A DNA stretch of 64,000 nt from Embleya scabrispora DSM 41855 (lineage in GTDB: Bacteria; Actinomycetota; Actinomycetes; Streptomycetales; Streptomycetaceae), in assembly GCF_000372745.1 (NCBI RefSeq), contig NZ_KB889686.1, forward strand, positions 124,195 through 188,194. The letters run 5' to 3'. Shown in pieces: positions 1-64,000 of this stretch. The notes below the pieces were generated by a model. It was given only the letters and a program-made list of their open reading frames with translations. It did no database searches and had not been told where the DNA came from. How positions within the stretch are numbered: the stretch's first letter is position 1; each line of letters starts with the position of its first letter. The translations under genes and the position numbers were made by a program.

Positions 1-198
1 CAGTCCCTCGGCCATCTCGGCCCGAAGCCGGGCTTCGGTGCCGCCGGTCGCGGCCGGCGCCCCGTCCGCGCGGATCCGGGCGAGCCCGAGGCCGGACGCG
101 AGGTAGCCGGCCACGGTGCACACCAACGCGACCGGGGCCGCGACCAGTTGGACCAGGAAACCGCCCGCGCTGCGGCCCGCGATGTTCGCGCTCGCCAT
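1..198 (-). pseudogene. MFS exporter fragment lacking its N-terminal half (continues off the left edge)
   Basis: Reading leftward from 198, the frame gives MASANIAGRSAGGFLVQLV, then APVALVCTVAGYLASGLGLARIR and LRAEMAEGL. In MFS drug exporters this is the middle of the protein (about TM5-6 and the start of the central loop), not the N-terminus. The frame stays open upstream of the ATG but shows no helices 1-4, and about 170 residues usually found before this point are absent. It lies back to back with a damaged DUF5937 regulator, the usual partner of such exporters, so the pair has probably decayed together. The C-terminal half lies outside the window. Confidence 0.6.
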
Positions 199-245
199 CT
201 TATCGGCGCAGGTGTGATGTCGAGATCGAATTCACCCCGGAGGAC

Positions 246-795
246 GTGGCCCGCACCCGCTTCGTGGTCTCCCCGCTGTGGGAGGTGATCGCGAGCGTGC
301 GGGTCCTCAAGGGCGCGGACGAACAGGGCATGCACCGTGCCTGGACGGATCAGGTCCGCCCGCGCCTGGCCGCCGCGAAGGTGGACCTGACGCCGCTGAC
401 CGAGCTGGTCCCGGTACCGACCCGGGCCCTCGCAGGCTTCCTGTGCCCGCCGCCGACCACCCCACGACCTCGCTGGACGTCGAGCCGGCCACGCTGCGCG
501 CCACCCCACGCGAACTGCTGCGCACCACCTCGGAGGTCGCGCCGGAGCGGATCGCCGCCCTGCGCGCCGACCCCGAGCGCGAGTTGCGCCGGTTGGCCGA
601 AACGATCGAGGCGTACTGGGAGTTGGCGCTCGCGCCGTACCGGCTGCGGATCCTGACGTTTCTGGAGGGGGACATCCTCTTCCGCGCCCGGCGGCTGGTC
701 GAGAGCGGCGCCCGCGGCCTGTTCAACGACCTGGACCCACAGGTGGCGTGGGACGCGGGCACGCTCCAGGTGCGACACCGGTTCGCCCGCGCGGG
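246..795 (+). pseudogene. DUF5937 / ArsR-type regulator, frameshifted and truncated
   Basis: The frame from 246 gives ARTRFVVSPLWEVIASVRVL, the standard start of DUF5937-ArsR regulators. The usual EFTPEDV just before it is also encoded (from 228), but no in-frame ATG or GTG precedes it. After CPPPTTP (about 465) the homology moves to another frame: DVEPATLRATPRELL, then APYRLRILTFLEGDILFRAR and GLFNDLDPQVAWDAG. Homology stops near 795, before the C-terminal winged-helix ArsR domain. So one frameshift plus loss of the DNA-binding half makes the gene non-functional. A sequencing error could explain the shift but not the truncation. Confidence 0.6.
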
Positions 796-899
796 TCCGC
801 GATCGGTCCGCGAGTGCGGTGGGCGGGACGCGTGGGAGCGCGTACGCTCTCGGTCTTGCCCGCGTCCTCATGATCGACTTTCCGAAAGCGAGCCCTACG

Positions 900-1328
900 G
901 TGCCCACGCTCCCCTGGACCACCCCGAACCCGGCCATACCCGGGACTCGGGTGCTCGTGATGGCCTCCCGGTTCGAGGTTCACTCGGCCAAGGACGTACC
1001 GAAGTTCTTCCTCAAATCACTGGCCGCCTGGCGTCAGGTGAAGTCCGCGCCGGGGGCGGTGGGCGCCTCGCTGATCGCCCAACCGCTGAAGCGCGTCTTC
1101 TACACGCTGTCCGCGTGGGAGAGCCGCGAGGCACTGGACACCTTCGTGCGGACCGAACCGCACCGCGGCATCATGGGGGCGCTGCGCCCGACCATGCGCA
1201 CGTCGACCTTCACCTTCTGGGAAGTGGCGGCCGAGAGCCTGCCGATCACCTGGCCGGACGCCCGTGCACACCTGGCCGACCAGGAGCGCGGGAACTCGAC
1301 CGAGCGCGACGGCAATACGAACTCCTGA
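900..1328 (+). CDS. DUF3291-type / antibiotic-monooxygenase-fold protein
   Basis: About 142 residues from GTG 900 (MPTLPWTTPNPAIPGTRVLV). An in-frame ATG at 870 is possible, but the family usually begins with this proline-rich stretch. Middle motifs are MASRFEVHSAKDVPKFF, WRQVKSAPGAVGASLIA and YTLSAWESREALDTF, and the end is MRTSTFTFWEVAAESLPITW. This is the pattern of actinomycete DUF3291 and spheroidene-monooxygenase-like small proteins with a dimeric alpha-beta barrel. It is probably cytoplasmic and a heme- or small-ligand-binding or oxidising protein. The substrate is unknown. It converges with the TetR gene that follows. Confidence 0.7.
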   Translation: MPTLPWTTPNPAIPGTRVLVMASRFEVHSAKDVPKFFLKSLAAWRQVKSAPGAVGASLIAQPLKRVFYTLSAWESREALDTFVRTEPHRGIMGALRPTMRTSTFTFWEVAAESLPITWPDARAHLADQERGNSTERDGNTNS

Positions 1329-1367
1329 ACACCGAACCTCCCGCCCGCCACGACGAGTAGGCGCGGG

Positions 1368-1976
1368 CTACGTCGCCGTACCCTGCGGCCAGCAGCGCAT
1401 GGCGAGCGCGGCGACGCGTTCCAGGGTCGCGCGGTCGACGCCGTCGACTGCCTGGGTGGACATGCCCTGGACCACCGCCGCGTAGTAGGTGGCGAGACCG
1501 TCGGCATCGGTGTCCGCGGGCAGCCGGCCGGTGGTCGTGTCGGCGACGATCCGCGCGCGCATCACCGCCTTGGACGCCTCGCGAATCGCACGCAGTTCGG
1601 CCTTGACCTCCTCGGACGCCGACGTGCAGTTGACTGCCGCGGTGATCACCATGCAGCCCGGCGGGTGACCGGGCTCGGTGTACGCGGCGGCCAGCGCGTA
1701 CAGCAAACTCTCCATCGCCCGGCGCGCGTCCGGCGCCGCGGTGATCACGTCACCGGCGACCGCACCGTAGGTGACCCCGTAGCGCCGAATGGCCTCGCTG
1801 AAGAGCTTGCGCTTGTCGCCGAACGCCGCGTACAGGCTGGGCGGCTTGATGCCCATCGCGGCCGTCAGCGAGGCCACCGAGGTCGCCTCGTAGCCGTGTT
1901 GCCAGAACTCGAGCACCACGCGGTCCAGCGCGGCCTCGCGATCGAAGCCGCGCGGGCGGCCTGGGGTACCGGACAT
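1368..1976 (-). CDS. TetR/AcrR family transcriptional regulator
   Basis: 202 aa. The N-terminal helix-turn-helix is typical: GRPRGFDREAALDRVVLEFW, then YEATSVASLTAAMGIKPPSLY and AAFGDKRKLFSEAI. The C-terminal ligand domain contains HPPGCMVITAAVNCTSASEEV, the signature of the TetR_C subgroup often found beside short-chain reductases and small redox enzymes. The start is ATG 1976. A near-perfect palindrome just upstream of the start is a likely autoregulatory site. The ligand and target genes cannot be told; the carboxymuconolactone decarboxylase transcribed toward it on the same strand is one candidate. Confidence 0.88.
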   Translation of the reverse strand: MSGTPGRPRGFDREAALDRVVLEFWQHGYEATSVASLTAAMGIKPPSLYAAFGDKRKLFSEAIRRYGVTYGAVAGDVITAAPDARRAMESLLYALAAAYTEPGHPPGCMVITAAVNCTSASEEVKAELRAIREASKAVMRARIVADTTTGRLPADTDADGLATYYAAVVQGMSTQAVDGVDRATLERVAALAMRCWPQGTAT

Positions 1977-1987
1977 GCTGCCATTGT

Positions 1988-2001
1988 ATAGCGATCGTTA
2001 T
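1988..2001. promoter_or_regulatory. Probable TetR operator
   Basis: ATAGCGATCGTTAT reads the same on both strands except for one G/T pair and sits 12 bp upstream of the TetR start. This is the size, symmetry and position expected of an autoregulatory TetR operator. Binding is inferred. Confidence 0.5.
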
Positions 2002-2090
2002 GAAACCTGGCGGACTCGGACCGAGCACGTCACTGAGGCACGGATGTCTCGCCGGCGAACAGCGCACCCCGGACGCCGGGCCCTCGACGG

Positions 2091-2645
2091 TCAGGCCCGC
2101 ACCGGATACGGCGCCGCCCACTCCTCCGCCGGCAGGCGAAGCGCGTTGGCCACGTAGGCGATCGTGCGGTACCACCCCGCCAGGACCAGGATCTCCACGA
2201 TCTCCCGGTCCCCGAACCGCACACGCAGGTCGGCCCACGCCTCGTCGGTGAGGTCGGCGCCGTCGTGCAGTTCGTCGACCACCCGCACCAGAATCGCCTG
2301 CCGTTCGGTCCACGCACCCGCGTCGTCGTACACGGTGGCCCGGAGCCGGCGCGGGCTCAGGCCGACCCGCCCGCCGAACACCTCGGCGTGTACGCCCCAT
2401 TCGTACGAGCAACCGGCCCGCGCGCATACCCGCTGCACCACCGTCTCCCGTTCCACGGCCGGCAGCGTGCCGTGCACCAGCAGCCCGGAGCCGAGCACAC
2501 GCATGCGCGACGCCAGTTCCGGATGGTGCTCCAGCACCCGGAACAGCGCGAGCGGCTCACGCTCGCGCGCCGGTCCCATCCAACGGGCCAACGCCGCCTC
2601 GGTCTCGGCGGCGTAGGGCGGCGACAACGGCGTGATCCGCGACAT
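2091..2645 (-). CDS. Carboxymuconolactone decarboxylase family (AhpD-like) protein
   Basis: 184 aa from ATG 2645 (MSRITPLSPPYAAETEAAL). The CMD core is seen at residues about 70-100: ERETVVQRVCARAGCSYEWG followed by VHAEVFG. It carries the Glu, Cys-x3-Cys, Tyr-Glu-Trp and His arrangement of the AhpD-like fold. Such proteins are small alkylperoxidase- or peroxidase-like enzymes. It is transcribed divergently from an HxlR regulator across a perfect inverted repeat, so it is probably the regulated target, for example induced by aldehydes, quinones or peroxides. The substrate is unknown. Confidence 0.85.
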   Translation of the reverse strand: MSRITPLSPPYAAETEAALARWMGPAREREPLALFRVLEHHPELASRMRVLGSGLLVHGTLPAVERETVVQRVCARAGCSYEWGVHAEVFGGRVGLSPRRLRATVYDDAGAWTERQAILVRVVDELHDGADLTDEAWADLRVRFGDREIVEILVLAGWYRTIAYVANALRLPAEEWAAPYPVRA

Positions 2646-2683
2646 GGACGCACTCCTGCACTGGCCGGTAGGGCCGATCGGCT

Positions 2684-2725
2684 GCTTCGCTTTCAGAAGC
2701 ACTATGCTGCTTCTGAAAGCGAAGC
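2684..2725. promoter_or_regulatory. Perfect 18-bp inverted repeat, likely HxlR operator
   Basis: The left arm GCTTCGCTTTCAGAAGCA (2684-2701) and right arm TGCTTCTGAAAGCGAAGC (2708-2725) are exact reverse complements with a 6-base spacer. It lies between the divergent CMD and HxlR starts, 39 bp from the first and 21 bp from the second. Each arm also contains a nested GCTTC/GAAGC pair, so two dimers could bind. This is the expected layout for an autoregulated HxlR switch controlling both promoters. Confidence 0.7.
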
Positions 2726-2745
2726 GCAAGAGAAGGGCAACGCCC

Positions 2746-3105
2746 GTGGGCAGCGACACCGACGACGAACGCGGCATCCCCCTTCCGGGCGGCCCGGTCC
2801 GGGGCTCGACCACCGGACGCGCGCCGATGGCCGCGCTCGACCTGCTCGGCCGGCGCTGGATCCTGCGCCTGATCTGGGAACTGAGCCGCGAGCCGGCAGG
2901 CTTCCGGGCCCTGCAACGCCGCTGCGACGACATGTCCTCCAGCGTCCTCAACACCCGCCTACGCGACCTGGTCGAGGCCCGAATCGCCATCCAGGACCCG
3001 ACCGGCCGCTACGAACTCACCCCCCTCGGCGCCCACCTCGTCGAGGCCCTCGACCCCCTCCTGGCATGGTCGATCGCCTGGGCAAGCGAATTGGAGAAGG
3101 ACTGA
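2746..3105 (+). CDS. HxlR family transcriptional regulator
   Basis: About 119 aa. The winged-helix HxlR domain fills most of the protein: APMAALDLLGRRWILRLIWE, then SREPAGFRALQRRCDDMSSS and VLNTRLRDLVEARI, ending with a wing and YELTPLGAHLVEAL. I chose GTG 2746 because an AGAAGGG ribosome site sits about 9 bases upstream; an in-frame ATG at 2704 lies inside the inverted repeat. HxlR proteins sense reactive aldehydes or redox change, often by cysteine. This one has a single Cys, in RRCDD. The divergent CMD gene is the likely target. Confidence 0.87.
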   Translation: MGSDTDDERGIPLPGGPVRGSTTGRAPMAALDLLGRRWILRLIWELSREPAGFRALQRRCDDMSSSVLNTRLRDLVEARIAIQDPTGRYELTPLGAHLVEALDPLLAWSIAWASELEKD

Positions 3106-3315
3106 ACACCCCCACCACCAGGGCCGGTCACCCCCGCGTGGTGCGGCGACCCGCCTCGCCCACGTCGACATCGGCCCGCCCCGACCGTCACACGTGGGCG
3201 CCGGAGCGGTGCACCCAGCCACCGGATACCGTGCGCTCCGGATGAAATGGACCACCACGCACACCTGGTGGTACTTCCCACCTTGATGGGCGGCAACTAC
3301 GACGACGCGTGGTAC

Positions 3316-4554
3316 TCAGCCGGCTACGTCCAGATAGGTCGCCATCTCGCGCATGTCGGCGGTCAAGGTTCGCTTCCGCTTGTGCAGAATGCCGCGCATG
3401 ACATCTCGCGCCATCGCCTGATGCCGTAGCCACTCGGGGGACACCGCGCGGACCTGCTTCAGTTCGTCCATGCCGCTCTGGTGATCGCCCAGGTTCACAT
3501 ATGCGTAGCCGACGTCGAGCCGATGCCGGTTCCAATTGTCACCGCTGGGCTGCCCGGCCTTGCGCCGGCCCTTGGCACTCAGTGGGCCCTCCTCCGCGCG
3601 CCGCAGGGCGGTTCTGGAATCCCCGGAGATCATCGCGTCCTCCACCGACTTCATGGCCACCGTGACCGGCCCGAAGGTGATCCCATGACGGTGGTAGTCG
3701 GTGCGTTCGACGCCCACCGCCGCGGCTGCCGCGGTCGCCATCCGCAAGTGGGCCTGTGCCTCCCGCGGACGGTTGTTGCGCACCGCGCCCGCCGCTCCAC
3801 GCAGCGCCAACCAGCCCCATACGGCGAGTTGTTCCGGCGTGGCCGTGGACATCTTCGGTTCGATCGCCTCGGCGGTCGTCATCGCCAACGTCTCCGCATC
3901 GTCCAGACGCCCCTGACGAAGCAGCAACCAGCACAACCCGACGACTCCCGAAGCCGCGCTCAGCGTGTCCTCGGCCGCCCGCGCATCCGCAATCGCACCT
4001 GCCAGGGCCTGATAGGCCAAGTCGTAGTGCCGTGTCTGCGTCAGGAAGCGCCCGGCCACCTGGTATGCCTCCGCACGCGTGACGAGTGCGCTCGCACGTT
4101 CCTCACCTTCGGCGTAGTACTCGACGGCTCGATCGGTACCCCGCAGTAGGTCGGGCAGGAGCAGTGCGACGCTTTGATATCGGTCGGCGTGGTAGAGCTT
4201 CGCCCCATCCAGGACGGTCCGACGCAGTGCCGGAAGACTCGGCTCCTCCCCCGGCTCGGGCAGGCGCGCACTCAGGCCCACCGGAGGCGTCAGGGCCTTG
4301 CGAAGCTCGATCAGATGGAGCCGGTTGGGATCATCCGAACGCACGGGTTCCGGTGCATCCGCAGCCAGTAGCGCCGAGGTCCGCACACCCAGGGCGCGGG
4401 CAATCGCATGCAGCGACTCCATCCGCAGCGTGCCGCCCTGCTCGACCTTGCGGATCGTCCCCAGCGACAGCTCGGCCGCCTCGGCCAGTTGCTCCTGGCT
4501 GTACCCGGCGCGGCGCCGGTACCTCCTGACGTTCTCACCGAGTGTTGCCGTCAT
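3316..4554 (-). CDS. XRE-family regulator with C-terminal TPR-like repeats
   Basis: About 412 aa from ATG 4554, preceded by GGTGGGG; an ATG at 4566 is an alternative. An N-terminal XRE helix-turn-helix is clear (LGENVRRYRRRAGYSQEQLA, then EAAELSLGTIRKVEQGGTLR). The remainder is alpha-helical tetratricopeptide-like sequence (AEGEERASALVTRAEAYQVA, RHYDLAYQALAGAIADARAA, LDVGYAYVNLGDHQSGMDEL). This architecture is widespread in Streptomyces and usually pairs with a small adjacent partner or peptide signal; none is obvious here. It may sense a peptide or partner protein through the repeats. It stands alone between convergent HxlR and the phosphoesterase gene. Confidence 0.85.
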   Translation of the reverse strand: MTATLGENVRRYRRRAGYSQEQLAEAAELSLGTIRKVEQGGTLRMESLHAIARALGVRTSALLAADAPEPVRSDDPNRLHLIELRKALTPPVGLSARLPEPGEEPSLPALRRTVLDGAKLYHADRYQSVALLLPDLLRGTDRAVEYYAEGEERASALVTRAEAYQVAGRFLTQTRHYDLAYQALAGAIADARAAEDTLSAASGVVGLCWLLLRQGRLDDAETLAMTTAEAIEPKMSTATPEQLAVWGWLALRGAAGAVRNNRPREAQAHLRMATAAAAAVGVERTDYHRHGITFGPVTVAMKSVEDAMISGDSRTALRRAEEGPLSAKGRRKAGQPSGDNWNRHRLDVGYAYVNLGDHQSGMDELKQVRAVSPEWLRHQAMARDVMRGILHKRKRTLTADMREMATYLDVAG

Positions 4555-4626
4555 GGTCCCCACCATCTGTTGGTCCACTCGCGCACTGCACCCGAGCCGG
4601 CGCGGCAAGGCAGCAACTGTCGCGCA

Positions 4627-5121
4627 TCAATCCAGGTCGTGCAGGGCCACGTCGGTGACCTCGCCCGCGTCGGCGGTCAGCGTCATGTACGTGTGATGCG
4701 GCTGTCGGCGTCGGTCGGTCGGCGAGCCCGGGTTGAGCAAGCGCAGGCCGGAGGCGGCCACGGTGTCCCATGGGATGTGGCTGTGCCCGAACACCAGCAC
4801 ATCCACGTCGGGATACCGCGCCGCACACCGCCGTTCCCGACCCTCCGCCGGACCCGTCTCGTGCACGACGGCGAACCGCACCCCGCCCAACTCGACCCGG
4901 GCCACCTCCGGCAACCGGCTTCGCAGATCCGGCCCGTCGTTGTTGCCGTACACCCCGACCAACCGCCGCGACCGGGCCTCGAACAGGTCCAGCGCGGCGG
5001 CGTCGACCCAATCACCCGCGTGAATCACCACATCGACCGCCGCCAACTCGGCGAGCAACCGCTCGGGAAGCACCTTGGCCCGCCGGGGCAGATGCGTATC
5101 GGACGTGAGCAGAATGCGCAT
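4627..5121 (-). CDS. YfcE/MJ0936-type metallophosphoesterase
   Basis: 164 aa from MRILLTSDTHLP. All calcineurin-like metal-binding motifs are visible in order: SDTH, IHAGDWVD, YGNNDG, VVHETG, VFGHSHIPW and LNPGSPTD. Family members are small manganese-dependent phosphodiesterases of unclear physiological substrate. It follows the SIS-domain gene by 110 bp on the same strand and may be the last gene of the catabolic cluster, although it could equally have its own promoter. The start at 5121 is chosen because the extra residues of the longer frame are not conserved. Confidence 0.88.
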   Translation of the reverse strand: MRILLTSDTHLPRRAKVLPERLLAELAAVDVVIHAGDWVDAAALDLFEARSRRLVGVYGNNDGPDLRSRLPEVARVELGGVRFAVVHETGPAEGRERRCAARYPDVDVLVFGHSHIPWDTVAASGLRLLNPGSPTDRRRQPHHTYMTLTADAGEVTDVALHDLD

Positions 5122-5231
5122 ACCTCCACCGTACGAGCCCAACCACCGCCCCGGGCGACACCGGGCCGGGTGAACCCTGTCGTGGCCGGCGTCGACCCAC
5201 CGGCCACGACCCGAGCGAGGCGCTCGAACGA

Positions 5232-6275
5232 TCAGGTGGTCGGAGTGACCTTGGCCAGGCCGATCGGGGCGTCCGGATTGGCGCCGCGGTGCAGGGCGAA
5301 GGTACGGGCGAGATTTTGCAGATGCACGGTGGTGGCGATCGCGCGGGCGGATTCCGTACGCAGGTCGCCCAGTTCGGGCGCCACCGTCGCGTGCGGTATA
5401 CCGTCGGCGACCAGGCGCGCGCGAAGGGCGGCGATGTCCGGTGCGGTCGGGCCGCCCAGGTCGATCAGCAACACCGGTACCCGATCGCCCAGTGCGGCGA
5501 TCGGCCCGTGCAGCAGATCGGCGACCGAGATGCCCTCGGCGAACACCCCCGACGTCTCCCGAATCTTGAGCGCGCCCTCCAACGCCACCGCACCCCCGAG
5601 CCCACGTCCCGCCACCACCAGGCGATCGTGGTGCGCCCAGTCCGCGGCCAACGCCTCACACGCGTCGGCACCGGCCAGTACCCGACTCACCGCCTCCGGG
5701 AGACCGGCCAGATCCGCGAGATCCGCGACGGTCGGCGGCAACGGACCGAGCGCAAGCGCGATCCCGACCATGGCCACAAGCTGCGCGGTGACCGTCTTCG
5801 TGGCCGGAACCGCGATCTCCGTACCCGCGTCCGTCGCGGCAAGCACATGCGCCTCCGCCGCAAGCACGCTGTCCGCCTCGTTGGTGACCGCCACCACCCG
5901 GGCGCCCCGCTCGCGCGCGGCCCGCACCGCCGTAACGATCTCGGGCGTACGACCCGACTGGCTCAACGCGGTGACCAGGTAGCCGGTGTAGTCGGTGTGC
6001 GCGTCGTACCTGGTCACCAGGCTGGGCGCGGCCAGCCCGGCCGGCCGCCCGGACGCCAACTCGTACAGGTAGCGCCCGAACGCCGCCGCGTTGTCCGAGG
6101 ACCCACGCGCAATCAATACCGACCCGTGCAACGGCACCGGCAACGCGTCCCGAATGGCCGCCGCCAGTTCCGGCAGTCGAGCCACCAACCGCCGCAACAC
6201 ATCGGGCTGTTCGGCCATCTCGGCGGCCATCACGGCGCCGGGGGCGGGAAGGGCGGGAGAAGCCGTGTTCGTCAT
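5232..6275 (-). CDS. Double SIS-domain sugar-phosphate isomerase/deaminase/deglycase
   Basis: About 347 aa from ATG 6275; ATG 6281 is equally possible, and GATGGG precedes both. The first SIS domain shows VLIARGSSDNAAAFGRYLYE, TALSQSGRTPEIVTAV and GTEIAVPATKTVTAQL. The second shows RLVVAGRGLGGAVALEGAL, ALKIRETSGVFAEGIS and LLHGPIAAL. The layout is that of the GlmS isomerase half and of NagB-II and FrlB-type enzymes, which act on aminosugar phosphates or phosphorylated Amadori compounds. There is no glutaminase domain. It follows a sugar kinase and an APC permease, so it probably cleaves or deaminates the phosphorylated imported compound. Which of these activities it has cannot be told from sequence alone. 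Confidence 0.85.
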   Translation of the reverse strand: MTNTASPALPAPGAVMAAEMAEQPDVLRRLVARLPELAAAIRDALPVPLHGSVLIARGSSDNAAAFGRYLYELASGRPAGLAAPSLVTRYDAHTDYTGYLVTALSQSGRTPEIVTAVRAARERGARVVAVTNEADSVLAAEAHVLAATDAGTEIAVPATKTVTAQLVAMVGIALALGPLPPTVADLADLAGLPEAVSRVLAGADACEALAADWAHHDRLVVAGRGLGGAVALEGALKIRETSGVFAEGISVADLLHGPIAALGDRVPVLLIDLGGPTAPDIAALRARLVADGIPHATVAPELGDLRTESARAIATTVHLQNLARTFALHRGANPDAPIGLAKVTPTT

Positions 6276-6362
6276 GTTCATCCCATCGATCGATTTCGAA
6301 CAACAAGGACCGAAAACCAAACCGCGACACCGAAACCCGACCGCAGCCGTGGGCCCCGGGCG

Positions 6363-6401
6363 GTGGCCGTGGCCGTGGCCGTGGCCGTGGCCGTGGCCGT
6401 G
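6363..6401. repeat. GTGGCC hexanucleotide tandem repeat
   Basis: Six full copies of GTGGCC plus a partial copy lie between the ROK kinase stop and the SIS-enzyme start, about 90 bp before the latter. On the minus strand the unit keeps the upstream frame open as His-Gly repeats, but this leader is probably untranslated. Copy number could vary by slippage without changing frame. Confidence 0.8.
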
Positions 6402-6458
6402 AACCATGGCCTCGGAGCGCGGAACAACCCGCCCCGCCCGCGGAGCGGACCAGCGCCG

Positions 6459-7475
6459 TCACGTCACCAACGCCCACCCCGGCCGCTCACCCCCAGCCAC
6501 GTCCCACGCCAGCGCGGCAGCGCCCCGCAGCGCCCCGTCGTGGATGTAGCGCGCCGCCACGATCACATCGCCCGGATCGGCCGTGCCCGGAGTGTGCTTC
6601 GCCAGGAAACCCCGCAGCACGTCGAGCACCCGCTCGGACACGGCCATCAGCCCGCCACCCACGGCGATCCGCGTCGGATCCAGCGCCAGATACAGGTTGA
6701 GGACGTGGCCCGCCAACACATCGAGGGCATGCTCGGCGATGGCGCGCAGGCGCGGGTCGGTGGAGGTCAGGATCGCCGCCGCGTCCGGCGGCAGGCCATT
6801 GCCGGCGAGTGCGTACAGGGACTGCGTACGGGTCATGAGCGGGCCGCCGCCGATCAACGATTCCAGGTCCGGCTCCTCCGGCCGACCCGGCACCAGCGAG
6901 TAGCCGATCTCGCCGGCCACCCCCCGCGCGCCGCCCACGACCCGGCCGCCGACCGTGAGCGCGGCGGCAACTCCCGTACCCAGGTTGACGAACAGCCCCG
7001 GATCGGCGGCAACCAGCGCGCCCGAGCGCAACTCGGCCAACCCCGCCGCCTTGACGTCGTTGGCCACCACCACCGGCACCGACCCGAACGCCTCGCGCGC
7101 CAGGCCGAGCACGTCCACGTTCTCGATTCCGGGCAGGTTCGGCGACAGCTCCACCCCGGCCGAGGTCACCGTGCCGGGACAGACCAGGCCCACCGCCACG
7201 ATCTCGCGCCGCCCGTCCCGGGTCACCGCCGCGACCTGCTCCCGGGCCAGCCGCAGCAGCCGATCCAGCGCGTGCGCCATGTCCTCGCCCGGCTCGCGGG
7301 TGGCCACCCGACGCTCGGCGAGCACCGTACCGGTCGCGTCGAGGGCGGCCATGGCCGTCTTGGTGCCGCCGATGTCGAGCGCGACTATCCCGAGGGAGTC
7401 GCGCGGCAGCGGTGGGTCGACCAGGTCAGCGGAGTCGAACACGATCGTCACAATCCTCGAGTCGGGCAATCGCAC
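6459..7475 (-). CDS. ROK family sugar kinase, zinc motif missing
   Basis: Up to 338 aa. GTG 7451 or ATG 7475 are possible starts. The ATP-binding motif is VALDIGGTKTAMAALD. The ROK core continues as GLVCPGTVTSAGVELSPNLP, VPVVVANDVKAAGLAE (catalytic Asp in NDV) and PGLFVNLGTGVAAALTVGG. ROK kinases phosphorylate glucose, fructose, N-acetylglucosamine and similar sugars. The canonical GH and CxCGxxGCxE zinc site is absent: the sequence is GEIGYSLVPGRPEEPDLESL, with Tyr in place of His and no cysteines. It lies between the SIS enzyme and the YhfX-like protein, so it probably phosphorylates the pathway intermediate acted on by the SIS enzyme. Confidence 0.87.
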   Translation of the reverse strand: MRLPDSRIVTIVFDSADLVDPPLPRDSLGIVALDIGGTKTAMAALDATGTVLAERRVATREPGEDMAHALDRLLRLAREQVAAVTRDGRREIVAVGLVCPGTVTSAGVELSPNLPGIENVDVLGLAREAFGSVPVVVANDVKAAGLAELRSGALVAADPGLFVNLGTGVAAALTVGGRVVGGARGVAGEIGYSLVPGRPEEPDLESLIGGGPLMTRTQSLYALAGNGLPPDAAAILTSTDPRLRAIAEHALDVLAGHVLNLYLALDPTRIAVGGGLMAVSERVLDVLRGFLAKHTPGTADPGDVIVAARYIHDGALRGAAALAWDVAGGERPGWALVT

Positions 7476-7550
7476 ATGGCACGGGCAACGGGCACGGGCA
7501 CGGGCAACGAGTAAGGGGCAACGGAAACAGTGGCCGTCGCAGCGGCCCGG

Positions 7551-8792
7551 TCAGGACGGATCGCCCACCACCCGCGCCTCCGCGTCGTACCGCTCGCCCC
7601 ACACCACCGCACCCGCCTCGGCCTCGTGCAACCCGGCCCGGGGCGACCCTGCCCCGTGCAACCCGGCCACCGACCGCGTCCGCCCACGTGTCACGAACGC
7701 CTGCGGCCGGAAGCACATCACCACCGTGTCGCCCGGCCGGATCCCCAGCCGGCGCGCGTCCCGAAGCACCGTGTAGTAGTGGATCGCCCCGTCCGGAGCG
7801 GTGTCCACCCGCGCCACCCGCTCGACCGCGGTAGCCGCGTCCCGGCCCACCAGCGCGGTGAGCGGGAACTCGCCCAGGACCTTGTCGACGTAGTGCCCGG
7901 CGGCGAACGCGTACGCGTCGTCGCCGTCCACGTGCGACACCTCGGTCACGTACACGATCGCCGGCCGCTCCGGCGCCTCCTCGGAGAACACGTGCAGCGG
8001 AGTCGTCCCGTGGATCGCGTTGCCCGGCTCGACATGCGTGGCCCCCGCGTCGGCGGCGATCGTCAGCGAACGCGCCGACGTGGTCCCGGGCGCGTTCACC
8101 TGACGGATGTCGAACCCGGCCGCCCGCAACCGCTCGGCCGCCGCGACGACCGTGGCCAGGTTGGGCGTGGCCACGATCCGCCGCTGCTCGGGATCGGCGA
8201 GCAGGCACGGAAACGTGGTCACGCCGTGCACCGCCACACCCTCCACCGCGTCGACCTCGCGTGCCGCGGCCACCACGTCGGCGGCCGGGAACCCGCCGCC
8301 GTGGCCGAAGTAGAACCGGTCCCCGTCGCCGTGCACGCGAAGCAGCACCGACACGGGCGCGCCGCCGCGCCGTACCGCCGCCGCCCCGATCCGCCGGGCC
8401 GCGTCCACCGAGAACACGGTGACCACCTCGGGGTCGGCGCCGACCACGAAGTCCTCGCTGCCCCGATGCGGCTGCACCAGGTGCCCGACGTGCCCGACCG
8501 GCAGGCCGTGCCGGACCGCGGCCGACACGCACGCGGTGTCCACCGCGACCACCGGGCCGAGCCCCGCCTCGATCGCGGTGCGCGTGACGTCGGGATTGCG
8601 CCCGTACTGCTTGGCCATCACGTACGTGGACAGCCCGCGCGAGCGCGCGGCCTCGGCGATCGTGGCCGCGTTGCGCGCCACCGTGTCCAGGTCCGCCACG
8701 TACGTGTTGGCGAGCAGGCGACCCTCCTGATGAGCCGTCACGACGGCCCCGATCAGCGGGCGGTTGTGGGCGAGGAGTCGATCGAGGAACAT
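7551..8792 (-). CDS. yhfX: YhfX-like PLP-dependent alanine-racemase-fold protein
   Basis: 413 aa, matching YhfX of Escherichia coli in length and motifs. MFLDRLLAHNRPLIGAVV is followed by TYVMAKQYGRNP, where the Lys is the expected PLP lysine. Then come GLPVGHVGHLVQPHRGSEDF, PEVVTVFSVDAARRIG, GVTTFPCLL, RQVNAPGTTSARS, VSHVDGDDAYAFAAGHYVDK and VVMCFRPQAFVTRGR. The fold is the alanine racemase/D-threonine aldolase type III barrel. The reaction of YhfX is not established; racemisation, epimerisation or lyase chemistry on an amino-acid moiety are possible. It is 75 bp upstream of the kinase and 151 bp downstream of an APC permease, inside an apparent operon. Confidence 0.85.
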   Translation of the reverse strand: MFLDRLLAHNRPLIGAVVTAHQEGRLLANTYVADLDTVARNAATIAEAARSRGLSTYVMAKQYGRNPDVTRTAIEAGLGPVVAVDTACVSAAVRHGLPVGHVGHLVQPHRGSEDFVVGADPEVVTVFSVDAARRIGAAAVRRGGAPVSVLLRVHGDGDRFYFGHGGGFPAADVVAAAREVDAVEGVAVHGVTTFPCLLADPEQRRIVATPNLATVVAAAERLRAAGFDIRQVNAPGTTSARSLTIAADAGATHVEPGNAIHGTTPLHVFSEEAPERPAIVYVTEVSHVDGDDAYAFAAGHYVDKVLGEFPLTALVGRDAATAVERVARVDTAPDGAIHYYTVLRDARRLGIRPGDTVVMCFRPQAFVTRGRTRSVAGLHGAGSPRAGLHEAEAGAVVWGERYDAEARVVGDPS

Positions 8793-8943
8793 CGCGAGGC
8801 TCTCCTTGAGACGAGCGGACGGGGCGAGGGGGGCGGGACGCGCGGACGGGATGCGGGGGGCACGCGGGCGGGCGAAGGCCGGGGGTCGTCGGGCATGGGG
8901 CGTCGGCGTGGGGCGTGGGGCCGTCGGGCGTTGCCCGCGCGGA

Positions 8944-10440
8944 TCAGGTCCGGCCGACCGGCACGGATATCGCCCCCTCCCCCGGCTCCGCGGCCGACGC
9001 GCCGGCCGCGCCCGTATCCGGTTCGTCCTCGAACACGCGACCCATCGCGGCCAGCACCTGCGGACGCGAGCGGTGCGCCCAGACCAGATACGCGGTGCCC
9101 AGCAGCATCCAGCCGACGATCACGTACGGCACGAGGTTGTTCGGATGATCGGGCACCGGCCACAGCTGGCCGTATATCGGCAGCAGCATCAGCAACACGG
9201 TCGCCCCGGGCAGGATCCCGTGGCGCAGCGTGGAGAACTCGCCCCGGTGCTCGCGCAGGTAGAACCGGATCACCGCGACGCTCATCAGGATGTAGATGAT
9301 CACCATCCCGAGCCCGAGGATGGTGCCCGCGAACCCGTACACGCCCAGCGGACCCAGATCGCCGCCGAAGCCGCTGCCCAGCACCAGCGCGAAGACGAGC
9401 GAGAAGCCCAGATAGGCGGTGATCGCCGATTGCGGCACGTGGCGTTCGTTGGTCCGGCCCAGGAAGCGCGGGAGCACACCTTCGCGGCCCATCGAGAACA
9501 GCACCCGCACGGCCGCGTTCGAGCCGGAGACCACGTTGGCGAACTGGCTGACGATCACGGTCAGCGCGAGGATCCAGGTGACACCCCAGTAGCGGTCCAC
9601 CAGGGTGGTCAACGGCGCGGCGTCCTCGGCCAGTTGGGAACCGTGCGCGGAGCCGAAGCCGATCGAGGTCGAGTACGCCATCAGCACATAGAAGGTGCCG
9701 ATCACCGCGACCGCGGTGAACAGCGCGAGCGGGATGCTGCGTTTGGCGCCGCGCGCCTCCTCACCCAGGGTGGCCACCGACTCGAAGCCGATGAACATCA
9801 GGATGCCCCACAACATGCCGGTGCCCAGGCCGCTGAAGCCGTCGATCGAATTGGCCGGATCGAACGGCGCCACCGACAGGCCCGAGTCGCCGCCGTCGCC
9901 GAGGATCACCCCGGCCAGGCCGAGCAGTACGCCGACCTCCAGGACGAGGAAGATCAACGCGGTCTTGGCCGAACTGGACACGCCGAGCGAGTTGACACCC
10001 CACACCACGGCGGCGAACGCCAGCGACATCACCTGCCACGGCACCCGGACGTCGAACTGGCTGTCCAGGAAGTCGTGGCTGTATCCCCCGAGCGCGGCGA
10101 ACAACATCGGCCCGACCATGCCGTAGGTGAGCAGGAGCAGCCACCCGGAGAGGAAGCCGCCGGACTTGCCGAAGCCGTGGCTGTTGTAGGTGTAGGCGAA
10201 GCCGGCCGCCGGCAGCTTGCGGGCGAACGCGGCGATCGTGTTGGCGACCAGGAGGCTGGCCACCATGGCAAGCACGATGGCGAGCGGCAGCGCGTACCCG
10301 GCTCCCGCCGCGGCGGGCGGCGTGTTGAACGCGACGCTGGTGGCGGGGCCCATGAAGGCCATACACATGGCGACGGCACCGAACACGGACAACGTGTTCC
10401 GGCGGAGGGACCCGCCTCTCGACGGCTGTGGGGTCGACAT
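8944..10440 (-). CDS. APC superfamily amino acid permease
   Basis: 498 aa from ATG 10440, with GGAG about 9 bases upstream. About 12 membrane helices are visible, beginning TLSVFGAVAMCMAFMGPATS and including SLLVANTIAAFARKLPAAGF, MLWGILMFIGFESVATLGEE and VSQFANVVSGSNAAVRVLFS. The FESVATLGEEARGAKRSIP stretch is the conserved APC helix 6-7 junction. It acts in the cytoplasmic membrane and probably imports an amino acid or amino-acid conjugate. Its place between the ROK regulator and YhfX suggests it brings in the substrate of the cluster. FrlA, the fructoselysine importer, belongs to the same superfamily. Confidence 0.88.
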   Translation of the reverse strand: MSTPQPSRGGSLRRNTLSVFGAVAMCMAFMGPATSVAFNTPPAAAGAGYALPLAIVLAMVASLLVANTIAAFARKLPAAGFAYTYNSHGFGKSGGFLSGWLLLLTYGMVGPMLFAALGGYSHDFLDSQFDVRVPWQVMSLAFAAVVWGVNSLGVSSSAKTALIFLVLEVGVLLGLAGVILGDGGDSGLSVAPFDPANSIDGFSGLGTGMLWGILMFIGFESVATLGEEARGAKRSIPLALFTAVAVIGTFYVLMAYSTSIGFGSAHGSQLAEDAAPLTTLVDRYWGVTWILALTVIVSQFANVVSGSNAAVRVLFSMGREGVLPRFLGRTNERHVPQSAITAYLGFSLVFALVLGSGFGGDLGPLGVYGFAGTILGLGMVIIYILMSVAVIRFYLREHRGEFSTLRHGILPGATVLLMLLPIYGQLWPVPDHPNNLVPYVIVGWMLLGTAYLVWAHRSRPQVLAAMGRVFEDEPDTGAAGASAAEPGEGAISVPVGRT

Positions 10441-10732
10441 CGGTGGTACTCCAGGCGGTTCGGTGGGGTGGGACGGACCCCTGAGGGTGCGCGGGCCACT
10501 TGGTGCGGCGGCGCGATCTGCGTTACGGGAGCGAAGGGGCGGTCGGCTGGGGAGGTGCTGGTGGCGCCGGCCGGTGTGGGGGCGCTTCGAGGTTGCGTGG
10601 ATGTAATGGGTGGGATGGGTGGGATGGGTGTCGTGCGTGGAGCGGCGGCAGGTGGTTGCGTGTCGTGGGGGCCGTGGCCTCACGTCGTCGGTTCGCCGCG
10701 TCGGCTCCGCCCTGTGGTGGGCGAGTGGTCCG
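10441..10732. other. 292-bp leader between ROK regulator and permease, with a G-tract array
   Basis: No gene. At 10608-10628 the plus strand holds five GGG tracts separated by T or AT (GGGTGGGATGGGTGGGATGGG split over both lines), a strong G-quadruplex motif on the template strand of the permease transcript. Nearby G-rich words continue to 10700. This is the largest gap in the cluster, so the permease may have its own promoter here. Confidence 0.5.
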
Positions 10733-11926
10733 TCAGCGGGTCGTGCCCGCCGGCGAAAGCAGTGCGGACAGTTCCAGGTCGGCCCGGACCGCCGCCGCCG
10801 CGTCCGGCGCGACGTCGAAGCGGACCCGCAGTGCGCTCAGTCCGCGCGAGACCGCGCCCAGCGCGCCCGCGAGATCGGCCAGTTCGGAGTGCACGAGCTC
10901 GGGGCAGGCGGGCAATCGTCGGCGCACCCGTTCACGCAGGCGAGTGGTCATCGCCGCGTCGATCGAGGCCGAGACCCGGCCGCCGAGGACGACCAGTTCG
11001 GGTTCGTACGCGATCGTCACCGCGATCAACGCCACACCGAGCGCGCGCTCGAACCGATCGATCACGGCCCGCGCCGCCGGCGAAGAGTCGACGAACAGGT
11101 CGGCGGCGGTGTCCACGTCCAGACCGGCATCGCGCGCGGCCCGCATCAGGCCCTCGGCGCCGACCAGTTCCTCCACGGTGTGGTCCTCGGAATCCACCGG
11201 CAGGAAGCCGAACTCGCCCACGAGGCCGGTCGGTCCGCCCCGCACATGCCGATCCACGGCCACACCGGCGCCGAAGCCGGCACCGACGGTGAACATCACG
11301 GCGGTGTCGGCGGTACGGGCGGCGCCGTGCCGCAACTCGCCTTCCAGAGCCAGATCGGCATCGTTCCCGAAGGCGACGGTGCCGTCCAGCGCGCGGCGCA
11401 CCCGGCGGGTGAACAGCTCGCCCTCGATCTGCGGAAGGTTGGTCGCGCCACGCACACCCAACCCGTCGGCCGCGACCGCCCCGGGCAGACCTATCACGCC
11501 CGCGCGCAGCACATCGGGCGCGGCCGAGTCGGCGTACAACGCACGAACCCGCTCGGCGAGCCAGTCCGCGAGATCGTCGGCCGCCAGGTGCCTCGGGGTC
11601 GGCTCCTCGCGATAGCGCGGCGAGTGGCCCAGCAGGTCGGTGGCCAGGAACCGACAGGTGGTGCCACCGAGGTCGACGCCGACCGCGACTCCACGCTCGG
11701 CGGCCACCTCGATCACCACACCCTGCCGCCCCCGCCGCCCGGTCTGCAAAACGGCGCCCTCCCGCACCAACCCCTCGTCAAGCAAGCCCTCGACCACACG
11801 CGAAACGGTGGCCGCGCTCAGCCCGGTCTGCTGGGTGAGACCCGCCCGACTGTGCTGCCCACCGGCCAACAACACCGCCAGCAGGCTGGAGCGGTTGGCC
11901 CAACGGGCATCGGCCGTCTCCGCCAT
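10733..11926 (-). CDS. ROK family transcriptional repressor (NagC/XylR-like)
   Basis: About 397 aa from ATG 11926, with AGAGG five bases upstream; an in-frame GTG lies at 11932. An N-terminal winged helix (RSSLLAVLLAGGQHSRAGLT, then QQTGLSAATVSRVVEGLLDE) is joined to a ROK sugar-binding domain (VAVGVDLGGTTCRFLATDLL, AGVIGLPGAVAADG, VAFGNDADLALEGEL, FTVGAGFGAGVAVD). Like the kinase of this cluster it lacks the CxCGxxGC zinc site (GEFGFLPVDSEDHTVEELVG). It heads the cluster and probably represses it until a sugar or sugar-phosphate ligand binds. Confidence 0.88.
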   Translation of the reverse strand: MAETADARWANRSSLLAVLLAGGQHSRAGLTQQTGLSAATVSRVVEGLLDEGLVREGAVLQTGRRGRQGVVIEVAAERGVAVGVDLGGTTCRFLATDLLGHSPRYREEPTPRHLAADDLADWLAERVRALYADSAAPDVLRAGVIGLPGAVAADGLGVRGATNLPQIEGELFTRRVRRALDGTVAFGNDADLALEGELRHGAARTADTAVMFTVGAGFGAGVAVDRHVRGGPTGLVGEFGFLPVDSEDHTVEELVGAEGLMRAARDAGLDVDTAADLFVDSSPAARAVIDRFERALGVALIAVTIAYEPELVVLGGRVSASIDAAMTTRLRERVRRRLPACPELVHSELADLAGALGAVSRGLSALRVRFDVAPDAAAAVRADLELSALLSPAGTTR

Positions 11927-11935
11927 GTTCACCTC

Positions 11936-11960
11936 TCAGAGTGAAAATATTTCAGAGTGA
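11936..11960. promoter_or_regulatory. Probable ROK operator
   Basis: Two direct copies of TCAGAGTGA (11936-11944 and 11952-11960) are spaced 16 bp apart and frame a palindromic AT-rich core, TGAAAATATTTCA (11942-11954). The site is 10 bp upstream of the ROK regulator start. AT-rich palindromes of this kind are typical ROK repressor sites, and this one is strikingly AT-rich for its surroundings. Confidence 0.6.
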
Positions 11961-12330
11961 GAGCAAATTAGGCCCACCACAAAGAGGTGTCAAGACCCCA
12001 TCAAGCCCCAAGCCCCCGGGAACCAACCAAGGGAAAATGCCCCCGGCCCCCGGCCCCCGGCCCCGAGCATCGCGAGCACACCCGCGCTCGGCGTCCTCGC
12101 CTGGCTCGCCACGGCCCGGGCCGTCAAGGCACGCAGGCGCTGGGATGGGCCGGGACCGATTCCCGCCCCGGCAGGCTTCGTCGCGGTCGCACTGCTGTGG
12201 AGAATGCCGCGGCCGACGTGACGACGGCTCCGTTCGACTCCCCGCGTGAGGAGCGGACGACGACCATCCCGACCACACGGACCCGCACCAACACGGGTCA
12301 CGACCACCACACACCACGGAGGAAAGCACC
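11961..12330. other. Intergenic stretch with C-tracts
   Basis: No gene recognised. It contains repeated CCCCCGG units near 12040-12065, which could form G-quadruplex DNA on the minus strand. A GGAGG-type ribosome site ends the stretch, just before the P5C reductase stub. Confidence 0.4.
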
Positions 12331-12585
12331 ATGAGGCGCATCGGCATCATCGGAGTGGGCGAGATCGGCCGGGCCGTCGTCGAGGGCCTGTGCGACGGGG
12401 GCGGTGCGTCGCCGGACGTCTTCTCGCCCCGAGGGGCCCGCACCGCCGCCGAACTGTGCGAGCGCTACGAGGGCGTCCATGTGTGCGCCGACAACCAGGA
12501 GGTGGCGAGCCGCTCCGAGCTGGTGATCATCGCCGTGCGCCGGCCGGCGTCGCCACCGACGCCTCCTCGCCGATCTGAAGGGTGA
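12331..12585 (+). pseudogene. Pyrroline-5-carboxylate reductase, N-terminal stub
   Basis: ATG 12331 with GGAGGAAAG upstream opens MRRIGIIGVGEIGRAVVEGL, the dinucleotide-binding start of ProC-type reductases. It continues with the Rossmann second strand and VFSPRGARTAAELCERYEGV and SELVIIAV. P5C reductases then read RP..VL.EL and run on to about 265 residues; here the frame becomes RRPASPPTPPRRSEG and stops after 84 residues. The ribosome site and codon use of the first 70 residues look native, so this is a gene cut by a deletion rather than a chance frame. If translated, it has no catalytic domain. Confidence 0.7.
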
Positions 12586-13276
12586 ATCGGTGGAATGAGC
12601 CGACCGGCGGCCCGGGAACCGGATCCCACACTCTGGGGCGGGCCGCCGGCCCGGGCCGGGGCGCGATCAGGGGTGTTCGGTCGAGTGGGCCGGTCGCGGA
12701 GGGACTCGGCCGGGTGGGCGCCCCGTCGCGGGTGGCTCGGTACGGGGGATTCAGCCGTTTGGGTCGCCGTCGGTGTTCGTTCGGGTATAGGGCGTGCCTG
12801 TGGTCGGTCGGCTTGGGTCGGGCTCGTCCGCGCGGATGTGAATCCTGGTCCGTGGCGAGCAGGAAATCCGACGCGGCGCGGACTCCGCCGATCCGGAAGG
12901 AGGCAGGCAGCGGGGTGCCCTCCGGGAGCCGGTATACGGTGCCGATGGTCGCCCAGCGCCCGTGCCGGCCGCGGCGAGGCGGGAAATCGCGGGCCACCCA
13001 CGAGTCGTGCGCGCCGATGGCCAGGACCGTCGTCCCGTTCGCGGCCCGGACCAAGCCGTCGACCACCGGCCATGCCTCCCGGTACCGCGCCGTCGAGCTC
13101 AACGTGGTGTCGGGCTCGCCGTTGTCGAGGTCTGCGGCCAACAACCCTGCACGTCAAAGGCGTTGGTCACGGAGTATGGGCCATCCGACCGAACCGGCCC
13201 GGCCGCGCCGGACCATGGGCGGGCCCGAGCGACGGCCGGCCCGGGCCGGTTCGTTCGGGGTGCGCACGGGTCGGAT
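12586..13276. other. Gene-poor stretch with one unrecognised minus-strand frame
   Basis: No gene is secure. Minus-strand 13144 to about 12845 is open and has protein-like composition (ARYREAWPVVDGLVRAANG, TVLAIGAHDSWVARDFPP, IGTVYRLPEGTPLPASFRIG), but it starts only at TTG and no family is recognised. It may be a remnant of a deleted gene adjoining the P5C reductase stub. The rest reads as GC-rich noncoding DNA. Confidence 0.3.
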
Positions 13277-13801
13277 TCAGCCCTGCCGTCGACCGGTCTC
13301 GACATAGGCGCGGAGGTGGTCGAGGCCGCGTTCGAGGATGTCGCCGATGGCCAGGTCGGCCTCCGTACCGGCCGAGCGGTGGCGGATGAGCGCGTCCACG
13401 TGCAATGCCTCGCTGCCCTTCTTGCCGCCGAACTGGCTCGCGTCGTGGAGGCGCTCGCGCTCGATCGCGCCGTAGTCGAGCGGGTCCTCGCCGTCGTTCA
13501 CCACGACGGTGACGATGCTGTTCACGTCGCCCGGGCCGTCCTGGACGATCACGATGCCGGTGTAGGACGTACCGCGCACGGCCCATTCGATCCGGGTGCC
13601 GGGACCGTCCCGATCCAGGTCGACCTCAGCCGCGACGGAATGCGCCGACTCGCCGGCCGTCACCACCACCGCGCGGCCCGAGGTGGCCCGGACCGCGGTC
13701 ACCGGAGGGAAGTATTCGGGAAGCTTGTCCGTGTCGGACAAGAGCATGTACACCCGGTCGGTGGACGCTGCGACCTGCACGGAACGCGTGTGAAGAACCA
13801 T
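13277..13801 (-). CDS. SRPBCC (START-like) family protein
   Basis: 174 aa from ATG 13801. The typical START-like beginning is MVLHTRSVQVAASTDRVYML followed by LLSDTDKLPEYFPPV, where the protein folds a ligand pocket around the first helix. The later part TRIEWAVRGTSYTGIVIVQD and SIVTVVVNDGEDPLDYGAIE fits the beta-sheet. The function is probably binding or conversion of a small hydrophobic compound; no partner is obvious. It precedes a MarR gene on the same strand by 163 bp. Confidence 0.75.
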   Translation of the reverse strand: MVLHTRSVQVAASTDRVYMLLSDTDKLPEYFPPVTAVRATSGRAVVVTAGESAHSVAAEVDLDRDGPGTRIEWAVRGTSYTGIVIVQDGPGDVNSIVTVVVNDGEDPLDYGAIERERLHDASQFGGKKGSEALHVDALIRHRSAGTEADLAIGDILERGLDHLRAYVETGRRQG

Positions 13802-13964
13802 GTGCGTGCTGCTATCCGTTCGAGGACCGTTCCATTCGCGATCCGCGTACGGCCCGCGCGCGTCGGCCGGGCGCACCGCGCGGGCGTGGCGGGCCGCCCG
13901 GTCAGCCGGCGTGCACTCGCCCACCCGCCCACGACGCCCCGAAGTCGCCCGGCGTACCGCGTCG

Positions 13965-14462
13965 TCAATCCGTGCTGTCGCCCAGGGATTCCAGGAGTGT
14001 GCGGAGCCCGTCGGCGAGGGCGGCCCGCTGCCTGACGCCGAGTGCGGCGAGCACGCGGCGTTCGGTGTCGAGGTGCGCGGGCAACACTCGGTCGATCAGC
14101 TCGCGACCCTCGTCGGTGAGTGCGACCTGTACGCCGCGGCCGTCCGACGCACTGGTACCGCGGGACACCAGGCCGCGTGCCTCGAGGCGGTCCAGGCGCT
14201 GGGTGATGGCGCCCGAGGTGACCATGGAGGCCCGCATCAACTCGGTGGGGCTCAGCCGATGCGGGGACGGGTGCCGGCGCAGTGTGGCGAGTACGTCGAA
14301 CGACGAGGCGTCGAGCCCGTGTTCGCCGAAGGTCCGAGCCAGTTCGGCACCGACCAGACGCGCGGCGCGGGACAGCCGGGCGAGTACCGCCATGGGCGAC
14401 GCGTCCAGGTCGGGGCGCTGCGTACCCCATTGCTCCAGCACAAGGTCGACGTGATCTGCCAC
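13965..14462 (-). CDS. MarR family transcriptional regulator
   Basis: 165 aa. The winged helix is typical: HGLDASSFDVLATLRRHPSP, then HRLSPTELMRASMVTSGAIT, QRLDRLEARGLVSRGTSASD and GRGVQVALTDEGRELIDRVL, including the DxRGxxVxLT wing. It lacks an obvious redox cysteine. It is divergent from an NAD(P)-binding reductase and its operator-like repeats lie between, so it probably represses that reductase and the hydrolase after it. Confidence 0.9.
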   Translation of the reverse strand: MADHVDLVLEQWGTQRPDLDASPMAVLARLSRAARLVGAELARTFGEHGLDASSFDVLATLRRHPSPHRLSPTELMRASMVTSGAITQRLDRLEARGLVSRGTSASDGRGVQVALTDEGRELIDRVLPAHLDTERRVLAALGVRQRAALADGLRTLLESLGDSTD

Positions 14463-14520
14463 GGCGTCAGGTTAGCCGAGTCGATGCGGTGGTCGGGATC
14501 GCCTTCCCCTTTCCAATTAT

Positions 14521-14554
14521 CTTAGCGTTGAGGTACATTTCTCTTAGCACTAAG
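14521..14554. promoter_or_regulatory. Probable MarR operators
   Basis: CTTAGCACTAAG (14543-14554) is a palindrome with a 2-base centre, and CTTAGCGTTGAG (14521-14532) is a degenerate second copy. They sit 22 bp apart centre to centre, about two helical turns, between the divergent MarR and reductase starts. The AT-rich composition and position support MarR binding. Confidence 0.6.
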
Positions 14555-14632
14555 GGATCGACGGCTCGGTCGAACCATCGATCGACCACGGGTCCACCCG
14601 TCGATCGACCCATCCGAAAGGGGCACACCACC

Positions 14633-15274
14633 ATGCGTATCACCGTGTTCGGAGCAGCCGGAAGCGTCGGCAGCCGAGTCGTCTCCGAGGCCCTGTCCCG
14701 GGGTCACGAGGTCACCGCCGTGGTCCGCGACGCGGCCCGCTTTCCCGAACTGCACCCCGAGGCCGAGGCCCGGGTCGGCGACGCCGCACGGGTCGAGGAC
14801 GTGGCCGCGCTGAGTACCGGCAAGGACCTGGTGATCAGCGCGACCCGCCCGGCGCACGGCAACGAACAGGCGTTGGCCGACACCGCCGAGGCGCTGTTGT
14901 CCGGGCTCACCGGGACGGGGGTACGCCTGCTCGCCGTCGGTGGCGCGGGCAGCCTGACCGTGCCGGGCGCGAGCGACACCATGGCGGTCGACGACCCGCG
15001 ATTCGTACCGACCGCGTGGCGCGGCATCGCCCTGGCCTGCAACGCCCAGCTCGACGTCTTCCGCACCGACGCCGAGGTCGACTGGACCTACCTGAGCCCG
15101 CCCGCCAACCTGGAGCCCGGCACCCGCACCGGTACCTTCCGGCTCGGCACCGACGAACTGCTCGTCGACGCCGACGGCGTCTCGGCCATCTCCGTCGAGG
15201 ACCTCGCAGTCGCCCTCATCGACGAGGCGGAGCAACCCCGACACCACCGCGCCCGCTTCACCGTCGCGTACTGA
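14633..15274 (+). CDS. NAD(P)-dependent epimerase/reductase (NmrA/SDR-atypical type)
   Basis: 213 aa from ATG 14633 with GAAAGGGG upstream. The N-terminal Rossmann motif is ITVFGAAGSVGSRVVSEAL (GxxGxxG), then RGHEVTAVVRDAARF and KDLVISATRP. A later segment DWTYLSPPANLEPGTRTGTF and SVEDLAVALIDEAEQPRHHR is standard for atypical SDRs of the YwnB/NmrA group. It is probably a soluble NAD(P)H-binding oxidoreductase or redox sensor. A MarR gene lies upstream in divergent orientation and a hydrolase follows 27 bp downstream. Confidence 0.85.
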   Translation: MRITVFGAAGSVGSRVVSEALSRGHEVTAVVRDAARFPELHPEAEARVGDAARVEDVAALSTGKDLVISATRPAHGNEQALADTAEALLSGLTGTGVRLLAVGGAGSLTVPGASDTMAVDDPRFVPTAWRGIALACNAQLDVFRTDAEVDWTYLSPPANLEPGTRTGTFRLGTDELLVDADGVSAISVEDLAVALIDEAEQPRHHRARFTVAY

Positions 15275-15301
15275 GCGAGCCCGATGAGGTCCCATCCATT
15301 C

Positions 15302-16153
15302 ATGAGCACGACACACACCGTCACGTCCGCCGACGGCACCGCGATCGTGTACGACCGGCACGAGCCGGCGGCCGACAGCCGGGGGACGGTAGTCCTCGTC
15401 GGGGGCGCCTTCGGCTACCGGAAGTTCCCGAAGATGGTGGAGCCGGCCAAGGCGCTGACCGACACATACGGGCTGACCACCGTGAATTACGACCGTCGCG
15501 GGCGTGGTGACAGTGGTGACACCCCCGGCCACTACGACGCGGCACGCGAAATCGACGACCTGGCCGCGCTGGTCGCCGCCGAAGGTGGCTCGGCGGCGTT
15601 GTTCGGCTGGTCGTCCGGCGCGGTGTTGGCGCTGCGGGCCGCCGCCTCCGGGCAGATCCCCGGAATCAGTCGGGTGGTGGCCTTCGAGCCGCCCTTCGTC
15701 GTCGACCGCACGCGCCACGTACCGCCGGCGGACCTGACCGCGACGTTGCATCGGCTGATCGCCGCCGATCAACACGCCAAGACCGTGCGGTACTTCATGA
15801 CCAAGGGGATGGGCATCCCGGCTCCGTTCGTGGGCCTGATGCGCCTCACCCCGATGTGGTCCAAGCTCACCGCGGTGGCCGCCTCCACCGCGCACGACTG
15901 GGCGGTGATGGCCGAGCACATGCGCGGGGAGCCGCTCGACCCGGCCGACTGGGCCGGGGCGGAGATGCCGGTGTTGGTGCTGTCCGGTGGCCGCAGCGAC
16001 GCGCTGTTGCGCACCGCCGCCGGCGCCGCGACCGCCGCGCTGCCCGACGCCCGACACATCGAGATCCCCAAGCTCAGCCACAAGCCGAACGTGGGGCTGC
16101 TCGCGCCGCCGGCGGGCGAGTTCCTCGCCGCCCAGGCGGCGCCGACCAGGTGA
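15302..16153 (+). CDS. Alpha/beta hydrolase
   Basis: 283 aa from ATG 15302. The hydrolase fold is complete: VVLVGGAFGYRKFPKMVEPA (oxyanion region), TTVNYDRRGRGDSGDTPGH, ALFGWSSGAVLALRAAA with nucleophile Ser in GWSSG, VLVLSGGRSDALLRTAA with the acidic residue, and the C-terminal LSHKPNVGLLAP with the catalytic His. The proteins closest in style are uncharacterised actinomycete hydrolases of about 260-290 aa. It probably shares the MarR-controlled transcript with the reductase gene 27 bp upstream. The substrate is unknown. Confidence 0.85.
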   Translation: MSTTHTVTSADGTAIVYDRHEPAADSRGTVVLVGGAFGYRKFPKMVEPAKALTDTYGLTTVNYDRRGRGDSGDTPGHYDAAREIDDLAALVAAEGGSAALFGWSSGAVLALRAAASGQIPGISRVVAFEPPFVVDRTRHVPPADLTATLHRLIAADQHAKTVRYFMTKGMGIPAPFVGLMRLTPMWSKLTAVAASTAHDWAVMAEHMRGEPLDPADWAGAEMPVLVLSGGRSDALLRTAAGAATAALPDARHIEIPKLSHKPNVGLLAPPAGEFLAAQAAPTR

Positions 16154-16470
16154 CCCGGCGGCGTCGAGCGGGGGCGCCGGGCCGGCGGAGCGCCGGCCGT
16201 CGCGGGCGCGGCCGTCGCGGCACCACCCCCACCGCCGGGCAGGCCCGGCAGGCCCGGCAAGCCCCGGCCCACCCGGGAGGCGGCCCCGGGTCCCGCGCCC
16301 GGGACCACGGTCGGCCCGACGGAATTTCGCTTTCGGTGCGGGAATCCCACCCCCTTCGCTGGGTAGGACCCCGTCAGTCGCCACCGCCACCGGCGGCCGC
16401 GTCGGTGACCGGTTCGCCTGCGCCGTCCCTCGGTGTGCGCGTACGCCGTCCTCGACCCGGGAGCGCAACC

Positions 16471-16757
16471 ATGGACTTCGCCTTCGACGACGATCAGGAC
16501 CGGCGGCGGTACGGGCGGACAGCGGCGAACGGGTCGACCTGGAAACCGGCAGGGCCAAGATGTTCGCCTCCGAGGTGGCGATCAAGAACTCCCTCGAAGC
16601 GATGCGCATCCACGGCGGCCACGGCTACTCCGAGGAGTTCGGGGTCGAACGCCTCTACCGCGACGCCGTCCTGATGAGCATCGGCGAAGGCACGAACGAC
16701 ATCCTGCGCACGATCATCGCGAAGCAACCGATCATGGGGAAGCGGAAGATCGCATGA
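16471..16757 (+). pseudogene. Acyl-CoA dehydrogenase with internal deletion
   Basis: ATG 16471 opens MDFAFDDDQ, the usual acyl-CoA dehydrogenase start. Within about 20 codons the frame changes and the C-terminal end of the same family appears: GERVDLETGRAKMFASEVAI, then SLEAMRIHGGHGYSEEFGVE and LYRDAVLMSIGEGTNDILRT. About 300 residues of the middle, including the FAD and catalytic core, are missing. The stop (16755-16757) still overlaps the next gene's ATG as ATGA, so the junction with the HAD gene is intact while the enzyme is lost. Confidence 0.78.
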
Positions 16758-17437
16758 CACCTTTGACCCGCACCCCACCCGGCCCCCGTCCACTCGTCGT
16801 CTTCGACCTCGACGGCACCCTCGTCCGAGGCGATTCGTTCGGCCACTTCAATCGTGTACTGCTGCGCCGCGCCCGATGGCGCATGGTGGCGGTGGCGCTG
16901 TGCCTACCGGTCATCGGCCCGCTGTACGCCTTCCACGCGACCCGCCGTCACGCCTTCGCCCTCGTCCTCCGACTCGCCACCATCGGCCTGTCCGCGGACC
17001 GATTCCAGGCCCTGGCCGTCGACTTCGCGGCGGAGCGCACGATCGAGAGCAACCGGGTCGCGCTCACCCTCGCCCGGGCCCGGGCGCATCTCGCCGCCGG
17101 CGACCGTGTCGTGATCGCGACCTCGTGCGCCGATCCCCTGGCGGGCGCCATCTGCCGTGCACTCGGCCTCACTTCGGTGGACGTGATCGCCTCCCGCCTC
17201 ACCCCGAGCCGCACCGGCATGCGACCGCTCCCCGCCTGCCGTGGCCCCCGCAAGGTCACCCTCATCCGCGCGGCCGGCATCACCGACCCCATCACCCACG
17301 CCTACACCGACAGTTCCGTCGACCTTCCCCTGCTGATCGAGGCCACCCATCGTCACCTGATCGACCCCACGCCGACCCACCTCACCCGAATCCACCACCA
17401 CCTGGGGCCGAACTACGAGGTACTGCGCTCCCGTTGA
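16754..17437 (+). CDS. HAD-IB family phosphatase, PgpC/SerB-like
   Basis: 227 aa from ATG 16754. Motif I is VVFDLDGTLVRGDSF; motif II is the Ser/Thr of VVIATSCADPLAGAI; the end has Lys in GPRKVTLIRAAG and the acidic AYTDSSVDLPLL. The middle segment RWRMVAVALCLPVIGPLYAF is hydrophobic, as in the YfhB/PgpC phosphatidylglycerophosphatase group, which suggests membrane association and a lipid- or polyprenyl-phosphate substrate. SerB-like activity is the alternative. It overlaps the acyl-CoA dehydrogenase remnant by 4 bases, so it was once translationally coupled to it. Confidence 0.78.
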   Translation: MTPLTRTPPGPRPLVVFDLDGTLVRGDSFGHFNRVLLRRARWRMVAVALCLPVIGPLYAFHATRRHAFALVLRLATIGLSADRFQALAVDFAAERTIESNRVALTLARARAHLAAGDRVVIATSCADPLAGAICRALGLTSVDVIASRLTPSRTGMRPLPACRGPRKVTLIRAAGITDPITHAYTDSSVDLPLLIEATHRHLIDPTPTHLTRIHHHLGPNYEVLRSR

Positions 17438-17588
17438 CCGACCGACACGCGCGGTGGCCGGCACCTGCCGGCGCGCCGGGCCGATCGCATCGTCCACCGC
17501 CTCCGGGCCCGTGCGGATGTGGGTGCGGTGCGAACGCGGTTCGGTGCCTCGCCGGTGCGTGGTCGGGTCTCGCCTCTACGCTGCCCGT

Positions 17589-18581
17589 ATGGACATCAGC
17601 GAGCGTGCCGTCGGAGCCGTCGTCGGGTCGGCCGTCGGGGACGCGTTGGGTGCGCCGTTCGAGTTCGGGGCGGCCGGGGACTTCGGTACCCGGTTTCCCG
17701 AGGCGCCGCCCGGGAGTTCGCGCGCCGAGGAGCGCTACGCGAACGAGATGTGCGGCGGTGGCGGGTGGGACGCCGGCGAGGCGACGGACGATACCCAGAT
17801 GGCCGTGCACGTGGCGTACTCGCTGGTGGAGCGCGGCGGGTTGGACCTACCCGACATGTTCGCCCGCTTCCAGCGCTGGGCCCGTTCCGAGCCCAAGGAC
17901 ATCGGCCTGCAGACCGAGGACGTACTCACCAACGGCTTGCCCTGGGACCTCGCGGCCGGCGTGCACTTCCGGACCACCGGGCGCGCGGCCGGCAACGGGT
18001 CGTTGATGCGGGCCACCACCCCCGCCGTGTACTTCGCGTCCGAGGGCCGCACGGCCACCATGGCCGCCGCCCGGCGGATCGCCGCGCTCACCCACGGCGA
18101 CCGCGCCGCGTGGGAAGGCACCGCGATCTTCCACGAGTTGCTGCGGGTGGCCCTGGTCGGCGACGATCCCTCGGCCGCGCTTGTGGAGACGCTCGCGGAG
18201 GTTCACCCCGAGCACCGCGAGCGCTACGCCGCCGTCCTGGACCCGACGTGGCACCCCACCGACGCGACCGAGTTCAACGGGGCCGTCTGGCCCTGCCTCG
18301 GCTCGGCGGTCTGGTCGCTGCGCACCACGTCCTCATACGAAGAAGCCGTCCGCGCGGCGATCGACCTCGGCGGCGACACCGACACCGTCGCGGCGGTGAC
18401 CGGTGCCCTGGCCGGCGCCCGGTACGGGCCGGCCGCCATCCCCACTCGCTGGACCGAGCGCCTGCACGTCCCGCTCCCCGGCTCGAACGGCGAGGTCCTG
18501 CGCACACCCGACCTCGTGCATCTGACCGACCGGCTCCGCACCCGCACGACGCACCCGGCTGCCCCGGCCACCCTCGACTGA
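17589..18581 (+). CDS. ADP-ribosylglycohydrolase family protein
   Basis: 330 aa from ATG 17589. Magnesium-site motifs are visible: AVVGSAVGDALGAPFEFG near the start, EATDDTQMAVHVAYSLVERG (DDTQM), GRAAGNGSLMRATTP and AIDLGGDTDTVAAVTGALAG (GGDTD) with GARYG at the end. The family removes ADP-ribose from proteins or small molecules (DraG, ARH). It may reverse ADP-ribosylation of a host target. No partner transferase is visible next to it. The gene stands alone between the HAD phosphatase and a convergent CGNR regulator. Confidence 0.92.
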   Translation: MDISERAVGAVVGSAVGDALGAPFEFGAAGDFGTRFPEAPPGSSRAEERYANEMCGGGGWDAGEATDDTQMAVHVAYSLVERGGLDLPDMFARFQRWARSEPKDIGLQTEDVLTNGLPWDLAAGVHFRTTGRAAGNGSLMRATTPAVYFASEGRTATMAAARRIAALTHGDRAAWEGTAIFHELLRVALVGDDPSAALVETLAEVHPEHRERYAAVLDPTWHPTDATEFNGAVWPCLGSAVWSLRTTSSYEEAVRAAIDLGGDTDTVAAVTGALAGARYGPAAIPTRWTERLHVPLPGSNGEVLRTPDLVHLTDRLRTRTTHPAAPATLD

Positions 18582-18650
18582 CCTGCGCCGGGCCCTGATC
18601 GCCCTTTCCACCGCCGCTCATCGACACGCGCTCGGGAACGGCACGCGTCC

Positions 18651-19277
18651 TCAGTCCGATTGCGTCCTCGGCTGTGTTCGGCGTGCGTAGGCACGGGCCG
18701 CGCGAACGCGGTCGCCGCACCGGGTCGAGCACCATTGGCGTGAGGCGTGGGTGCGGATGAGGAAGCGTCGACAGGGGGTGGCGCCGCAGGGCGCCAGGCG
18801 TTCGGCGTCCGGGCCGGTGATCAGGTCGGCGGCGTCCGCGGCGAGGATCGCGATGGCGTGGTTGACGATCTGGTCGATGGGGTGTGCCTGGGCGCGATAC
18901 GGGCCTCGGGCCTCGTCCCAGTAGAGGAGTGCGGCCGAGGGGGCGCTGGTGAGCGCGTCGTTGATGGCCTGAACCGATGCGGCCGGCGCCGGGAGATCGG
19001 CGATCCGCGACGAGAGCAGTGTTCGCACGACGTCGCGAAGGGCGCGCAGTCGACCCGCGCACACGTTGTACAGCCGGCTGTCCGGCGGCGCGAGGTCGCG
19101 CTCGACAAGCCATGCCTTCGCGGACACGGGTGTCCCCAGCAGGTCCAGCTCCTGACCGCCGGGCAGCGCGAGATCGCTGTTGGCCAGATCGAGGGCGAGG
19201 TATCGGTCCGCTCCCGGCGCGGGCGGTGGGCCGACAGGCGCGGGGTGAGCAGGCGCGCCCGCCACGTTCTCCTTCAT
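18651..19277 (-). CDS. ABATE / CGNR zinc-finger transcriptional regulator
   Basis: 208 aa from ATG 19277. The N-terminal ABATE domain is seen in LALDLANSDLALPGGQELDL and LYNVCAGRLRALRDVVRTLL. At the C-terminus is the CGNR-type zinc finger: LAPCGATPCRRFLIRTHASR, then QWCSTRCGDRVRAARAYARR (CGDR instead of CGNR, acceptable in the family). Such proteins are repressors of stress genes in actinomycetes. It is divergent from an MBL hydrolase; repeats suited to binding lie between the two genes and around its own start codon. Confidence 0.87.
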   Translation of the reverse strand: MKENVAGAPAHPAPVGPPPAPGADRYLALDLANSDLALPGGQELDLLGTPVSAKAWLVERDLAPPDSRLYNVCAGRLRALRDVVRTLLSSRIADLPAPAASVQAINDALTSAPSAALLYWDEARGPYRAQAHPIDQIVNHAIAILAADAADLITGPDAERLAPCGATPCRRFLIRTHASRQWCSTRCGDRVRAARAYARRTQPRTQSD

Positions 19278-19304
19278 GGCTCTCATGTTAATTCATGGCT
19301 CTCA
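19273..19304. repeat. 13-bp direct repeat over the CGNR start codon
   Basis: TTCATGGCTCTCA occurs at 19273-19285 and again at 19292-19304, a spacing of 19 bp (about two turns). The first copy covers the CGNR start codon. It could be an autoregulatory site, or a duplication of the start region giving an alternative upstream ATG. Confidence 0.6.
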
Positions 19305-19318
19305 CGTAAAGCCTTGCC

Positions 19319-19352
19319 GTTCTCCGTGAGAATCGGCTAGCGTTTCTCACGG
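19319..19352. promoter_or_regulatory. CCGTGAG-type inverted repeats, likely CGNR operator
   Basis: CCGTGAGAA (19324-19332) and TTCTCACGG (19344-19352) are exact inverted repeats 11 bp apart. TTCTCCGTGAGAA (19319-19331 region) is itself a compact palindrome, and a further TCCGTGAGG lies at 19368-19376 over the MBL ribosome site. Several copies of one motif between divergent genes suggest one regulator controlling both. Confidence 0.6.
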
Positions 19353-19382
19353 CAAACACAACCATTATCCGTGAGGTGTGCA

Positions 19383-20153
19383 GTGACCGGCAGCAGCGCG
19401 ACCAACGAGCGGATCGACATCCGCGTATTCGGCGGCCCCTCCGCCCTGATCGAGTTCGGCGGCCTCAAGTTCCTCACCGACCCCGCCTTCGACGAGCCCG
19501 GCGACTACCCCATCGGTGCCGACCGCTTCCTGACCAAGACCGCTCCCTCGACCATCGACCCGGCCGACCTCGGCCCCATCGACGTGGTCCTGCTCTCGCA
19601 CGACGAACACCCGGACAACCTCGACCACTCGGGTCGGGCACTGCTCGCCGGCGTCCCGCTGGTCCTGACCACCACCGGCGGCGCGGGCCGGCTCGGCGGT
19701 ACCGCCAGGGGTCTGGCCCCCTGGGAGACGGTGGACCTCCCCCGTCCGGACGGCGGCACCGTCACCGTGACGGCCACTCCCGCACAACACGGCCCCGAGG
19801 GCTGCGAACCGATCACGGGCGAGGTCGTCGGCTTCGTACTGACCGCCTCCGACCTGCCCACGATCTACGTCAGCGGCGACAACGCCTCCCTGGCCGTGGT
19901 CGAGAAGATCGCCGCGCGCATCGGCCCGGTCGACACCGCCGTCCTGTTCGCCGGCGCGGCCCGCACCCCCCTCTTCGACGGCGCGCTCCTTACCCTCGAC
20001 AGCGCCCAGGCCGCCGAAGCCGCCGCAATCCTCGGCGCGCGCCGCATCGTCCCGGTCCACTTCGACAGCTGGGGCCACTTCACCGAGGGCCGCAACGCCC
20101 TCGTCGACGCATTCACCGCAGCCGGCCTGATCCACCGCCTGGAACTGAGCTGA
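19383..20153 (+). CDS. Metallo-beta-lactamase fold hydrolase (UlaG-like)
   Basis: 256 aa; GTG 19383 is chosen because GAGG sits 6 bases upstream. MBL features are ALIEFGGLKFLTDPAFDEPG, the metal motif SHDEHPDNLDHSGRALL (a HxxHxDxxDH variant), ATPAQHGPEGCEP, ASDLPTIYVSGDNASL and RIVPVHFDSWGHFTEG. This resembles UlaG-like MBL hydrolases of unknown substrate that act in the cytoplasm. It is divergent from the CGNR regulator, with shared operator motifs, so it is the probable target of that regulator. Confidence 0.87.
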   Translation: MTGSSATNERIDIRVFGGPSALIEFGGLKFLTDPAFDEPGDYPIGADRFLTKTAPSTIDPADLGPIDVVLLSHDEHPDNLDHSGRALLAGVPLVLTTTGGAGRLGGTARGLAPWETVDLPRPDGGTVTVTATPAQHGPEGCEPITGEVVGFVLTASDLPTIYVSGDNASLAVVEKIAARIGPVDTAVLFAGAARTPLFDGALLTLDSAQAAEAAAILGARRIVPVHFDSWGHFTEGRNALVDAFTAAGLIHRLELS

Positions 20154-20248
20154 CCGACGGCGGGCCGGGCCGACCGGGGCGGCCGGGCGCCCGTCCGCCC
20201 CGCAGCCGCGGCCCGGCCGGCCGGCCGGCGTCATAGGATCCCGTGATC

Positions 20249-20965
20249 ATGGAAGCGAGCACGGGATACGCAATGGTCGCCATTCCGGCCGGGCGCGTGA
20301 CGCTGTCCGACCGGCGGACGCAGCGCAGTTGGTCGGTCGAACTCGCGCCCTACCGACTGGCGGCATTCCCGGTCACCCGGGAGTTGTACGCGGAGATCAC
20401 CGGTCTGCGGCCGAGCGGCCCGCACGGTGACCGGTTGCCGGCCGAGAGTGTTTCCTGGTGGGACGCGGTGCGCTTTTGCAACGCCCTGTCGCGACGCGAC
20501 GGGTTCACTCCCGCGTACGGCATCGACCCCGGCGCCGACCCCGGCAACGGGAAGGGCGACGGGCACCAGGACGACGGCGAGCGCATCGTGTGGGACACGT
20601 CCGCCGACGGGTACCGGCTGCCGACCGAGGCCGAGTGGGAACACGCGTGCCGGGCCGGCACGACGGGAGCGCACTACGGACCGCTGGACGACATCGCCTG
20701 GTATCGCGCGAACTCGGACGAGCACGTCCACGAGGTGGGCGGCAAGCGACCCAACACGTGGGGCCTGTACGACATGCTCGGCAATGTGTGGGACTGGTGC
20801 TGGGACGTCTATGACGCCGAGGTCTACGGCAGTTACCGCGTGCTGCGCGGCGGTGGCTGGTTCGACGAACACTGGAGTTGCCGAGCCTCCGCCCGCCGCC
20901 GCAGCCACCCGACCTACCGAGTCGACGACGTCGGTTTCCGCATCGCCCGCTCCGGCACATCCTGA
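20249..20965 (+). CDS. SUMF1/FGE-domain protein lacking the catalytic cysteine pair
   Basis: 238 aa from ATG 20249. The SUMF1 fold is clear: MVAIPAGRVTLSD, SVSWWDAVRFCNALSRRDGF, YRLPTEAEWEHACRAGT, NTWGLYDMLGNVWDWCWD and YRVLRGGGWFDEHWSCRASA. In true formylglycine-generating enzymes two cysteines five residues apart follow the GG-W element. Here CRASAR has only the first, with Arg in place of the second. So sulfatase activation is unlikely; a SUMF1-fold accessory or binding role (as in EgtB- or PvdO-like proteins) is more plausible. No sulfatase is nearby. Confidence 0.85.
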   Translation: MEASTGYAMVAIPAGRVTLSDRRTQRSWSVELAPYRLAAFPVTRELYAEITGLRPSGPHGDRLPAESVSWWDAVRFCNALSRRDGFTPAYGIDPGADPGNGKGDGHQDDGERIVWDTSADGYRLPTEAEWEHACRAGTTGAHYGPLDDIAWYRANSDEHVHEVGGKRPNTWGLYDMLGNVWDWCWDVYDAEVYGSYRVLRGGGWFDEHWSCRASARRRSHPTYRVDDVGFRIARSGTS

Positions 20966-21372
20966 CCCGGAGCCACCCGTGCCGACCCGCGCGGCCACGC
21001 CCTCGTTCGCCGCGTCATCCCTGTACACCTCGCCGCGACCGAGCGCGCCGGGCCGATCCGGCACGTCCCGCCGCCGGTACATCCGGTCGATGCTCGTGGC
21101 GGCTCGGCCGCGGTGGAAACCAGCGACTGCCCGACAGCACGGCCGAGTTCGCCCGACCCGGATCCCGGGCCCCGGACCCGGCCCCTGATTTGCGGTCACC
21201 GTGCGTATTCGTACTCGCCTCACCCGTGACGTCGGGAGATACGCACGGCATGATGCCGGTTACGCCATGTGGGGTACACGAGGCCGGCCGCCCACCGTGA
21301 CCTCGCCACCCCATCGACCCGCCTGGCCGGTATCGACCATCGGCGACGATCGACGGGGGATGATCCCAACTC
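20966..21372. other. 407-bp intergenic region with a 10-bp inverted repeat
   Basis: No gene. CCGTGCGTAT (21199-21208) and ATACGCACGG (21239-21248) are exact inverted repeats separated by 30 bp, about 130 bp before the DUF4328 gene. It could be a regulator site or an RNA hairpin. No other feature is seen. Confidence 0.4.
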
Positions 21373-22449
21373 GTGTTGTGCCCAAGCTGCGGCGGCCAAT
21401 CGACACTGCCCGACCGCTGTACCAACTGCGGCCACCAGGAATACGCCCCGCCCGCCGACGCGACATCGTCCCTGGACCTGCGCTTCGCCCACTTCGGCCC
21501 GGCCCCGACACCGCCGGCAGGCTGGTACGCACCGGTCTTCCGGTCCCTGCGCGGCCTGGCCACCGCGCTGTACGTCCTGCTCGGCGTCACCGCCGTGTTG
21601 TCCCTGCTCGCGGCGATCGCGCTGTTCCAACGGGCCGCCATGGTCGACGAAACCCTGCACGGCGGTTGGCTGTCCGCCGACCCCGACGCGGCGAACCGAT
21701 CCATCGGCCTGTGGTGGGGGTTGTCGAGTCTGGCCATCGTCGCGGTCATGGTCGTGTTCGTCATCTGGTTCCACCGAGCCCGGTGCAACGTCGAGGTGTT
21801 CCCGCCGTCCGCGCAACACCTCTCCAGCAGCTGGGCGATCGGCGGCTGGTTCTGCCCGGTGGTCAATCTGTGGTTCCCGCCGCTGATGGCACACGACATC
21901 TGGAAGGCCAGCGACCCCCGCGCACCCCTGCGCGGCGGCTTCACCCCGGGCCGGCATCCGCTGCTGTGGTCCTGGTGGCTGACCTACGTCGCCGCGAACA
22001 TCGTGATCGTCTTCGGCGTGATCGGCCGGAAGACGGACGGCGGCGACGACCGGATCGGCAGCGACTCCTGGGTCGCCTACCACGAGTCCTACCGCACCGC
22101 CGATACCGCGGCGGGCTGGGCCTTTCTGCTGCTGATCGCCGCCGCCGGCCTGGCCATCGCGGTCGTGGCCAGGATCACCACCTTCCAGTCCGAGTACGAG
22201 CGCGCCTTCTACCCGGCACCGGGCATGCACCCGATGGCGCCGATGCACCCGATGGCCCTGGTGCACCCGATGCACCACCCGTACCCCATGCACGCGGCGC
22301 CTTCGATCCAGCCCGCGCCCGCGACGTACCCGACGCCGCAGCCCCACCCCGCGCAGCCCGATCAGGGGCGGACAACCGAGGGTCGACTGCCGCCCCCGGC
22401 CCCCCGTCAACCCCCGCCCCGGCCGCAGCACCCGCCGGCGCCCTTCTGA
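21373..22449 (+). CDS. DUF4328 membrane protein with N-terminal zinc ribbon
   Basis: 358 aa. It opens with a zinc ribbon, LCPSCGGQSTLPDRCTNCGH (two CxxC pairs). Four hydrophobic helices follow (LATALYVLLGVTAVLSLLAA, SSLAIVAVMVVFVIWFHRA, LLWSWWLTYVAANIVIVFG, GWAFLLLIAAAGLAIAVVAR), with the DUF4328 signature GGWFCPVVNLWFPPLMAHDIW. The tail of about 80 residues is Pro/Met/His-rich (MHPMAPMHPMALVHPMHH). It is a common Streptomyces membrane protein of unknown role. It ends directly against the convergent MarR stop. Confidence 0.88.
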   Translation: MLCPSCGGQSTLPDRCTNCGHQEYAPPADATSSLDLRFAHFGPAPTPPAGWYAPVFRSLRGLATALYVLLGVTAVLSLLAAIALFQRAAMVDETLHGGWLSADPDAANRSIGLWWGLSSLAIVAVMVVFVIWFHRARCNVEVFPPSAQHLSSSWAIGGWFCPVVNLWFPPLMAHDIWKASDPRAPLRGGFTPGRHPLLWSWWLTYVAANIVIVFGVIGRKTDGGDDRIGSDSWVAYHESYRTADTAAGWAFLLLIAAAGLAIAVVARITTFQSEYERAFYPAPGMHPMAPMHPMALVHPMHHPYPMHAAPSIQPAPATYPTPQPHPAQPDQGRTTEGRLPPPAPRQPPPRPQHPPAPF

Positions 22450-22983
22450 TCAACCGCTCCCGCGCGCCGATCGCCGCGTCGATCGGGGCACCTCGGTCGC
22501 GGCGGCGATCTCGCGTAGCGCGAGAGTCGCCGCCTCGATCGCCGCCGCCGGCGCGCCGCGCCAGATCTCGGCGTGGGCGGCGGCGTTGGCACGGACCGCG
22601 TCCTCCGCGACCTGTACCCCGCGCGGGGTCAGGCTGATCAGCGTGCCCCGACCGTCGCCCTGGTCCGGAAGGCGCTCGGCGAGGCCCTCGGCGACCAGGT
22701 GATTGGTGACGTTGCTGGTACCGCCCGAGGACAGCAGCAACGCGCGACTGAGTTCGGTGGGCTTGAGCCGATAGGGCGCGCCGGCCCGACGCAGGGCGAC
22801 CAGTACGCCGAACTGGGCCGGGGTGAGGCCGAATTCGGGCAGCTCGCGGCGGGTGGCCTCGTCCAGGTCGGCGGCGAGCAACATGATCCGCTTGCTCAGT
22901 TCCGTCGTCGCGTCCAGCACGTCGGGCAGTTCGGCCTGCCACGCGCTGACGAGTGCGCTCGCGCGGTCCTGTGGTGCGGTCAT
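22450..22983 (-). CDS. MarR family transcriptional regulator
   Basis: 177 aa. The winged helix includes PAQFGVLVALRRAGAPYRLK, PTELSRALLLSSGGTSNVTN and HLVAEGLAERLPDQGDGRGT, with the DGRGTLISLTPRG wing. It has no cysteine. It is divergent from an amidohydrolase and a long palindrome lies between the two starts, so that enzyme is the likely regulated target. Confidence 0.9.
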   Translation of the reverse strand: MTAPQDRASALVSAWQAELPDVLDATTELSKRIMLLAADLDEATRRELPEFGLTPAQFGVLVALRRAGAPYRLKPTELSRALLLSSGGTSNVTNHLVAEGLAERLPDQGDGRGTLISLTPRGVQVAEDAVRANAAAHAEIWRGAPAAAIEAATLALREIAAATEVPRSTRRSARGSG

Positions 22984-23006
22984 CTTGACAGCGTATTACA
23001 CACACC

Positions 23007-23030
23007 TGATAGCTTTTTAAAAAGCTTTCA
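23007..23030. promoter_or_regulatory. Palindromic MarR operator
   Basis: AGCTTTTTAAAAAGCT (23011-23026) is a perfect 16-bp palindrome. Extended by TGAT on the left and TTCA on the right, it stays symmetric except for one base pair. It is 24 bp upstream of the MarR start and 83 bp upstream of the amidohydrolase, and is strikingly AT-rich. Confidence 0.7.
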
Positions 23031-23112
23031 AGTGAAGCTCCGTTCGGCGCGCCGCACCACGACGGGTGCGGCGACGACGACCGAACCCGCGCGATTCCTT
23101 TCGGAGGCCCAG

Positions 23113-24435
23113 ATGTCCGCCCGGCCCACTCCCGCGACGAACCCTTCCGTCGCGCCCGCCCCCACCCGACTGCTCCTTCGCGGCGGCACCGTTGTCGACA
23201 CCGACCCGCACGTCAGTGCCCGGCCCGACACCGATGTCCTGATCGAGCACGGCGTGATCGTCGCCGTCGGTCCGGCGCTGCCCGCGGCGGGGGCCGAAGT
23301 CCTCGACGCCCGCGACCGGATCGTGCTGCCCGGATTCGTCGACACCCATCGCCATGTCTGGCAGTCGGTGTTGCGCGCGGTGGCCGTCGACAGCGACCTC
23401 GGCGACTACCTCGGCCGGGTGCTCGGCCGGCTCTCCCCCGCGATGCGCCCCGAGGACGTGTACGCCGGCAACCTGGTCGGTGCGCTGGAATGCCTGGACG
23501 CGGGCATCACCACCGTGCAGGACTTCTCCCACGTCCAGCACCGCGCCGAACACGGCGACGCGGCGGTCCACGGACTGCGCGCAGCGGGCATCCGGGCCGT
23601 GTTCGGCTACGGCCACCCACCGTTCGACCCCGCCGCCCGCGACGCCCGCGTCCTCCGCGACCTGCGTGAACGCCTGTTCCCCGGCGACGACGACCTGGTC
23701 ACCCTCGCGCTCGCCCCGGGCGGCCCCTCGTACACCCCGATCGATCTGGTCGAGCAGGACTGGCGCCTGGCCGCCGACCTCGACATCCCGCTGGCCGTAC
23801 ATGTCGGCAGCGGCCCGGTCGCCCACCGCCCCATCGAAGCCCTGCGCGACCGCGGCCTGTTGAACGCGCGCACACTCTTCATCCACGGCAACTCGCTGCC
23901 GGACGACGAACTCGCGATGATCGCCGACTCCGGCGGCACCCTCTCGATCGCGCCGCACATCGAGGCCCAGATGGGACACGGCGCACCGATGATCAACCGC
24001 GCCCGCGCCGCGGGACTGGTCACCGGGCTCGGCGTCGACGTGGTCACCAGCGGGCCGGGCGACATGTTCTCGCTGCTCCGGGCCGCCCTGCTTACCAGTC
24101 AACTCGCGGACGGGCCACGGTTGTTCGCGGCCGACATGCTGTGCATGGCGACCATCGGCGGAGCCGCCGCACTGGGCCTGGCCGATCGGATCGGATCACT
24201 GGCCGTGGGTAAGCAGGCCGACCTGATCCTGCTGCGTGCGGACGCGGTCAACCTGGTCGGCGCCGTACACGACATCGCGGGGGCCGTGGTGGCATCCGCC
24301 CACGCGGGCAACGTCGACACCGTCCTGGTGGCCGGCCGCCCCGTCAAGCGTGCGGGCCGACTCACCCACCCGCACCTGGCCGGCGCCATCGCCGACGCCC
24401 GGAAGTCCGCCGAACACCTGGCGGACACGCCCTGA
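23113..24435 (+). CDS. Amidohydrolase (TRZ/ATZ/cytosine-deaminase-like)
   Basis: 440 aa from ATG 23113 with a GGAGG site. The metal-dependent hydrolase is complete: LLLRGGTVVDTDPH, LPGFVDTHRHVWQSVLRAVA (HxH), LAVHVGSG (metal His), RTLFIHGNSLPDDELAMIAD (metal His), GLVTGLGVDVVTSGPGDMFS (metal Asp) and ADLILLRADAVNLVGAVHDI. It resembles TRZ/ATZ-type enzymes that deaminate or dechlorinate heterocycles and imidazolone. The substrate is unknown. It is divergent from MarR, so it is perhaps induced by its own substrate. Long N-terminal Ala/Pro residues precede the core. Confidence 0.87.
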   Translation: MSARPTPATNPSVAPAPTRLLLRGGTVVDTDPHVSARPDTDVLIEHGVIVAVGPALPAAGAEVLDARDRIVLPGFVDTHRHVWQSVLRAVAVDSDLGDYLGRVLGRLSPAMRPEDVYAGNLVGALECLDAGITTVQDFSHVQHRAEHGDAAVHGLRAAGIRAVFGYGHPPFDPAARDARVLRDLRERLFPGDDDLVTLALAPGGPSYTPIDLVEQDWRLAADLDIPLAVHVGSGPVAHRPIEALRDRGLLNARTLFIHGNSLPDDELAMIADSGGTLSIAPHIEAQMGHGAPMINRARAAGLVTGLGVDVVTSGPGDMFSLLRAALLTSQLADGPRLFAADMLCMATIGGAAALGLADRIGSLAVGKQADLILLRADAVNLVGAVHDIAGAVVASAHAGNVDTVLVAGRPVKRAGRLTHPHLAGAIADARKSAEHLADTP

Positions 24436-24651
24436 CGCTCCGGGCCCGGACGGACACCGCCGGCTTCGACCGGCCCCGACCGAACGAGGAGGCGCCGCCG
24501 GGAAACCACGCGGCACGACCCCGGCACATCCGCGGCACCTCGCGTGTCCGCACGGTTCACCGATCTCCGCCTTGACGTCCGTTGACCCGCAAGGGGTGGT
24601 CATGCAGGCTCTGAACCCAGGGTGCGGGGGGATCGTGACGGGAGGAACAGG

Positions 24652-24972
24652 GTGGGGAACTGCGGGGGTTGTTCGGGACAGAGCTGGGTCCCGATGGACC
24701 AGATCTGCAACGGATGCGGCGGATCCGGCCAGAACGGCATGGGCTCGGACAGCAATTGGTCCTGTTCGGGATGCGGCGGATCCGGGCGGATGCAGGCGAT
24801 GGTGCCGTGCCCGAGCTGCGGCGGGACCGGCGGCCAGGGGGGTGGTGGCGGCGGTCCGATGTACGCACCGCCGAGCGCCCCGCTCACACGCGGTCAGCGT
24901 GTAAAGTCCCGGTTGCTCTCACTCGCGGCCATCGGCGTCCTGGCGGCGTACGTGTACCACACGACGAGGTAA
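24652..24972 (+). CDS. Small DnaJ-type zinc-finger protein with C-terminal membrane helix
   Basis: 106 aa from GTG 24652, with GGGAGG upstream. Four CxxC-x-G-x-G type repeats follow each other: CGGCSGQ, CNGCGGSGQ, CSGCGGSGR and CPSCGGTGG. This is the DnaJ central zinc-finger motif, here without a J domain or DnaJ C-terminal domain. A Gly-rich linker leads to a likely transmembrane helix (LLSLAAIGVLAAYVYHTTR). A role in binding partner proteins at the membrane is plausible. I know no name for it. A strong terminator palindrome follows. Confidence 0.78.
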   Translation: MGNCGGCSGQSWVPMDQICNGCGGSGQNGMGSDSNWSCSGCGGSGRMQAMVPCPSCGGTGGQGGGGGGPMYAPPSAPLTRGQRVKSRLLSLAAIGVLAAYVYHTTR

Positions 24973-25010
24973 CCCCGCCCACACCGAAACCGAGGCCGAA
25001 CACAGGACAC

Positions 25011-25048
25011 GTGGCGGAGGTCGGCGGCATGCCGCCGACCTCCGCCAC
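25011..25048. terminator. 38-bp perfect palindrome, bidirectional terminator candidate
   Basis: Arm GTGGCGGAGGTCGGCGGCA (25011-25029) is exactly mirrored by TGCCGCCGACCTCCGCCAC (25030-25048) with no loop. It lies 39 bp after the zinc-finger gene stop. A fold with this much GC would form a very stable hairpin. No T-run follows, as is common in actinomycete terminators. Confidence 0.6.
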
Positions 25049-25372
25049 AGCCGTGTCCGACGGCCGGGCGGGTCCCCTGGCCTCTGTTCCCCGGTCGCCG
25101 ATCCTCGGTCGCCGTTCGTAACGGCCCCACCGGATGACGCGCCCCCTGCCCCTCTGCCCCGTCCGCCCGACCGATGCTCGCCGGCAAAAGCCGAGCCCGA
25201 CCTCGGCTGACACGGCATCGGGACTGTCGCTTCGAACGCGGGCTGTCGTCACGTACGCAATCTGTCCGAGCGCCCCGTTAGTCTCACTCCCCCGGCATTC
25301 GAACAAGGATTCGATCACCAAGCGACACACACCCCTCCCCACCCCCTCGTCGAGTTCTCGGAAAGGGCCCCT
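25049..25372. other. Leader region of the clamp gene
   Basis: No gene. It holds a LexA-box-like sequence (separate entry) and a further half-site TCGAAC at 25232-25237, 67 bp before the main site. A GGAAAGGG ribosome site precedes the GTG at 25373. Confidence 0.5.
25299..25314. promoter_or_regulatory. LexA/SOS-box-like site
   Basis: TCGAAC-AAGG-ATTCGA matches the actinobacterial LexA consensus TCGAAC-N4-GTTCGA at 11 of 12 defined positions (A for G in the second arm). Its end is 58 bp before the GTG start of the sliding-clamp gene, a normal operator distance. It would make that gene damage-inducible. Binding is inferred. Confidence 0.55.
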
Positions 25373-26551
25373 GTGAAGGTACGGATATCCCGCGACCGCC
25401 TCGTCGAGGGCATCGGCTGGGCGGTTCGCGCGCTGCCCGCCCGACCGGTCGTCCCCGCTCTCGCCGCGTTCCGGCTCAAGGCGGCCGACGGCACCTTGGC
25501 CATCTCCGCCTACAACTACGAGGTATCGGCCGGCATCGAGGTTGCCGCCGAGGTTGCCCGAATCGGCGAGATCCTGGTTCCGGGCCGACTGCTCGCCGAC
25601 ATCGCCCGCGCACTCCCGCGCGATCAGCCGGTCGACCTCACCGTGGATCCGGCCCGGGCCCGGGTGACCTGCGCGGGGGCCTACTTCGCGCTGCCGCTGC
25701 CGGCTCTCGCCGACTACCCCACCACACCGCTGCTCCCGGAGACGGCGGGCACCGTGAGTGCGAGCGCGTTCGCCGAAGCCGTCGCGCAGGTCGCGATCGC
25801 CGCCGCCCGGGACGAGAGCCTGCCCGTGCTCACCGCGATCCGACTGCACCTGACGCACGACACACTGGTCTTGGCCGCCACCGATCGTTATCGGCTCGCG
25901 GTGCGACGGTTGCCCTGGCAGCCCGTCACCGAGGATCCGGCGCGAACGGCCCTGGTGCCGGCCAGGATGCTGGCCGACCTGACGAAACACTCGGGAATCG
26001 ACACAGACCTGCGCCTCGCGCTCGGACCGGAGCCGGGCCGCCGCGGCCTGCTCGGCCTTGCCGGAAACGGGCGGCACGCCACGACGCGGCTACTCGACCA
26101 CGAGTTCCCGCGCTACGACTGGCTGTTCGACAACGAGACCACCGCCGTCGCGACGATCGAGGCCGCGGCGTTGATCGAGGCCCTGCGACGGGTGTCGCCG
26201 GTGGTCGGCCGCAACGCCCCGGTCCGGTTGTCCTTCGGGCGGGAGTCGCTGCGAGTCGAGGCGGGCAGCACCGACGAGGCCGAGGCGGGCGCGACGCTCC
26301 CGGTCGCGCTGACCGGCGAGCCGACCAGGGTCGCCTTCAACCCGGCCCACCTCCTGGACGGCCTGGCCGCGCTCCGCACCCCGACCGCACGCCTGATGTT
26401 CAGCACACCGACGAAGCCGACCATCCTCACGGACGGCACACCCGGCGTACCCGACGCATCCCTTACATCCGGAACATCCGGAGCCTTGGGGCCGGGCGAC
26501 CTCGACGCCCCGGATTATCACTACCTCCTGATGCCGATGCGCGGCGCCTGA
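25373..26551 (+). CDS. dnaN: DNA polymerase III beta sliding clamp paralog
   Basis: 392 aa. The three-domain clamp is complete: MKVRISRDRLVEGIGWAVRA, YNYEVSAGIEVAAEV and VPGRLLADIARALP in the first; ALPLPALADYPTTPLLPETA, LPVLTAIRLHLTHDTLVLAA and TDRYRLAVRRLPWQP in the second; TTRLLDHEFPRYDWLFDNE, VVGRNAPVRLSFG and AFNPAHLLDGLAAL in the third. The conserved C-terminus YHYLLMPMRGA is kept. A Gly/Ser/Thr insertion of about 20 residues precedes it. There is no dnaA, recF or gyrB neighbour, so this is an extra copy, not the housekeeping clamp. The upstream LexA-like site and nearby rep-par cassette suggest a damage-inducible or replicon-specific clamp. Confidence 0.88.
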   Translation: MKVRISRDRLVEGIGWAVRALPARPVVPALAAFRLKAADGTLAISAYNYEVSAGIEVAAEVARIGEILVPGRLLADIARALPRDQPVDLTVDPARARVTCAGAYFALPLPALADYPTTPLLPETAGTVSASAFAEAVAQVAIAAARDESLPVLTAIRLHLTHDTLVLAATDRYRLAVRRLPWQPVTEDPARTALVPARMLADLTKHSGIDTDLRLALGPEPGRRGLLGLAGNGRHATTRLLDHEFPRYDWLFDNETTAVATIEAAALIEALRRVSPVVGRNAPVRLSFGRESLRVEAGSTDEAEAGATLPVALTGEPTRVAFNPAHLLDGLAALRTPTARLMFSTPTKPTILTDGTPGVPDASLTSGTSGALGPGDLDAPDYHYLLMPMRGA

Positions 26552-26631
26552 TCAGCCCCGGCCGCGCGAACCGGCGAAAGCCGAGTGCCCAGGCGAGTCA
26601 CGGCGGCCGATTCCACCCGCACGCCTGCTCG

Positions 26632-27345
26632 TCACGCCGAACCCAGCACCGCACCGAGTACCGCGTCCGTATCGGCCAGGTCCGCCAGGACCACGTCGGC
26701 GCCCGCCGCCGCCAACGCCGCCGCGCTCGTCGTCCCGGTCGCCACCGCGACGGACCACGCCCCCACGGCCCGAGCGGCGGCGACGTCGCGCGGGGTGTCG
26801 CCCACGATCACGGTGTCCGCGCCGATGTGCCGCCGGCCGAGGTGCTTTTCGGCACGTGCGAAGGCACGGGCCGGCAGGTCGACCCGCTCGTAGGCGTCGT
26901 CGCCGTACGCACCGACCCGAAAGTCCACGTGGTCGGCGAGGCCGAAGACCTGCATCTTCAACACGGCGAGCGCGTACGGGTTGCCGGTCAGCACCGACTG
27001 GCACACCCCGGGTATCTCCCCCAGAGCGCCGAGCGCCTCGGAAGCACCGGTGAGGACCCGACCCTCCGCGGCCAACTCGGCCTCACGGTCTCGCAGTTCG
27101 GTGATGATCATGTCCAGGAAGGCGTCGAGCATGCCACCCTCGGGCGGCAGTCCGTGCGCGCGCAGCACCTCACTCGCCATGGCCAACTCGGTACGTCCGT
27201 CGAACTGCCAGGGATGGACCGGCGAACGCCCGGAGACCCGACGAAATGCCGCCGCGTACGCCCGTCGAGCCACCGTTCCACCGTCGATCAGCGTGTGATC
27301 GATGTCCCACAACACCAGCCGGGGACCGGCTCCATCAGTCGTCAT
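26632..27345 (-). CDS. HAD family hydrolase
   Basis: 237 aa from ATG 27345 with GGAGAG upstream. Motif I is LVLWDIDHTLIDGGTVARRA; the cap region has DGRTELAMASEVLRAHGLPP; motif II is SVLTGNPYALAVLKMQVFGL; Lys lies in ARAEKHLGRRHIG; motifs III/IV are TVIVGDTPRDVAAARAVGAW. It is a phosphoglycolate-phosphatase-like HAD of the Gph class, probably cytosolic. The substrate is unknown. It is convergent with the clamp gene. Confidence 0.88.
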   Translation of the reverse strand: MTTDGAGPRLVLWDIDHTLIDGGTVARRAYAAAFRRVSGRSPVHPWQFDGRTELAMASEVLRAHGLPPEGGMLDAFLDMIITELRDREAELAAEGRVLTGASEALGALGEIPGVCQSVLTGNPYALAVLKMQVFGLADHVDFRVGAYGDDAYERVDLPARAFARAEKHLGRRHIGADTVIVGDTPRDVAAARAVGAWSVAVATGTTSAAALAAAGADVVLADLADTDAVLGAVLGSA

Positions 27346-27764
27346 GAACTCTCCGATCATCGACAACCACCCTGCGCGGCGGCTGCGACGAGCATCGCAT
27401 TCGACCCTTTCCGAGCCGACGCCGGGGTACACCGAGCGTGTTGTCAAGATCACACAGCGCGATCATCGCATCTTCCCTCCCCTCCCCCCGGCCCCTCCGC
27501 GCCCGACCCCCCGAGGTCGCTCGACCTCTCCGCAGGGCCGGTACATCTCGCCTGAAGACGAATCCATGTGTTTTTACCGGTGATTTCCTCTCCTATGCCG
27601 CACCGATCGACTCGATCCAAGGCGCGCGCGACCCCACCTACTCGTTGCCGTTCGTCGCCGTTCACGACCGAGCAGGCCCGGCTGCGGCGAGATCGCGACG
27701 CCGATTCGGCGCACGCTTCGAGCGGGCTCGGAGCCATCCGTGCGCCCTCCTCAAATAGCCATTG
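27346..27764. other. 419-bp intergenic region
   Basis: No convincing gene. It carries the HAD promoter side. From about 27500 the DNA is less GC-biased (TGTTTTTACCGGTGATTTCC) and leads into the left repeat block. Confidence 0.3.
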
Positions 27765-28200
27765 ACCTGCAACTTGCATGGCGGGCTGTGCGGCAATCCG
27801 CATGGCGAAGTGTCCGTTGAACTGTGCGTCGTGATGTCCATGCATGTGCATGGCTTTTTGGATCCCAACGCGTTCGTCAAGACGCATGGCTGTCTGTGCG
27901 GGTGTGTGGGCGGCTGTGCGGTACGGACGACGGATGCACGGAGACGTGGGCGGCCGGTCGGAGCGACGGGCGAAACGACGGCCCGTGCGATGGAGCCGCC
28001 GATAGGTCTCGCGGCGGGTCTCACGACGGCGCGTCGGCACGCTGGAGCGGACGGCCGAACGATGGTCCGAACGGTGGATCCGACGCTCGCTCAAGCACTG
28101 GATCAGGCAACGGAGCGCTCGCTCGGCGCCTGGGTATTCATGCGTGACAGGGGATGGATGTGCGGGTGGATCTTCCAACATGCAGATCGAACACAACGGC
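27765..28200 (+). repeat. Left G-rich degenerate repeat block with GCATGG words
   Basis: GCATGG recurs at 27776, 27800, 27848 and 27884, with ATGTCCATGCATG at 27834-27846. From 27892 the plus strand turns into G-rich degenerate units (GTCTGTGCGGGTGTGTGGGC, then GGCGGCTGTGCGG, CGGACGACGGATGCACGG). Translations are Arg/Gly/Asp-rich in all frames and not protein-like. The right block beyond parA carries the same words on the opposite strand, so the two blocks are inverted around the cassette. Confidence 0.6.
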
Positions 28201-28335
28201 AATGCCTTGTTTTCTGGGCTTTTGCGCCGTTCTCGTGACGACCCCATCGCGATGGGCGACACGCCGACTCTCCTGACAGGAAGTTATTTGCCGCAGATAG
28301 CGATAGGGTTCGATCGTTGACACGAAAGGACGGTC

Positions 28336-28803
28336 ATGGCCACTTCCCGGGAGCGTTGGACCGTGGCGAGGCTCGCGGCCATCGCGGGTCTGCCCAGCAA
28401 GGTGGGCTACGAGGCACGGGACCGAAACGTGCTGCACCCGACGGTGCTCTCGCCCAGCGACGTACTGCCCCTGCTCACCTTCGAGGCATTGCGAAGGATC
28501 AGCTGGCCGGGCGAGAACTATGCGCGCAACACGCCACAACGTCTTCGCCTGTGGGAGCACCTGGCCATCGAGCACTCACGAGTGGGCGATCTCGCCGATG
28601 TCGACCCGATGACCGGCCTCTACGTGCATCCCTCGGGAGCCGACCTGGCCGTTCGACCGAGCGAACACGCCGCGCTCGCGCTGCGGTTCGTCGAAGAGAA
28701 CACGCCTTACCAGTACCTCACGCTCGGCGCGTGGGCCCAGCAGGCTCTGCGGGCCCTCGCCGCCGAACAGGAGCAGGTCGGACGACGCCACGGTGCCGCC
28801 TGA
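28336..28803 (+). CDS. Hypothetical protein at the head of the replication cassette
   Basis: 155 aa from ATG 28336, with GAAAGGA 7 bases upstream. The N-terminus ERWTVARLAAIAGLPSKVGY resembles a MerR-like or excisionase-like helix-turn-helix start, but the remainder (LPLLTFEALRRISWPGENYA, ADVDPMTGLYVHPSGADLAV, NTPYQYLTLGAWAQQALRAL) matches nothing I recognise. No membrane segment or cysteine is present. It precedes the replication protein on the same strand with 312 bp between, so it may regulate replication or copy number. That role is only inferred from position. Confidence 0.55.
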   Translation: MATSRERWTVARLAAIAGLPSKVGYEARDRNVLHPTVLSPSDVLPLLTFEALRRISWPGENYARNTPQRLRLWEHLAIEHSRVGDLADVDPMTGLYVHPSGADLAVRPSEHAALALRFVEENTPYQYLTLGAWAQQALRALAAEQEQVGRRHGAA

Positions 28804-28834
28804 CCGCCGCTCGGAGAGCACGGCCGCAAAAGCA

Positions 28835-28898
28835 GAGCGAGTGGCCTAGGAGTCCAGCCCTAGTCCACTCGCTCGCAGCTCAGCGCCCCTAGGGGCGC
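28835..28898. promoter_or_regulatory. Two inverted repeats upstream of the replication gene
   Basis: GAGCGAGTGG (28835-28844) and CCACTCGCTC (28865-28874) are exact inverted repeats around a 20-bp loop containing CCTAGG. GCGCCCCTAGGGGCGC (28883-28898) is a perfect palindrome also centred on CCTAGG. Together they may be a terminator for the 155-aa gene, an operator, or part of a replication control region. AAAGGAGG follows near 28907 without an adjacent start codon. Confidence 0.55.
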
Positions 28899-29115
28899 CG
28901 TCGGAGAAAGGAGGCCTGTCGGCCGCTTACACAACCGAACAGTGAGACCCAGCCGTTCCGGTACTTCCACGCGCCGAACGGTCGGGTCACCCCTACCTCT
29001 TTCTCTTCACCAGCTTCAGGAGCAGATCATACCTGCGATCCCCGAGGCAGGCCCAGTGCTGTCCTCAGCCAGGTCCTTGCCCTCTTCAAGTGTGCCCGAA
29101 TCCTCTGGATTCACG

Positions 29116-31137
29116 ATGCAGGCTCGGGTCCGTGCCGCCTTGCGCGCCGCGCGAGTTCGCGTCGGCGGCGCCCGAGGCGTCGATCCGACCATGCCGGACT
29201 CGGTCCGCCGGGCCTCGGTCAAGGTCCCGCTGCGGGTGGTGACCGGCGAGGCGTACAGCGACCTGGCCTTCGTCTTCGCCGCCAAGGTCGGCCACCTGGC
29301 GGCCGGCCCCAACCAGCCCGGTTGCATCGCCGACCTCACCACCATCGCCCGCTACCTGGGCCTGACCGTGCGCTCGGTGACCCAGCCCGACGGCAGGGTC
29401 GCCCTCAAGGCCCCGTCGTCGCTGTACGCCGCGCAGAAGCAGCTCACCGCGGGCGAGGAACTCACCGTCGTCCGCCGCACCAAGCCTTCCGGGACCGGGA
29501 CTTCGGCGGTCCGCCGGCTGCGCACGCCGGAGAAGGGCGAGCCGTGGGTGATGGTGCCCGTCGCCCTCCTGGGCGCGGTCCCGCACCGGCATGCTCGGGC
29601 GTATGCGGTCATCTGCTACGCCCGGGCCCGCGGCCACCACCTGACCTACGCCGAACTCGCCGACGTGCTGCGACACCAGTCCGGCCGCCGGATCGGCGAG
29701 CCGGTGAGCGTTCGCGCCGCCCGCGGCGTGGTCTCCGACCTGGAGCGCTGGGGCTGGGTGGAGGTGGGCCGCCGCGAGGGGTGGCAGGGCCGCAACATGC
29801 TGGTACCGCTCCGGCCCTTCGAAAACCCGAGCGACCACGAGCCGGCCGCTGCCGCGGGTGCGGACACCGAGGCGGCCGAGTCCGTCGACATTTTCGATGC
29901 GGAATTTCCCGGGGGTTTCGAAGATCCCGGTGGTCACGGGCTTGACGAGGGTCACCACGAGGCGGCCGCGCGGGACGCCGAGAGCGGGACCGAAGAGGAA
30001 GCCTCGGTCGGAACCGAGGTCGGGGCCGGTGAGACGCATCACGTGACACGTGAGGAGACAACCGGGCGCGCGGCCGACCGGACGACCGACGGAGCGTGTG
30101 TCGTCACGTGTGATCGTGCGTCCGCGCATGCCGGCGAGCGGGCCGACAACGAGGTCCCGGAGACGACTCGCGCAGTGGTCGCGGGGGAGTCGGGCGTGAC
30201 CTCCGCGACACCTGCCGAGGCCGTCTCGAACACGGGTCTCGAAGGCTCGTCCGAGCCCGCCCGGAACGGCGTTTCGGCAGGTCGGAGCCTAGGTGCGGAG
30301 GGTCAATGGACGTCGGGTCCGCAGGGGGTTGGGACCTCCGTCACGTATAAGGAAGACACTCCGATTGACCTACAGGTGAACGCGGATTTCCAGGGGGGTT
30401 CCGCCCGGAGGGCGTCCTACGTGGTAGACGGGCACGAGCACGCGAAGAGCCCGCAAACGGCTTCGACGGCGACACCTGCGCAGGGGACGCCTGCGGCGGA
30501 ACCCCGTCGGATTCGCCCCGTGCCGACGCCCGACCATCGGACCACCATCTCCGCGACGGCGGCGAGGGCGTTCGTCGGGATCGCGCCGCTGGTGGCCAGG
30601 ATGAGCACCGGGCAGCGGGTCGTGGCCGCTCGTCTGGTCGACCGGGCCGTGGCCGAAGTCGGCGACGCGGATCGGGTCTTCGCCCGGCTGGCGGACCGCT
30701 GGCGGACCCAGGACGAGGCCGTCAGGAGCCCTGTGGGCTGGCTGGGCGGCCGGGGACTGGCCCGGCGTGGGTGCGAGGACCCGAACTGCGAGGACGGCCG
30801 CCTGTGGCTGCCCACGGCCGCTCCCGGGGCCGGCGTGGCCGGGGACCCGTTCGCGTGCCGCAACTGCGCCCGGCAGGACCAGGATCGGCGGGCCGAGGCG
30901 GACGAGCGCTTCGGCGCCGAACGGCGGGCCGCGCACCGGGCCCGGCAGACGTCGTCGTCGGTCGCGGCGGTCGCGGAGGTCCGGCCGACGGTGGCTCCGG
31001 CGCCGATCGGGACCTGCGAAGACTGCGACCGAGCGGTCCGCGGCCTGCGCGAGGACGGGGTCTGCGCCGACTGCCGAGAGGACCGGGAGTCGGCCGCCGC
31101 GGCAGGAGCGTCTCGAACCCTTCAGGCGGCGTTCTGA
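29116..31137 (+). CDS. Putative plasmid-type replication initiator / winged-helix DNA-binding protein
   Basis: About 673 aa from ATG 29116. The upstream open stretch back to GTG 28942 lacks coding-type third-position GC, so I exclude it. Residues about 25-240 hold a winged-helix-like domain (PLRVVTGEAYSDLAFVFAAK, IADLTTIARYLGLTVRSV, YAVICYARARGHHLTYAELA, VRAARGVVSDLERWGWVEVG). An acidic Ala/Thr/Glu-rich linker of about 250 residues follows. The C-terminus has a helical domain (PLVARMSTGQRVVAARLVDR) and two zinc-ribbon-like Cys clusters (CEDPNCEDGRLWLP ... CRNC; CEDCDRAVRGLREDGVCADC). The layout fits Rep-like proteins of actinomycete plasmids; the role is inferred from parA/parB next to it. 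Confidence 0.6.
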   Translation: MQARVRAALRAARVRVGGARGVDPTMPDSVRRASVKVPLRVVTGEAYSDLAFVFAAKVGHLAAGPNQPGCIADLTTIARYLGLTVRSVTQPDGRVALKAPSSLYAAQKQLTAGEELTVVRRTKPSGTGTSAVRRLRTPEKGEPWVMVPVALLGAVPHRHARAYAVICYARARGHHLTYAELADVLRHQSGRRIGEPVSVRAARGVVSDLERWGWVEVGRREGWQGRNMLVPLRPFENPSDHEPAAAAGADTEAAESVDIFDAEFPGGFEDPGGHGLDEGHHEAAARDAESGTEEEASVGTEVGAGETHHVTREETTGRAADRTTDGACVVTCDRASAHAGERADNEVPETTRAVVAGESGVTSATPAEAVSNTGLEGSSEPARNGVSAGRSLGAEGQWTSGPQGVGTSVTYKEDTPIDLQVNADFQGGSARRASYVVDGHEHAKSPQTASTATPAQGTPAAEPRRIRPVPTPDHRTTISATAARAFVGIAPLVARMSTGQRVVAARLVDRAVAEVGDADRVFARLADRWRTQDEAVRSPVGWLGGRGLARRGCEDPNCEDGRLWLPTAAPGAGVAGDPFACRNCARQDQDRRAEADERFGAERRAAHRARQTSSSVAAVAEVRPTVAPAPIGTCEDCDRAVRGLREDGVCADCREDRESAAAAGASRTLQAAF

Positions 31138-31455
31138 GCGTCTCGGCGACGGCGGAGGGGTGGTTCGGTGGCTGCCGGATCGATGCGCCGTCAGGGGACC
31201 GCTCAGCGGCGCGGCGCTCGGAGTCGGGTGGGTCTGTGGTTCGGAGACCGGTGATGTGCTGTCCGGCTCGGCGGCCGAAACGTGACCTGCCGCCGTGTTG
31301 CCGTCGCCGGCGTACGCCGGATCCGGCGGCCCCGGTCGGCGTTCTCGGCGGCCGGCCGCGGGAGTTGCCCTACAGGAGAGGTGCCGGCAGCCGACATGAG
31401 GGTGCCGTCGGCGGGCACGGGGGACTGGGTGTCCTCCGCGCCCGCCGACGGCGGG
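31138..31455. other. Convergent intergenic region
   Basis: No gene. CCGGCGTACGCCGG (31307-31320) is a perfect palindrome between the convergent rep-like and parB-like genes and could help to terminate both transcripts. Confidence 0.4.
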
Positions 31456-32766
31456 TCACTGCTGGGGCGAGAAGATCTCGGGGCGGCCGAGGGCGCCCTC
31501 GGCGTCGAGGCGTTCGAGGAACAGTTCGACGGCGGCCGAGAACAGGTATACGACCAGACCGCGCTTCTCGGTCGCGGTGAGTTCGGTGTCCAGGTCGCGC
31601 GCGAGGTCGTACACGGCCGGGCTCACCCGATAGCTGGAGGACTGACTCGGGTCGGTGATACCGCCCCTGGCACGCAGGAACGAGCGGATCATTTCGATCT
31701 GCTCGTCGTTGTCCTCGGGGAGTTCGAGCAATGCGGCGTTGAGGTAGTGGCCGAGCGCCAGCCGCCGGTTCTGCGACGAACGCTTGTCGGCGGTGAGCCG
31801 CTTGCCCAGGCGCGCCTTGACGTCGGGCAGGAGCCGGAATCCCCAGGTCTCCCAGCCCTTGGAGTTTATCCGGGCGTCGAGAAAGCTCTCCAGCAGCGAG
31901 GCGTGCGCCGACCGCTCCTCGGCGGAGCCGGTGCCGACCGGGGTCGGTGCGGCCGGTGCCGGCGCGGCGGCACCGCGCCGCGGTGCGCGGGACGCCGGGG
32001 CCTTCGCGGGTGCGGACGCCTTGGCGGGCGGAGCCGGAGGGGCTCGAACCGGCTCGGGGGCGCGGGGAGTTGGTTCGGCGACCGGAGCCTGGATCGGCTC
32101 CGGCTCCGGGGTTCGGGCCTTTGCGGGTTCGGGCTCGGGTTCGGGCTCGGGGTCCGGCGTGGGTCGGGGCGTCGATGCGGCGGTGACGGCGGGTGCCGTC
32201 GGGGCCGCATCGGGTGTCGGCTCCGGGCGAGCCGCCTCGGGGAGAGGCTCCGGGGTGGGCGGCGTGGTGACTGCCGGCTCCCGGGTCGGCTCGACGTGGG
32301 TCGTCGGCTCGGGCTGCGGTACCCGGGCCTGAGTCGCCGGCTCCGGGGTCGCCTGAGCGGTCGCTTCCGGCACGAGCGCCGCGGTGGGTTGCGGGGACGG
32401 AGCCGGAACCGGTTCCCGGGCAGGCTGGGAGACGGCTTCGGGGGCCTGCGCTGCCTCCACGCGCGGGGCCGCCGGGAGGGCGGCCTCCTCGACCACGGGT
32501 GCGGCCGCCGCGTGGACCGGCTCGGGCTCCGGGGCCGGAGCCGGTACGGTCGGCGCCGCGTTCTTGAACGGCGGTCCCGAGGTCGTACCGCCGGATCCGC
32601 TGCCGCCGCCCATCTGTGCCAGAAGCGCCGCCGTCGAGTCGGTGCCCGAGTTGAGGAAGCTGCCGTTCATGGCGTCCTGGAGCGCGGCAGCCAGGACCGA
32701 CGACTGGACGGCAGGGGCCTTTCGCGCTTTGGCCCTGGACTTGGGCACGGGCTTCTCGTCTGTCAT
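31456..32766 (-). CDS. ParB-like partition partner with long Pro/Glu linker
   Basis: 436 aa. The ATG (32766-32764) overlaps the parA stop as TGATG, so the two are translationally coupled. The N-terminus is basic (VPKSRAKARKAPAVQSSVLA). Residues about 60-290 are Pro/Ala/Glu repeats (PEPEPEPEPAKARTPEPEPI). The C-terminal 140 residues form a helical domain (LESFLDARINSKGWETWGFR, LGKRLTADKRSSQNRRLALG, ELTATEKRGLVVYLFSAAVE). No classical ParB nuclease or HTH motif is visible. By position it is the centromere-binding partner of ParA. The domain type is unrecognised. Confidence 0.62.
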   Translation of the reverse strand: MTDEKPVPKSRAKARKAPAVQSSVLAAALQDAMNGSFLNSGTDSTAALLAQMGGGSGSGGTTSGPPFKNAAPTVPAPAPEPEPVHAAAAPVVEEAALPAAPRVEAAQAPEAVSQPAREPVPAPSPQPTAALVPEATAQATPEPATQARVPQPEPTTHVEPTREPAVTTPPTPEPLPEAARPEPTPDAAPTAPAVTAASTPRPTPDPEPEPEPEPAKARTPEPEPIQAPVAEPTPRAPEPVRAPPAPPAKASAPAKAPASRAPRRGAAAPAPAAPTPVGTGSAEERSAHASLLESFLDARINSKGWETWGFRLLPDVKARLGKRLTADKRSSQNRRLALGHYLNAALLELPEDNDEQIEMIRSFLRARGGITDPSQSSSYRVSPAVYDLARDLDTELTATEKRGLVVYLFSAAVELFLERLDAEGALGRPEIFSPQQ

Positions 32767-33593
32767 CAGGCTGCCTGCTTCACACGGTCGAACAGTTCGA
32801 TGGCCAGCTCGGTGTAGGCAACGCTCGCGGCGATGTTCGGTTGCTCTATGCAGACGGGGCGCCCGATTTCGTACGCCTGCGAGATCCGGCTGTCCCGGCG
32901 GATCTGCGTCTGGAAGGGGTCGAGGCCGTAATCGGCGAGACGCTGCTCGACCTGGTCGTCCTCGCTGGTGCGGCGGGACGGGGCATTGGCCTTGTTGATG
33001 ACCGTGCCGATGAAGCGCGGCTCGCACTCGCCCAGGGTGCGCTCGGAGGTGGCGGCGGTCAGGCCCTTGATCACCGCGGCGCCCTGGACGGTCGCGTACA
33101 GCGGTTCGCACACCGCGACCACGAAGTCGGCGGCGGCGAGGGCCACCGCGGACAGCGCGCTGACGCTGGGCGGGGTGTCGATCAGGATGATCGTCGGGGT
33201 CCGCCGGATGGGTTCGAGGATGCGCCGCAGGATCCCGGTGGTGGAGAAGTCCATCCCGGCGATCTTGCGCTCGGCGTCGACCATCGTGCTCTGCACCGAG
33301 CCGAAGAGGCTGAGGCTGCCGGTGGTCTCGAAGGACTTGAGCAACTCGCTGCGGTCGAAGATCATCTCCGGCACGTCGGGCGTCATGCCGTTCAGCTGCG
33401 CGTAGAGGGCGAAGCCGACCGAGCGCTGGGGCTGCGGGACCACACCGAGTGCGACGCCGGCCTGCGCCTGGGGCTCCAGGTCGACCACGAGGGCGTGAAA
33501 GCCGTTGATCGCCAGAGCGCTCGCGAGGTTCACGGTCGTCGTCGTCTTCCCGGGACCCCCTTTCTGGCTGGCCACCGCCACTACTGCACCCAT
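32766..33593 (-). CDS. parA: ParA family partition ATPase
   Basis: 275 aa from ATG 33593 with GAGAGGA upstream. The deviant Walker A is VAVASQKGGPGKTTTTVNLA; Walker A' is FHALVVDLEPQAQAGVALG; Walker B is TIILIDTPPSVSALSAVALA; the C-terminal EPRFIGTVINKANA fits ParA. It has no N-terminal HTH, so it is a small (type Ib-like or chromosomal-type) ParA. It acts in plasmid segregation with the ParB-like protein overlapping its end, and is convergent with the rep-like gene. Confidence 0.9.
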   Translation of the reverse strand: MGAVVAVASQKGGPGKTTTTVNLASALAINGFHALVVDLEPQAQAGVALGVVPQPQRSVGFALYAQLNGMTPDVPEMIFDRSELLKSFETTGSLSLFGSVQSTMVDAERKIAGMDFSTTGILRRILEPIRRTPTIILIDTPPSVSALSAVALAAADFVVAVCEPLYATVQGAAVIKGLTAATSERTLGECEPRFIGTVINKANAPSRRTSEDDQVEQRLADYGLDPFQTQIRRDSRISQAYEIGRPVCIEQPNIAASVAYTELAIELFDRVKQAA

Positions 33594-33870
33594 CGTGCGT
33601 CCTCTCGAAGTAGAGCGACCGACCGCCTGCGGGAGCCGGGTTTCCACCGGTGGCCTGTCAGAGCCGTCCGCTGCACCTGACAGGGAAGACGACGCACCTC
33701 CGGGGTAGCTGCTCGATACTTCCGTCGGAAGCCCGAAAGCGCAACGAACCAGGATCTAGCGGGCAGAACCTTCAAGACGTCCTTGAGGGGTCCGGCCTAA
33801 GTTTTGTCTGTCAGGTTAGCAGTGGATTCTCAAAATTCACTGTGACACTCGAAAAACCCACCCGTATGTC
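33594..33870. promoter_or_regulatory. parA upstream region with CTGTCAGG repeats (candidate centromere/operator)
   Basis: CTGTCAG occurs at 33655-33661 and CTGTCAGG at 33808-33815, and its inverse CCTGACAGG at 33676-33684. TCAAG-ACGTC-CTTGA (33772-33786) is a short inverted repeat. The DNA is AT-richer than its surroundings near 33790-33870. This is where a parS-like site and the parAB promoter would be expected. No chromosomal-type parS (GTTTCACGTGAAAC) is seen. Confidence 0.45.
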
Positions 33871-33999
33871 CCGGTTAACCCGTTTGGTCGGCCGAATCAG
33901 CGCCCCCAACAGACTCTTTTGGCGCATGAATTGCCGCCGGAACTCTCGATTTATAGGGCACCGGTTCGACATATCGAGACACGGACGCCAATGGCCGCT

Positions 34000-35620
34000 C
34001 CCGGCCGAGCCTCCGAGGACACCCCGGATGGGCCGGCAACATCACCCCTCCGCACCACCGCCGGGCAACCACGACTTCTCGACGGGCACGCGAGCGGCAC
34101 GCACGGGCCGCCGCGGCTTCGAGTAGCTTCATCCGGTCCTCGACGGAGGCAGGCCGGGCGCGTTCGCGGACACTGGGAGTGGAACGGGCCGGGCCGGCGG
34201 AACCGGTCCCGCGATCGCGGATCGTTTCCGTCCCGCCCCCGGCCGCTGGGGAAGGCGCCGCTGTGCCATGCGCCCGCCGGGTGATCGACGGATCGCTCCG
34301 TTGTCCGTGAGGGCCACCCAGTGGTCGCTCCCCTGTCCGGCTGCGCGCTCCGCCCGTCCAGGCCGCCACAGCGCCGCAGCGAGACCGTCCCGGCCGGGGT
34401 TCCGTGCGTCGTGAGCTTGTGCGTGTCGGCCGCACGCCGATGCGCAGGCCGACCCGCCCGTGGGTCGTCGGGGCCGCCGGTCGCTCGCGAGTGCCGTGGT
34501 TCGAGCGCGCTGTCGTGCCGGCCGAACGTCGCGCCGGTCATCCCGCGAGCCGTGGTTCGGTTGCTCGCAAGAAGGTGGGACCGGGCCGTACGTAGGTCCG
34601 ACCGCAGATTCGGCCGCCCGGTGCGCGGCCCGTGGGTCGACCGATCAACCCGCAGAAACACCCGGTCGGCCGGCCACCCGTTGTTCGACCCGACCGCCCA
34701 CCGTTCCGGCCGCACGCCCGCCGATACCCAGGCAGAGCGCTCCGTCCGCAGAGCGTTTCCGCCATCCGGCCGCTGCTCCGCCGATCCGTCCGTCCGAACG
34801 CCCATCTGTGCGCCCGAACGCCCGAAGGCACATCCGGCCGGAGACCCATCGATCCGTTGTTGGTTCCGCCCGCCCGCATATCCGTATGGCCATCCAGTGA
34901 TCCGCCGACCCACTGACCCAGCCGCCCGGACGGCCGTACATCGCAAGACCCAGACGAACACCCGGTCACCCATCCGCACGCCCATTCGCCCAAACACACG
35001 CTCATCCATCCAGGCACACGGCTGTCCACCCGCCGATCCATCGTTCGCTCCGCCCATACATACAGCCGTGCACCCGCCCACCCGAAGGCATGCCCGCCCA
35101 CCCCGAGACCGAGCGATCCATCCGTACGCACAGCCGTGCGCCCATCCACCGCTCGATCCGCAGAGTCATAGATCCATCCGGCCACCCACCGACCCATCCG
35201 AGCACTGATCCAGCCGTCCAGCCACTGTGACGCCCACCCGTACGGCCGCACATCGTGACGCCCGAAGCAATACCCGCATCAACATCGCTCGTTCGATCAA
35301 CCCGTCCGCACGCCCAGTGATTCGCCCACCCGCACGTCTGCCCGACGATCGCTCCGTCCGTCCGCACGCCCGCAGTTCCGCATGTACATCCACACGCCGC
35401 AACATCCGCCCGCACACCCGCCCGCACAGACGCCGTTTTAGTGTTGCAACGTGCCATGCACTCTCTGTGCCAGCTTGCCGAACTGTTCGCGCATCATATG
35501 GCCATGCATCTCGACGTGCAGATCAACGCCTACCTTGCGCAACATGTTCGAGCACAGTTCTATGGACATCAGCCGCTCCAACATGCGTTTTATCTTGCGT
35601 TGCATGAGTTGTGAACTTGT
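34000..35620 (-). repeat. Right G-rich degenerate repeat block, inverted relative to the left one
   Basis: For about 1.5 kb the minus strand is a run of degenerate G-rich units (GGATGGG, GGGCGG, CGGACGGA), so the plus strand reads CCATCCG, CCCGCCCG again and again. GCATGG occurs on the minus strand at 35459-35454 and 35507-35502, and the minus-strand words GTCTGTGCGGGCGGGTGTGC (35431-35412) match those of the left block (27892 on). No coding frame is convincing despite several long open ones. It is probably structural or replication-related DNA. Confidence 0.6.
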
Positions 35621-37099
35621 GAAACAAGCAGGTCAGAGCCCATGTTTTTGCCGGGCTGCCTTCGTCGATCGATGGAGCTGGACTGCTGTTCCGCCTCCCG
35701 CACCATAGCGTCGGACCTCAGAGATCTCCGCCGGCTGCTTGCCCGGCCGTGACTCTCCTGCGGCTTGCGAATCCAGTCCAAGAGCACAGCCGGATCGTCC
35801 TCGCGTGAATCACCTGCGGCTCTGCGTATCGATTGCCATCATCGCTGATGCATCGGGCAGTTCCGAGCACTCTGAACTCAAGCATCGATCCTTCCACGTC
35901 ACCCTGTCATTCGAGCGGCTCCCCTATGACAGTCCGCGTTCGATGCGAAAGTGGTCCGGTCGCGAACAATGGCCCCGTGCGGGAGCGCTCGTCACGTCAC
36001 AAGGGCGCCGCAGGCGCCGTCGCAAGCCCTGTGCGCTCTCGGCCCGGCACAGGGCCAGACATCCCTGATGTCAGCACGAGGAGTCGTCTCGTGGATGACG
36101 ATCGGCCTCGAAGTCGACCGCAAGGCGGTCATCTGAGAGGTGCCCGGTTCGGCGGCGATGAAGCCGATCCGCGTCTGTAGCCATGCCTGCCGCCCACACG
36201 GTGCGGATCTCCTCCGCGTGCGCTTCGGTCTCTTCACTCGGGCACATCGAAGGACTGCCGTCCTTCCTTACGCTGCCCCCCGATCCTTCGGCTCGCCGGC
36301 CAACCTCGGTTGCCGCCGCGCACACTCCGGCCCACTCCCCCGCTGCCGTCCGGTAGGGCTTTCGACCGAACGCCGCCACCCCGCTGCCGACCGACGGAGC
36401 GGAGTCCTGCGAAGCTCAGGCATCCATGAGGGCCGGCCGCGAGAGAGGGAGTGCCCGACATCGACACCTCTCCCTGGGCGTAAGTGGGCAGGAGGAGTCC
36501 TCGACATGGACGGAAGCCCAGGCTTGCGGAAGTCCGTCGTCGCGCGACTACCGTTCACTCGGCATGACCCGAGATCCTCGGCCTGCCCGTTCTCGAACAA
36601 GGAACTCCTTCCAGGCCCGCCTGCGGGACTCGCTTCCGGTGCCCGGGCCGAGCTCGGCATCGAATCGAAGGGCTCTCGCAGACGGATCAGCCGCGAGACT
36701 TCACTCGGTCAACGCGCCTGGTCAACGCGCCCGGCCGACCGGCCGCACTGTCCTCGAAGCGGCCCTCGGTTTCGTTGCCGGGCGTGCCCGGCGTGACGAT
36801 TCGGCAAGATCGATCCGGGAATTGCCCATCGGCCATCGAGAGACCCCATCTGACCTGCGCATATACCGGAATTCCCAGGTAAGCCGGTATCAGCCCCCGG
36901 CCGGTGTGATCCCATACGTCTTCCACTTTTCGCCCCGCAGAACGGCGTACACGGCGTCGTCGCAGGTCAGAGCACCCCCGTAGAGGTGCTATCGGCATGC
37001 GAGGCGGACTGTTGTGGTCGGGTAGCCGCTTGAGTTGGCCTCAGAGCGTCGTTCTTCGCCCGTCTGCGACTGCACGAAGGCCACGCTTGATTGCTTTGA
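35621..37099. other. About 1.5 kb without recognisable genes
   Basis: Open frames here have no ribosome sites, no consistent codon bias and no family resemblance. One plus-strand frame ends ARGVVSWMTIGLEVDRKAVI (stop near 36136), which looks protein-like but is isolated. Base composition is less GC-rich than genes around it. It is probably decayed DNA at the edge of the cassette. Confidence 0.35.
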
Positions 37100-37231
37100 G
37101 GCCACTCGTCCCATCACAGCCCAGAACAGCGCCTGGGCGAGCGCGGTCAGCAACCGCGCCACGAGAAGCAGCCAGTAGGACGTCGCCAGGGCCGCGACCG
37201 GACTGGACACAACGAGCGCGGCACCTGGCTG
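37100..37231 (-). pseudogene. MFS transporter fragment, N-terminal part
   Basis: On the minus strand the frame reads GAALVVSSPVAALATSYWLL followed by LLVARLLTALAQALFWAVMG. This is helices 3-4 of a DHA1-type MFS exporter, with the TALAQALFWAV element typical of CmlA-like proteins. Sequence before and after is not MFS-like. The C-terminal part of what looks like the same kind of transporter lies just to the right on the plus strand. Confidence 0.6.
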
Positions 37232-37310
37232 GGGCTTCGCAGCGGCTGGGAGGTACCCATCGCCATGCCGGCGGCTGTGGGGCTCGCCAGATGCTGCGTT
37301 GTGCACCGGG

Positions 37311-37494
37311 CCGCACGGGTATCGCACTCGCGGCGAACTCCGGTGCCTACAACGCCGGAATCGCGGCGGGCGCGGCGCTCGGGGGACTTATCCTGCCGCT
37401 CGCCGACGTTCGGGCCGCCTTTCTCGCCGGTGGGCTGCTGACCGTCGGGGCCTGCGCGGTGCTACTCGCCGGGCGGCCATCCGCCCGGCAGTGA
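37311..37494 (+). pseudogene. MFS transporter fragment, C-terminal part
   Basis: The plus-strand frame reads TGIALAANSGAYNAGIAAGA, then ALGGLILPLADVRAAFLAGG and LLTVGACAVLLAGRPSARQ, followed by a stop. This is the helix 11-12 region (ALNTSAFNLGIALGA in intact relatives). It is opposite in strand to the N-terminal piece about 80 bp away, so the gene has been inverted and deleted internally. Confidence 0.6.
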
Positions 37495-37642
37495 CAGCGG
37501 ACGGAACAACGGGGACGGCGAACCAGGGCGCGGCGCTCGGCGGAGGCACGGCACAGCGCCGAACAGCGCCGAACCGCGCCGCGCCAAGCCCGGCCGAGCC
37601 GGCCGGAGACAGGCTTCGCCCCTTCGAACCGCAAGGGTGCGT

Positions 37643-39493
<1,851 letters not shown>

Positions 39494-40174
39494 CTACTCG
39501 TGTGGTTCGGTGTCCAGGATCATGCCTGCGGTGCCGCTGATCATGCGGCGCAGGATGGTGTCGGCCTGTTGGCTGTCGCGGGTCATGACCGCGTCGAGCA
39601 GGTCGCGGTGTGCCTTGTCGACGGCTTGGTCGGTCCAGTGGTGGGCGTCTTCGGGTGTGGGTCGGCTCCAGCGTCGGTACAGTTCGGCCTCTTCGCGCAG
39701 GGAGGCGGCGAGGTCGCGGAGCCGGGGGTTGGCGCAGCCGGCCAGGAGTGCGGTGTGGAAGTCGGCGTGGGCGATCAGCCAGTCCCGGTCGGGTTGGTCG
39801 CCGTTGCCGCGTGGGGTCTGTTCGAAGGTGTGGTGGGCGGCGAGTACTCGGGCCTGCCAGGCGAGGTCGCCCTGGTCGATGGCGCGGCCGAGGGTGAGGG
39901 ATTCGATCTCGGTGCGGACGTCGGTCAGGTCGGCGAGGCCGCGGGGGGTCACGTCGGTGACGCGGAATCCGTGATGGGCCTCGGAGGCGACCAGGTTCTT
40001 GGCGACGAGTTTGAGCAGGGCCTCGCGTACGGCGCCGGTGCTCACCTTGTAGCGCTCGCTGAGTTCGGGGAACTTCAGTCGTTGGCCGGGTCGTAGCCGG
40101 CCGCCCAGGATGTCGGCCCGGATGCGGTCGTGTACCGCGTCGCTGCGGGTCTGTTGCCCGGCTTCTCTCGCCAC
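39494..40174 (-). CDS. GntR/FCD family transcriptional regulator
   Basis: 226 aa from GTG 40174. The N-terminal winged helix has RSDAVHDRIRADILGGRLRP, GQRLKFPELSERYKVSTGAV and REALLKLVAKNLVASEAHHG. The FCD domain follows with LTDVRTEIESLTLGRAIDQG, ADFHTALLAGCANPRLRDLA and DAVDKAHRDLLDAVMTRDSQ-type metal-binding residues. FCD regulators bind small organic acids. It is divergent from a PEBP gene and upstream of rox on the same strand, although rox has its own element. Confidence 0.9.
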   Translation of the reverse strand: MAREAGQQTRSDAVHDRIRADILGGRLRPGQRLKFPELSERYKVSTGAVREALLKLVAKNLVASEAHHGFRVTDVTPRGLADLTDVRTEIESLTLGRAIDQGDLAWQARVLAAHHTFEQTPRGNGDQPDRDWLIAHADFHTALLAGCANPRLRDLAASLREEAELYRRWSRPTPEDAHHWTDQAVDKAHRDLLDAVMTRDSQQADTILRRMISGTAGMILDTEPHE

Positions 40175-40208
40175 GGGACGGATCCTACAACATTCGACAG
40201 ATGACAGA

Positions 40209-40220
40209 ACTTTTAAAAGT
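40209..40220. promoter_or_regulatory. Palindrome between GntR and PEBP genes
   Basis: ACTTTTAAAAGT is a perfect 12-bp palindrome 35 bp upstream of the GntR start and about 80 bp before the PEBP start. Adjacent sequence CATTCGACAGATGACAGAAC has two GACAG copies. It is a candidate GntR operator. Confidence 0.45.
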
Positions 40221-40300
40221 ATGGTTAGCTATTGAAAGTCAGGACGAGCGTCCGAGGCCAACACCCGAGGCCGTCCGACTCGATGCGAGATGGGAACCCG

Positions 40301-40855
40301 ATGAACCCGATGAACCCGATGACCAGCCCGTACGATCCCCTGCCCGCCGTGCCCGAGTTCGTGGTCACAAGCGCGGACGTCACCGACGGGGCGCCGCTGG
40401 CGCCCGCGCAGTTCGCCGCCATGAGTGGTGCCGCCGGAGCCGAGGACCGTTCCCCGCAGCTTTCGTGGACCGGCTTCCCGGCCGCCACCCGCAGCTTCGT
40501 CGTCACGATGTACGACCCCGATGCCCCGACCCCGTCCGGCTTTTGGCACTGGGCGGTGGCCGACATCGCCGCCGACGTGACGTCCCTCGACGCCGGCGCC
40601 GGCACGCCCGACAGCGGCGGACTGCCGGTCGGTGCCTTCCACGTGTCGAACGATGTGCGTGCGACCGCCTACGTCGGCGCCGCGCCGCCGCCGGGAACCG
40701 GCAGGCACCGCTACTACATCGCTGTCACCGCACTCGACGTACCGTCCGTGACCGCCCTCGGCGTCACCCCGGAGTCGACCCCGGCCGCCCTGGGCTTCCT
40801 CACCCTCCAGCACACGCTCGCCCGAGCCCTCCTCGTGCCGTGGGCCGGCGAGTGA
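40301..40855 (+). CDS. YbhB/YbcL-type PEBP family protein
   Basis: 184 aa. The start is chosen at ATG 40301 because GAGATGGG lies 6-12 bases upstream; ATGs at 40310 and 40319 lie in the same 9-base repeat (MNPMNPM). The PEBP core is FVVTSADVTDGAPLAPAQF, EDRSPQLSWTGFP, FVVTMYDPDAPTPSGFWHWA (DPDAP and GxWHW motifs), and GRHRYYIAVTALDV. PEBP proteins bind anionic ligands; bacterial members have unknown roles. It is divergent from GntR. Confidence 0.88.
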   Translation: MNPMNPMTSPYDPLPAVPEFVVTSADVTDGAPLAPAQFAAMSGAAGAEDRSPQLSWTGFPAATRSFVVTMYDPDAPTPSGFWHWAVADIAADVTSLDAGAGTPDSGGLPVGAFHVSNDVRATAYVGAAPPPGTGRHRYYIAVTALDVPSVTALGVTPESTPAALGFLTLQHTLARALLVPWAGE

Positions 40856-40869
40856 GACCCGGGTGCTTC

Positions 40870-40968
40870 ATGTGAGGCGAGCCCGACACGTCAGGCGAGC
40901 CGTGCGCGGCGGGTCCGACATATGAGGCACTCATCCGCGGTGGGTCCGAGATGTGAGGCGAGCCCGAC
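40870..40968. repeat. Imperfect direct repeats after the PEBP gene
   Basis: ATGTGAGGCGAGCCCGAC occurs at 40870-40887 and 40951-40968. Shorter copies GGGTCCGACATATGAGGC (40911-40928) and GGGTCCGAGATGTGAGGC (40942-40959) lie between. No function is apparent. Confidence 0.6.
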
Positions 40969-40994
40969 GGCACGACTTCACGCGAGCCGAGTGC

Positions 40995-41038
40995 GGGGCC
41001 GAGGTGTGCTGTTCCAGGTGAACAGCCGCCTCGGCCCC
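40995..41038. terminator. Strong hairpin terminator
   Basis: GGGGCCGAGG (40995-41004) pairs with CCTCGGCCCC (41029-41038), and inside it GCTGTTC (41008-41014) pairs with GAACAGC (41020-41026) around a 5-base loop. It is placed 140 bp after the PEBP stop, as a factor-independent terminator without a T-run. Confidence 0.65.
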
Positions 41039-41236
41039 GGCCGCACCGCTCCGTGAGCGGATCGGAGTGTGCGCGGGTGAACGGGTTCTCGTCGCGTGGG
41101 GCGGGTACCCGCGGCGGTGGACGGCCGGAAACGGGCCTTTTGAAATCGACACGCCTTCGATGTCGAGAACGTGGCGTCGGCTCCGTCCCAGGGACATCAG
41201 CGGCCACGACGGGCCGCGCGTTGAAGGAGAACCGTC
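41039..41236. other. Promoter region of the PPOX gene
   Basis: No gene. It leads to a good ribosome site, GAAGGAGA, before ATG 41237. Confidence 0.3.
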
Positions 41237-41773
41237 ATGAGCGAGCGCACGAAGCACGTGGGCACCGACGCAACCGTGCCAGCGAGCGAGATCACCGAGA
41301 TCCTGAACCGCCCGATCAGCCGGGAACTGTTGGCCCGCGACCTGACCCGCCTGGCCTACGTCGCCAAGGACGGCACACCCCGCAATGTGCCGATCGCGTT
41401 CACCTGGAACGGCTCGCAGATCGTCATGTGCACCACGAAGAACGCCCCGAAGCTCCCGGCTCTGCGCAAGAACCCCATGGTTGCCCTGACGATCGACACC
41501 GAGGTGCACCCGCCCAAGATCCTGCTCATCCGCGGACGGGCCGAGCTGGACGTCGTCGACGGCATCCCGGACGAGTATCTCCGGATGAACGGCAGCTACG
41601 AGATGACGCCCGAGCAACGGGTGCACTGGGAGGCCGAGGTGCGCTCTCTCTACGACGGCATGGTTCGGATCGTGGTGACCCCGACGTGGGCGAAGTTGAT
41701 CGACTTCGAGACGACTCTGCCGAGCGCGGTCGAGGAGCTGATCCGGCAGCGGGAGGAGCGCCGGCGCGCCTGA
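41237..41773 (+). CDS. Pyridoxamine 5'-phosphate oxidase family (FMN-binding split barrel) protein
   Basis: 178 aa from ATG 41237. The split barrel is seen in ISRELLARDLTRLAYVAKDG, TPRNVPIAFTWNGSQIVMCT, TKNAPKLPALRKNPMVALTI and PPKILLIRGRAELDVVDGIP, the usual order of F420/FMN-dependent PPOX proteins. The C-terminus has MVRIVVTPTWAKLIDFETTL. Possible activities are F420- or FMN-dependent reductases or heme/flavin binding. It precedes a YCII/ECF42 pair by about 160 bp on the same strand. Confidence 0.85.
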   Translation: MSERTKHVGTDATVPASEITEILNRPISRELLARDLTRLAYVAKDGTPRNVPIAFTWNGSQIVMCTTKNAPKLPALRKNPMVALTIDTEVHPPKILLIRGRAELDVVDGIPDEYLRMNGSYEMTPEQRVHWEAEVRSLYDGMVRIVVTPTWAKLIDFETTLPSAVEELIRQREERRRA

Positions 41774-41932
41774 GCGCCGAATGGTCGCTCGCCCCGAATG
41801 GATCGGCGCCGCGGAACGCGCGGAGTTTTCGAAGTCCGCCAAGATATGCCGCGGGGGATGTCGAGAACCCGCCCGCGGCTTCGTCCCCGGAGTGACACGG
41901 CCCACGGGCCCTACCGCACCAAGGAGAACATG

Positions 41933-42340
41933 ATGGCCAAGTATCTGCTGCTCAAGCACTACCGAGGCGCGCCGGCAGCGGTCAACGACGTCGCGATGGA
42001 CCAGTGGACGCCGGAGGAGCTTTCGGCCCACGTGCAGTACATGGAGGACTTCGCGGCTCGGCTGGAGGCCACCGGCGAGTTGGTCGATCATCAGGCGCTC
42101 TCCCCGGAGGGGACGTTCGTCCGCTACGACGGCGAGGGGCGGCCGCCGGTCACCGACGGCCCGTTCGCGGAGACCAAGGACCTGATCGCGGGCTGGATGG
42201 TGATCGACGTCGAGACCCACGAGCGCGCGCTGGAGCTGGCCGGCGAACTGTCCGCGGCTCCGGGTGCGGGTGGGAAGCCGATCCACGAGTGGCTCGAGGT
42301 ACGCCCGTTCCTGGCCGCGTGCTCGACCATCACGGAGTGA
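41933..42340 (+). CDS. DGPF/YCII-domain protein (ECF42 partner)
   Basis: About 135 aa from ATG 41933 (ATG 41930 equally likely) with AAGGAG upstream. The sequence has MAKYLLLKHYRGAP, TPEELSAHVQYMEDFAARLE and the diagnostic PPVTDGPFAETKDLIAGWMV, then PIHEWLEVRPF. DGPF proteins are the conserved partners of ECF42 sigma factors; the gene ends 3 bp before the sigma start. The role is unknown; they may be a target and read-out of the sigma factor. Confidence 0.88.
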   Translation: MAKYLLLKHYRGAPAAVNDVAMDQWTPEELSAHVQYMEDFAARLEATGELVDHQALSPEGTFVRYDGEGRPPVTDGPFAETKDLIAGWMVIDVETHERALELAGELSAAPGAGGKPIHEWLEVRPFLAACSTITE

Positions 42341-42343
42341 CGC

Positions 42344-43492
<1,149 letters not shown>

Positions 43493-43659
43493 CCGACGGG
43501 CTGCGGGCGCGAGGCGGGCATTCGCCGGCGCGATGACACTCGGAGCGCGTCTTCGGCCCGCCGGTCGGGGCCGGGGTGTGGCGCGTGGTCCGAGGCCAGG
43601 GGTGTCGGACCACGCGGGTGAGGATGGCCGGTGAGTCCAATTGGACTCGTTGGGCGCGG

Positions 43660-44063
43660 TTATGGGCGGACCGCTAGCGCGTCGACCTCGAAGAGCATGT
43701 CGGGGAGGGCCAGGGCGGCGACGCCGAGGAGGGTTTGGGCCGGCGGCTGGTCGCCCCGGATGCGGGTGATCACCGCGAGGAGGGCTTCGAGCTTCGCGTG
43801 GTCGTGATCCACGATGTATGTGCCGAGGCGGGCCACGTCTGGGAAGTCCAGGCCGGCTGCGGCGAGGGCGGTGCCCAGATTGCGAAGGAGCGTTCGACCT
43901 GGGCTGCGAAGTCCGACGAGTCGACGGCGCCGGTCGGGCCGGAGCCGTACTGGCCGGCGATGAAGACCAGGTCGGGGCGGGGGGCGTCGACGACATGGCT
44001 GTAGCCGAACGCCACCGGGTCGTGCAGGTCGGCCGGGTTGGTGATGGTGATGGAACGGCTCAT
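43660..44063 (-). pseudogene. RidA/YjgF family protein, frameshifted
   Basis: Start ATG 44063: MSRSITITNPADLHDP, then DAPRPDLVFIAGQYGSGPTG and SSDFAAQVERSFA. There the frame shifts by one base near 43880; read in the next frame, the protein continues NLGTALAAAGLDFPDVARLG, TYIVDHDHAKLEALLAVITR and LGVAALALPDMLFEVDALAV, stopping at 43660. So the whole RidA gene is present with a single missing base. RidA deaminates reactive enamines; residues for this are in the second part. A sequencing error is possible. Confidence 0.82.
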
Positions 44064-44142
44064 GATCGCCGCGCGCCGTTCGAGCCGGGGCCCTTGCCGT
44101 CCTGTCCCGGGACCTGCCCGGGACACCCGAGCGTCGCCCGGG

Positions 44143-45681
44143 TCAGTGCACGTCGCTCGACGCCCTCGCCGTTTCGGTTCGGGCGCGGCGGCGCGTGGTC
44201 ATCGCCCAGGCGGCCGGCGCGGTTGCGGCGAGCAGCGCTGCGGCCGTCGCCAGTGCGTGCTGCGCGCTCAGGCCCGGGGCCTGCCCGGAGCCGCTGCCGG
44301 TCAGGTAGACGCCGCCGACGATGGCGACGCCGAGTGTGCCGCCGAGTTGCTGGACGGCGTTGAGGAGCCCTGCCGCCGAGCCGGTCTCCTGCGGCGAGAC
44401 GTGGCGCAGCGCGGCGGTGAAGAACGGCGCGGTGAACAGGCCGACACCGAGGCCGGCCAGGACGAGAGCGAACGGCAGGCCGAGCGGGTAGTCGCCGGCG
44501 GGCGCGACTCGGTACGCCAGGGCTGCGGCGGCGAGGCCGGCGGCGAGAGTGGCAATGCCGGCGTGCAGGACACGGGTGCCGTAGCGGGGGACGAGGTGGC
44601 TGCCGGCGGCCCAGGAGGCGACGGCCAGGCCGGCGGACCACGGCAGCAGGGTGAGGCCGGCGGCGAGCGGGCCGTTGTCCAAGCCCAGTTCCAGGTGCAG
44701 CACGACGGTGATCATGACGCCGTTCATGACGGCGAAGAAAAGGGTGGAGGTGGCCAGTGCGGCGGGGAAGGCACGACCGCGCAGCAGGGACGGCTCGATC
44801 AGCGGGGTACGGCCGGCGGCGGCCGCGCGGCGCTGGTGGGCGGTGAACACGATCAGGACGAGCGTGCCGAGCGCGGCGGCGGCCCATGCCCCGGTTTTCG
44901 GCGCACCGGTGCCGGCGGTGAGCGGGCACACCAGAAGAGCGGTGCCGACCATGGCCAGGGCGGTGCCGGTCGGGTCCAGGCGGGGGCGTACGGGGGCGCG
45001 GTCCTCGCGCAGCCGCGGTGCGATGGCCAGGACGGCCGCGGCGAGGGGCAGGTTGACCAGGAACACCGCGCGCCAGGAGGTGCCGAACAGGTCGGCATGG
45101 GTGAGCACGCCGCCCAGGACCGGGCCGAGGACCGCTGACAGGCCCATGACCGGGCCGATGGTGCCCAGCGCCTTGGGTAGCTCGTCGCCGTCGAACATGG
45201 CGCGGATCAGTCCGAACGTCTGCGGGATGATCAGGGCGGCGGCGGCACCTTGGGCCGCGCGTACGCCGATGAGGACGCCGGCGGTGGGGGCGAGCGCGCA
45301 GGCCAGTGATGTGAGGGCGAACGCGGTGACGCCGATCCGAAAGATCCGGCGGCGGCCGGCGATGTCGCCGAGACGGGCGGCGGTGAGCAGGCCGAGGGCG
45401 AAGGCGAGGGTGTACGCGGCGCTGTACCAGGGGATCGCGGCGGCGGGACCGCCGAGGTCGGCGTGGATGACGGGACCGGCGACCTGGACGATCGTGGCGT
45501 CGAGGAGGTTCATGGCCTCGGCGGTGAGCAGCGCGATCAGGGCGGTCCACCGCCGGGGATACGCGACGGGGGTCGGTTGGACGGAGCGGGCGGCGACACC
45601 GGCGGTGCGGGTGGGCTCGGTGGGTTGCTTGGTGGAGTGCGAGGCGGGCTCGTTGGAGTGCTGGGTGGAGCGCTCGGTCAT
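44143..45681 (-). CDS. DHA2-type MFS drug/metabolite exporter
   Basis: 512 aa from ATG 45681, with a long hydrophilic N-terminal tail. Fourteen-helix DHA2 architecture: ALIALLTAEAMNLLDATIVQ, AAYTLAFALGLLTAARLGDI, AGRRRIFRIGVTAFALTSLA (motif A), GLSAVLGPVLGGVLTHADLF (motif C) and WRAVFLVNLPLAAAVLAI. Proton-driven export of a small compound at the membrane is likely; the substrate is unknown. It is divergent from an Lrp-type regulator, with a tandem repeat between. Confidence 0.9.
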   Translation of the reverse strand: MTERSTQHSNEPASHSTKQPTEPTRTAGVAARSVQPTPVAYPRRWTALIALLTAEAMNLLDATIVQVAGPVIHADLGGPAAAIPWYSAAYTLAFALGLLTAARLGDIAGRRRIFRIGVTAFALTSLACALAPTAGVLIGVRAAQGAAAALIIPQTFGLIRAMFDGDELPKALGTIGPVMGLSAVLGPVLGGVLTHADLFGTSWRAVFLVNLPLAAAVLAIAPRLREDRAPVRPRLDPTGTALAMVGTALLVCPLTAGTGAPKTGAWAAAALGTLVLIVFTAHQRRAAAAGRTPLIEPSLLRGRAFPAALATSTLFFAVMNGVMITVVLHLELGLDNGPLAAGLTLLPWSAGLAVASWAAGSHLVPRYGTRVLHAGIATLAAGLAAAALAYRVAPAGDYPLGLPFALVLAGLGVGLFTAPFFTAALRHVSPQETGSAAGLLNAVQQLGGTLGVAIVGGVYLTGSGSGQAPGLSAQHALATAAALLAATAPAAWAMTTRRRARTETARASSDVH

Positions 45682-45756
45682 GGGGACCCCCGTGAGTGGT
45701 GTGGTGCGCGGATTCGGGGCCTGCGGGTTCACCGGTCTGCCGTCCCGGCGCTTCCC

Positions 45757-45828
45757 GGTGTCCTGGTGTCCTGGTGTCCTGGTGTCCCGGTGTCCCGGTG
45801 TCCCGGTGTCCCGGTGTCCCGGTGTCCC
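45757..45828. repeat. 8-bp tandem repeat, nine copies
   Basis: GGTGTCCT three times (45757-45780) followed by GGTGTCCC six times (45781-45828). It lies 76 bp upstream of the MFS start, in the shared region of divergent MFS and Lrp genes. The 8-bp unit is out of phase with codons and the helix turn, so copy changes would shift promoter spacing. Confidence 0.85.
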
Positions 45829-45918
45829 GGTTGGGCACCACCCTGGTCCGGCTTTCACTTTCGGTTCCACTTTTGGCGGTCGAACCGATGATTGCTTCCG
45901 TCAAGCTCGGCTATTTTG

Positions 45919-46902
45919 ATGGATATGCTCGAACTGGACGATCTGGACCGTGGCCTGATCCACGCTCTCCACGTGGACGCGCGCGCCCCGTTCACCCTCG
46001 TCGCCGAGGTCCTCGGTTCCTCGACCCAGACCGTGGTCCGCCGCTACCGCCGCCTGTACGCCGAAGGCGGCCTGCGCGTGGTCGCCCTGCCGACTCCGCG
46101 CAGCACCCCCGCGCACCAGTGGTTCGTCCGCCTGACCGCCGCCACTCGCACCGCCCACGACATCGCGGTCGCGTTGGCCCGCCGCCCCGACGCCTCGTGG
46201 GTCCGGCTGACCTCCGGCGGTACCGAGATCGTCGCGATCATCCACACCGCGCCCAGCGGCCCGGACGCCCACTCCCTCCTGCTGCGCGACATTCCGCGCA
46301 CCGCCGGAATCACCGCGGTCTCCGCGCACTACCTGCTGCACACCTACCTGGGCGGGCCCACCGCGTGGCGCGGCCGGCTGGGCGCGCTGACCCCCGAACA
46401 GGAGGCCCGGCTGCGCGCCCACGACGTCCCGGCCGCCGACATCGAGGGCGACGACCCGTACACACTCACCGACGCCGACCTGCGCTTGCTGGCCGCGCTG
46501 CGCGAGGACGCCCGGGCGGGCTACACGGAACTGGCGGCCGCGACCGGCTCCACGCCCTCCACGGTCACCCGTCGGCTGACTCGATTGCGCTCGCGTGGTG
46601 CGCTGTTCTTCGACGTCGACATCGAACCCGCCTTCCTCGGCGCCACCGTGTCCGCGCTGCTGTGGATGCAGGTCGCCCCCAGCCGCCTCGACGAGGTGGC
46701 CACGGTGCTCGCCGGCCACGAGGAACTCGCCGTCGTCGCCGCCACCACCGGTCCGACCAACCTGGTCGCCCACGCCCTGTGCCGCGACGCGGAGGCCCTG
46801 CACCACTACCTGATTCGCCGCGTCGCCCTGGACGCCATCACCCGCATCGAGACCGCACCGGTCCTGCGCACCTACAAGGCCGCCGCCACGCTGCGCGGCT
46901 GA
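45919..46902 (+). CDS. Lrp/AsnC family regulator with two HTH-ligand units
   Basis: About 327 aa; ATG 45919 or 45925, with no clear ribosome site. Two AsnC units occur in tandem: LDDLDRGLIHALHVDARAPF, then TLVAEVLGSSTQTVVRRYRR, and again LTDADLRLLAALREDARAGY, TELAAATGSTPSTVTRRLTR. The second ends in a RAM-type domain (ATVSALLWMQVAPSRLDEVA, HHYLIRRVALDAITRIETAP). Such double Lrp proteins are known in Streptomyces. It probably controls the divergent MFS exporter in response to an amino-acid-like ligand. Confidence 0.85.
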   Translation: MDMLELDDLDRGLIHALHVDARAPFTLVAEVLGSSTQTVVRRYRRLYAEGGLRVVALPTPRSTPAHQWFVRLTAATRTAHDIAVALARRPDASWVRLTSGGTEIVAIIHTAPSGPDAHSLLLRDIPRTAGITAVSAHYLLHTYLGGPTAWRGRLGALTPEQEARLRAHDVPAADIEGDDPYTLTDADLRLLAALREDARAGYTELAAATGSTPSTVTRRLTRLRSRGALFFDVDIEPAFLGATVSALLWMQVAPSRLDEVATVLAGHEELAVVAATTGPTNLVAHALCRDAEALHHYLIRRVALDAITRIETAPVLRTYKAAATLRG

Positions 46903-46957
46903 CGACCCGCCCGCCGGCCTCGGGAACGGAGCACGCGGCGAGTCGAGGGGAGTGCGC

Positions 46958-47521
46958 TCAGCCGCCCACCGCCGTGTGCAACCGGGCCATGGCCAGGCGC
47001 AGTTCGCGCCCGGTGCCGATCGGCACGATGGCGGCCCGACCCGGTACCCGGACGCCGCCGGTGAGGGCGACCCGGGTCGTGTCGTGTTCGGCGACCGCGG
47101 CCATGCCGATGATCACGAACCGGCTCTGCAGCCAGCACCAGCCCGGCCGCAGGACGCCGTCGAAGCGGGCCCGCATGCCGTAACGGCTGCGCGCGTATGC
47201 CTCGACGCGATCACCGTCGCGCCGGGACACCCGGACGTGCCGCATGTCCGGCTGGAACCGGCCGAAGCCCTGCTCCAGGTCGCCCATCACCGCCCAGACA
47301 TCGGCGAACGGCGCGGGCACCACACCCTCGACGACACGAGCGCCCGGGATGCCGGCGGTCAGCGCACGCAGGCGGGCAACCGCGTCGACGTGCACGGGAA
47401 CCCAGCGGGCGGGATGCACACGTACGTGTTCGACACTCGTGGAATCGATGCCCATCGGCTCGACCCGGGTGGGTTCGGCATCGTCCGATCCGATGTTGCC
47501 GGGGTCGCGTGGCTCGGTCAT
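46958..47521 (-). CDS. SRPBCC family protein coupled to a sigma factor
   Basis: 187 aa. ATG 47521 overlaps the preceding sigma-factor stop as ATGA, which fixes the start. The START-like fold is visible: VVEGVVPAPFADVWAVMGDL, EQGFGRFQPDMRHVRVSRRD, GDRVEAYARSRYGMRARFDG and GWCWLQSRFVIIGMAAVAEH. The role is unknown; the coupling suggests it works with, or is co-induced by, the sigma factor. Confidence 0.72.
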   Translation of the reverse strand: MTEPRDPGNIGSDDAEPTRVEPMGIDSTSVEHVRVHPARWVPVHVDAVARLRALTAGIPGARVVEGVVPAPFADVWAVMGDLEQGFGRFQPDMRHVRVSRRDGDRVEAYARSRYGMRARFDGVLRPGWCWLQSRFVIIGMAAVAEHDTTRVALTGGVRVPGRAAIVPIGTGRELRLAMARLHTAVGG

Positions 47522-48252
47522 GCCGTCCACATCCTTCGGAATCCCGCCCGGGCGCGATGCAGCCGGGACTTGACGGTGCCTTCGGGGACGCCGAGCAGAT
47601 CGGCGGCGGTTTGTTCGTCCAGGCCCTCGACGTCGCGCAGCACCAGTACGGCACGGTGTTCGGGCGACAGCCTGGCCAGTACGTCGTCGATGTCGGCGGC
47701 CAGCTGCGGGTCGCCGGGCGCGGGCAGTTCGGTCGATTCGATCGGGGTGTCGCGTCCCGCTCGGCGGGCGATCCGGATCGCCTCGCGCACCGCGATCGCG
47801 CGGACCCAGCCGTACAGCGCCTCCGGTTCCTCGAGGTTGCGCAGCGCGCGGAAGACCACGACCAGCGTTTCCTGGACCGCGTCCTGACGGGCGTCGAGCG
47901 CGATCGGACCGCAGATGGTGGCGACGTAGGGGATCAGGTGATCGAGCAGGTCGCTCATCGCGAGGGTGTCGCCGCGGCGGGCGGCGCGGGCGAGGGCGAT
48001 GCCGCGCGTACGGCGGTCTTCGGTCCGGTCTTCGGTGCGGTCGACGCGGTCTTCGACTCGGTGCTCGATGCGGCCGTCGGGAGGGTTCTCGGCCCGGTCG
48101 TCGGCTCGGTCTCCGACGTGGTGCTCGGTTCCCCGGTCGATTCGGTCCTCGGCTGGGGCACCGCTTGGGTGTTCGAATCGATCCCGGCTTCGGTCCTGGC
48201 TGCGCTCTTCGGTTCGGTCTTCGGTTCGGCGATCCGGCACGGTGGTGATCAT
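47518..48252 (-). CDS. ECF RNA polymerase sigma factor with repetitive charged N-terminus
   Basis: 244 aa from ATG 48252, which overlaps the DUF3995 stop as ATGA. The first 80 residues are a low-complexity Asp/Arg/Glu tail (DRTEERSQDRSRDRFEH, RVEDRVDRTEDRTEDRR). Region 2: LIPYVATICGPIALDARQDA, VQETLVVVFRALRNLEEPEA, LYGWVRAIAVREAIRIAR. Region 4: DDVLARLSPEHRAVLVLRDV, EGLDEQTAADLLGVPEGTVK, SRLHRARAGFR. No anti-sigma factor is visible; the DUF3995 membrane protein before it may take that role. Confidence 0.85.
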   Translation of the reverse strand: MITTVPDRRTEDRTEERSQDRSRDRFEHPSGAPAEDRIDRGTEHHVGDRADDRAENPPDGRIEHRVEDRVDRTEDRTEDRRTRGIALARAARRGDTLAMSDLLDHLIPYVATICGPIALDARQDAVQETLVVVFRALRNLEEPEALYGWVRAIAVREAIRIARRAGRDTPIESTELPAPGDPQLAADIDDVLARLSPEHRAVLVLRDVEGLDEQTAADLLGVPEGTVKSRLHRARAGFRRMWTA

Positions 48253-48800
48253 CTCCCGGCTGCCCGGGTCCGGGGCGGTCGGCTCGACGCCCGGCGGAAT
48301 CCGGTCAGGGCGACTCTCGCGGCCGCGTAGCCGAATGCCAGGCAAACCGGCGTGTAGACGGCGAGGTTGAGGCGATGGAACGTACTGCCCGGGTCGGTCC
48401 CGATGCCCACCGCCCAGACCACGCCCGCCGTGCTCCGGACCGCGAGTCCGGCGGCGACCGCCGCGGTGATCAGCGCGCCGACCCGACCGCCTCGACCCCG
48501 ACTGTGCGCGAACACGCCGACGGCGCCCGTGCCGAGCAGGGCGCAGAGCGGCAGCAGGGTACGCGGGGTGAACGGGACGTCGGCGTTGAGCAGTCCCTGC
48601 GAGAGTGCCTCGGTGCTGCCGGCGGGCCAGGTCGAGCCGGTTGCCCAGAGCGCGTGGAGGAGGGCGTCGGCGGTGAGCAGTGCGGCGACCGCCGTACCGG
48701 CGCGTCTCCCGGTGACGGTGGGTGTGTCGATGGTGGGTCCGGCGGTTCCGCCGAGTTCGGCGGGTCCGGTGGTTCCGGTGGTTCCGGTGGCGATGCGCAC
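48249..48800 (-). CDS. DUF3995 membrane protein
   Basis: 183 aa from GTG 48800, with AGAGGGGA upstream. Four membrane helices: AVAALLTADALLHALWATGS, TLLPLCALLGTGAVGVFAHS, GALITAAVAAGLAVRSTAGV and LNLAVYTPVCLAFGYAAAR. The DUF3995 signature WATGSTWP is present. It is the first gene of a tightly overlapped three-gene operon with an ECF sigma factor and an SRPBCC protein. A signal-sensing or anti-sigma-like role is possible but only inferred. Confidence 0.82.
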   Translation of the reverse strand: MRIATGTTGTTGPAELGGTAGPTIDTPTVTGRRAGTAVAALLTADALLHALWATGSTWPAGSTEALSQGLLNADVPFTPRTLLPLCALLGTGAVGVFAHSRGRGGRVGALITAAVAAGLAVRSTAGVVWAVGIGTDPGSTFHRLNLAVYTPVCLAFGYAAARVALTGFRRASSRPPRTRAAGR

Positions 48801-49033
48801 GGCGTGGTCCCCTCTCGGGGCTGACGAGCTGTCAGCCGGTCGCCGGGAAGAGGACGCCGGGCCGGGAAACGTTCCGTGTGACGCCGGGCACACCACAGGG
48901 CGCCGCAGGAGTTTCGTCAGGCATGCGAGTGGGCGCACGGGTTGGCCGGATTGGCGGCGGCGGAGGCGGGAGGCGAAGCGCGACGACCGATTGCCGCCGG
49001 CAGGTGGGTGGTCCCGGTTGCCACGATGAGTTC

Positions 49034-49549
49034 ATGAGTGTCGAGAGGACAGCCCCGAACGGATCAACCGAGTCCGAGCGTGGGCCGACGACTTCCCCGG
49101 TGCCTTCGGCTTCGGGTTCGCCCCACCCCCCGCGCAGTGCGCCGGCCGTGCTGGAGACGTTCTTCGCGGCCGAGGCCGCCTATGTCGGAGCCGGTGGCCG
49201 AGGCAAGGCGAGCTTTGCCGAACTTGCCGCGTGTCTCGCGCCGGACGTGGTCATGTACCAGTCGCCGGGCCTGCCCTACGGCGGTCCCCGGTACGGTCCG
49301 AGCGGGATCGAGGACTTCATGGCCGCGATGAGCGAGGCATGGCGAGAGATGGAGTTCCTCGAACAGCGCTTCGCGGTCGACGGCGAGTCGGTGGCGATCC
49401 TCAACCGGGGTCTGCTGACCGCACGTGCCACCGGGCGGGTCCTGGACACCTGGGTGATGCAGATGATCACCGTTCGGGATGGCCTGATCACCGAGATTCG
49501 CCCGTTCTATTGGGACACCAAGGCGGTGGACGCGGCCCTGATGCCCTGA
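49034..49549 (+). CDS. SnoaL/NTF2-like protein
   Basis: 171 aa from ATG 49034. The first 35 residues are Ser/Pro-rich; then VLETFFAAEAAYVGAGGRGK, FAELAACLAPDVVMYQSPGL, PYGGPRYGPSGIEDFMAAMS and VDGESVAILNRGLLTARATG, with QMITVRDGLITEIRPFYWDT at the end. This is a SnoaL-like cone-fold domain. The function is unknown. It is followed 229 bp later by an alcohol dehydrogenase on the same strand. Confidence 0.8.
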   Translation: MSVERTAPNGSTESERGPTTSPVPSASGSPHPPRSAPAVLETFFAAEAAYVGAGGRGKASFAELAACLAPDVVMYQSPGLPYGGPRYGPSGIEDFMAAMSEAWREMEFLEQRFAVDGESVAILNRGLLTARATGRVLDTWVMQMITVRDGLITEIRPFYWDTKAVDAALMP

Positions 49550-49778
49550 GGTGGGGCCCTTCGGGCGGTCGGCTCGCCGCGACCGCGGCCGGGTGTGCGA
49601 CCGGTCCGGCAATTACCCATGCGATACCGATTCCGGAGCCGCGTGATCTTCGTAGGGTCTTGTTCGGCGGCAATCGATGCGAGGTCGACTACGACGGTGC
49701 ATCGGGTCGTCGGAAGTCAGGTCGGTACGGGGGCGGAAGCCTGCCCGACGAGAACGCACCCACGAAGAGGACGAGTTC

Positions 49779-50828
49779 ATGGCGCACACGCAGCAGCAGG
49801 GCATGACCGCAGCCGGCTACCACCTGGACCGGCCGCAGGACGGCCTGGCCGGACTGGTCCTGCGGGAGGAGGAGGTGCCTCGGCCGGGCCCGAACGAGGT
49901 GCTGATCCGGGTGCGGGCGGCCTCGCTCAACCGGCGGGACCTGATGATCCTCGACGGCACGTACGTCATCCCGGGGGCGCCGGGCGTGGTGCCGCTGAGC
50001 GACGGCGCCGGCGAGGTGGTCGCGGTCGGCGAGGGGGTACGGCGGGCCGAAGTCGGCGACCGGGTCGCGGTGACCTACTTCCGGAGGTGGGTCGACGGGC
50101 CGATGACGCTTCCCGTGGTGAGCGAGCAGTACGGGGCCAACCTCGGCGGAATGCTGACCGAATATCAGGTCGTCGACGAGGAGTCGGTGGTGCGGATCCC
50201 CGACCACCTGTCCTACGAGGAGGCCGCCACGCTGCCGTGCGCGGCGGTACTGGCCTGGGCGGGGTTGACCACGGGGCCTCGGCCGATGGTCGCGGGGGAC
50301 ACCGTGCTCGTGGTCGGCGCGGGTGCGGTGGCGCTGTTCGGCGTGCAGTTGGCGGCGGCATCGGGTGCGCGGGTGATCGCGATCGCCTCGGGCGCGGACA
50401 AGGCCGCGCGGCTCGCGGAACTGGGCGCGGCGGAGGTGGTCGATCGCCGGATCACGCCCGATTGGGAGTCGGCGGTGGCCGAACTCACCGACGGTCGGGG
50501 TGTCGACGTGATCCTGGAGGCGGTCGGCGCGCCCACCGTCGCCAAGTCGATCGCGTCGATCGGCTTCAACGGGCAGATCTCCCTGGTCGGCGCTTTCCCC
50601 TCGGACGGAGGGAGCTTCGACCCGAACCTGTTCAACGGGCGCTTCTTCGGTATGCAACGACTCGCGGTGGGCAACCGCACCACCTTCGAGCACCTCAACA
50701 CCGTGTTGGCCGAGCATGGGATCCGCCCGGTGATCGACCGCGTCTTCGCCTTCGACGAGGCCGTCAAGGCATACGAACACCTGCGTAGCGGAGCCCCGTT
50801 CGGCAAGGTGGTGATCACGCTCCCGTAG
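49779..50828 (+). CDS. Medium-chain NAD(P)-dependent alcohol dehydrogenase, zinc-free
   Basis: 349 aa from ATG 49779 with GAAGAGGA upstream. MDR motifs: AGLVLREEEVPRPGPNEVLI, RVRAASLNRRDLMILDGTYV, VPLSDGAGEVVAVGEGVRRA, AATLPCAAVLAWAGLTTG, TVLVVGAGAVALFGVQLAAA (NAD(P) site) and GVDVILEAVGAPTVAKSIAS. The catalytic zinc ligands Cys and His are missing (NRRDLM instead of a Cys motif), so it belongs to the zinc-independent quinone-reductase-like group. The substrate is probably an enone, quinone or aldehyde. Confidence 0.88.
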   Translation: MAHTQQQGMTAAGYHLDRPQDGLAGLVLREEEVPRPGPNEVLIRVRAASLNRRDLMILDGTYVIPGAPGVVPLSDGAGEVVAVGEGVRRAEVGDRVAVTYFRRWVDGPMTLPVVSEQYGANLGGMLTEYQVVDEESVVRIPDHLSYEEAATLPCAAVLAWAGLTTGPRPMVAGDTVLVVGAGAVALFGVQLAAASGARVIAIASGADKAARLAELGAAEVVDRRITPDWESAVAELTDGRGVDVILEAVGAPTVAKSIASIGFNGQISLVGAFPSDGGSFDPNLFNGRFFGMQRLAVGNRTTFEHLNTVLAEHGIRPVIDRVFAFDEAVKAYEHLRSGAPFGKVVITLP

Positions 50829-51256
50829 GCCGGAGGCGCGTTCGGCCGGCAGGCCGGTGCGCGCACGACGCACCACCCCTCTCGACAAGTGGCCGTCGGC
50901 GCCCATGCGCGCCGGCGGCCCGGTAGGTTGCCGGACGTGGCGGACGTGGCGAGCGTCGAGCAGGCGCACGGGCGCGGGCTGCGACCGGGCCGTCGGTCCG
51001 TGTGGGTTTCGTGGAGTACGCCAGGAACAGAGACCTGGCGGTGGATCGACGGAGGCGCATGTCTCGCACCGCACATCACCCGACCCCGCGCAGCAGGCTT
51101 GATTGGTCGGGGTTGCCGGATGGGCCGTGGCGGCGGTTGGGTGTGGCCCGGGTGGCCGGGGCCGGGTGGTCGGCGGGATCGGCTGGTGCGGCGCCGTCGA
51201 GTTGCAAGGGTTGCGTTGTGGTGTCGGTGCCGTGTCGGTTGTGCGGAAGTCGGTGG
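50829..51256. other. 428-bp intergenic region
   Basis: No gene is convincing. It is G-rich on the plus strand from 51110 and contains several unremarkable open frames. No repeat or palindrome stands out. Confidence 0.4.
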
Positions 51257-51715
51257 TCAGCGGTCGGTGAAGTAGGCGTAGGGGGCGACGGATACGCCTT
51301 CGACGACGGCTCGTTCGTCGTCCTCGTCCGCTTCGGGGTCCAGGTCGGTGGCCTGGCGGGAGCCCATGGACCAGATGGCGAATCCGGCGTGGAAGGCGTG
51401 GCCGATGTCGGTTTCGGTGCCGGTGTGGCCGAGGGCGGTCAGCTCCGCGACCACCTCGTCCAGGAAGCGCCAGGTCAATTGCACGCCGTCGAGGTGAACC
51501 TCGGTACGGGTGCCCGCCCCGTGGCCGAGTTCGACCAACTCGACCGTGTCGTCCGGCAGGTAGCAGATGACCAGGGTCGGATCGGTGCGGTAGACGGCCT
51601 TGGATCGGCCGGGCCCGTGTACCGGCTCGCCGATCCGGGCCTCGACCTCGGCCCGTGACTCACCGACCTCGACGAGCGCGACGCCGCGCCCGGGGATGAT
51701 GTTCATGCGCGTCAT
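51257..51715 (-). CDS. Hypothetical protein
   Basis: 152 aa; ATG 51715 or 51706. Sequence: NIIPGRGVALVEVGESRAEV, EARIGEPVHGPGRSKAVYRT, DPTLVICYLPDDTVELVELG and LTWRFLDEVVAELTALGHTG, ending in an acidic patch EADEDDERAVVEGV. It is soluble, without cysteine clusters. It looks like uncharacterised small actinomycete proteins of the immunity-protein type, but no family is recognised. It lies 87 bp after the DUF3291 gene on the same strand. Confidence 0.65.
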   Translation of the reverse strand: MTRMNIIPGRGVALVEVGESRAEVEARIGEPVHGPGRSKAVYRTDPTLVICYLPDDTVELVELGHGAGTRTEVHLDGVQLTWRFLDEVVAELTALGHTGTETDIGHAFHAGFAIWSMGSRQATDLDPEADEDDERAVVEGVSVAPYAYFTDR

Positions 51716-51802
51716 GGTGCCGGCCGGGGTCTTCGGCTCCGGATGTGGGCCCGGTCGGCCCGGGCGCGATGCCGTGCCCGTCGGCGCCTGCCAACCGCCT
51801 TG

Positions 51803-52276
51803 TCAGGCGATCTCGGCCGGCTCCGGTTGCGGGAAGCGGTTGCGGAACGTGAAGGCGTAGGGGGTCGGGCCGTGTTCGCGCAGGTGGTCCAGGCGGATCC
51901 GGCCGTCGGCGGAGGTCGGGATGGTGCCGGCCGGGACCCACCACAGGACCTGGGAGATCTCGGCGATGTGCTCGAACCAGTCCTGGCGGCGACGCAGGTA
52001 TTCCAGGTGGCCGCTGCGGTAGACGAACTCCCAGAGTTGATCCGGGGTTTCCCACACCGACATGGTCACGATCGTGTCGGCGTCGTACGGGCGGATGTCG
52101 GTCGCGTCCGTGGCGCCCTCGTCCTCGCCCTTCAGTCGCCAGACGAAGCCGGGTGCGTGGTCCGCGAGGTCGTTCATCGGATCGAGTCCGGCCACGAAGC
52201 CGGCCATGGTCGGGGTGTCCAGGGGAGCGAGCATGCGTGCGACGTTGAACTGGGCGATGTGGTGTGTCGAGGGCAT
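51803..52276 (-). CDS. DUF3291 family protein
   Basis: 157 aa from ATG 52276. Motifs: HHIAQFNVARMLAPLDTPTM, AGFVAGLDPMNDLADHAPGF, VWRLKGEDEGATDATDIRPY, TIVTMSVWETPDQLWEFVYR and WFEHIAEISQVLWWVPAGTI. This is a canonical DUF3291 protein, a dimeric alpha-beta barrel related to heme or antibiotic monooxygenases. The function is unproven. A Cys-rich winged-helix regulator lies about 100 bp upstream on the same strand and could control it. Confidence 0.88.
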   Translation of the reverse strand: MPSTHHIAQFNVARMLAPLDTPTMAGFVAGLDPMNDLADHAPGFVWRLKGEDEGATDATDIRPYDADTIVTMSVWETPDQLWEFVYRSGHLEYLRRRQDWFEHIAEISQVLWWVPAGTIPTSADGRIRLDHLREHGPTPYAFTFRNRFPQPEPAEIA

Positions 52277-52378
52277 GGGATTACCTCACCAGGTCCCGAG
52301 CTATATGTCAACGAGAATTGTTTTTAGAGATTCGGCGGCACCCGGGAGGCTCTGGAGCCGTGGATCGCCGGATGCGGA

Positions 52379-53227
52379 TCAGTCGGCCGATCCCTCCCGG
52401 TCCGTCTCCGTCGCCCGCTCGACGACCACGCAGCAGCGGCCCGGTACGGAATCGAGCCTGGCCCGGTACCCGGTCGCACCCAGACCGTCGAGGAGCCCTT
52501 CGAGCAGGGCCAGATTCATCCCGCACACCAGCGGCGGAAAGTCCTCGGCCAGTCGGTGGAAGGGGCAGTTCCGGAGCAGGATCCGGGAGGCGTCGCGCGA
52601 CTCGTCGGCCGCCGTCCCCGGGACGACGCCCTCGGTGCCCGCCGCGTGGCCGGGTTCGTGGCCCGCCTCGGGAACCGCGGTCCGGCCGGGCCCCGGAACG
52701 GCGTCGTGTCCGCGCACCGGCACCGGCTCGTACCCGCGTGCCGTCAGCGCCGCGACCACCCGATTATGCTCGTCCGCACCTTCCCCCGCCGGACCGCCGA
52801 GCGTGCGTCCGGCGACCCGACCGGTGTCGTACGCGGCCGCGTCCACCGCCCGAGCCGCGCCCGCCCGCTCGACCGCGTCCGCCAGGATCTGCCCGGCCGT
52901 GTCGTAGGCCCGCGGCGGCAGCGTCACGCTGGTCTCGACCGCGCTGCGCCGGTACAGCTTCGCCGGCCGACCGGCGCCCGGGCCGCCGCTCCGCCCCGCG
53001 GGCCGCGCGAACTCCGTGCTCAGCAGCCGCGCCTCGACCAGCTTGTCCAGATGGAACGCCGCGAGCGTGCGCTGGATCCCGACCGCGTCGGCCGCAGCCG
53101 CCCGCCCGACTGGGCCCTCGGCCGCGGCGACGTAGCGGTACAGGGCCCGGCGTACCGGGTCGGCGAGCACGCCGACCGCGTCGAGTGCGTCGTCGCCGGG
53201 CGGAGGAGGAGAGGGGAGGTCGGACAC
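52379..53227 (-). CDS. ArsR/SufR-type helix-turn-helix regulator with C-terminal cysteines
   Basis: 282 aa. An N-terminal winged helix (DPVRRALYRYVAAAEGPVGR, GIQRTLAAFHLDKLVEARLL, GRPAKLYRRS) of the COG2345 type. The C-terminal part has NCPFH, PLVCGMNLALLEGLLDGLG and GRCCVVVER, four cysteines with spacing as in SufR-like iron-sulfur or metal-responsive regulators. So it may sense Fe-S status, redox or a metal. An insertion of about 40 Gly/Pro/Asp residues sits in the middle. It may control the DUF3291 gene downstream. Confidence 0.82.
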   Translation of the reverse strand: MSDLPSPPPPGDDALDAVGVLADPVRRALYRYVAAAEGPVGRAAAADAVGIQRTLAAFHLDKLVEARLLSTEFARPAGRSGGPGAGRPAKLYRRSAVETSVTLPPRAYDTAGQILADAVERAGAARAVDAAAYDTGRVAGRTLGGPAGEGADEHNRVVAALTARGYEPVPVRGHDAVPGPGRTAVPEAGHEPGHAAGTEGVVPGTAADESRDASRILLRNCPFHRLAEDFPPLVCGMNLALLEGLLDGLGATGYRARLDSVPGRCCVVVERATETDREGSAD

Positions 53228-53336
53228 AACCGGAGTGTAGGCGAGCCGGTGCCACCGAGGTCGGCTCGCTCCGGCGAAGCGCGGTGGCGAGGGCTCGATC
53301 GGGTATGCGAAGCCGCGGTCGGGTGCGCGGGTCTCA

Positions 53337-54572
53337 TCACCCCGGCAGCGCCCCCGCGACCACCTCGCCGCCCTTGAGCACCGCCGCCGGCGGCCGGTCG
53401 GCCAGTACGCCGATGTCGATCGTCGGGTCGCCGTCCAGGATCAACAGGTCGGCGAGCCGGCCCGGCTCGATGCGACCCAGGTCGTCGCCGCGCCGGGCCA
53501 GTTCGGCGCCGTTGCGGGTGGCCCAGCGCAGGACGTCGAGCGCGGTCACGCCCGCGTGCTCGGTGTACAGGCGCAACTCCGCGCCGTACATCCCGTGCGG
53601 GAAGCCGATCGCGCCGTAGTCGTCACCGAGCACGAACCGCACGCCCGCGGCCTGCGCCTTGGGGATCATCGCGTACATGTGATTCAGATCGGCTTTGATC
53701 GCGTCGGCGGCGAAGCCGAGCCCGGACCCCATGAAGCCGAGGAAGTGCTTCGGAAAGTGCAACGAGGGCACCACGAACGCGCCGGTCTCGACGAGTGCGG
53801 CGATCACCTCGTCGTCCATCTCGTCGCAGTGGTCGACGATGTCGATGCCCAGTTCGAGCGCCATCATGATGGCCGGCTTGTTGACCAGGTGCGCGCGGAT
53901 CAGCACGCCGCGCTGATGGGCCGCCTCGATCGCGGCGGCCAGTTCGGCGCGGCTCATCTCGATCCGGTCCTTGGGCGCGGTGGTGCCGTGGCCGCCGGTG
54001 ACGAACAGCTTGATCACGTCCGCGCCGCGCTTGATCTCCTCGCGTACGCCGAGCCGGAAGCTCTCCGCCCCGTCGCACAACCGCACCGCGCCGGACGCGC
54101 CCATGCCCCAGTGCCATGGCACTCCGTCGTTGGAATGCCCGGTCGTGGACAACTCGCGCGAGGATGCCCAGAACCTCGGGCCCGGGATCAACCCGTCCTC
54201 GATCGCGCGCTTGACACCACCCTCGACATCGTTGGAGCCGCCTGCGCCGACCACGCCGGTGTAGCCGAGTTCGAGCGCGGTGCGCAGGTTCCTCGCGGCG
54301 ATCAGGGCCTGGTAGGAGGGCGGGTACTCGTTGCCGTACGGCGTGTTCGGCTTCGAGCCGAGCTCGTGATAGGTCGAGTGGAAGTGACATGTGAACATGC
54401 CGGGCATCACCGTGCGGCCGGCCAGGTCGACGACCACGTCCCCCTCCCGAGGCTCGGGCCGCTCGGCCCCGACGGCGAGGATGCGCTCACCTTCCAACAC
54501 CATGGTGCGATCGCCGACGGCGGCATTGGTCCCGTCGAGCAGATTGACCCCGGTCAATACCAGACGAGTCAC
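53337..54572 (-). CDS. Amidohydrolase (imidazolonepropionase/prolidase-like)
   Basis: 411 aa from GTG 54572 with AGAGAGGG upstream. Metal site: AGRTVMPGMFTCHFHSTYHE (HxH), GADVIKLFVTGGHGTTAPKD with Lys, RGVLIRAHLVNKPAIMMALE (His), GIDIVDHCDEMDDEVIAALV (His) and RFVLGDDYGAIGFPHGMYGA (Asp). The end ARRGDDLGRIEPGRLADLLI is typical. It probably hydrolyses a peptide-like or cyclic amide. The gene lies 266 bp after a DUF89 protein on the same strand. Confidence 0.88.
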   Translation of the reverse strand: MTRLVLTGVNLLDGTNAAVGDRTMVLEGERILAVGAERPEPREGDVVVDLAGRTVMPGMFTCHFHSTYHELGSKPNTPYGNEYPPSYQALIAARNLRTALELGYTGVVGAGGSNDVEGGVKRAIEDGLIPGPRFWASSRELSTTGHSNDGVPWHWGMGASGAVRLCDGAESFRLGVREEIKRGADVIKLFVTGGHGTTAPKDRIEMSRAELAAAIEAAHQRGVLIRAHLVNKPAIMMALELGIDIVDHCDEMDDEVIAALVETGAFVVPSLHFPKHFLGFMGSGLGFAADAIKADLNHMYAMIPKAQAAGVRFVLGDDYGAIGFPHGMYGAELRLYTEHAGVTALDVLRWATRNGAELARRGDDLGRIEPGRLADLLILDGDPTIDIGVLADRPPAAVLKGGEVVAGALPG

Positions 54573-54838
54573 GGCAGCCCTCTCTCCCACACGGAATATG
54601 ACGCGACGTCAGATGCGGTGTGCAGCCATGTATGGCAGACGGACCGAGAGGAGACAAGGGCCGTCCCGGGCGGCGACGGCCCCCTGCGCTCGCTCGTGCC
54701 CGCGCATGGCGAGTGGTCGTACAACGGGGCGGGCGCCTACCTGGATCGCTCCTCCGCGACGGGCGTCCTCGGCGCGGCATCCGGGTACGGGGCGCAGCCT
54801 TGGCGACAACGACCGGCACGCCGCACGAACACGCCCGC

Positions 54839-56068
54839 TCAGTCGACGTGTTCCGGAGGGTCGGGTACGTGGAACTGCACGAGGGCGTGTGTGCCCGATG
54901 TGCGCCACGCGGGCTCCGTGGCGTCGAGGCGGCGCACGGTGTCCGGATCCAGGCCGACGATCACATCGGACTTGAGGGTGCGCAGCGACGCCACCGGGCC
55001 GGGGAAATAGCCGACCGTGTCGGAGAAGGGCGTGGTCGGCGGCCAGTGCAGGTCGCCGACCAGGCGGCGGTGGTTCAGGTCTCCCTTGAGGATGGTCACC
55101 GTCGCGGAGGCGAAGTCGGCGTACAGGTCCTCGGGCATCGCGGCGTAGGGCAGGGGCGCGCACGCGAACACGTGGGCGCGGACGTCGAGTCGCCGTGCTG
55201 CCGTTGCCTGCCACAGGCGTCTGCCGACGCGCCCCGCGTGTCCGGGGGCGGCCTTGAGTCGGCGCAGGCAGGCGAGGACGTCGGCGGGTGTCGCGTCGGA
55301 TACGTAGTACGGGTGGGGCTTGACGTGCAGCACGACGTCGGCCGCGAGTCCGGTGTCGAGCAGGTGGTCGATCAGCACGAGGTCGGGGATCAGTTCGCCG
55401 CCCGCGTTGTCGGCGACCACGCACACGCGACCGCCCGGGTCGGCCGCGAGGTGGCGCAGCAGCAGGTCGGTGTCGTCGGCGACCAGCGGGCCCTGCGGTC
55501 CGTCACGGTGCGCCGGCGCCGCGGCGGTGCCGGTCTCCACGGTGATGCGGAAGCCCAGGTCGGCGCGGTTGCCCCACAGTGACGCCATGACGAGTGCGTA
55601 CGGCAGTTCGTTCGCGTCGAGCCGGGCGGTCGCCGTGAGGCCGGCCAGTGCGTCGTCGACGGCGGGGCTTTCGAGTTCGACGCGCTTCGTCGGGCCGAAC
55701 GGGTCGATACCGCGCCAGGGGTCCGCGTCCGGTCCGTCGCCGAAGTAGCCGAAGGCGCCCAGCAGTCGGCGGTAGAAGTAGCTCTCGGCCCACAGGAACG
55801 GGGCCTGCGCCCAGGGGCGTTCGTAGTACTCGCCGGTTTCGGCCCACTCCGCCCACCGCATCGCGTCGTGAGCCTCCGGCGGCAGGGGGCGTACGACATC
55901 GTGCAGCGTCTCCGCGACGAGTGCCTCCAAGGCGTCGAGCTGTTGCGGGGCGAGGGGGAAGGCTTCGGCCAACCGGCGTACCAACTCGGGGTGGCGGTCG
56001 CGGAAGACGCCGAGCGCGAAGGAGCCGGGATCGCTCCACATGATCGGCAATGGCGGCACGTCGATCAC
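54839..56068 (-). CDS. DUF89 damage-control phosphatase (ARMT1-like)
   Basis: 409 aa. DUF89 fold: PLPIMWSDPGSFALGVFRDR at the start, NELPYALVMASLWGNRADLG, VCVVADNAGGELIPDLVLID (DNAGGE metal site), HVKPHPYYVSDATPADVLAC and TILKGDLNHRRLVGDLHWPP (KGDLNHRR). Members of this family hydrolyse phosphorylated sugars that are by-products of metabolism, such as fructose-1-phosphate-type compounds, using Mn or Co. It is soluble. The neighbour amidohydrolase suggests no obvious pathway. Confidence 0.88.
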   Translation of the reverse strand: MIDVPPLPIMWSDPGSFALGVFRDRHPELVRRLAEAFPLAPQQLDALEALVAETLHDVVRPLPPEAHDAMRWAEWAETGEYYERPWAQAPFLWAESYFYRRLLGAFGYFGDGPDADPWRGIDPFGPTKRVELESPAVDDALAGLTATARLDANELPYALVMASLWGNRADLGFRITVETGTAAAPAHRDGPQGPLVADDTDLLLRHLAADPGGRVCVVADNAGGELIPDLVLIDHLLDTGLAADVVLHVKPHPYYVSDATPADVLACLRRLKAAPGHAGRVGRRLWQATAARRLDVRAHVFACAPLPYAAMPEDLYADFASATVTILKGDLNHRRLVGDLHWPPTTPFSDTVGYFPGPVASLRTLKSDVIVGLDPDTVRRLDATEPAWRTSGTHALVQFHVPDPPEHVD

Positions 56069-56174
56069 CCTAGTTGTCGGGCGACCCGGGCATGCGCTCC
56101 TGCGCGGCGGGTCGGGCCGCCGATGATCCGGTGAGGTGGGTGGGCTTCGTCGAGCAACGTGTCTGGTGGTCGCC

Positions 56175-56867
56175 TTATGCCGGCGGTTGGGCGAGTTTGC
56201 CGGCCACGGCGTCGAGGACCCAGTCCAGGCCGGTCGCGAAGGACGTCTCGGCGTCCACCTCCGTGCCGTCGTACACCGCCTTGGCGAGCGCCGGGAAGCG
56301 GCCCGTGGCCAGCATCCTGGTCAGATGCGGGCCGGAGGCGCGCTGCCAGTCGCGCTTGGACAGGCCCGTGGCGCGCTCGGCTCGCAGGTTCGCGATCTCG
56401 CGCCTGATCGCGCCGGTGAAGTAGGCGCCGACGGTCTCCACGGCGCGCATGACGGTGTCGAGGTCGGCGAGGCCGTCGAGGGCGGCCAGCGTGGTCTCGG
56501 TCACGGCGAGGGCGTTCGGGCCCAGGGTGGGGCGGCCGCCGAGCAGGTCGGCCAGCCATTCGTGACGGAGGGTGGCCTGCCTGGTGCGGTGGGCGAGGCC
56601 GCGCAGCGCCTCCCGCCAGTCGGCGGGCTGCTCCTCCGGGAGGATCTCGGCGTAGACCTCGTCCACCATGAGGTCGAGCAGTTCCTTCTTGGTGGAGATG
56701 TATCCGTACAGCCGCATCGGGCCGGCGTCCAGTCGGGCGGCGACCTTGCGCAACGACACCGCCTCCAGCCCGCCCTCGTCGGCCAGCGCGATGGCGGCGG
56801 CAACGATTCGCTCCCGGTCGAGCGGCACGGGGCGAGTCGGCGGCTCCGGCCGGTCCCACACAGTCAT
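56175..56867 (-). CDS. TetR-type repressor (TetR_C family)
   Basis: 230 aa. HTH: VPLDRERIVAAAIALADEGG, LEAVSLRKVAARLDAGPMRL, YGYISTKKELLDLMVDEVYA. The C-terminal domain (TRQATLRHEWLADLLGGRPT, LDTVMRAVETVGAYFTGAIR) is the tetracycline-repressor-like type. It is divergent from a TetX-like flavin monooxygenase and a palindrome lies between. It is the likely repressor of that enzyme, induced by its substrate. Confidence 0.92.
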   Translation of the reverse strand: MTVWDRPEPPTRPVPLDRERIVAAAIALADEGGLEAVSLRKVAARLDAGPMRLYGYISTKKELLDLMVDEVYAEILPEEQPADWREALRGLAHRTRQATLRHEWLADLLGGRPTLGPNALAVTETTLAALDGLADLDTVMRAVETVGAYFTGAIRREIANLRAERATGLSKRDWQRASGPHLTRMLATGRFPALAKAVYDGTEVDAETSFATGLDWVLDAVAGKLAQPPA

Positions 56868-56890
56868 GGTTGCATCGTACTGTTGCGATA

Positions 56891-56913
56891 CACCGTATTG
56901 GCAAAATACAGTG
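56891..56913. promoter_or_regulatory. Probable TetR operator
   Basis: CACCGTATT (56891-56899) and AATACAGTG (56905-56913) are inverted repeats with one mismatch around a 5-base centre. It is 24 bp from the TetR start and 8 bp from the flavin monooxygenase ATG, so binding would block both. Confidence 0.6.
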
Positions 56914-56920
56914 CATCGAC

Positions 56921-58099
56921 ATGAGACACCGTATCGCCGTGATCGGCGCCGGTCCCGCCGGCCTTACCTTCGCCCGCGTCCTGCACCGTCATGGTCACCC
57001 TGTCACCGTCCTCGAACGCGATCCCGCCCGCGACGCCCGTCCCCCGGGCGGCACGCTGGACCTGCACGAGGGGCTGGGCCAGTCGGCGCTGGAAAAGGCG
57101 GGGTTGCTGGCGGAGTTCCAGTCGCTGTCCCGTCCCGAGGGGCAGGCAATGCGCATCCTGGACGCGGACGGGACCGTCCTCCGCGACTGGCAACCTCGTC
57201 CGGGCGACCGGGCCAATCCCGAGATCGACCGCGGCCAACTTCGTGACCTGTTGCTCGGGCCTATGGACGTTCAGTGGGGGCGGGGCGTGACGGAGGTGGT
57301 GCCGGGGACCCGAGACGGCGTGCTGGTCCATTTCGCGGACGGGCGACAGGAGACGTTCGACCTCGTGGTCGGTGCGGACGGCGCCTGGTCCCGGGTCCGC
57401 CCGGCGGTCTCGTCCGCGACGCCGCACTACACCGGCGTCACCTTCGTCGAGACCTCCCTGGACGACGTCGACACCCGCCACCCCGACCTCGCCCGGCTGA
57501 TCGGCGACGGTTCCATGGCCGTGTACGGCGTCAACCGCGCACTCGTCGCCCAGCGCAACGGCGGCGGCCACGTCAAGGTCTACGCCCAGTTCCGCGTGCC
57601 GCTGGATTGGCACACGAACCCGGACCGGCACACGAACCCGGATCGACAGATGGGCCCGAACCGGCGGGCCGGCCTGGACTGGGCCGACGTCGAGGCCGTG
57701 CGGTCAAGCCTGTTGGCCATGTTCGACGGCTGGGCCGCTCCCGTCCTCGACCTCCTCCGCCACGGCACCGCTTTCGTCCACCGTCCCCTCTACGTCCTGC
57801 CCGTGTCCCACACCTGGGCCCACGTCCCCGGGGTGACGCTATTGGGCGACGCCGCCCATCTGATGCCGCCCTTGGGGGCGGGCGCGAACCTCGCGATGCT
57901 GGAAGGCGCCGAGCTCGCCGAGTCCGTCGCCGCCGCTTCCGCCCCCGGCGAACCGGACGAGGTCGTCCGCGCCTTCGAGGAACGGATGTGGGCACGGGCC
58001 GACAGGTGGGTGAAGATCACGACGGCCGGTCTGGAACGCCTCGTGAGCCCGGACCCCACCGAAGCCATCGCCCTCTTCGACGAGGTTCAGCCATCCTGA
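56921..58099 (+). CDS. TetX-like FAD-dependent monooxygenase
   Basis: 392 aa from ATG 56921. FAD motifs: IAVIGAGPAGLTFARVLHRH, VVGADGAWSRVRPAVSSATP, VPGVTLLGDAAHLMPPLGAG, AGANLAMLEGAELAESVAAA. The Asp-Ala-Ala-His and LMPPLGAGAN residues match the TetX group, which hydroxylates tetracyclines and other polyketides. An 18-base direct duplication (57611-57628 and 57629-57646) adds a second HTNPDR, a recent insertion in the substrate domain. Whether the substrate is tetracycline is not known. TetR is divergent. Confidence 0.88.
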   Translation: MRHRIAVIGAGPAGLTFARVLHRHGHPVTVLERDPARDARPPGGTLDLHEGLGQSALEKAGLLAEFQSLSRPEGQAMRILDADGTVLRDWQPRPGDRANPEIDRGQLRDLLLGPMDVQWGRGVTEVVPGTRDGVLVHFADGRQETFDLVVGADGAWSRVRPAVSSATPHYTGVTFVETSLDDVDTRHPDLARLIGDGSMAVYGVNRALVAQRNGGGHVKVYAQFRVPLDWHTNPDRHTNPDRQMGPNRRAGLDWADVEAVRSSLLAMFDGWAAPVLDLLRHGTAFVHRPLYVLPVSHTWAHVPGVTLLGDAAHLMPPLGAGANLAMLEGAELAESVAAASAPGEPDEVVRAFEERMWARADRWVKITTAGLERLVSPDPTEAIALFDEVQPS

Positions 58100-58145
58100 C
58101 CGCCACACCCGGGTGCCGCACCGGCCGTACCGTGATGAGGCGGCC

Positions 58146-58235
58146 ATGTCGACTCCCAGGAACCTCGCCGACGTTCGTACCCGCATCGACGCACTCGACC
58201 ACGACCTGACCCGACATCGAAGCCCCGCACGCTGA
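58146..58235 (+). pseudogene. Chorismate mutase N-terminal stub
   Basis: A 29-residue frame, MSTPRNLADVRTRIDALDHD followed by LTRHRSPAR and a stop. The LADVRTRIDALDHDL helix is the conserved first helix of AroQ-type chorismate mutases, which are about 90 residues long. The rest is missing, so this is a truncated remnant. It is placed between the flavin monooxygenase and the cysteine hydrolase. Confidence 0.55.
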
Positions 58236-58432
58236 TTGGGCACACAGGGCGACGTCGTTCTCGAAGGCGCTCGCGCGGGCGGCGGGGACGCGCCGGCCCC
58301 TACCTCACCGGAACCGTTGCGACCGCCACTGGTAGCTTCACCCACGCACGGTTGGCCATTGCCATCACCAGGCCGCCCAGCTGTCTTGCCGACCACAGGG
58401 CGCTGGATGGAAAGACCGAACGGGAGCCCGTC

Positions 58433-58987
58433 GTGACCACTGCACTGATCATCGGCGACATCCAGCAGGGCATCACGAGTAGTTACCCGTTCGCCAGGCG
58501 CGTCGTGCCGCCGCTCACCGAACTGCTGCCGCGTGCCCGCGCGGCCGGTGCCCTCGTCGTGTTCGTGCACTTCGCCTTCCGGGCCAACGGGACCGACCTG
58601 CCGCCGGACAACGCACTCTTCAGGAGGTTCTACGAAGCCGGGGACACCTTCCATGAAGGATCGGCCGGAACCGGGATCGCCCTGCCGGTCGCCGAGGAGG
58701 ACGTCGTCGTGGTGAAACGCCGCGCCAGTGCGTTCGCGGGCACAGACCTTGACCTCGTGCTCCGCGCGCGAGGCGTCGAGACGCTCGCGATCGCCGGAGT
58801 GGCGACCAGCGCGATGGTGGCTGCGACGTGCTACGACGCGGCGGATCGTGGCTATCAGGTGACCGTGCTGCGTGACGGTTGCGCCGACGGTGATGCGGCG
58901 ATGCACGACTTCTTCATGGATGCCGTCTTCCCCAGCCGGGGATTCGAGGTCATGTCCTGCGCCGGTTGGCACGGAGAACAAAGTTGA
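58433..58987 (+). CDS. Isochorismatase-like cysteine hydrolase
   Basis: 184 aa from GTG 58433. Catalytic residues fit the family: Asp in ALIIGDIQQGITSSYPFARR, Lys in VVVKRRASAFAGTDLDLVLR and the nucleophile Cys in AGVATSAMVAATCYDAADRG (Cys further along than usual, the AT-C position being occupied by Ser-Ala-Met; so the expected Cys of GxxTDxCV is replaced by GVATSAM). The true nucleophile may be the Cys of ATCYDAA, or the protein may be inactive. Related enzymes hydrolyse isochorismate or nicotinamide-type amides. The neighbouring chorismate mutase stub may hint at an old chorismate connection. Confidence 0.8.
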   Translation: MTTALIIGDIQQGITSSYPFARRVVPPLTELLPRARAAGALVVFVHFAFRANGTDLPPDNALFRRFYEAGDTFHEGSAGTGIALPVAEEDVVVVKRRASAFAGTDLDLVLRARGVETLAIAGVATSAMVAATCYDAADRGYQVTVLRDGCADGDAAMHDFFMDAVFPSRGFEVMSCAGWHGEQS

Positions 58988-59092
58988 TTCGGGTCACGGC
59001 CGTTCGCCGATGGCGGTGATGGTGGCGATTGCCCGGACGCGTGGGGTCGGGCGACGCGCGGTGGGGTCGGTGGGGGCTGTTAGCGTCCGGGC

Positions 59093-59740
59093 ATGCCGAT
59101 GGGAGGGGCGGGGAATCCCGCACATGGAGTGGCACTGACGGAGCAGGTCATCGACGCGGTACGCCGGGATCCGGCGGCGTCCGCGTTGTCGTACCGGCAC
59201 GTGCCGTGGGTGACGGACGGCACCCCGGAGCCGATGGTCGCGGACGCGCTCGACAAGGTGGTGTTCCCGTCCGGGCGCCCGCTGTCGCCGAGCCTGCGGG
59301 CGTGGCTGGCGTTCGACTCCGGTCTGCTCGAACGCCACGGGTGGTTCGCGCCTGGTGGCGGCTTCGCGCCACGGCGGCTGGACCGGTTGGTGAGAGACGA
59401 GCTGGGCGAGCCCTGGGCCGAGATCTTCGAGCCGCTCGCCGAGCGCTTCCCCGAGTGTTTTCTCCTTCCCGGGGGATCCGATTCGAGGCGGATCCTCGCG
59501 GTCGGCGAGCCGGACTCCGAGGGCGAGTATCCGGTTCTCGCTCTCGACGTCGACGACATGCCGTTCGTCGGGTTGATGTACCCGGGATTCGACGTCTACG
59601 TGGCCCATACGGCGGGCCTCGTCGAGTACGACTTCCCCACCTACACCGCCATGGTCGACCACCCGACCTACGGCCCACGGATGCGCGAGCACTCCGTCAC
59701 CCGGTTCGCGGGTAAGGATTACGCCGAATACCCCTTTTAG
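59093..59740 (+). CDS. SMI1/KNR4 (SUKH) family protein
   Basis: 215 aa from ATG 59093. The SUKH pattern is seen in RPLSPSLRAWLAFDSGLLER, FLLPGGSDSRRILAVGEPDS, YPVLALDVDDMPFVGLMYPG and FDVYVAHTAGLVEYDFPTYT. SUKH proteins serve as immunity proteins against nuclease-type toxins in polymorphic toxin systems and also have housekeeping roles. No toxin gene is seen beside it. It is followed by a small ribbon-helix-helix-like protein about 105 bp on. Confidence 0.75.
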   Translation: MPMGGAGNPAHGVALTEQVIDAVRRDPAASALSYRHVPWVTDGTPEPMVADALDKVVFPSGRPLSPSLRAWLAFDSGLLERHGWFAPGGGFAPRRLDRLVRDELGEPWAEIFEPLAERFPECFLLPGGSDSRRILAVGEPDSEGEYPVLALDVDDMPFVGLMYPGFDVYVAHTAGLVEYDFPTYTAMVDHPTYGPRMREHSVTRFAGKDYAEYPF

Positions 59741-59846
59741 GAAAGAAACGACGGGTCATCGAAGGGTCTATGGGGCGGTGCGAGTGGGCGCCGTCCTCGG
59801 CGGCTCGGACGGGGCGGTGTCGGTGGGCGGCGATACCGTCCGTCGG

Positions 59847-60080
59847 ATGAGTATCGAAGCAACTCGCGCCGGCGGGGCAGAGGTCCGGGTCAGTCTGTCT
59901 CCCGAAGCGGTGGAACGTGTGCGGGCGTTGATCGGGCTCGGGCTCGCCGCGTCCATCGAGGACTACGTGGCCGACTCCGTCCGCAACCGCCTCGCCGGGT
60001 TCCAGGACTTTGCCGCCGGAACCGTCCGCCGGCCCGACGGCGACCCGAGGGAATGGGTGATGCCCGGCCGCGGCGCATAG
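59847..60080 (+). CDS. Small ribbon-helix-helix-like protein
   Basis: 77 aa from ATG 59847. A strand-helix-helix pattern VRVSLSPEAVERVRALIGLG, then ASIEDYVADSVRNRLAGFQD is reminiscent of CopG/ParD-type DNA-binding or antitoxin proteins. The charged C-terminal tail is RRPDGDPREWVMPGRGA. No toxin partner is visible downstream. A longer frame from 59778 exists but starts with Gly-rich filler. Function is unassigned. Confidence 0.55.
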   Translation: MSIEATRAGGAEVRVSLSPEAVERVRALIGLGLAASIEDYVADSVRNRLAGFQDFAAGTVRRPDGDPREWVMPGRGA

Positions 60081-60269
60081 TCCGCGGTCGGCCCCGCCGA
60101 GCGGGGATCATCCTGCGGGCGGCCCGGTTCCGGCTGGGCGAGGTCGAGTTCGGCACGTGCTCGGCCCTGCTGCCCAACCGGCTCCCCGCGCGCACGCGGA
60201 TGCGCCACGTGAGGGTTCCGGGCAGTCTTCGCCACCCGGAACACTCACGATGCCGGCGCGACAGCGGGC

Positions 60270-61136
60270 CTACCTGGTGAGTTCGGCCGGTTCGTCGAGC
60301 CGGGTCAGCTTCTGCGGGTTTCTCATCAGGTAGATCCGGGTGATCCGCCGGTCCTCCACCACCAGGCTCACCGCGGTCGGCTCGCCGTCGATCTCGAATC
60401 GGCCCGCAGGCGCGCCGTTGAGCCAAACGGTCACCGTCTCGAACGCGGCCACCACCCGGCCCGCGCGCGCGAGCACCGTTGCCACCGTTTCGGCCCCATG
60501 GACGGGAGCCAGGGCGGCGGCCGCGAGCCCGCCGCCATCGGCGATCAGGACCACGTCCGGCGCCATGATCTCGAGCAGCTCCTGCAACCGGCCGGTTCGC
60601 AGCGAGGCCAGGAACCGCTCCACCACGGCCTGCTGCTCCGTCCGGCTCACTTGCACCCGCGGCCGCCGAGCCGCCACGTGCTCGCGTGCCCGCCGGCCGA
60701 TCTGCCGCACCGCGGTCGCGGACTTCCCGATGGCCTCGGCGATCTCGCCGTACGGCAGCTCGAAGACCTCGCGGAGTACGAACACCGCCCGCTCCGCCGG
60801 CCCGAGCGTTTCGAGCACGGTCAACATCGCGATCGAGACGCTCTCGGCGAGTTCGACGTCCTCGGCGACGTCGGGGCTGGTCAGCAGCGGTTCCGGCAGC
60901 CACTCGCCCACGTAGTCCTCGCGGCTGCGCGACAACGTTCGAAGGCGGTTGAGCGCCTGCCGCGTGACGGTCCGGACGAGGTACGCCCGCGGGTCACGCA
61001 CCTGTGAGTGGTCGACGTCGGCCCACCGCAGCCAGGACTCCTGTACCACGTCCTCCGCGTCGGCCGCCGACCCGAGCATCTCGTAGGCGACCGTGAACAG
61101 CAGGCTGCGGTGGGCAACGAACGGATCCTTGGTCAT
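60270..61136 (-). CDS. ECF41 family RNA polymerase sigma factor (SigJ-like)
   Basis: 288 aa from ATG 61136. Region 2: AHRSLLFTVAYEMLGSAADA, EDVVQESWLRWADVDHSQVR, DPRAYLVRTVTRQALNRLRT. Region 4: LETLGPAERAVFVLREVFEL, PYGEIAEAIGKSATAVRQIG, RRAREHVAARRP. A C-terminal SnoaL-like domain (VVERFLASLRTGRLQELLEI, MAPDVVLIADGGG) is the ECF41 signature and tunes activity in place of an anti-sigma factor. The start overlaps the stop of a carboxymuconolactone decarboxylase by four bases, the usual ECF41 partner. Confidence 0.92.
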   Translation of the reverse strand: MTKDPFVAHRSLLFTVAYEMLGSAADAEDVVQESWLRWADVDHSQVRDPRAYLVRTVTRQALNRLRTLSRSREDYVGEWLPEPLLTSPDVAEDVELAESVSIAMLTVLETLGPAERAVFVLREVFELPYGEIAEAIGKSATAVRQIGRRAREHVAARRPRVQVSRTEQQAVVERFLASLRTGRLQELLEIMAPDVVLIADGGGLAAAALAPVHGAETVATVLARAGRVVAAFETVTVWLNGAPAGRFEIDGEPTAVSLVVEDRRITRIYLMRNPQKLTRLDEPAELTR

Positions 61137-61711
61137 GCCGTGGACGCCGCCGGGGACTTCCCGGGAAGCGCGGCCAACGGAATCTCGCAGGCATCGGAAT
61201 AGCCCTGCGACGTGATCCCGTGCGCCGTGTTGGTCCTGGTCGACAGGTTGGCGAAGCCGATGAACACGGTGAGTTCGACGAGCGCCGCCGGGCCGAGCCG
61301 GTCGAGCAGACTCGCCGACAGCTCGTCGGTGACGGTTGTCGGTGTGTTCGTCATGGCCTCGGCGTACTCCATCACCTCCCGCTCCAGCGGCGTGAACACC
61401 TCGGACTCACGCCAGCGCGGCACCTGGCCGGCCTTGGCCAGGTCCAGGTTCTCGTTCATCGCCGCGAAGTAGTTGATGTCGAGGCACCAACTGCAGCCGA
61501 CCTGCGCGGCAACGGCCATGTGCGCGAACGTCTTGAGGCTCGCATCGGCCGCATTCCACGCGCCCACCTTGGCCGAGAACTCCATGTTGGATATGGCGAC
61601 GTCGGGGTTGTTGAAGATCACCTCGACGGGTTCGGGCACCATCCCGAGCTGCTTGATCAGGTTGTCCCTCATCTCGGTGGGAAGCTCCGCCTTCGGGATA
61701 CGCGATGTCAC
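61133..61711 (-). CDS. Carboxymuconolactone decarboxylase family protein, ECF41 partner
   Basis: 192 aa from GTG 61711 with AAGGAGA upstream. CMD motifs: RIPKAELPTEMRDNLIKQLG, SLKTFAHMAVAAQVGCSWCL (CxxC), DINYFAAMNENL and VPRWRESEVFTPLEREVMEY. The CSWC pair and the His of FAHM fit the AhpD-like peroxidase site. It is transcribed with the sigma factor through an ATGA overlap and is probably a target or effector of it, as in other ECF41 loci. Confidence 0.9.
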   Translation of the reverse strand: MTSRIPKAELPTEMRDNLIKQLGMVPEPVEVIFNNPDVAISNMEFSAKVGAWNAADASLKTFAHMAVAAQVGCSWCLDINYFAAMNENLDLAKAGQVPRWRESEVFTPLEREVMEYAEAMTNTPTTVTDELSASLLDRLGPAALVELTVFIGFANLSTRTNTAHGITSQGYSDACEIPLAALPGKSPAASTA

Positions 61712-61840
61712 GGTGTTCTCCTTGTCCGGGGCCTGTCGGCCTGTTCGGCATGAAGACACCGCCCGGTCCGCCGATGTGACAACCACCGCCACGCACGGAT
61801 CGTCGGCACCGCACTCGCCGATCTCGGTGATGCCCTGACT

Positions 61841-61881
61841 TGTACCTGTGCCCGTGCCTGTACTCGGCCTGTGCCTGTGCC
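61841..61881. repeat. Short hexamer-type repeat (CTGTGC/CCGTGC)
   Basis: TGTACCTGTGCCCGTGCC is followed by TGTACTCGGCCTGTGCC and CTGTGCC, a run of near-hexamer units just downstream of the LysR stop and 130 bp upstream of the CMD start. Similar hexamers occur at 7485-7508 (GGCACG/GGCAAC) and 6363-6401. Confidence 0.6.
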
Positions 61882-61884
61882 GTC

Positions 61885-62817
61885 TCACTCGATGTCGTCG
61901 CTCGCGTGCGAGACGTTCCTTCCGGGTGCGCTCGGCGCTGCCAAGGTGTCGGTGGCGGCGCGGGTGAATGCCTGGGCGAGTGGGGAGTAGGCGGCTGTGC
62001 GCCAGACCAGGCCCCACGCCAGGGTGGGCGAGTCGTGGATGGGGACGTACGCGATGTCGCCTCGCGGGAAGTACTTGACCGCGTGCAGCGGCACCGGCGA
62101 GATGCCCAGGCCGGCCGCGATCGCCGTGAGCGTCTCGTGGGCCGTGGCGCTGGAGGGGCCGCGTGGGATCGGCTTGCCGCTGGGCGTCTGGGTCGGATTG
62201 ATCGCCTCGGCCCAGTACGCCGGGACCGAGTCGTCGATCCGGAACACCGGCCCGATCGCCAGGTCTTCGAGCGAGACCGAGGTACGGCCGGCGAATTCGT
62301 GCCGGGCCGACACCGCGAGCACCAGCGGTTCGGTCAGCACGATCGGACCCACCGTCAGATCGGGCTCCTCCACCGGCAACCACACCAGTTGCAGATCGAC
62401 ATCCCCGCTGCGCAGCAGCCCGAACGGGTCGCCGATGTGCGCCTCACGGATCCGCAGCTCGCAGTCGGGGTGCCGGGTCCGGAAGGTGTCCAGGACGTCG
62501 GGGATCTCGGCCAGCGTCGCATCCATCGTGCCCAGGCGCAGCGTTCCGGAGAGGCCGCGCGCCGCCGCCGCGGCCCGCTCGATCCCGTCCTGGATGCGCT
62601 GATAGCCCGCCGCGAGGTCGTCGCGCAGCTGCCGGCCGATCGGGGTCAGTGCCACGCGTCGGCTGGTGCGCTCGAACAGGGGTGCGCCGATCCGGCGTTC
62701 CTGTTGCTTGATCGCCTGGCTGACCCGGGCCGAGGAGACCAACAACCGCTCGGCGGTGCGGCCGAAGTGCAACTCCTCCGCCAGCACCAGGAAGATCTCG
62801 ATGTCCCGCAGCTCCAT
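61885..62817 (-). CDS. LysR family transcriptional regulator
   Basis: 310 aa from ATG 62817. HTH: MELRDIEIFLVLAEELHFGR, TAERLLVSSARVSQAIKQQE, RRIGAPLFERTSRRVALTPI. The effector domain follows: LRLGTMDATLAEIPDVLDTF, HIGDPFGLLRSGDVDLQLVW, LAVSARHEFAGRTSVSLEDL. It is divergent from a short-chain dehydrogenase, which is the likely target. The inducer is unknown. Confidence 0.92.
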   Translation of the reverse strand: MELRDIEIFLVLAEELHFGRTAERLLVSSARVSQAIKQQERRIGAPLFERTSRRVALTPIGRQLRDDLAAGYQRIQDGIERAAAAARGLSGTLRLGTMDATLAEIPDVLDTFRTRHPDCELRIREAHIGDPFGLLRSGDVDLQLVWLPVEEPDLTVGPIVLTEPLVLAVSARHEFAGRTSVSLEDLAIGPVFRIDDSVPAYWAEAINPTQTPSGKPIPRGPSSATAHETLTAIAAGLGISPVPLHAVKYFPRGDIAYVPIHDSPTLAWGLVWRTAAYSPLAQAFTRAATDTLAAPSAPGRNVSHASDDIE

Positions 62818-62951
62818 ACGCCCCCGCCGTTCGTCGCCGTACCGTGCCGTGTCGTGTTGCGCCGTGCCCCGTTGACCCGTTGCCCGCGGGTCGACGCCCC
62901 GCCGATGTGTCAGCCGATCGGAGCCGGTATCGATTCCCGCTTCGGCATCGG

Positions 62952-62965
62952 TAACCCCTGGGTTA
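62952..62965. promoter_or_regulatory. Candidate LysR operator
   Basis: TAACCC (62952-62957), a CT centre and GGGTTA (62960-62965) form a symmetric 14-bp site between the divergent LysR and SDR genes. The T-N11-A-like ends and position fit a LysR-type binding site. Confidence 0.5.
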
Positions 62966-63215
62966 ACAAGGGTTGCGATCATCGTCGTTGCTCGGACGCC
63001 GTCCCGGCACGATCGTAGAGACACGCCGAAACGGAACGCCCGAACACCGGACCGAGGCGTCCGATGACGGTGACCGACCGAGACGACTCACCAAGGCGAT
63101 CCACCAAGGCGATCCGTCTACGCGACTGATCGGCGCGACCCATCCATGTGCCGGACCGATGTGCCGGGCCGAGCCGACCGCCGCACGCCTCCACCCTCAC
63201 GAATCGGGGATCACC

Positions 63216-64000
63216 ATGGCCAAGACCGCCCTCGTCACCGGCGTGACCGGCGCGCTGGGTCTCCCGCTGGTGCGCGGATTGTGCCGCCGCCTCGGCGACG
63301 ACGGCGTGGTCTACCTGACATCCCGGGACCCGGAACGCGGGCGGGCCGCCGTCGCCCGGCTGCGCGGCGAGGGGTTCGCGCCGCGACTCGCGGTACTCGA
63401 ACCGGGCGACGCGGCCGGCGTCGGCGCGCTGGCCGACACGCTCGCCGACCGACACGGCGGCATGGACGTGGTGATCGCCGGCGCAGCCGCCCGGATCGCC
63501 TTCGGGGTACGCAATCAGGACCAGGTCAGGTCCTACGTCCGGACCGACAACCACGGCGCCCACCGGCTGATCGAGGCGTTCGTGCCGCTGCTCGCGGACG
63601 GGGCCCGGTTCGTACTCCTGGCAGGCGACTTCGGCGGGCTGCGGCACCTCCCGTACCGGCTGCGAGCGCGCTTCGACGTGGATCGGGCGAGTCTGGCCGA
63701 GCTGGCCGAGGTGATGGACGACTACGTGTGCGCCGTCGAGGAGGGCCGGGCGGCGGCCGAGGGCTGGCCGGCGTGGATCGGCGTTCCGTCGATGATCGGC
63801 CGGATCGCGGCGATGAAGATCCTGGCCCGGGACCTGGCCGAGGACGCGGTCCGGCGCGACATCGTGATCAACGCCGCGAGCGTGTGCCCCGCGGATCCGA
63901 CCGAACCGATGGACCCCGCCGAGTCGGCCGCGGAGATCGAGCGCGTCGCCGCCGACGTCCTGTGGCTGGCCACACTTCCGGCGGGCACGCCCGAGCCGTA
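63216..64000 (+). CDS. Short-chain dehydrogenase/reductase, truncated by the window end
   Basis: From ATG 63216 at least 261 residues. NAD(P) site: KTALVTGVTGALGLPLVRGL (TGxxGALG); then VVYLTSRDPERGRAAVARLR, MDVVIAGAAARIAFGVRNQD, NHGAHRLIEAFVPLLADGAR and RFVLLAGDFGGLRHLPYRLR. It resembles carbonyl-reductase-type SDRs of about 270-280 aa. It is divergent from LysR across about 400 bp with an operator-like repeat. The final residues lie outside the window. Confidence 0.85.
   Translation, partial: MAKTALVTGVTGALGLPLVRGLCRRLGDDGVVYLTSRDPERGRAAVARLRGEGFAPRLAVLEPGDAAGVGALADTLADRHGGMDVVIAGAAARIAFGVRNQDQVRSYVRTDNHGAHRLIEAFVPLLADGARFVLLAGDFGGLRHLPYRLRARFDVDRASLAELAEVMDDYVCAVEEGRAAAEGWPAWIGVPSMIGRIAAMKILARDLAEDAVRRDIVINAASVCPADPTEPMDPAESAAEIERVAADVLWLATLPAGTPEP

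Follow-up and report, generated by a model that had tools for sequence, protein, structure and literature searches.

A conserved five-gene YhfX locus in Embleya is a candidate operon for an amine-bearing sugar

Gene organization of the YhfX locus

The window, i.e., the whole stretch of 64,000 nucleotides of the soil actinomycete Embleya scabrispora DSM 41855 that was analysed, carries six neighbouring open reading frames on the minus strand. Profile searches against Pfam, NCBIfam and PDB showed that all six are intact and that the names given to them in the first-pass annotation were right. They encode a ROK-family repressor with HTH and ROK domains (10733..11926, Pfam ROK 1.7e-29), an APC-superfamily permease (8944..10440, AA_permease_2, 2e-33), the fold-type III PLP enzyme YhfX (7551..8792, Ala_racemase_N and YhfX-like_C), a zinc-less ROK sugar kinase whose start is uncertain (6459..7475, Pfam ROK 2.9e-31), a protein with two SIS domains of the GlmS/NagB-II type (5232..6281) and a YfcE-family phosphodiesterase (4627..5142, Metallophos_2/YfcE, TIGR00040 2.5e-29). 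The first five (5232-11926), separated by gaps of 75 to 292 nt, together with a 31-bp palindrome constitute the system described here.

Sequences of other Embleya served to set the bounds of the SIS gene and the start of the permease gene (10440); the SIS start was corrected because a Gly/His-rich stretch upstream of it is not conserved there. For the repressor the ATG at 11926 is more likely to be the start codon than the alternative GTG at 11932, judging from the sequence. The repressor shares 90-95% identity with its counterparts from three other Embleya records, and it reaches only 52 bits against the NagC model, far under the cut-off of 650.

The phosphodiesterase had been counted as a gene of the cluster in the first-pass annotation. 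We dropped it, as its distance to the SIS gene varies within Embleya, from 0.1 kb in the window to 0.8-3.3 kb in four other records, three of which have other predicted genes in between, and as tblastn across the non-Embleya loci searched did not find it. We judge it to be a genus-level neighbour outside the operon. In locus L061, inspection by eye had suggested a phosphoesterase behind the SIS gene, for which Pfam gave no match.

A palindrome upstream of the repressor gene

The palindrome (11933..11963, minus strand; CTCTCA-N3-TGAAA-TAT-TTTCA-N3-TGAGAG) abuts the repressor start. It is kept in all four aligned Embleya upstream regions, in which the surrounding DNA has otherwise diverged, it had no match among 100 shuffles of the window and it is the sole such site in the 11.39-Mb genome when up to three mismatches are allowed. 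It is a candidate operator of the ROK repressor. Just before it ends a candidate promoter (11965..11993, minus strand) consisting of TTGACA (11993-11988), a spacer of 17 nt and TAATTT (11970-11965). TTGACA is present in three and TAATTT in four of the four aligned Embleya regions, the candidate -10 element matching the consensus at just three of six positions. A generic promoter scan of the region detected nothing and a search of Rfam gave no match.

YhfX and its kinase and SIS partners

YhfX matches the solved structure PDB 4KBX, 'Uncharacterized protein YhfX' (5.4e-66, 226 bits), and both of its domains score above the Pfam cut-offs (PF01168, 44.2 bits vs 24.1; PF21279, 62.4 bits vs 27). The protein falls into the alanine-racemase/D-threonine-aldolase fold class, and by analogy to this class K61 (KQxGR), invariant in all 25 aligned sequences, is the candidate Schiff-base lysine. 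YhfX proteins of the ROK type form a clade of their own (support 97/94). In alignment A1 position 164 is H in 17/17 ROK-type and Q in 8/8 other rows, and residues 307-308 of the ROK-type proteins are missing in those eight. Database records that label YhfX 'alanine racemase' probably hide a separate catabolic family. No functional paper on YhfX, the yhf genes, DUF2620 or PLP-dependent amino-sugar epimerases was found in searches of an open-access library; two papers that mention YhfX (PMC7513527, PMC10652928) give it in gene tables alone.

The kinase of the window (Pfam ROK, 109.5 bits) was compared with those of the related loci. D34, G36, G37 and T38 (DxGGT) as well as N139 and D140 (ND) are invariant in 10/10 aligned sequences, all of which keep GEI[GA]Y and lack the CxCGxxGC cysteine motif. 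Zinc-type ROK hexokinases carry GExGH and the zinc motif CxCGxxGCxE; the window protein thus has the features of a broad ROK sugar kinase and not those of the zinc type. A single clade of locus kinases was not supported by the tree. The idea that GEIGY marks the YhfX system exclusively was weakened by a GEIGY-bearing kinase at C180 and a ROK ORF with GEVGY at C110; when 22 ROK ORFs were scanned by regular expression for such a motif, two were without match.

For the SIS protein the best NCBIfam model is NagB-II (NF046059). Since its score of 167.7 bits lies under the equivalog cut-off of 430, the protein was filed as GlmS/NagB-II-like and not as NagB-II. Fourteen SIS proteins, 12 from ROK-type and two from mixed loci, were compared, and all of them retain the GlmS positions S303, S347, Q348, S349, K485, E488, H504 and K603. 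The SIS proteins of two rhizobial loci group with Shewanella NagB-II (100/99), apart from the clade of Embleya, G003 and G699. A single clade of all 14 was rejected (p-AU 0.0012), for a group that was named after the first tree had been seen and in a tree with flagged long branches. Either YhfX loci have therefore acquired SIS enzymes of this type repeatedly, or there was one gain and a later loss in the NagB-II line; independent recruitment is one of these two readings, which slightly lowers our confidence in the pathway favoured below.

Conservation of the locus in other genomes

Four Embleya records (the window, L058, L059 and L084) carry the complete five-gene set; in a fifth, L060, the contig end cuts the locus and YhfX, kinase and SIS are visible. 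All five genes recur in changed order in G003, which belongs to another genus of the Streptomycetaceae, with identities of 30-66%. The expectation that the genes belong and are conserved together was thus borne out by the comparison of gene neighbourhoods, and their co-occurrence exceeds chance. The permease of the window is 66% identical to the YhfX-adjacent permease of G003 and 62% to that of G023. A scan of genome contigs for loci yielded two, both Embleya-like.

Altogether 22 ROK-type YhfX loci were examined; among them variants with an ABC importer occur in other actinobacteria and in alphaproteobacteria. A ROK regulator is encoded in 18 of these loci, an APC permease in seven, ABC parts in 14, a ROK kinase in 10, a SIS protein in 12, an M20 protein in nine and a PTE-family hydrolase (PHP) in four, and M20 and PHP are never found together. 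As SIS is absent from 10 loci (among them the contig end L063) and the kinase from 12 (among them the contig ends L061 and L063), neither is obligatory. The minimal locus, G023, has the ROK regulator, YhfX and the APC permease alone. G901 shows the order PHP-kinase-permease-YhfX-ATPase-SIS with 4-nt overlaps at four of its five junctions. In the controls, SIS or kinase matches were found in 0/18 classic Streptomyces yhf loci at 1e-8 and, in the survey of the ROK-type loci, in 0/7 classic loci. One classic locus, L042, carries a distant APC permease (29%).

Many of the relatives have an ABC importer of the CUT2, i.e., sugar, type. The M20 protein is ArgE/DapE-like, its 155.9 bits being below the cut-off of that model, and the PHP belongs to the PTE/lactonase family. 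The locus PHPs are 55-66% identical to each other. PTE-family proteins are found in five of six genomes searched, and those compared are just 26-34% identical to the locus PHPs, so that a PHP encoded elsewhere in Embleya or G003 was rejected. A search for a classical NagB elsewhere in the Embleya genome gave a lone PF01182 protein, a 6-phosphogluconolactonase (TIGR01198) with zwf, opcA and transketolase as neighbours. A SIS paralogue in the same genome adjoins a hexosaminidase-like GH3 gene and a sugar ABC importer.

A possible pathway and its alternatives

On balance, and with modest confidence, we favour the reading that the five genes form a self-regulated operon for the breakdown of a small amine-bearing sugar or of a compound derived from one. 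In favour of this reading we count the joint conservation of the five genes, the uniqueness of the palindrome, the GlmS residues kept by the SIS proteins, the repeated association of such SIS proteins with YhfX loci as one of two readings, the tight gene packing in G901 and, within the Embleya genome, the identity of the lone PF01182 protein, the surroundings of the SIS paralogue and the second cluster of ROK regulator, APC permease and ROK kinase at C180. The repressor would bind the palindrome beside its own start until a sugar ligand releases it. The compound would be imported by the APC permease, a task that may fall to the CUT2-type ABC importer in many relatives, some of which may first free the amine with the M20 deacylase-like protein or the PHP; the Embleya loci, which have neither, may import the free amine. 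YhfX would act via PLP on the primary amine as epimerase, racemase, lyase or aldolase. Phosphorylation of the sugar would fall to the zinc-less ROK kinase, and the SIS protein would deaminate or isomerise the amino-sugar phosphate towards central metabolism. The combination of an amine and a sugar had already been proposed in the first-pass annotation and is retained here, given the sugar kinase, the SIS protein, the PLP enzyme and the amino-acid-type permease, along with the sugar-type ABC importers of the relatives. As caveats to an amino sugar, SIS protein and kinase are dispensable in part of the loci, the NagB-II score of the SIS protein is low, ROK regulators need not sense the sugar of the pathway, and an M20 protein of the ArgE/DapE kind would fit an amino-acid substrate.

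A more specific version, in which YhfX itself acts on the amino sugar, e.g., by C2 epimerisation of a free 2-amino-2-deoxyhexose (mannosamine to glucosamine) with kinase and SIS protein finishing the route, appears improbable to us; we know of no fold-type III PLP enzyme that epimerises amino sugars. If true, amino-sugar epimerisation would be the missing step of the E. coli yhf operon too, and actinobacteria and alphaproteobacteria would have in their ROK-type operons a common route of amino-sugar salvage that has gone unrecognised.

The first-pass annotation had linked the cluster to the use of Amadori compounds as in the Frl system: the permease would import a fructosyl-amino acid, the ROK kinase would convert it to the 6-phosphate, the SIS protein would act as deglycase and YhfX would take the released amino acid. 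The permease does come from an amino-acid family, and the frl and yhf operons are adjacent in E. coli. However, the locus SIS proteins keep GlmS K485, K603, Q348, S349 and S303, positions that in E. coli FrlB are occupied by T, G, D, Y and P, and of the 20 NCBIfam models that match the window SIS at E<=0.001 none is the FrlB model. Neither the permease, for which BLASTP against FrlA gave nothing meaningful (33 residues at E 0.018 in the best local match), nor the sugar-type importers of the relatives fit the Amadori scheme. Because FrlB also has the glutamate and histidine equivalent to GlmS E488 and H504, a deglycase activity of the SIS protein keeps a small probability; FraB/FrlB are said to rely on a general acid and a general base that are conserved (PMC9609667). 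We consider the analogy to Frl weak and hold the Amadori pathway to be clearly unlikely.

ArgE/DapE-kind M20 proteins usually act on N-acyl amino acids, which, like the fold class of YhfX and the minimal locus G023, would agree with YhfX being a racemase or lyase for an amino acid, or for an N-acyl amino acid freed by M20 or PHP, while SIS and kinase handle an attached sugar in some hosts. The frequency of ROK regulators beside YhfX and of sugar-type ABC parts, and the SIS genes in 12 of the 22 loci, which do not form one clade, argue against this amino-acid substrate, and we regard it as unlikely. It is even less probable that a D-glucosaminate-like acid is dehydrated or cleaved by YhfX after the PHP has opened a lactone and M20 has deacetylated it, a scheme we consider highly doubtful. 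The lactonase family of the PHP is in line with it, and so are remote profile matches between YhfX and aldolases for D-threonine and D-3-hydroxyaspartate, but these matches stop near position 256 of the 396 in the profile, the C-terminal domain of YhfX is a separate Pfam family and the GlmS/NagB-II-type SIS protein would be left without a role. That unrelated genes merely lie side by side, as the phosphodiesterase does and as the gaps between the five genes might suggest, is hardly credible: the set recurs reordered in G003, and overlapping sets occur in other families and in alphaproteobacteria.

The ROK-type operons pair YhfX with partners of predictable chemistry, namely kinase, SIS protein, deacylase-like proteins, importer and a candidate operator, so that the search for its substrate can start at the downstream end of the pathway. 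With this, the orphan YhfX and the unexplained yhf operon of E. coli become testable.

Comparison with known systems

With the yhf operon of E. coli and Streptomyces (yhfZ, yhfY, yhfU, yhfT, php, yhfS, yhfX, yhfW), whose genes are annotated as putative or uncharacterised in E. coli K-12, the Embleya operon has YhfX in common, and the PTE-family PHP of the classic operon is present also in four of the 22 ROK-type loci. In contrast, the classic operon is without a matching ROK kinase, SIS protein or repressor of the Embleya type. None of the 22 loci showed YhfS, YhfT, YhfU or YhfW close to YhfX, and in the Embleya loci the 9 kb around YhfX were free of matches to these four and to YhfZ.

E. coli frlABCD likewise has a SIS protein and a sugar kinase next to a permease of the APC superfamily, but the SIS subfamily differs and the Embleya kinase is a ROK protein, whereas FrlD is a PfkB-type kinase. 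The first-pass annotation had proposed a ROK kinase and YhfX in place of FrlD and FrlC; going by Pfam and NCBIfam labels, the five genes include no protein like FrlC or FrlD.

The operons for GlcNAc/GlcN with NagB-II/GlmS-type enzymes resemble the Embleya operon in the ROK regulator and kinase and in a SIS protein with the full GlmS/NagB-II catalytic set. They differ from it in that the Embleya operon has an APC importer and YhfX and no NagA among its five genes; pathways for GlcN are not known to need YhfX.

Within the same genome, the cluster at C180 is flanked by predicted genes that include neither YhfX nor SIS, and its permease and that of G003 show about 25% identity along 203 residues. 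It shares with the Embleya operon the ROK regulator, the APC permease and the ROK kinase, and its kinase, which carries GEIGY, is 50% identical to the kinase of G003.

The ROK-YhfX-SIS operon in Embleya

The window corresponds to positions 124195-188194 of contig C125 in the 11.39-Mb genome. ORF and profile checks confirmed that the six proposed genes are all intact and belong to the families claimed for them. Five genes (5232-11926, minus strand) encode a ROK repressor (ROKr), an APC permease, YhfX, a ROK kinase (ROKk) and a SIS protein, and tblastn found them in the same order in three further Embleya records (L058, L059 and L084). In a fourth, L060, which is cut by a contig end, YhfX-ROKk-SIS are visible to tblastn with the window proteins. 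The contigs of L058 and L060, also present as L009 and L010, were each counted once. The first-pass annotation had included the phosphoesterase gene (4627-5142, minus strand) as a sixth member. This gene drops out, as it lies 0.8 to 3.3 kb from the SIS gene in L058, L059, L060 and L084, with other predicted genes in between in the first three of these; the rest of the proposed cluster stands. The five-gene operon is genuine, is found again in several families and has its own candidate operator.

The phosphoesterase gene is followed by a gene for an XRE-type regulator (3316-4608), a 50% identical copy of which adjoins the phosphoesterase gene in L059.

A candidate operator in front of the repressor gene

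Immediately 5' of the repressor start lies a 31-bp palindrome (11933-11963), which is kept in all four aligned Embleya genomes (G000, carrying the window, G020, G004 and NBC_00888), while the DNA further upstream has diverged. In NBC_00888 both arms are changed and the site is more symmetrical. At up to 3 mismatches the palindrome occurs only once in the genome. Just upstream, TTGACA is found in three of the four genomes (TTGATA in G004) and TAATTT in all of them. The motif GAGAGG before the repressor ATG could be a ribosome-binding site, which the palindrome would then overlap. Before the APC gene no conserved palindrome was noticed, despite the 292 nt between it and the repressor gene.

When the best palindromes of 14 upstream regions were compared with a 95% shuffle level, six exceeded it (three Embleya, G003 from another genus of the Streptomycetaceae, genome G824, and Ruegeria, where two sites did so, the second being TTAGTTCG..CGAACTAA). 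The Embleya genome G020 equalled this level, a similar TTAGTTCG..CGAACTAA site in Aminobacter fell slightly below its own, and G699 and Nitratireductor also stayed below; among these regions none was found in G813, G901, G023 and Rhizobium 774. Palindromes of the type TTAGTTCG..CGAACTAA lie 5' of the ROK regulator in two alphaproteobacterial YhfX loci (L078:3282-3316 and L081:2250-2274).

Relatives of YhfX

The nearest named relatives of the window YhfX are from Embleya sp. NBC_00888 (93.7% identity) and Embleya hyalina NBRC 13850 (88%). A single-sequence search matched one solved structure, E. coli YhfX (4KBX); with a 25-row YhfX profile this was followed by D-threonine aldolases and one D-3-hydroxyaspartate aldolase, matching in the N-terminal part. 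In the tree, which omits five ROK-type loci (L060 and L063, partial; L087, broken frame; L080 and L086, resembling others), the 17 ROK-type rows separate at 97/94, and the seven classic rows, from loci like the yhf operon, fall on one side of a starred branch. Public records label the ROK-type YhfX of L078, L079, L080 and L081 (each at 8001-9215) 'alanine racemase', which is probably wrong. The passages on YhfX in PMC7513527 and PMC10652928 name it only in gene tables.

Distribution and locus layouts

In overlapping genome samples, PF21279 (YhfX-like_C) was found in 24 of 297 family, 20 of 394 class and 5 of 396 phylum genomes. Eighteen of the 24 family genomes have a classic yhf-type neighbourhood, some missing a gene; the other six are four Embleya, G003 and G023. 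The 20 of the class sample comprise 13 classic, two mixed and five ROK-type loci; with five among 394 genomes, the ROK type has a scattered occurrence and is not common. Among plasmid records, 19 matched YhfX in a protein search; layouts were taken from 11, leaving out five Aminobacter records, all 42.0% identical to the query, and three from E. coli.

G003 carries ROKk-APC-SIS-YhfX with a divergent ROK regulator, at identities to the window proteins of 66% (APC), 45% (YhfX), 41% (SIS), 40% (kinase) and 30% (regulator), and G023 has only ROKr-YhfX-APC. The alphaproteobacterial layout is ROKr-M20-SBP(1-2)-permease-YhfX-ATPase, combining a deacylase-like M20 protein with ABC importer parts, to which Rhizobium sp. 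NIBRBAC000502774 adds SIS. The YhfX locus of S. fredii NGR234 has SIS, but no ROKr, M20 or SBP was detected in it, and the permease only in part. G813 and G901 share SBP-PHP-ROKk-permease-YhfX-ATPase-SIS, where the G901 genes between PHP and SIS, both included, meet at five junctions, four of them 4-nt overlaps, and G699 has ROKk-SIS-SBP-permease-YhfX-ATPase-APC-PHP; in all three ROKr is divergent. PHP is a PTE-family hydrolase and, by analogy, possibly a deacylase, because this family includes mammalian PTER, an amide hydrolase acting on N-acetyltaurine (PMC11374699).

Two further, actinobacterial loci (L089 and L090, in G895 and G985) stand between both settings, with YhfW-YhfX, YhfS and PHP plus a distant SIS and ABC ATPase.

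Within 9 kb of YhfX, the 22 ROK-type loci, many of which are related so that the counts are not independent, contain ROKr in 18, ABC parts in 14, SIS in 12, ROK kinase in 10, APC in seven and PHP in four cases. The kinase query accounts for eight of these ten kinase loci; the other two, G813 and G901, are counted for a second ROK that has no HTH. M20 is found in 9/22, or 8/21 without L063, a YhfX fragment assigned by its M20 neighbour alone; L060, L061 and L063 are cut by contig ends. M20 occurs together with neither PHP nor ROK kinase in any of the 22. SIS is present in eight lineages (Embleya, G003, G625, G699, G813, G901, Rhizobium and Sinorhizobium). In the controls, neither SIS nor ROK kinase was matched in seven classic loci or in 18 classic Streptomyces loci, one of the latter having a distant APC.

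ROK kinase and SIS protein

The ten locus kinases align with a common GEI[GA]Y and without the zinc motif; the tree does not support them as one clade. GEIGY is found in two of the 22 ROK ORFs of the genome, the window kinase and one on contig C180. There, a second cluster of ROK repressor, APC permease and ROK kinase (L135:6797-10776) lacks YhfX and SIS; its permease scores 97 bits against the FrlA model (cut-off 800).

Holding all 14 locus SIS proteins together as one clade was rejected (p-AU 0.0012). In the SIS tree, where the branches of G625, GlmS and FrlB are flagged as long and NagB-II is a single protein, the two rhizobial proteins join Shewanella NagB-II (100/99), and a separate clade (100/99) unites Embleya, G003 and G699. 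The tree requires at least two changes, which may both be gains or may be a gain plus a loss.

In E. coli GlmS, residues S303, S347, Q348, S349, K485, E488, H504 and K603 serve to bind the sugar phosphate, open its ring and form the Schiff base; all eight are kept in all 14 aligned SIS proteins. The only PF01182 protein found in this Embleya genome (98% complete) is a 6-phosphogluconolactonase (L138:9933-10664, contig C118), so this Embleya seems to lack a classical NagB. In addition, a SIS paralogue on contig C172, with GlmS and NagB-II as best models, both below cut-off, adjoins a sugar ABC importer and a GH3 protein (192.5 bits against the beta-N-acetylhexosaminidase model, cut-off 207). 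Together this suggests that SIS proteins like this one are GlcN6P deaminases in Embleya. Most likely, the operon handles an amine-bearing sugar via a GlmS/NagB-II-type step. That YhfX, a PLP enzyme, works directly on an amino sugar would fit the results but is demanded by none of them.

Comparison with the fructoselysine system

The frl and yhf operons of E. coli K-12 are convergent neighbours (L109, NC_000913.3 3497000-3514000), and one deletion in a genome-reduced strain removed frlA-R and most yhf genes (PMC10652928).

The link to fructoselysine/Amadori use that had been drawn for the window operon is not favoured, given the full GlmS-type residue set of the SIS proteins. SIS may formally still have deglycase activity, because FraB/FrlB are reported to rely on a general acid and a general base that are conserved (PMC9609667). 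Compared at 13 positions, FrlB and GlmS have only G301, S347, T352, E488 and H504 in common.
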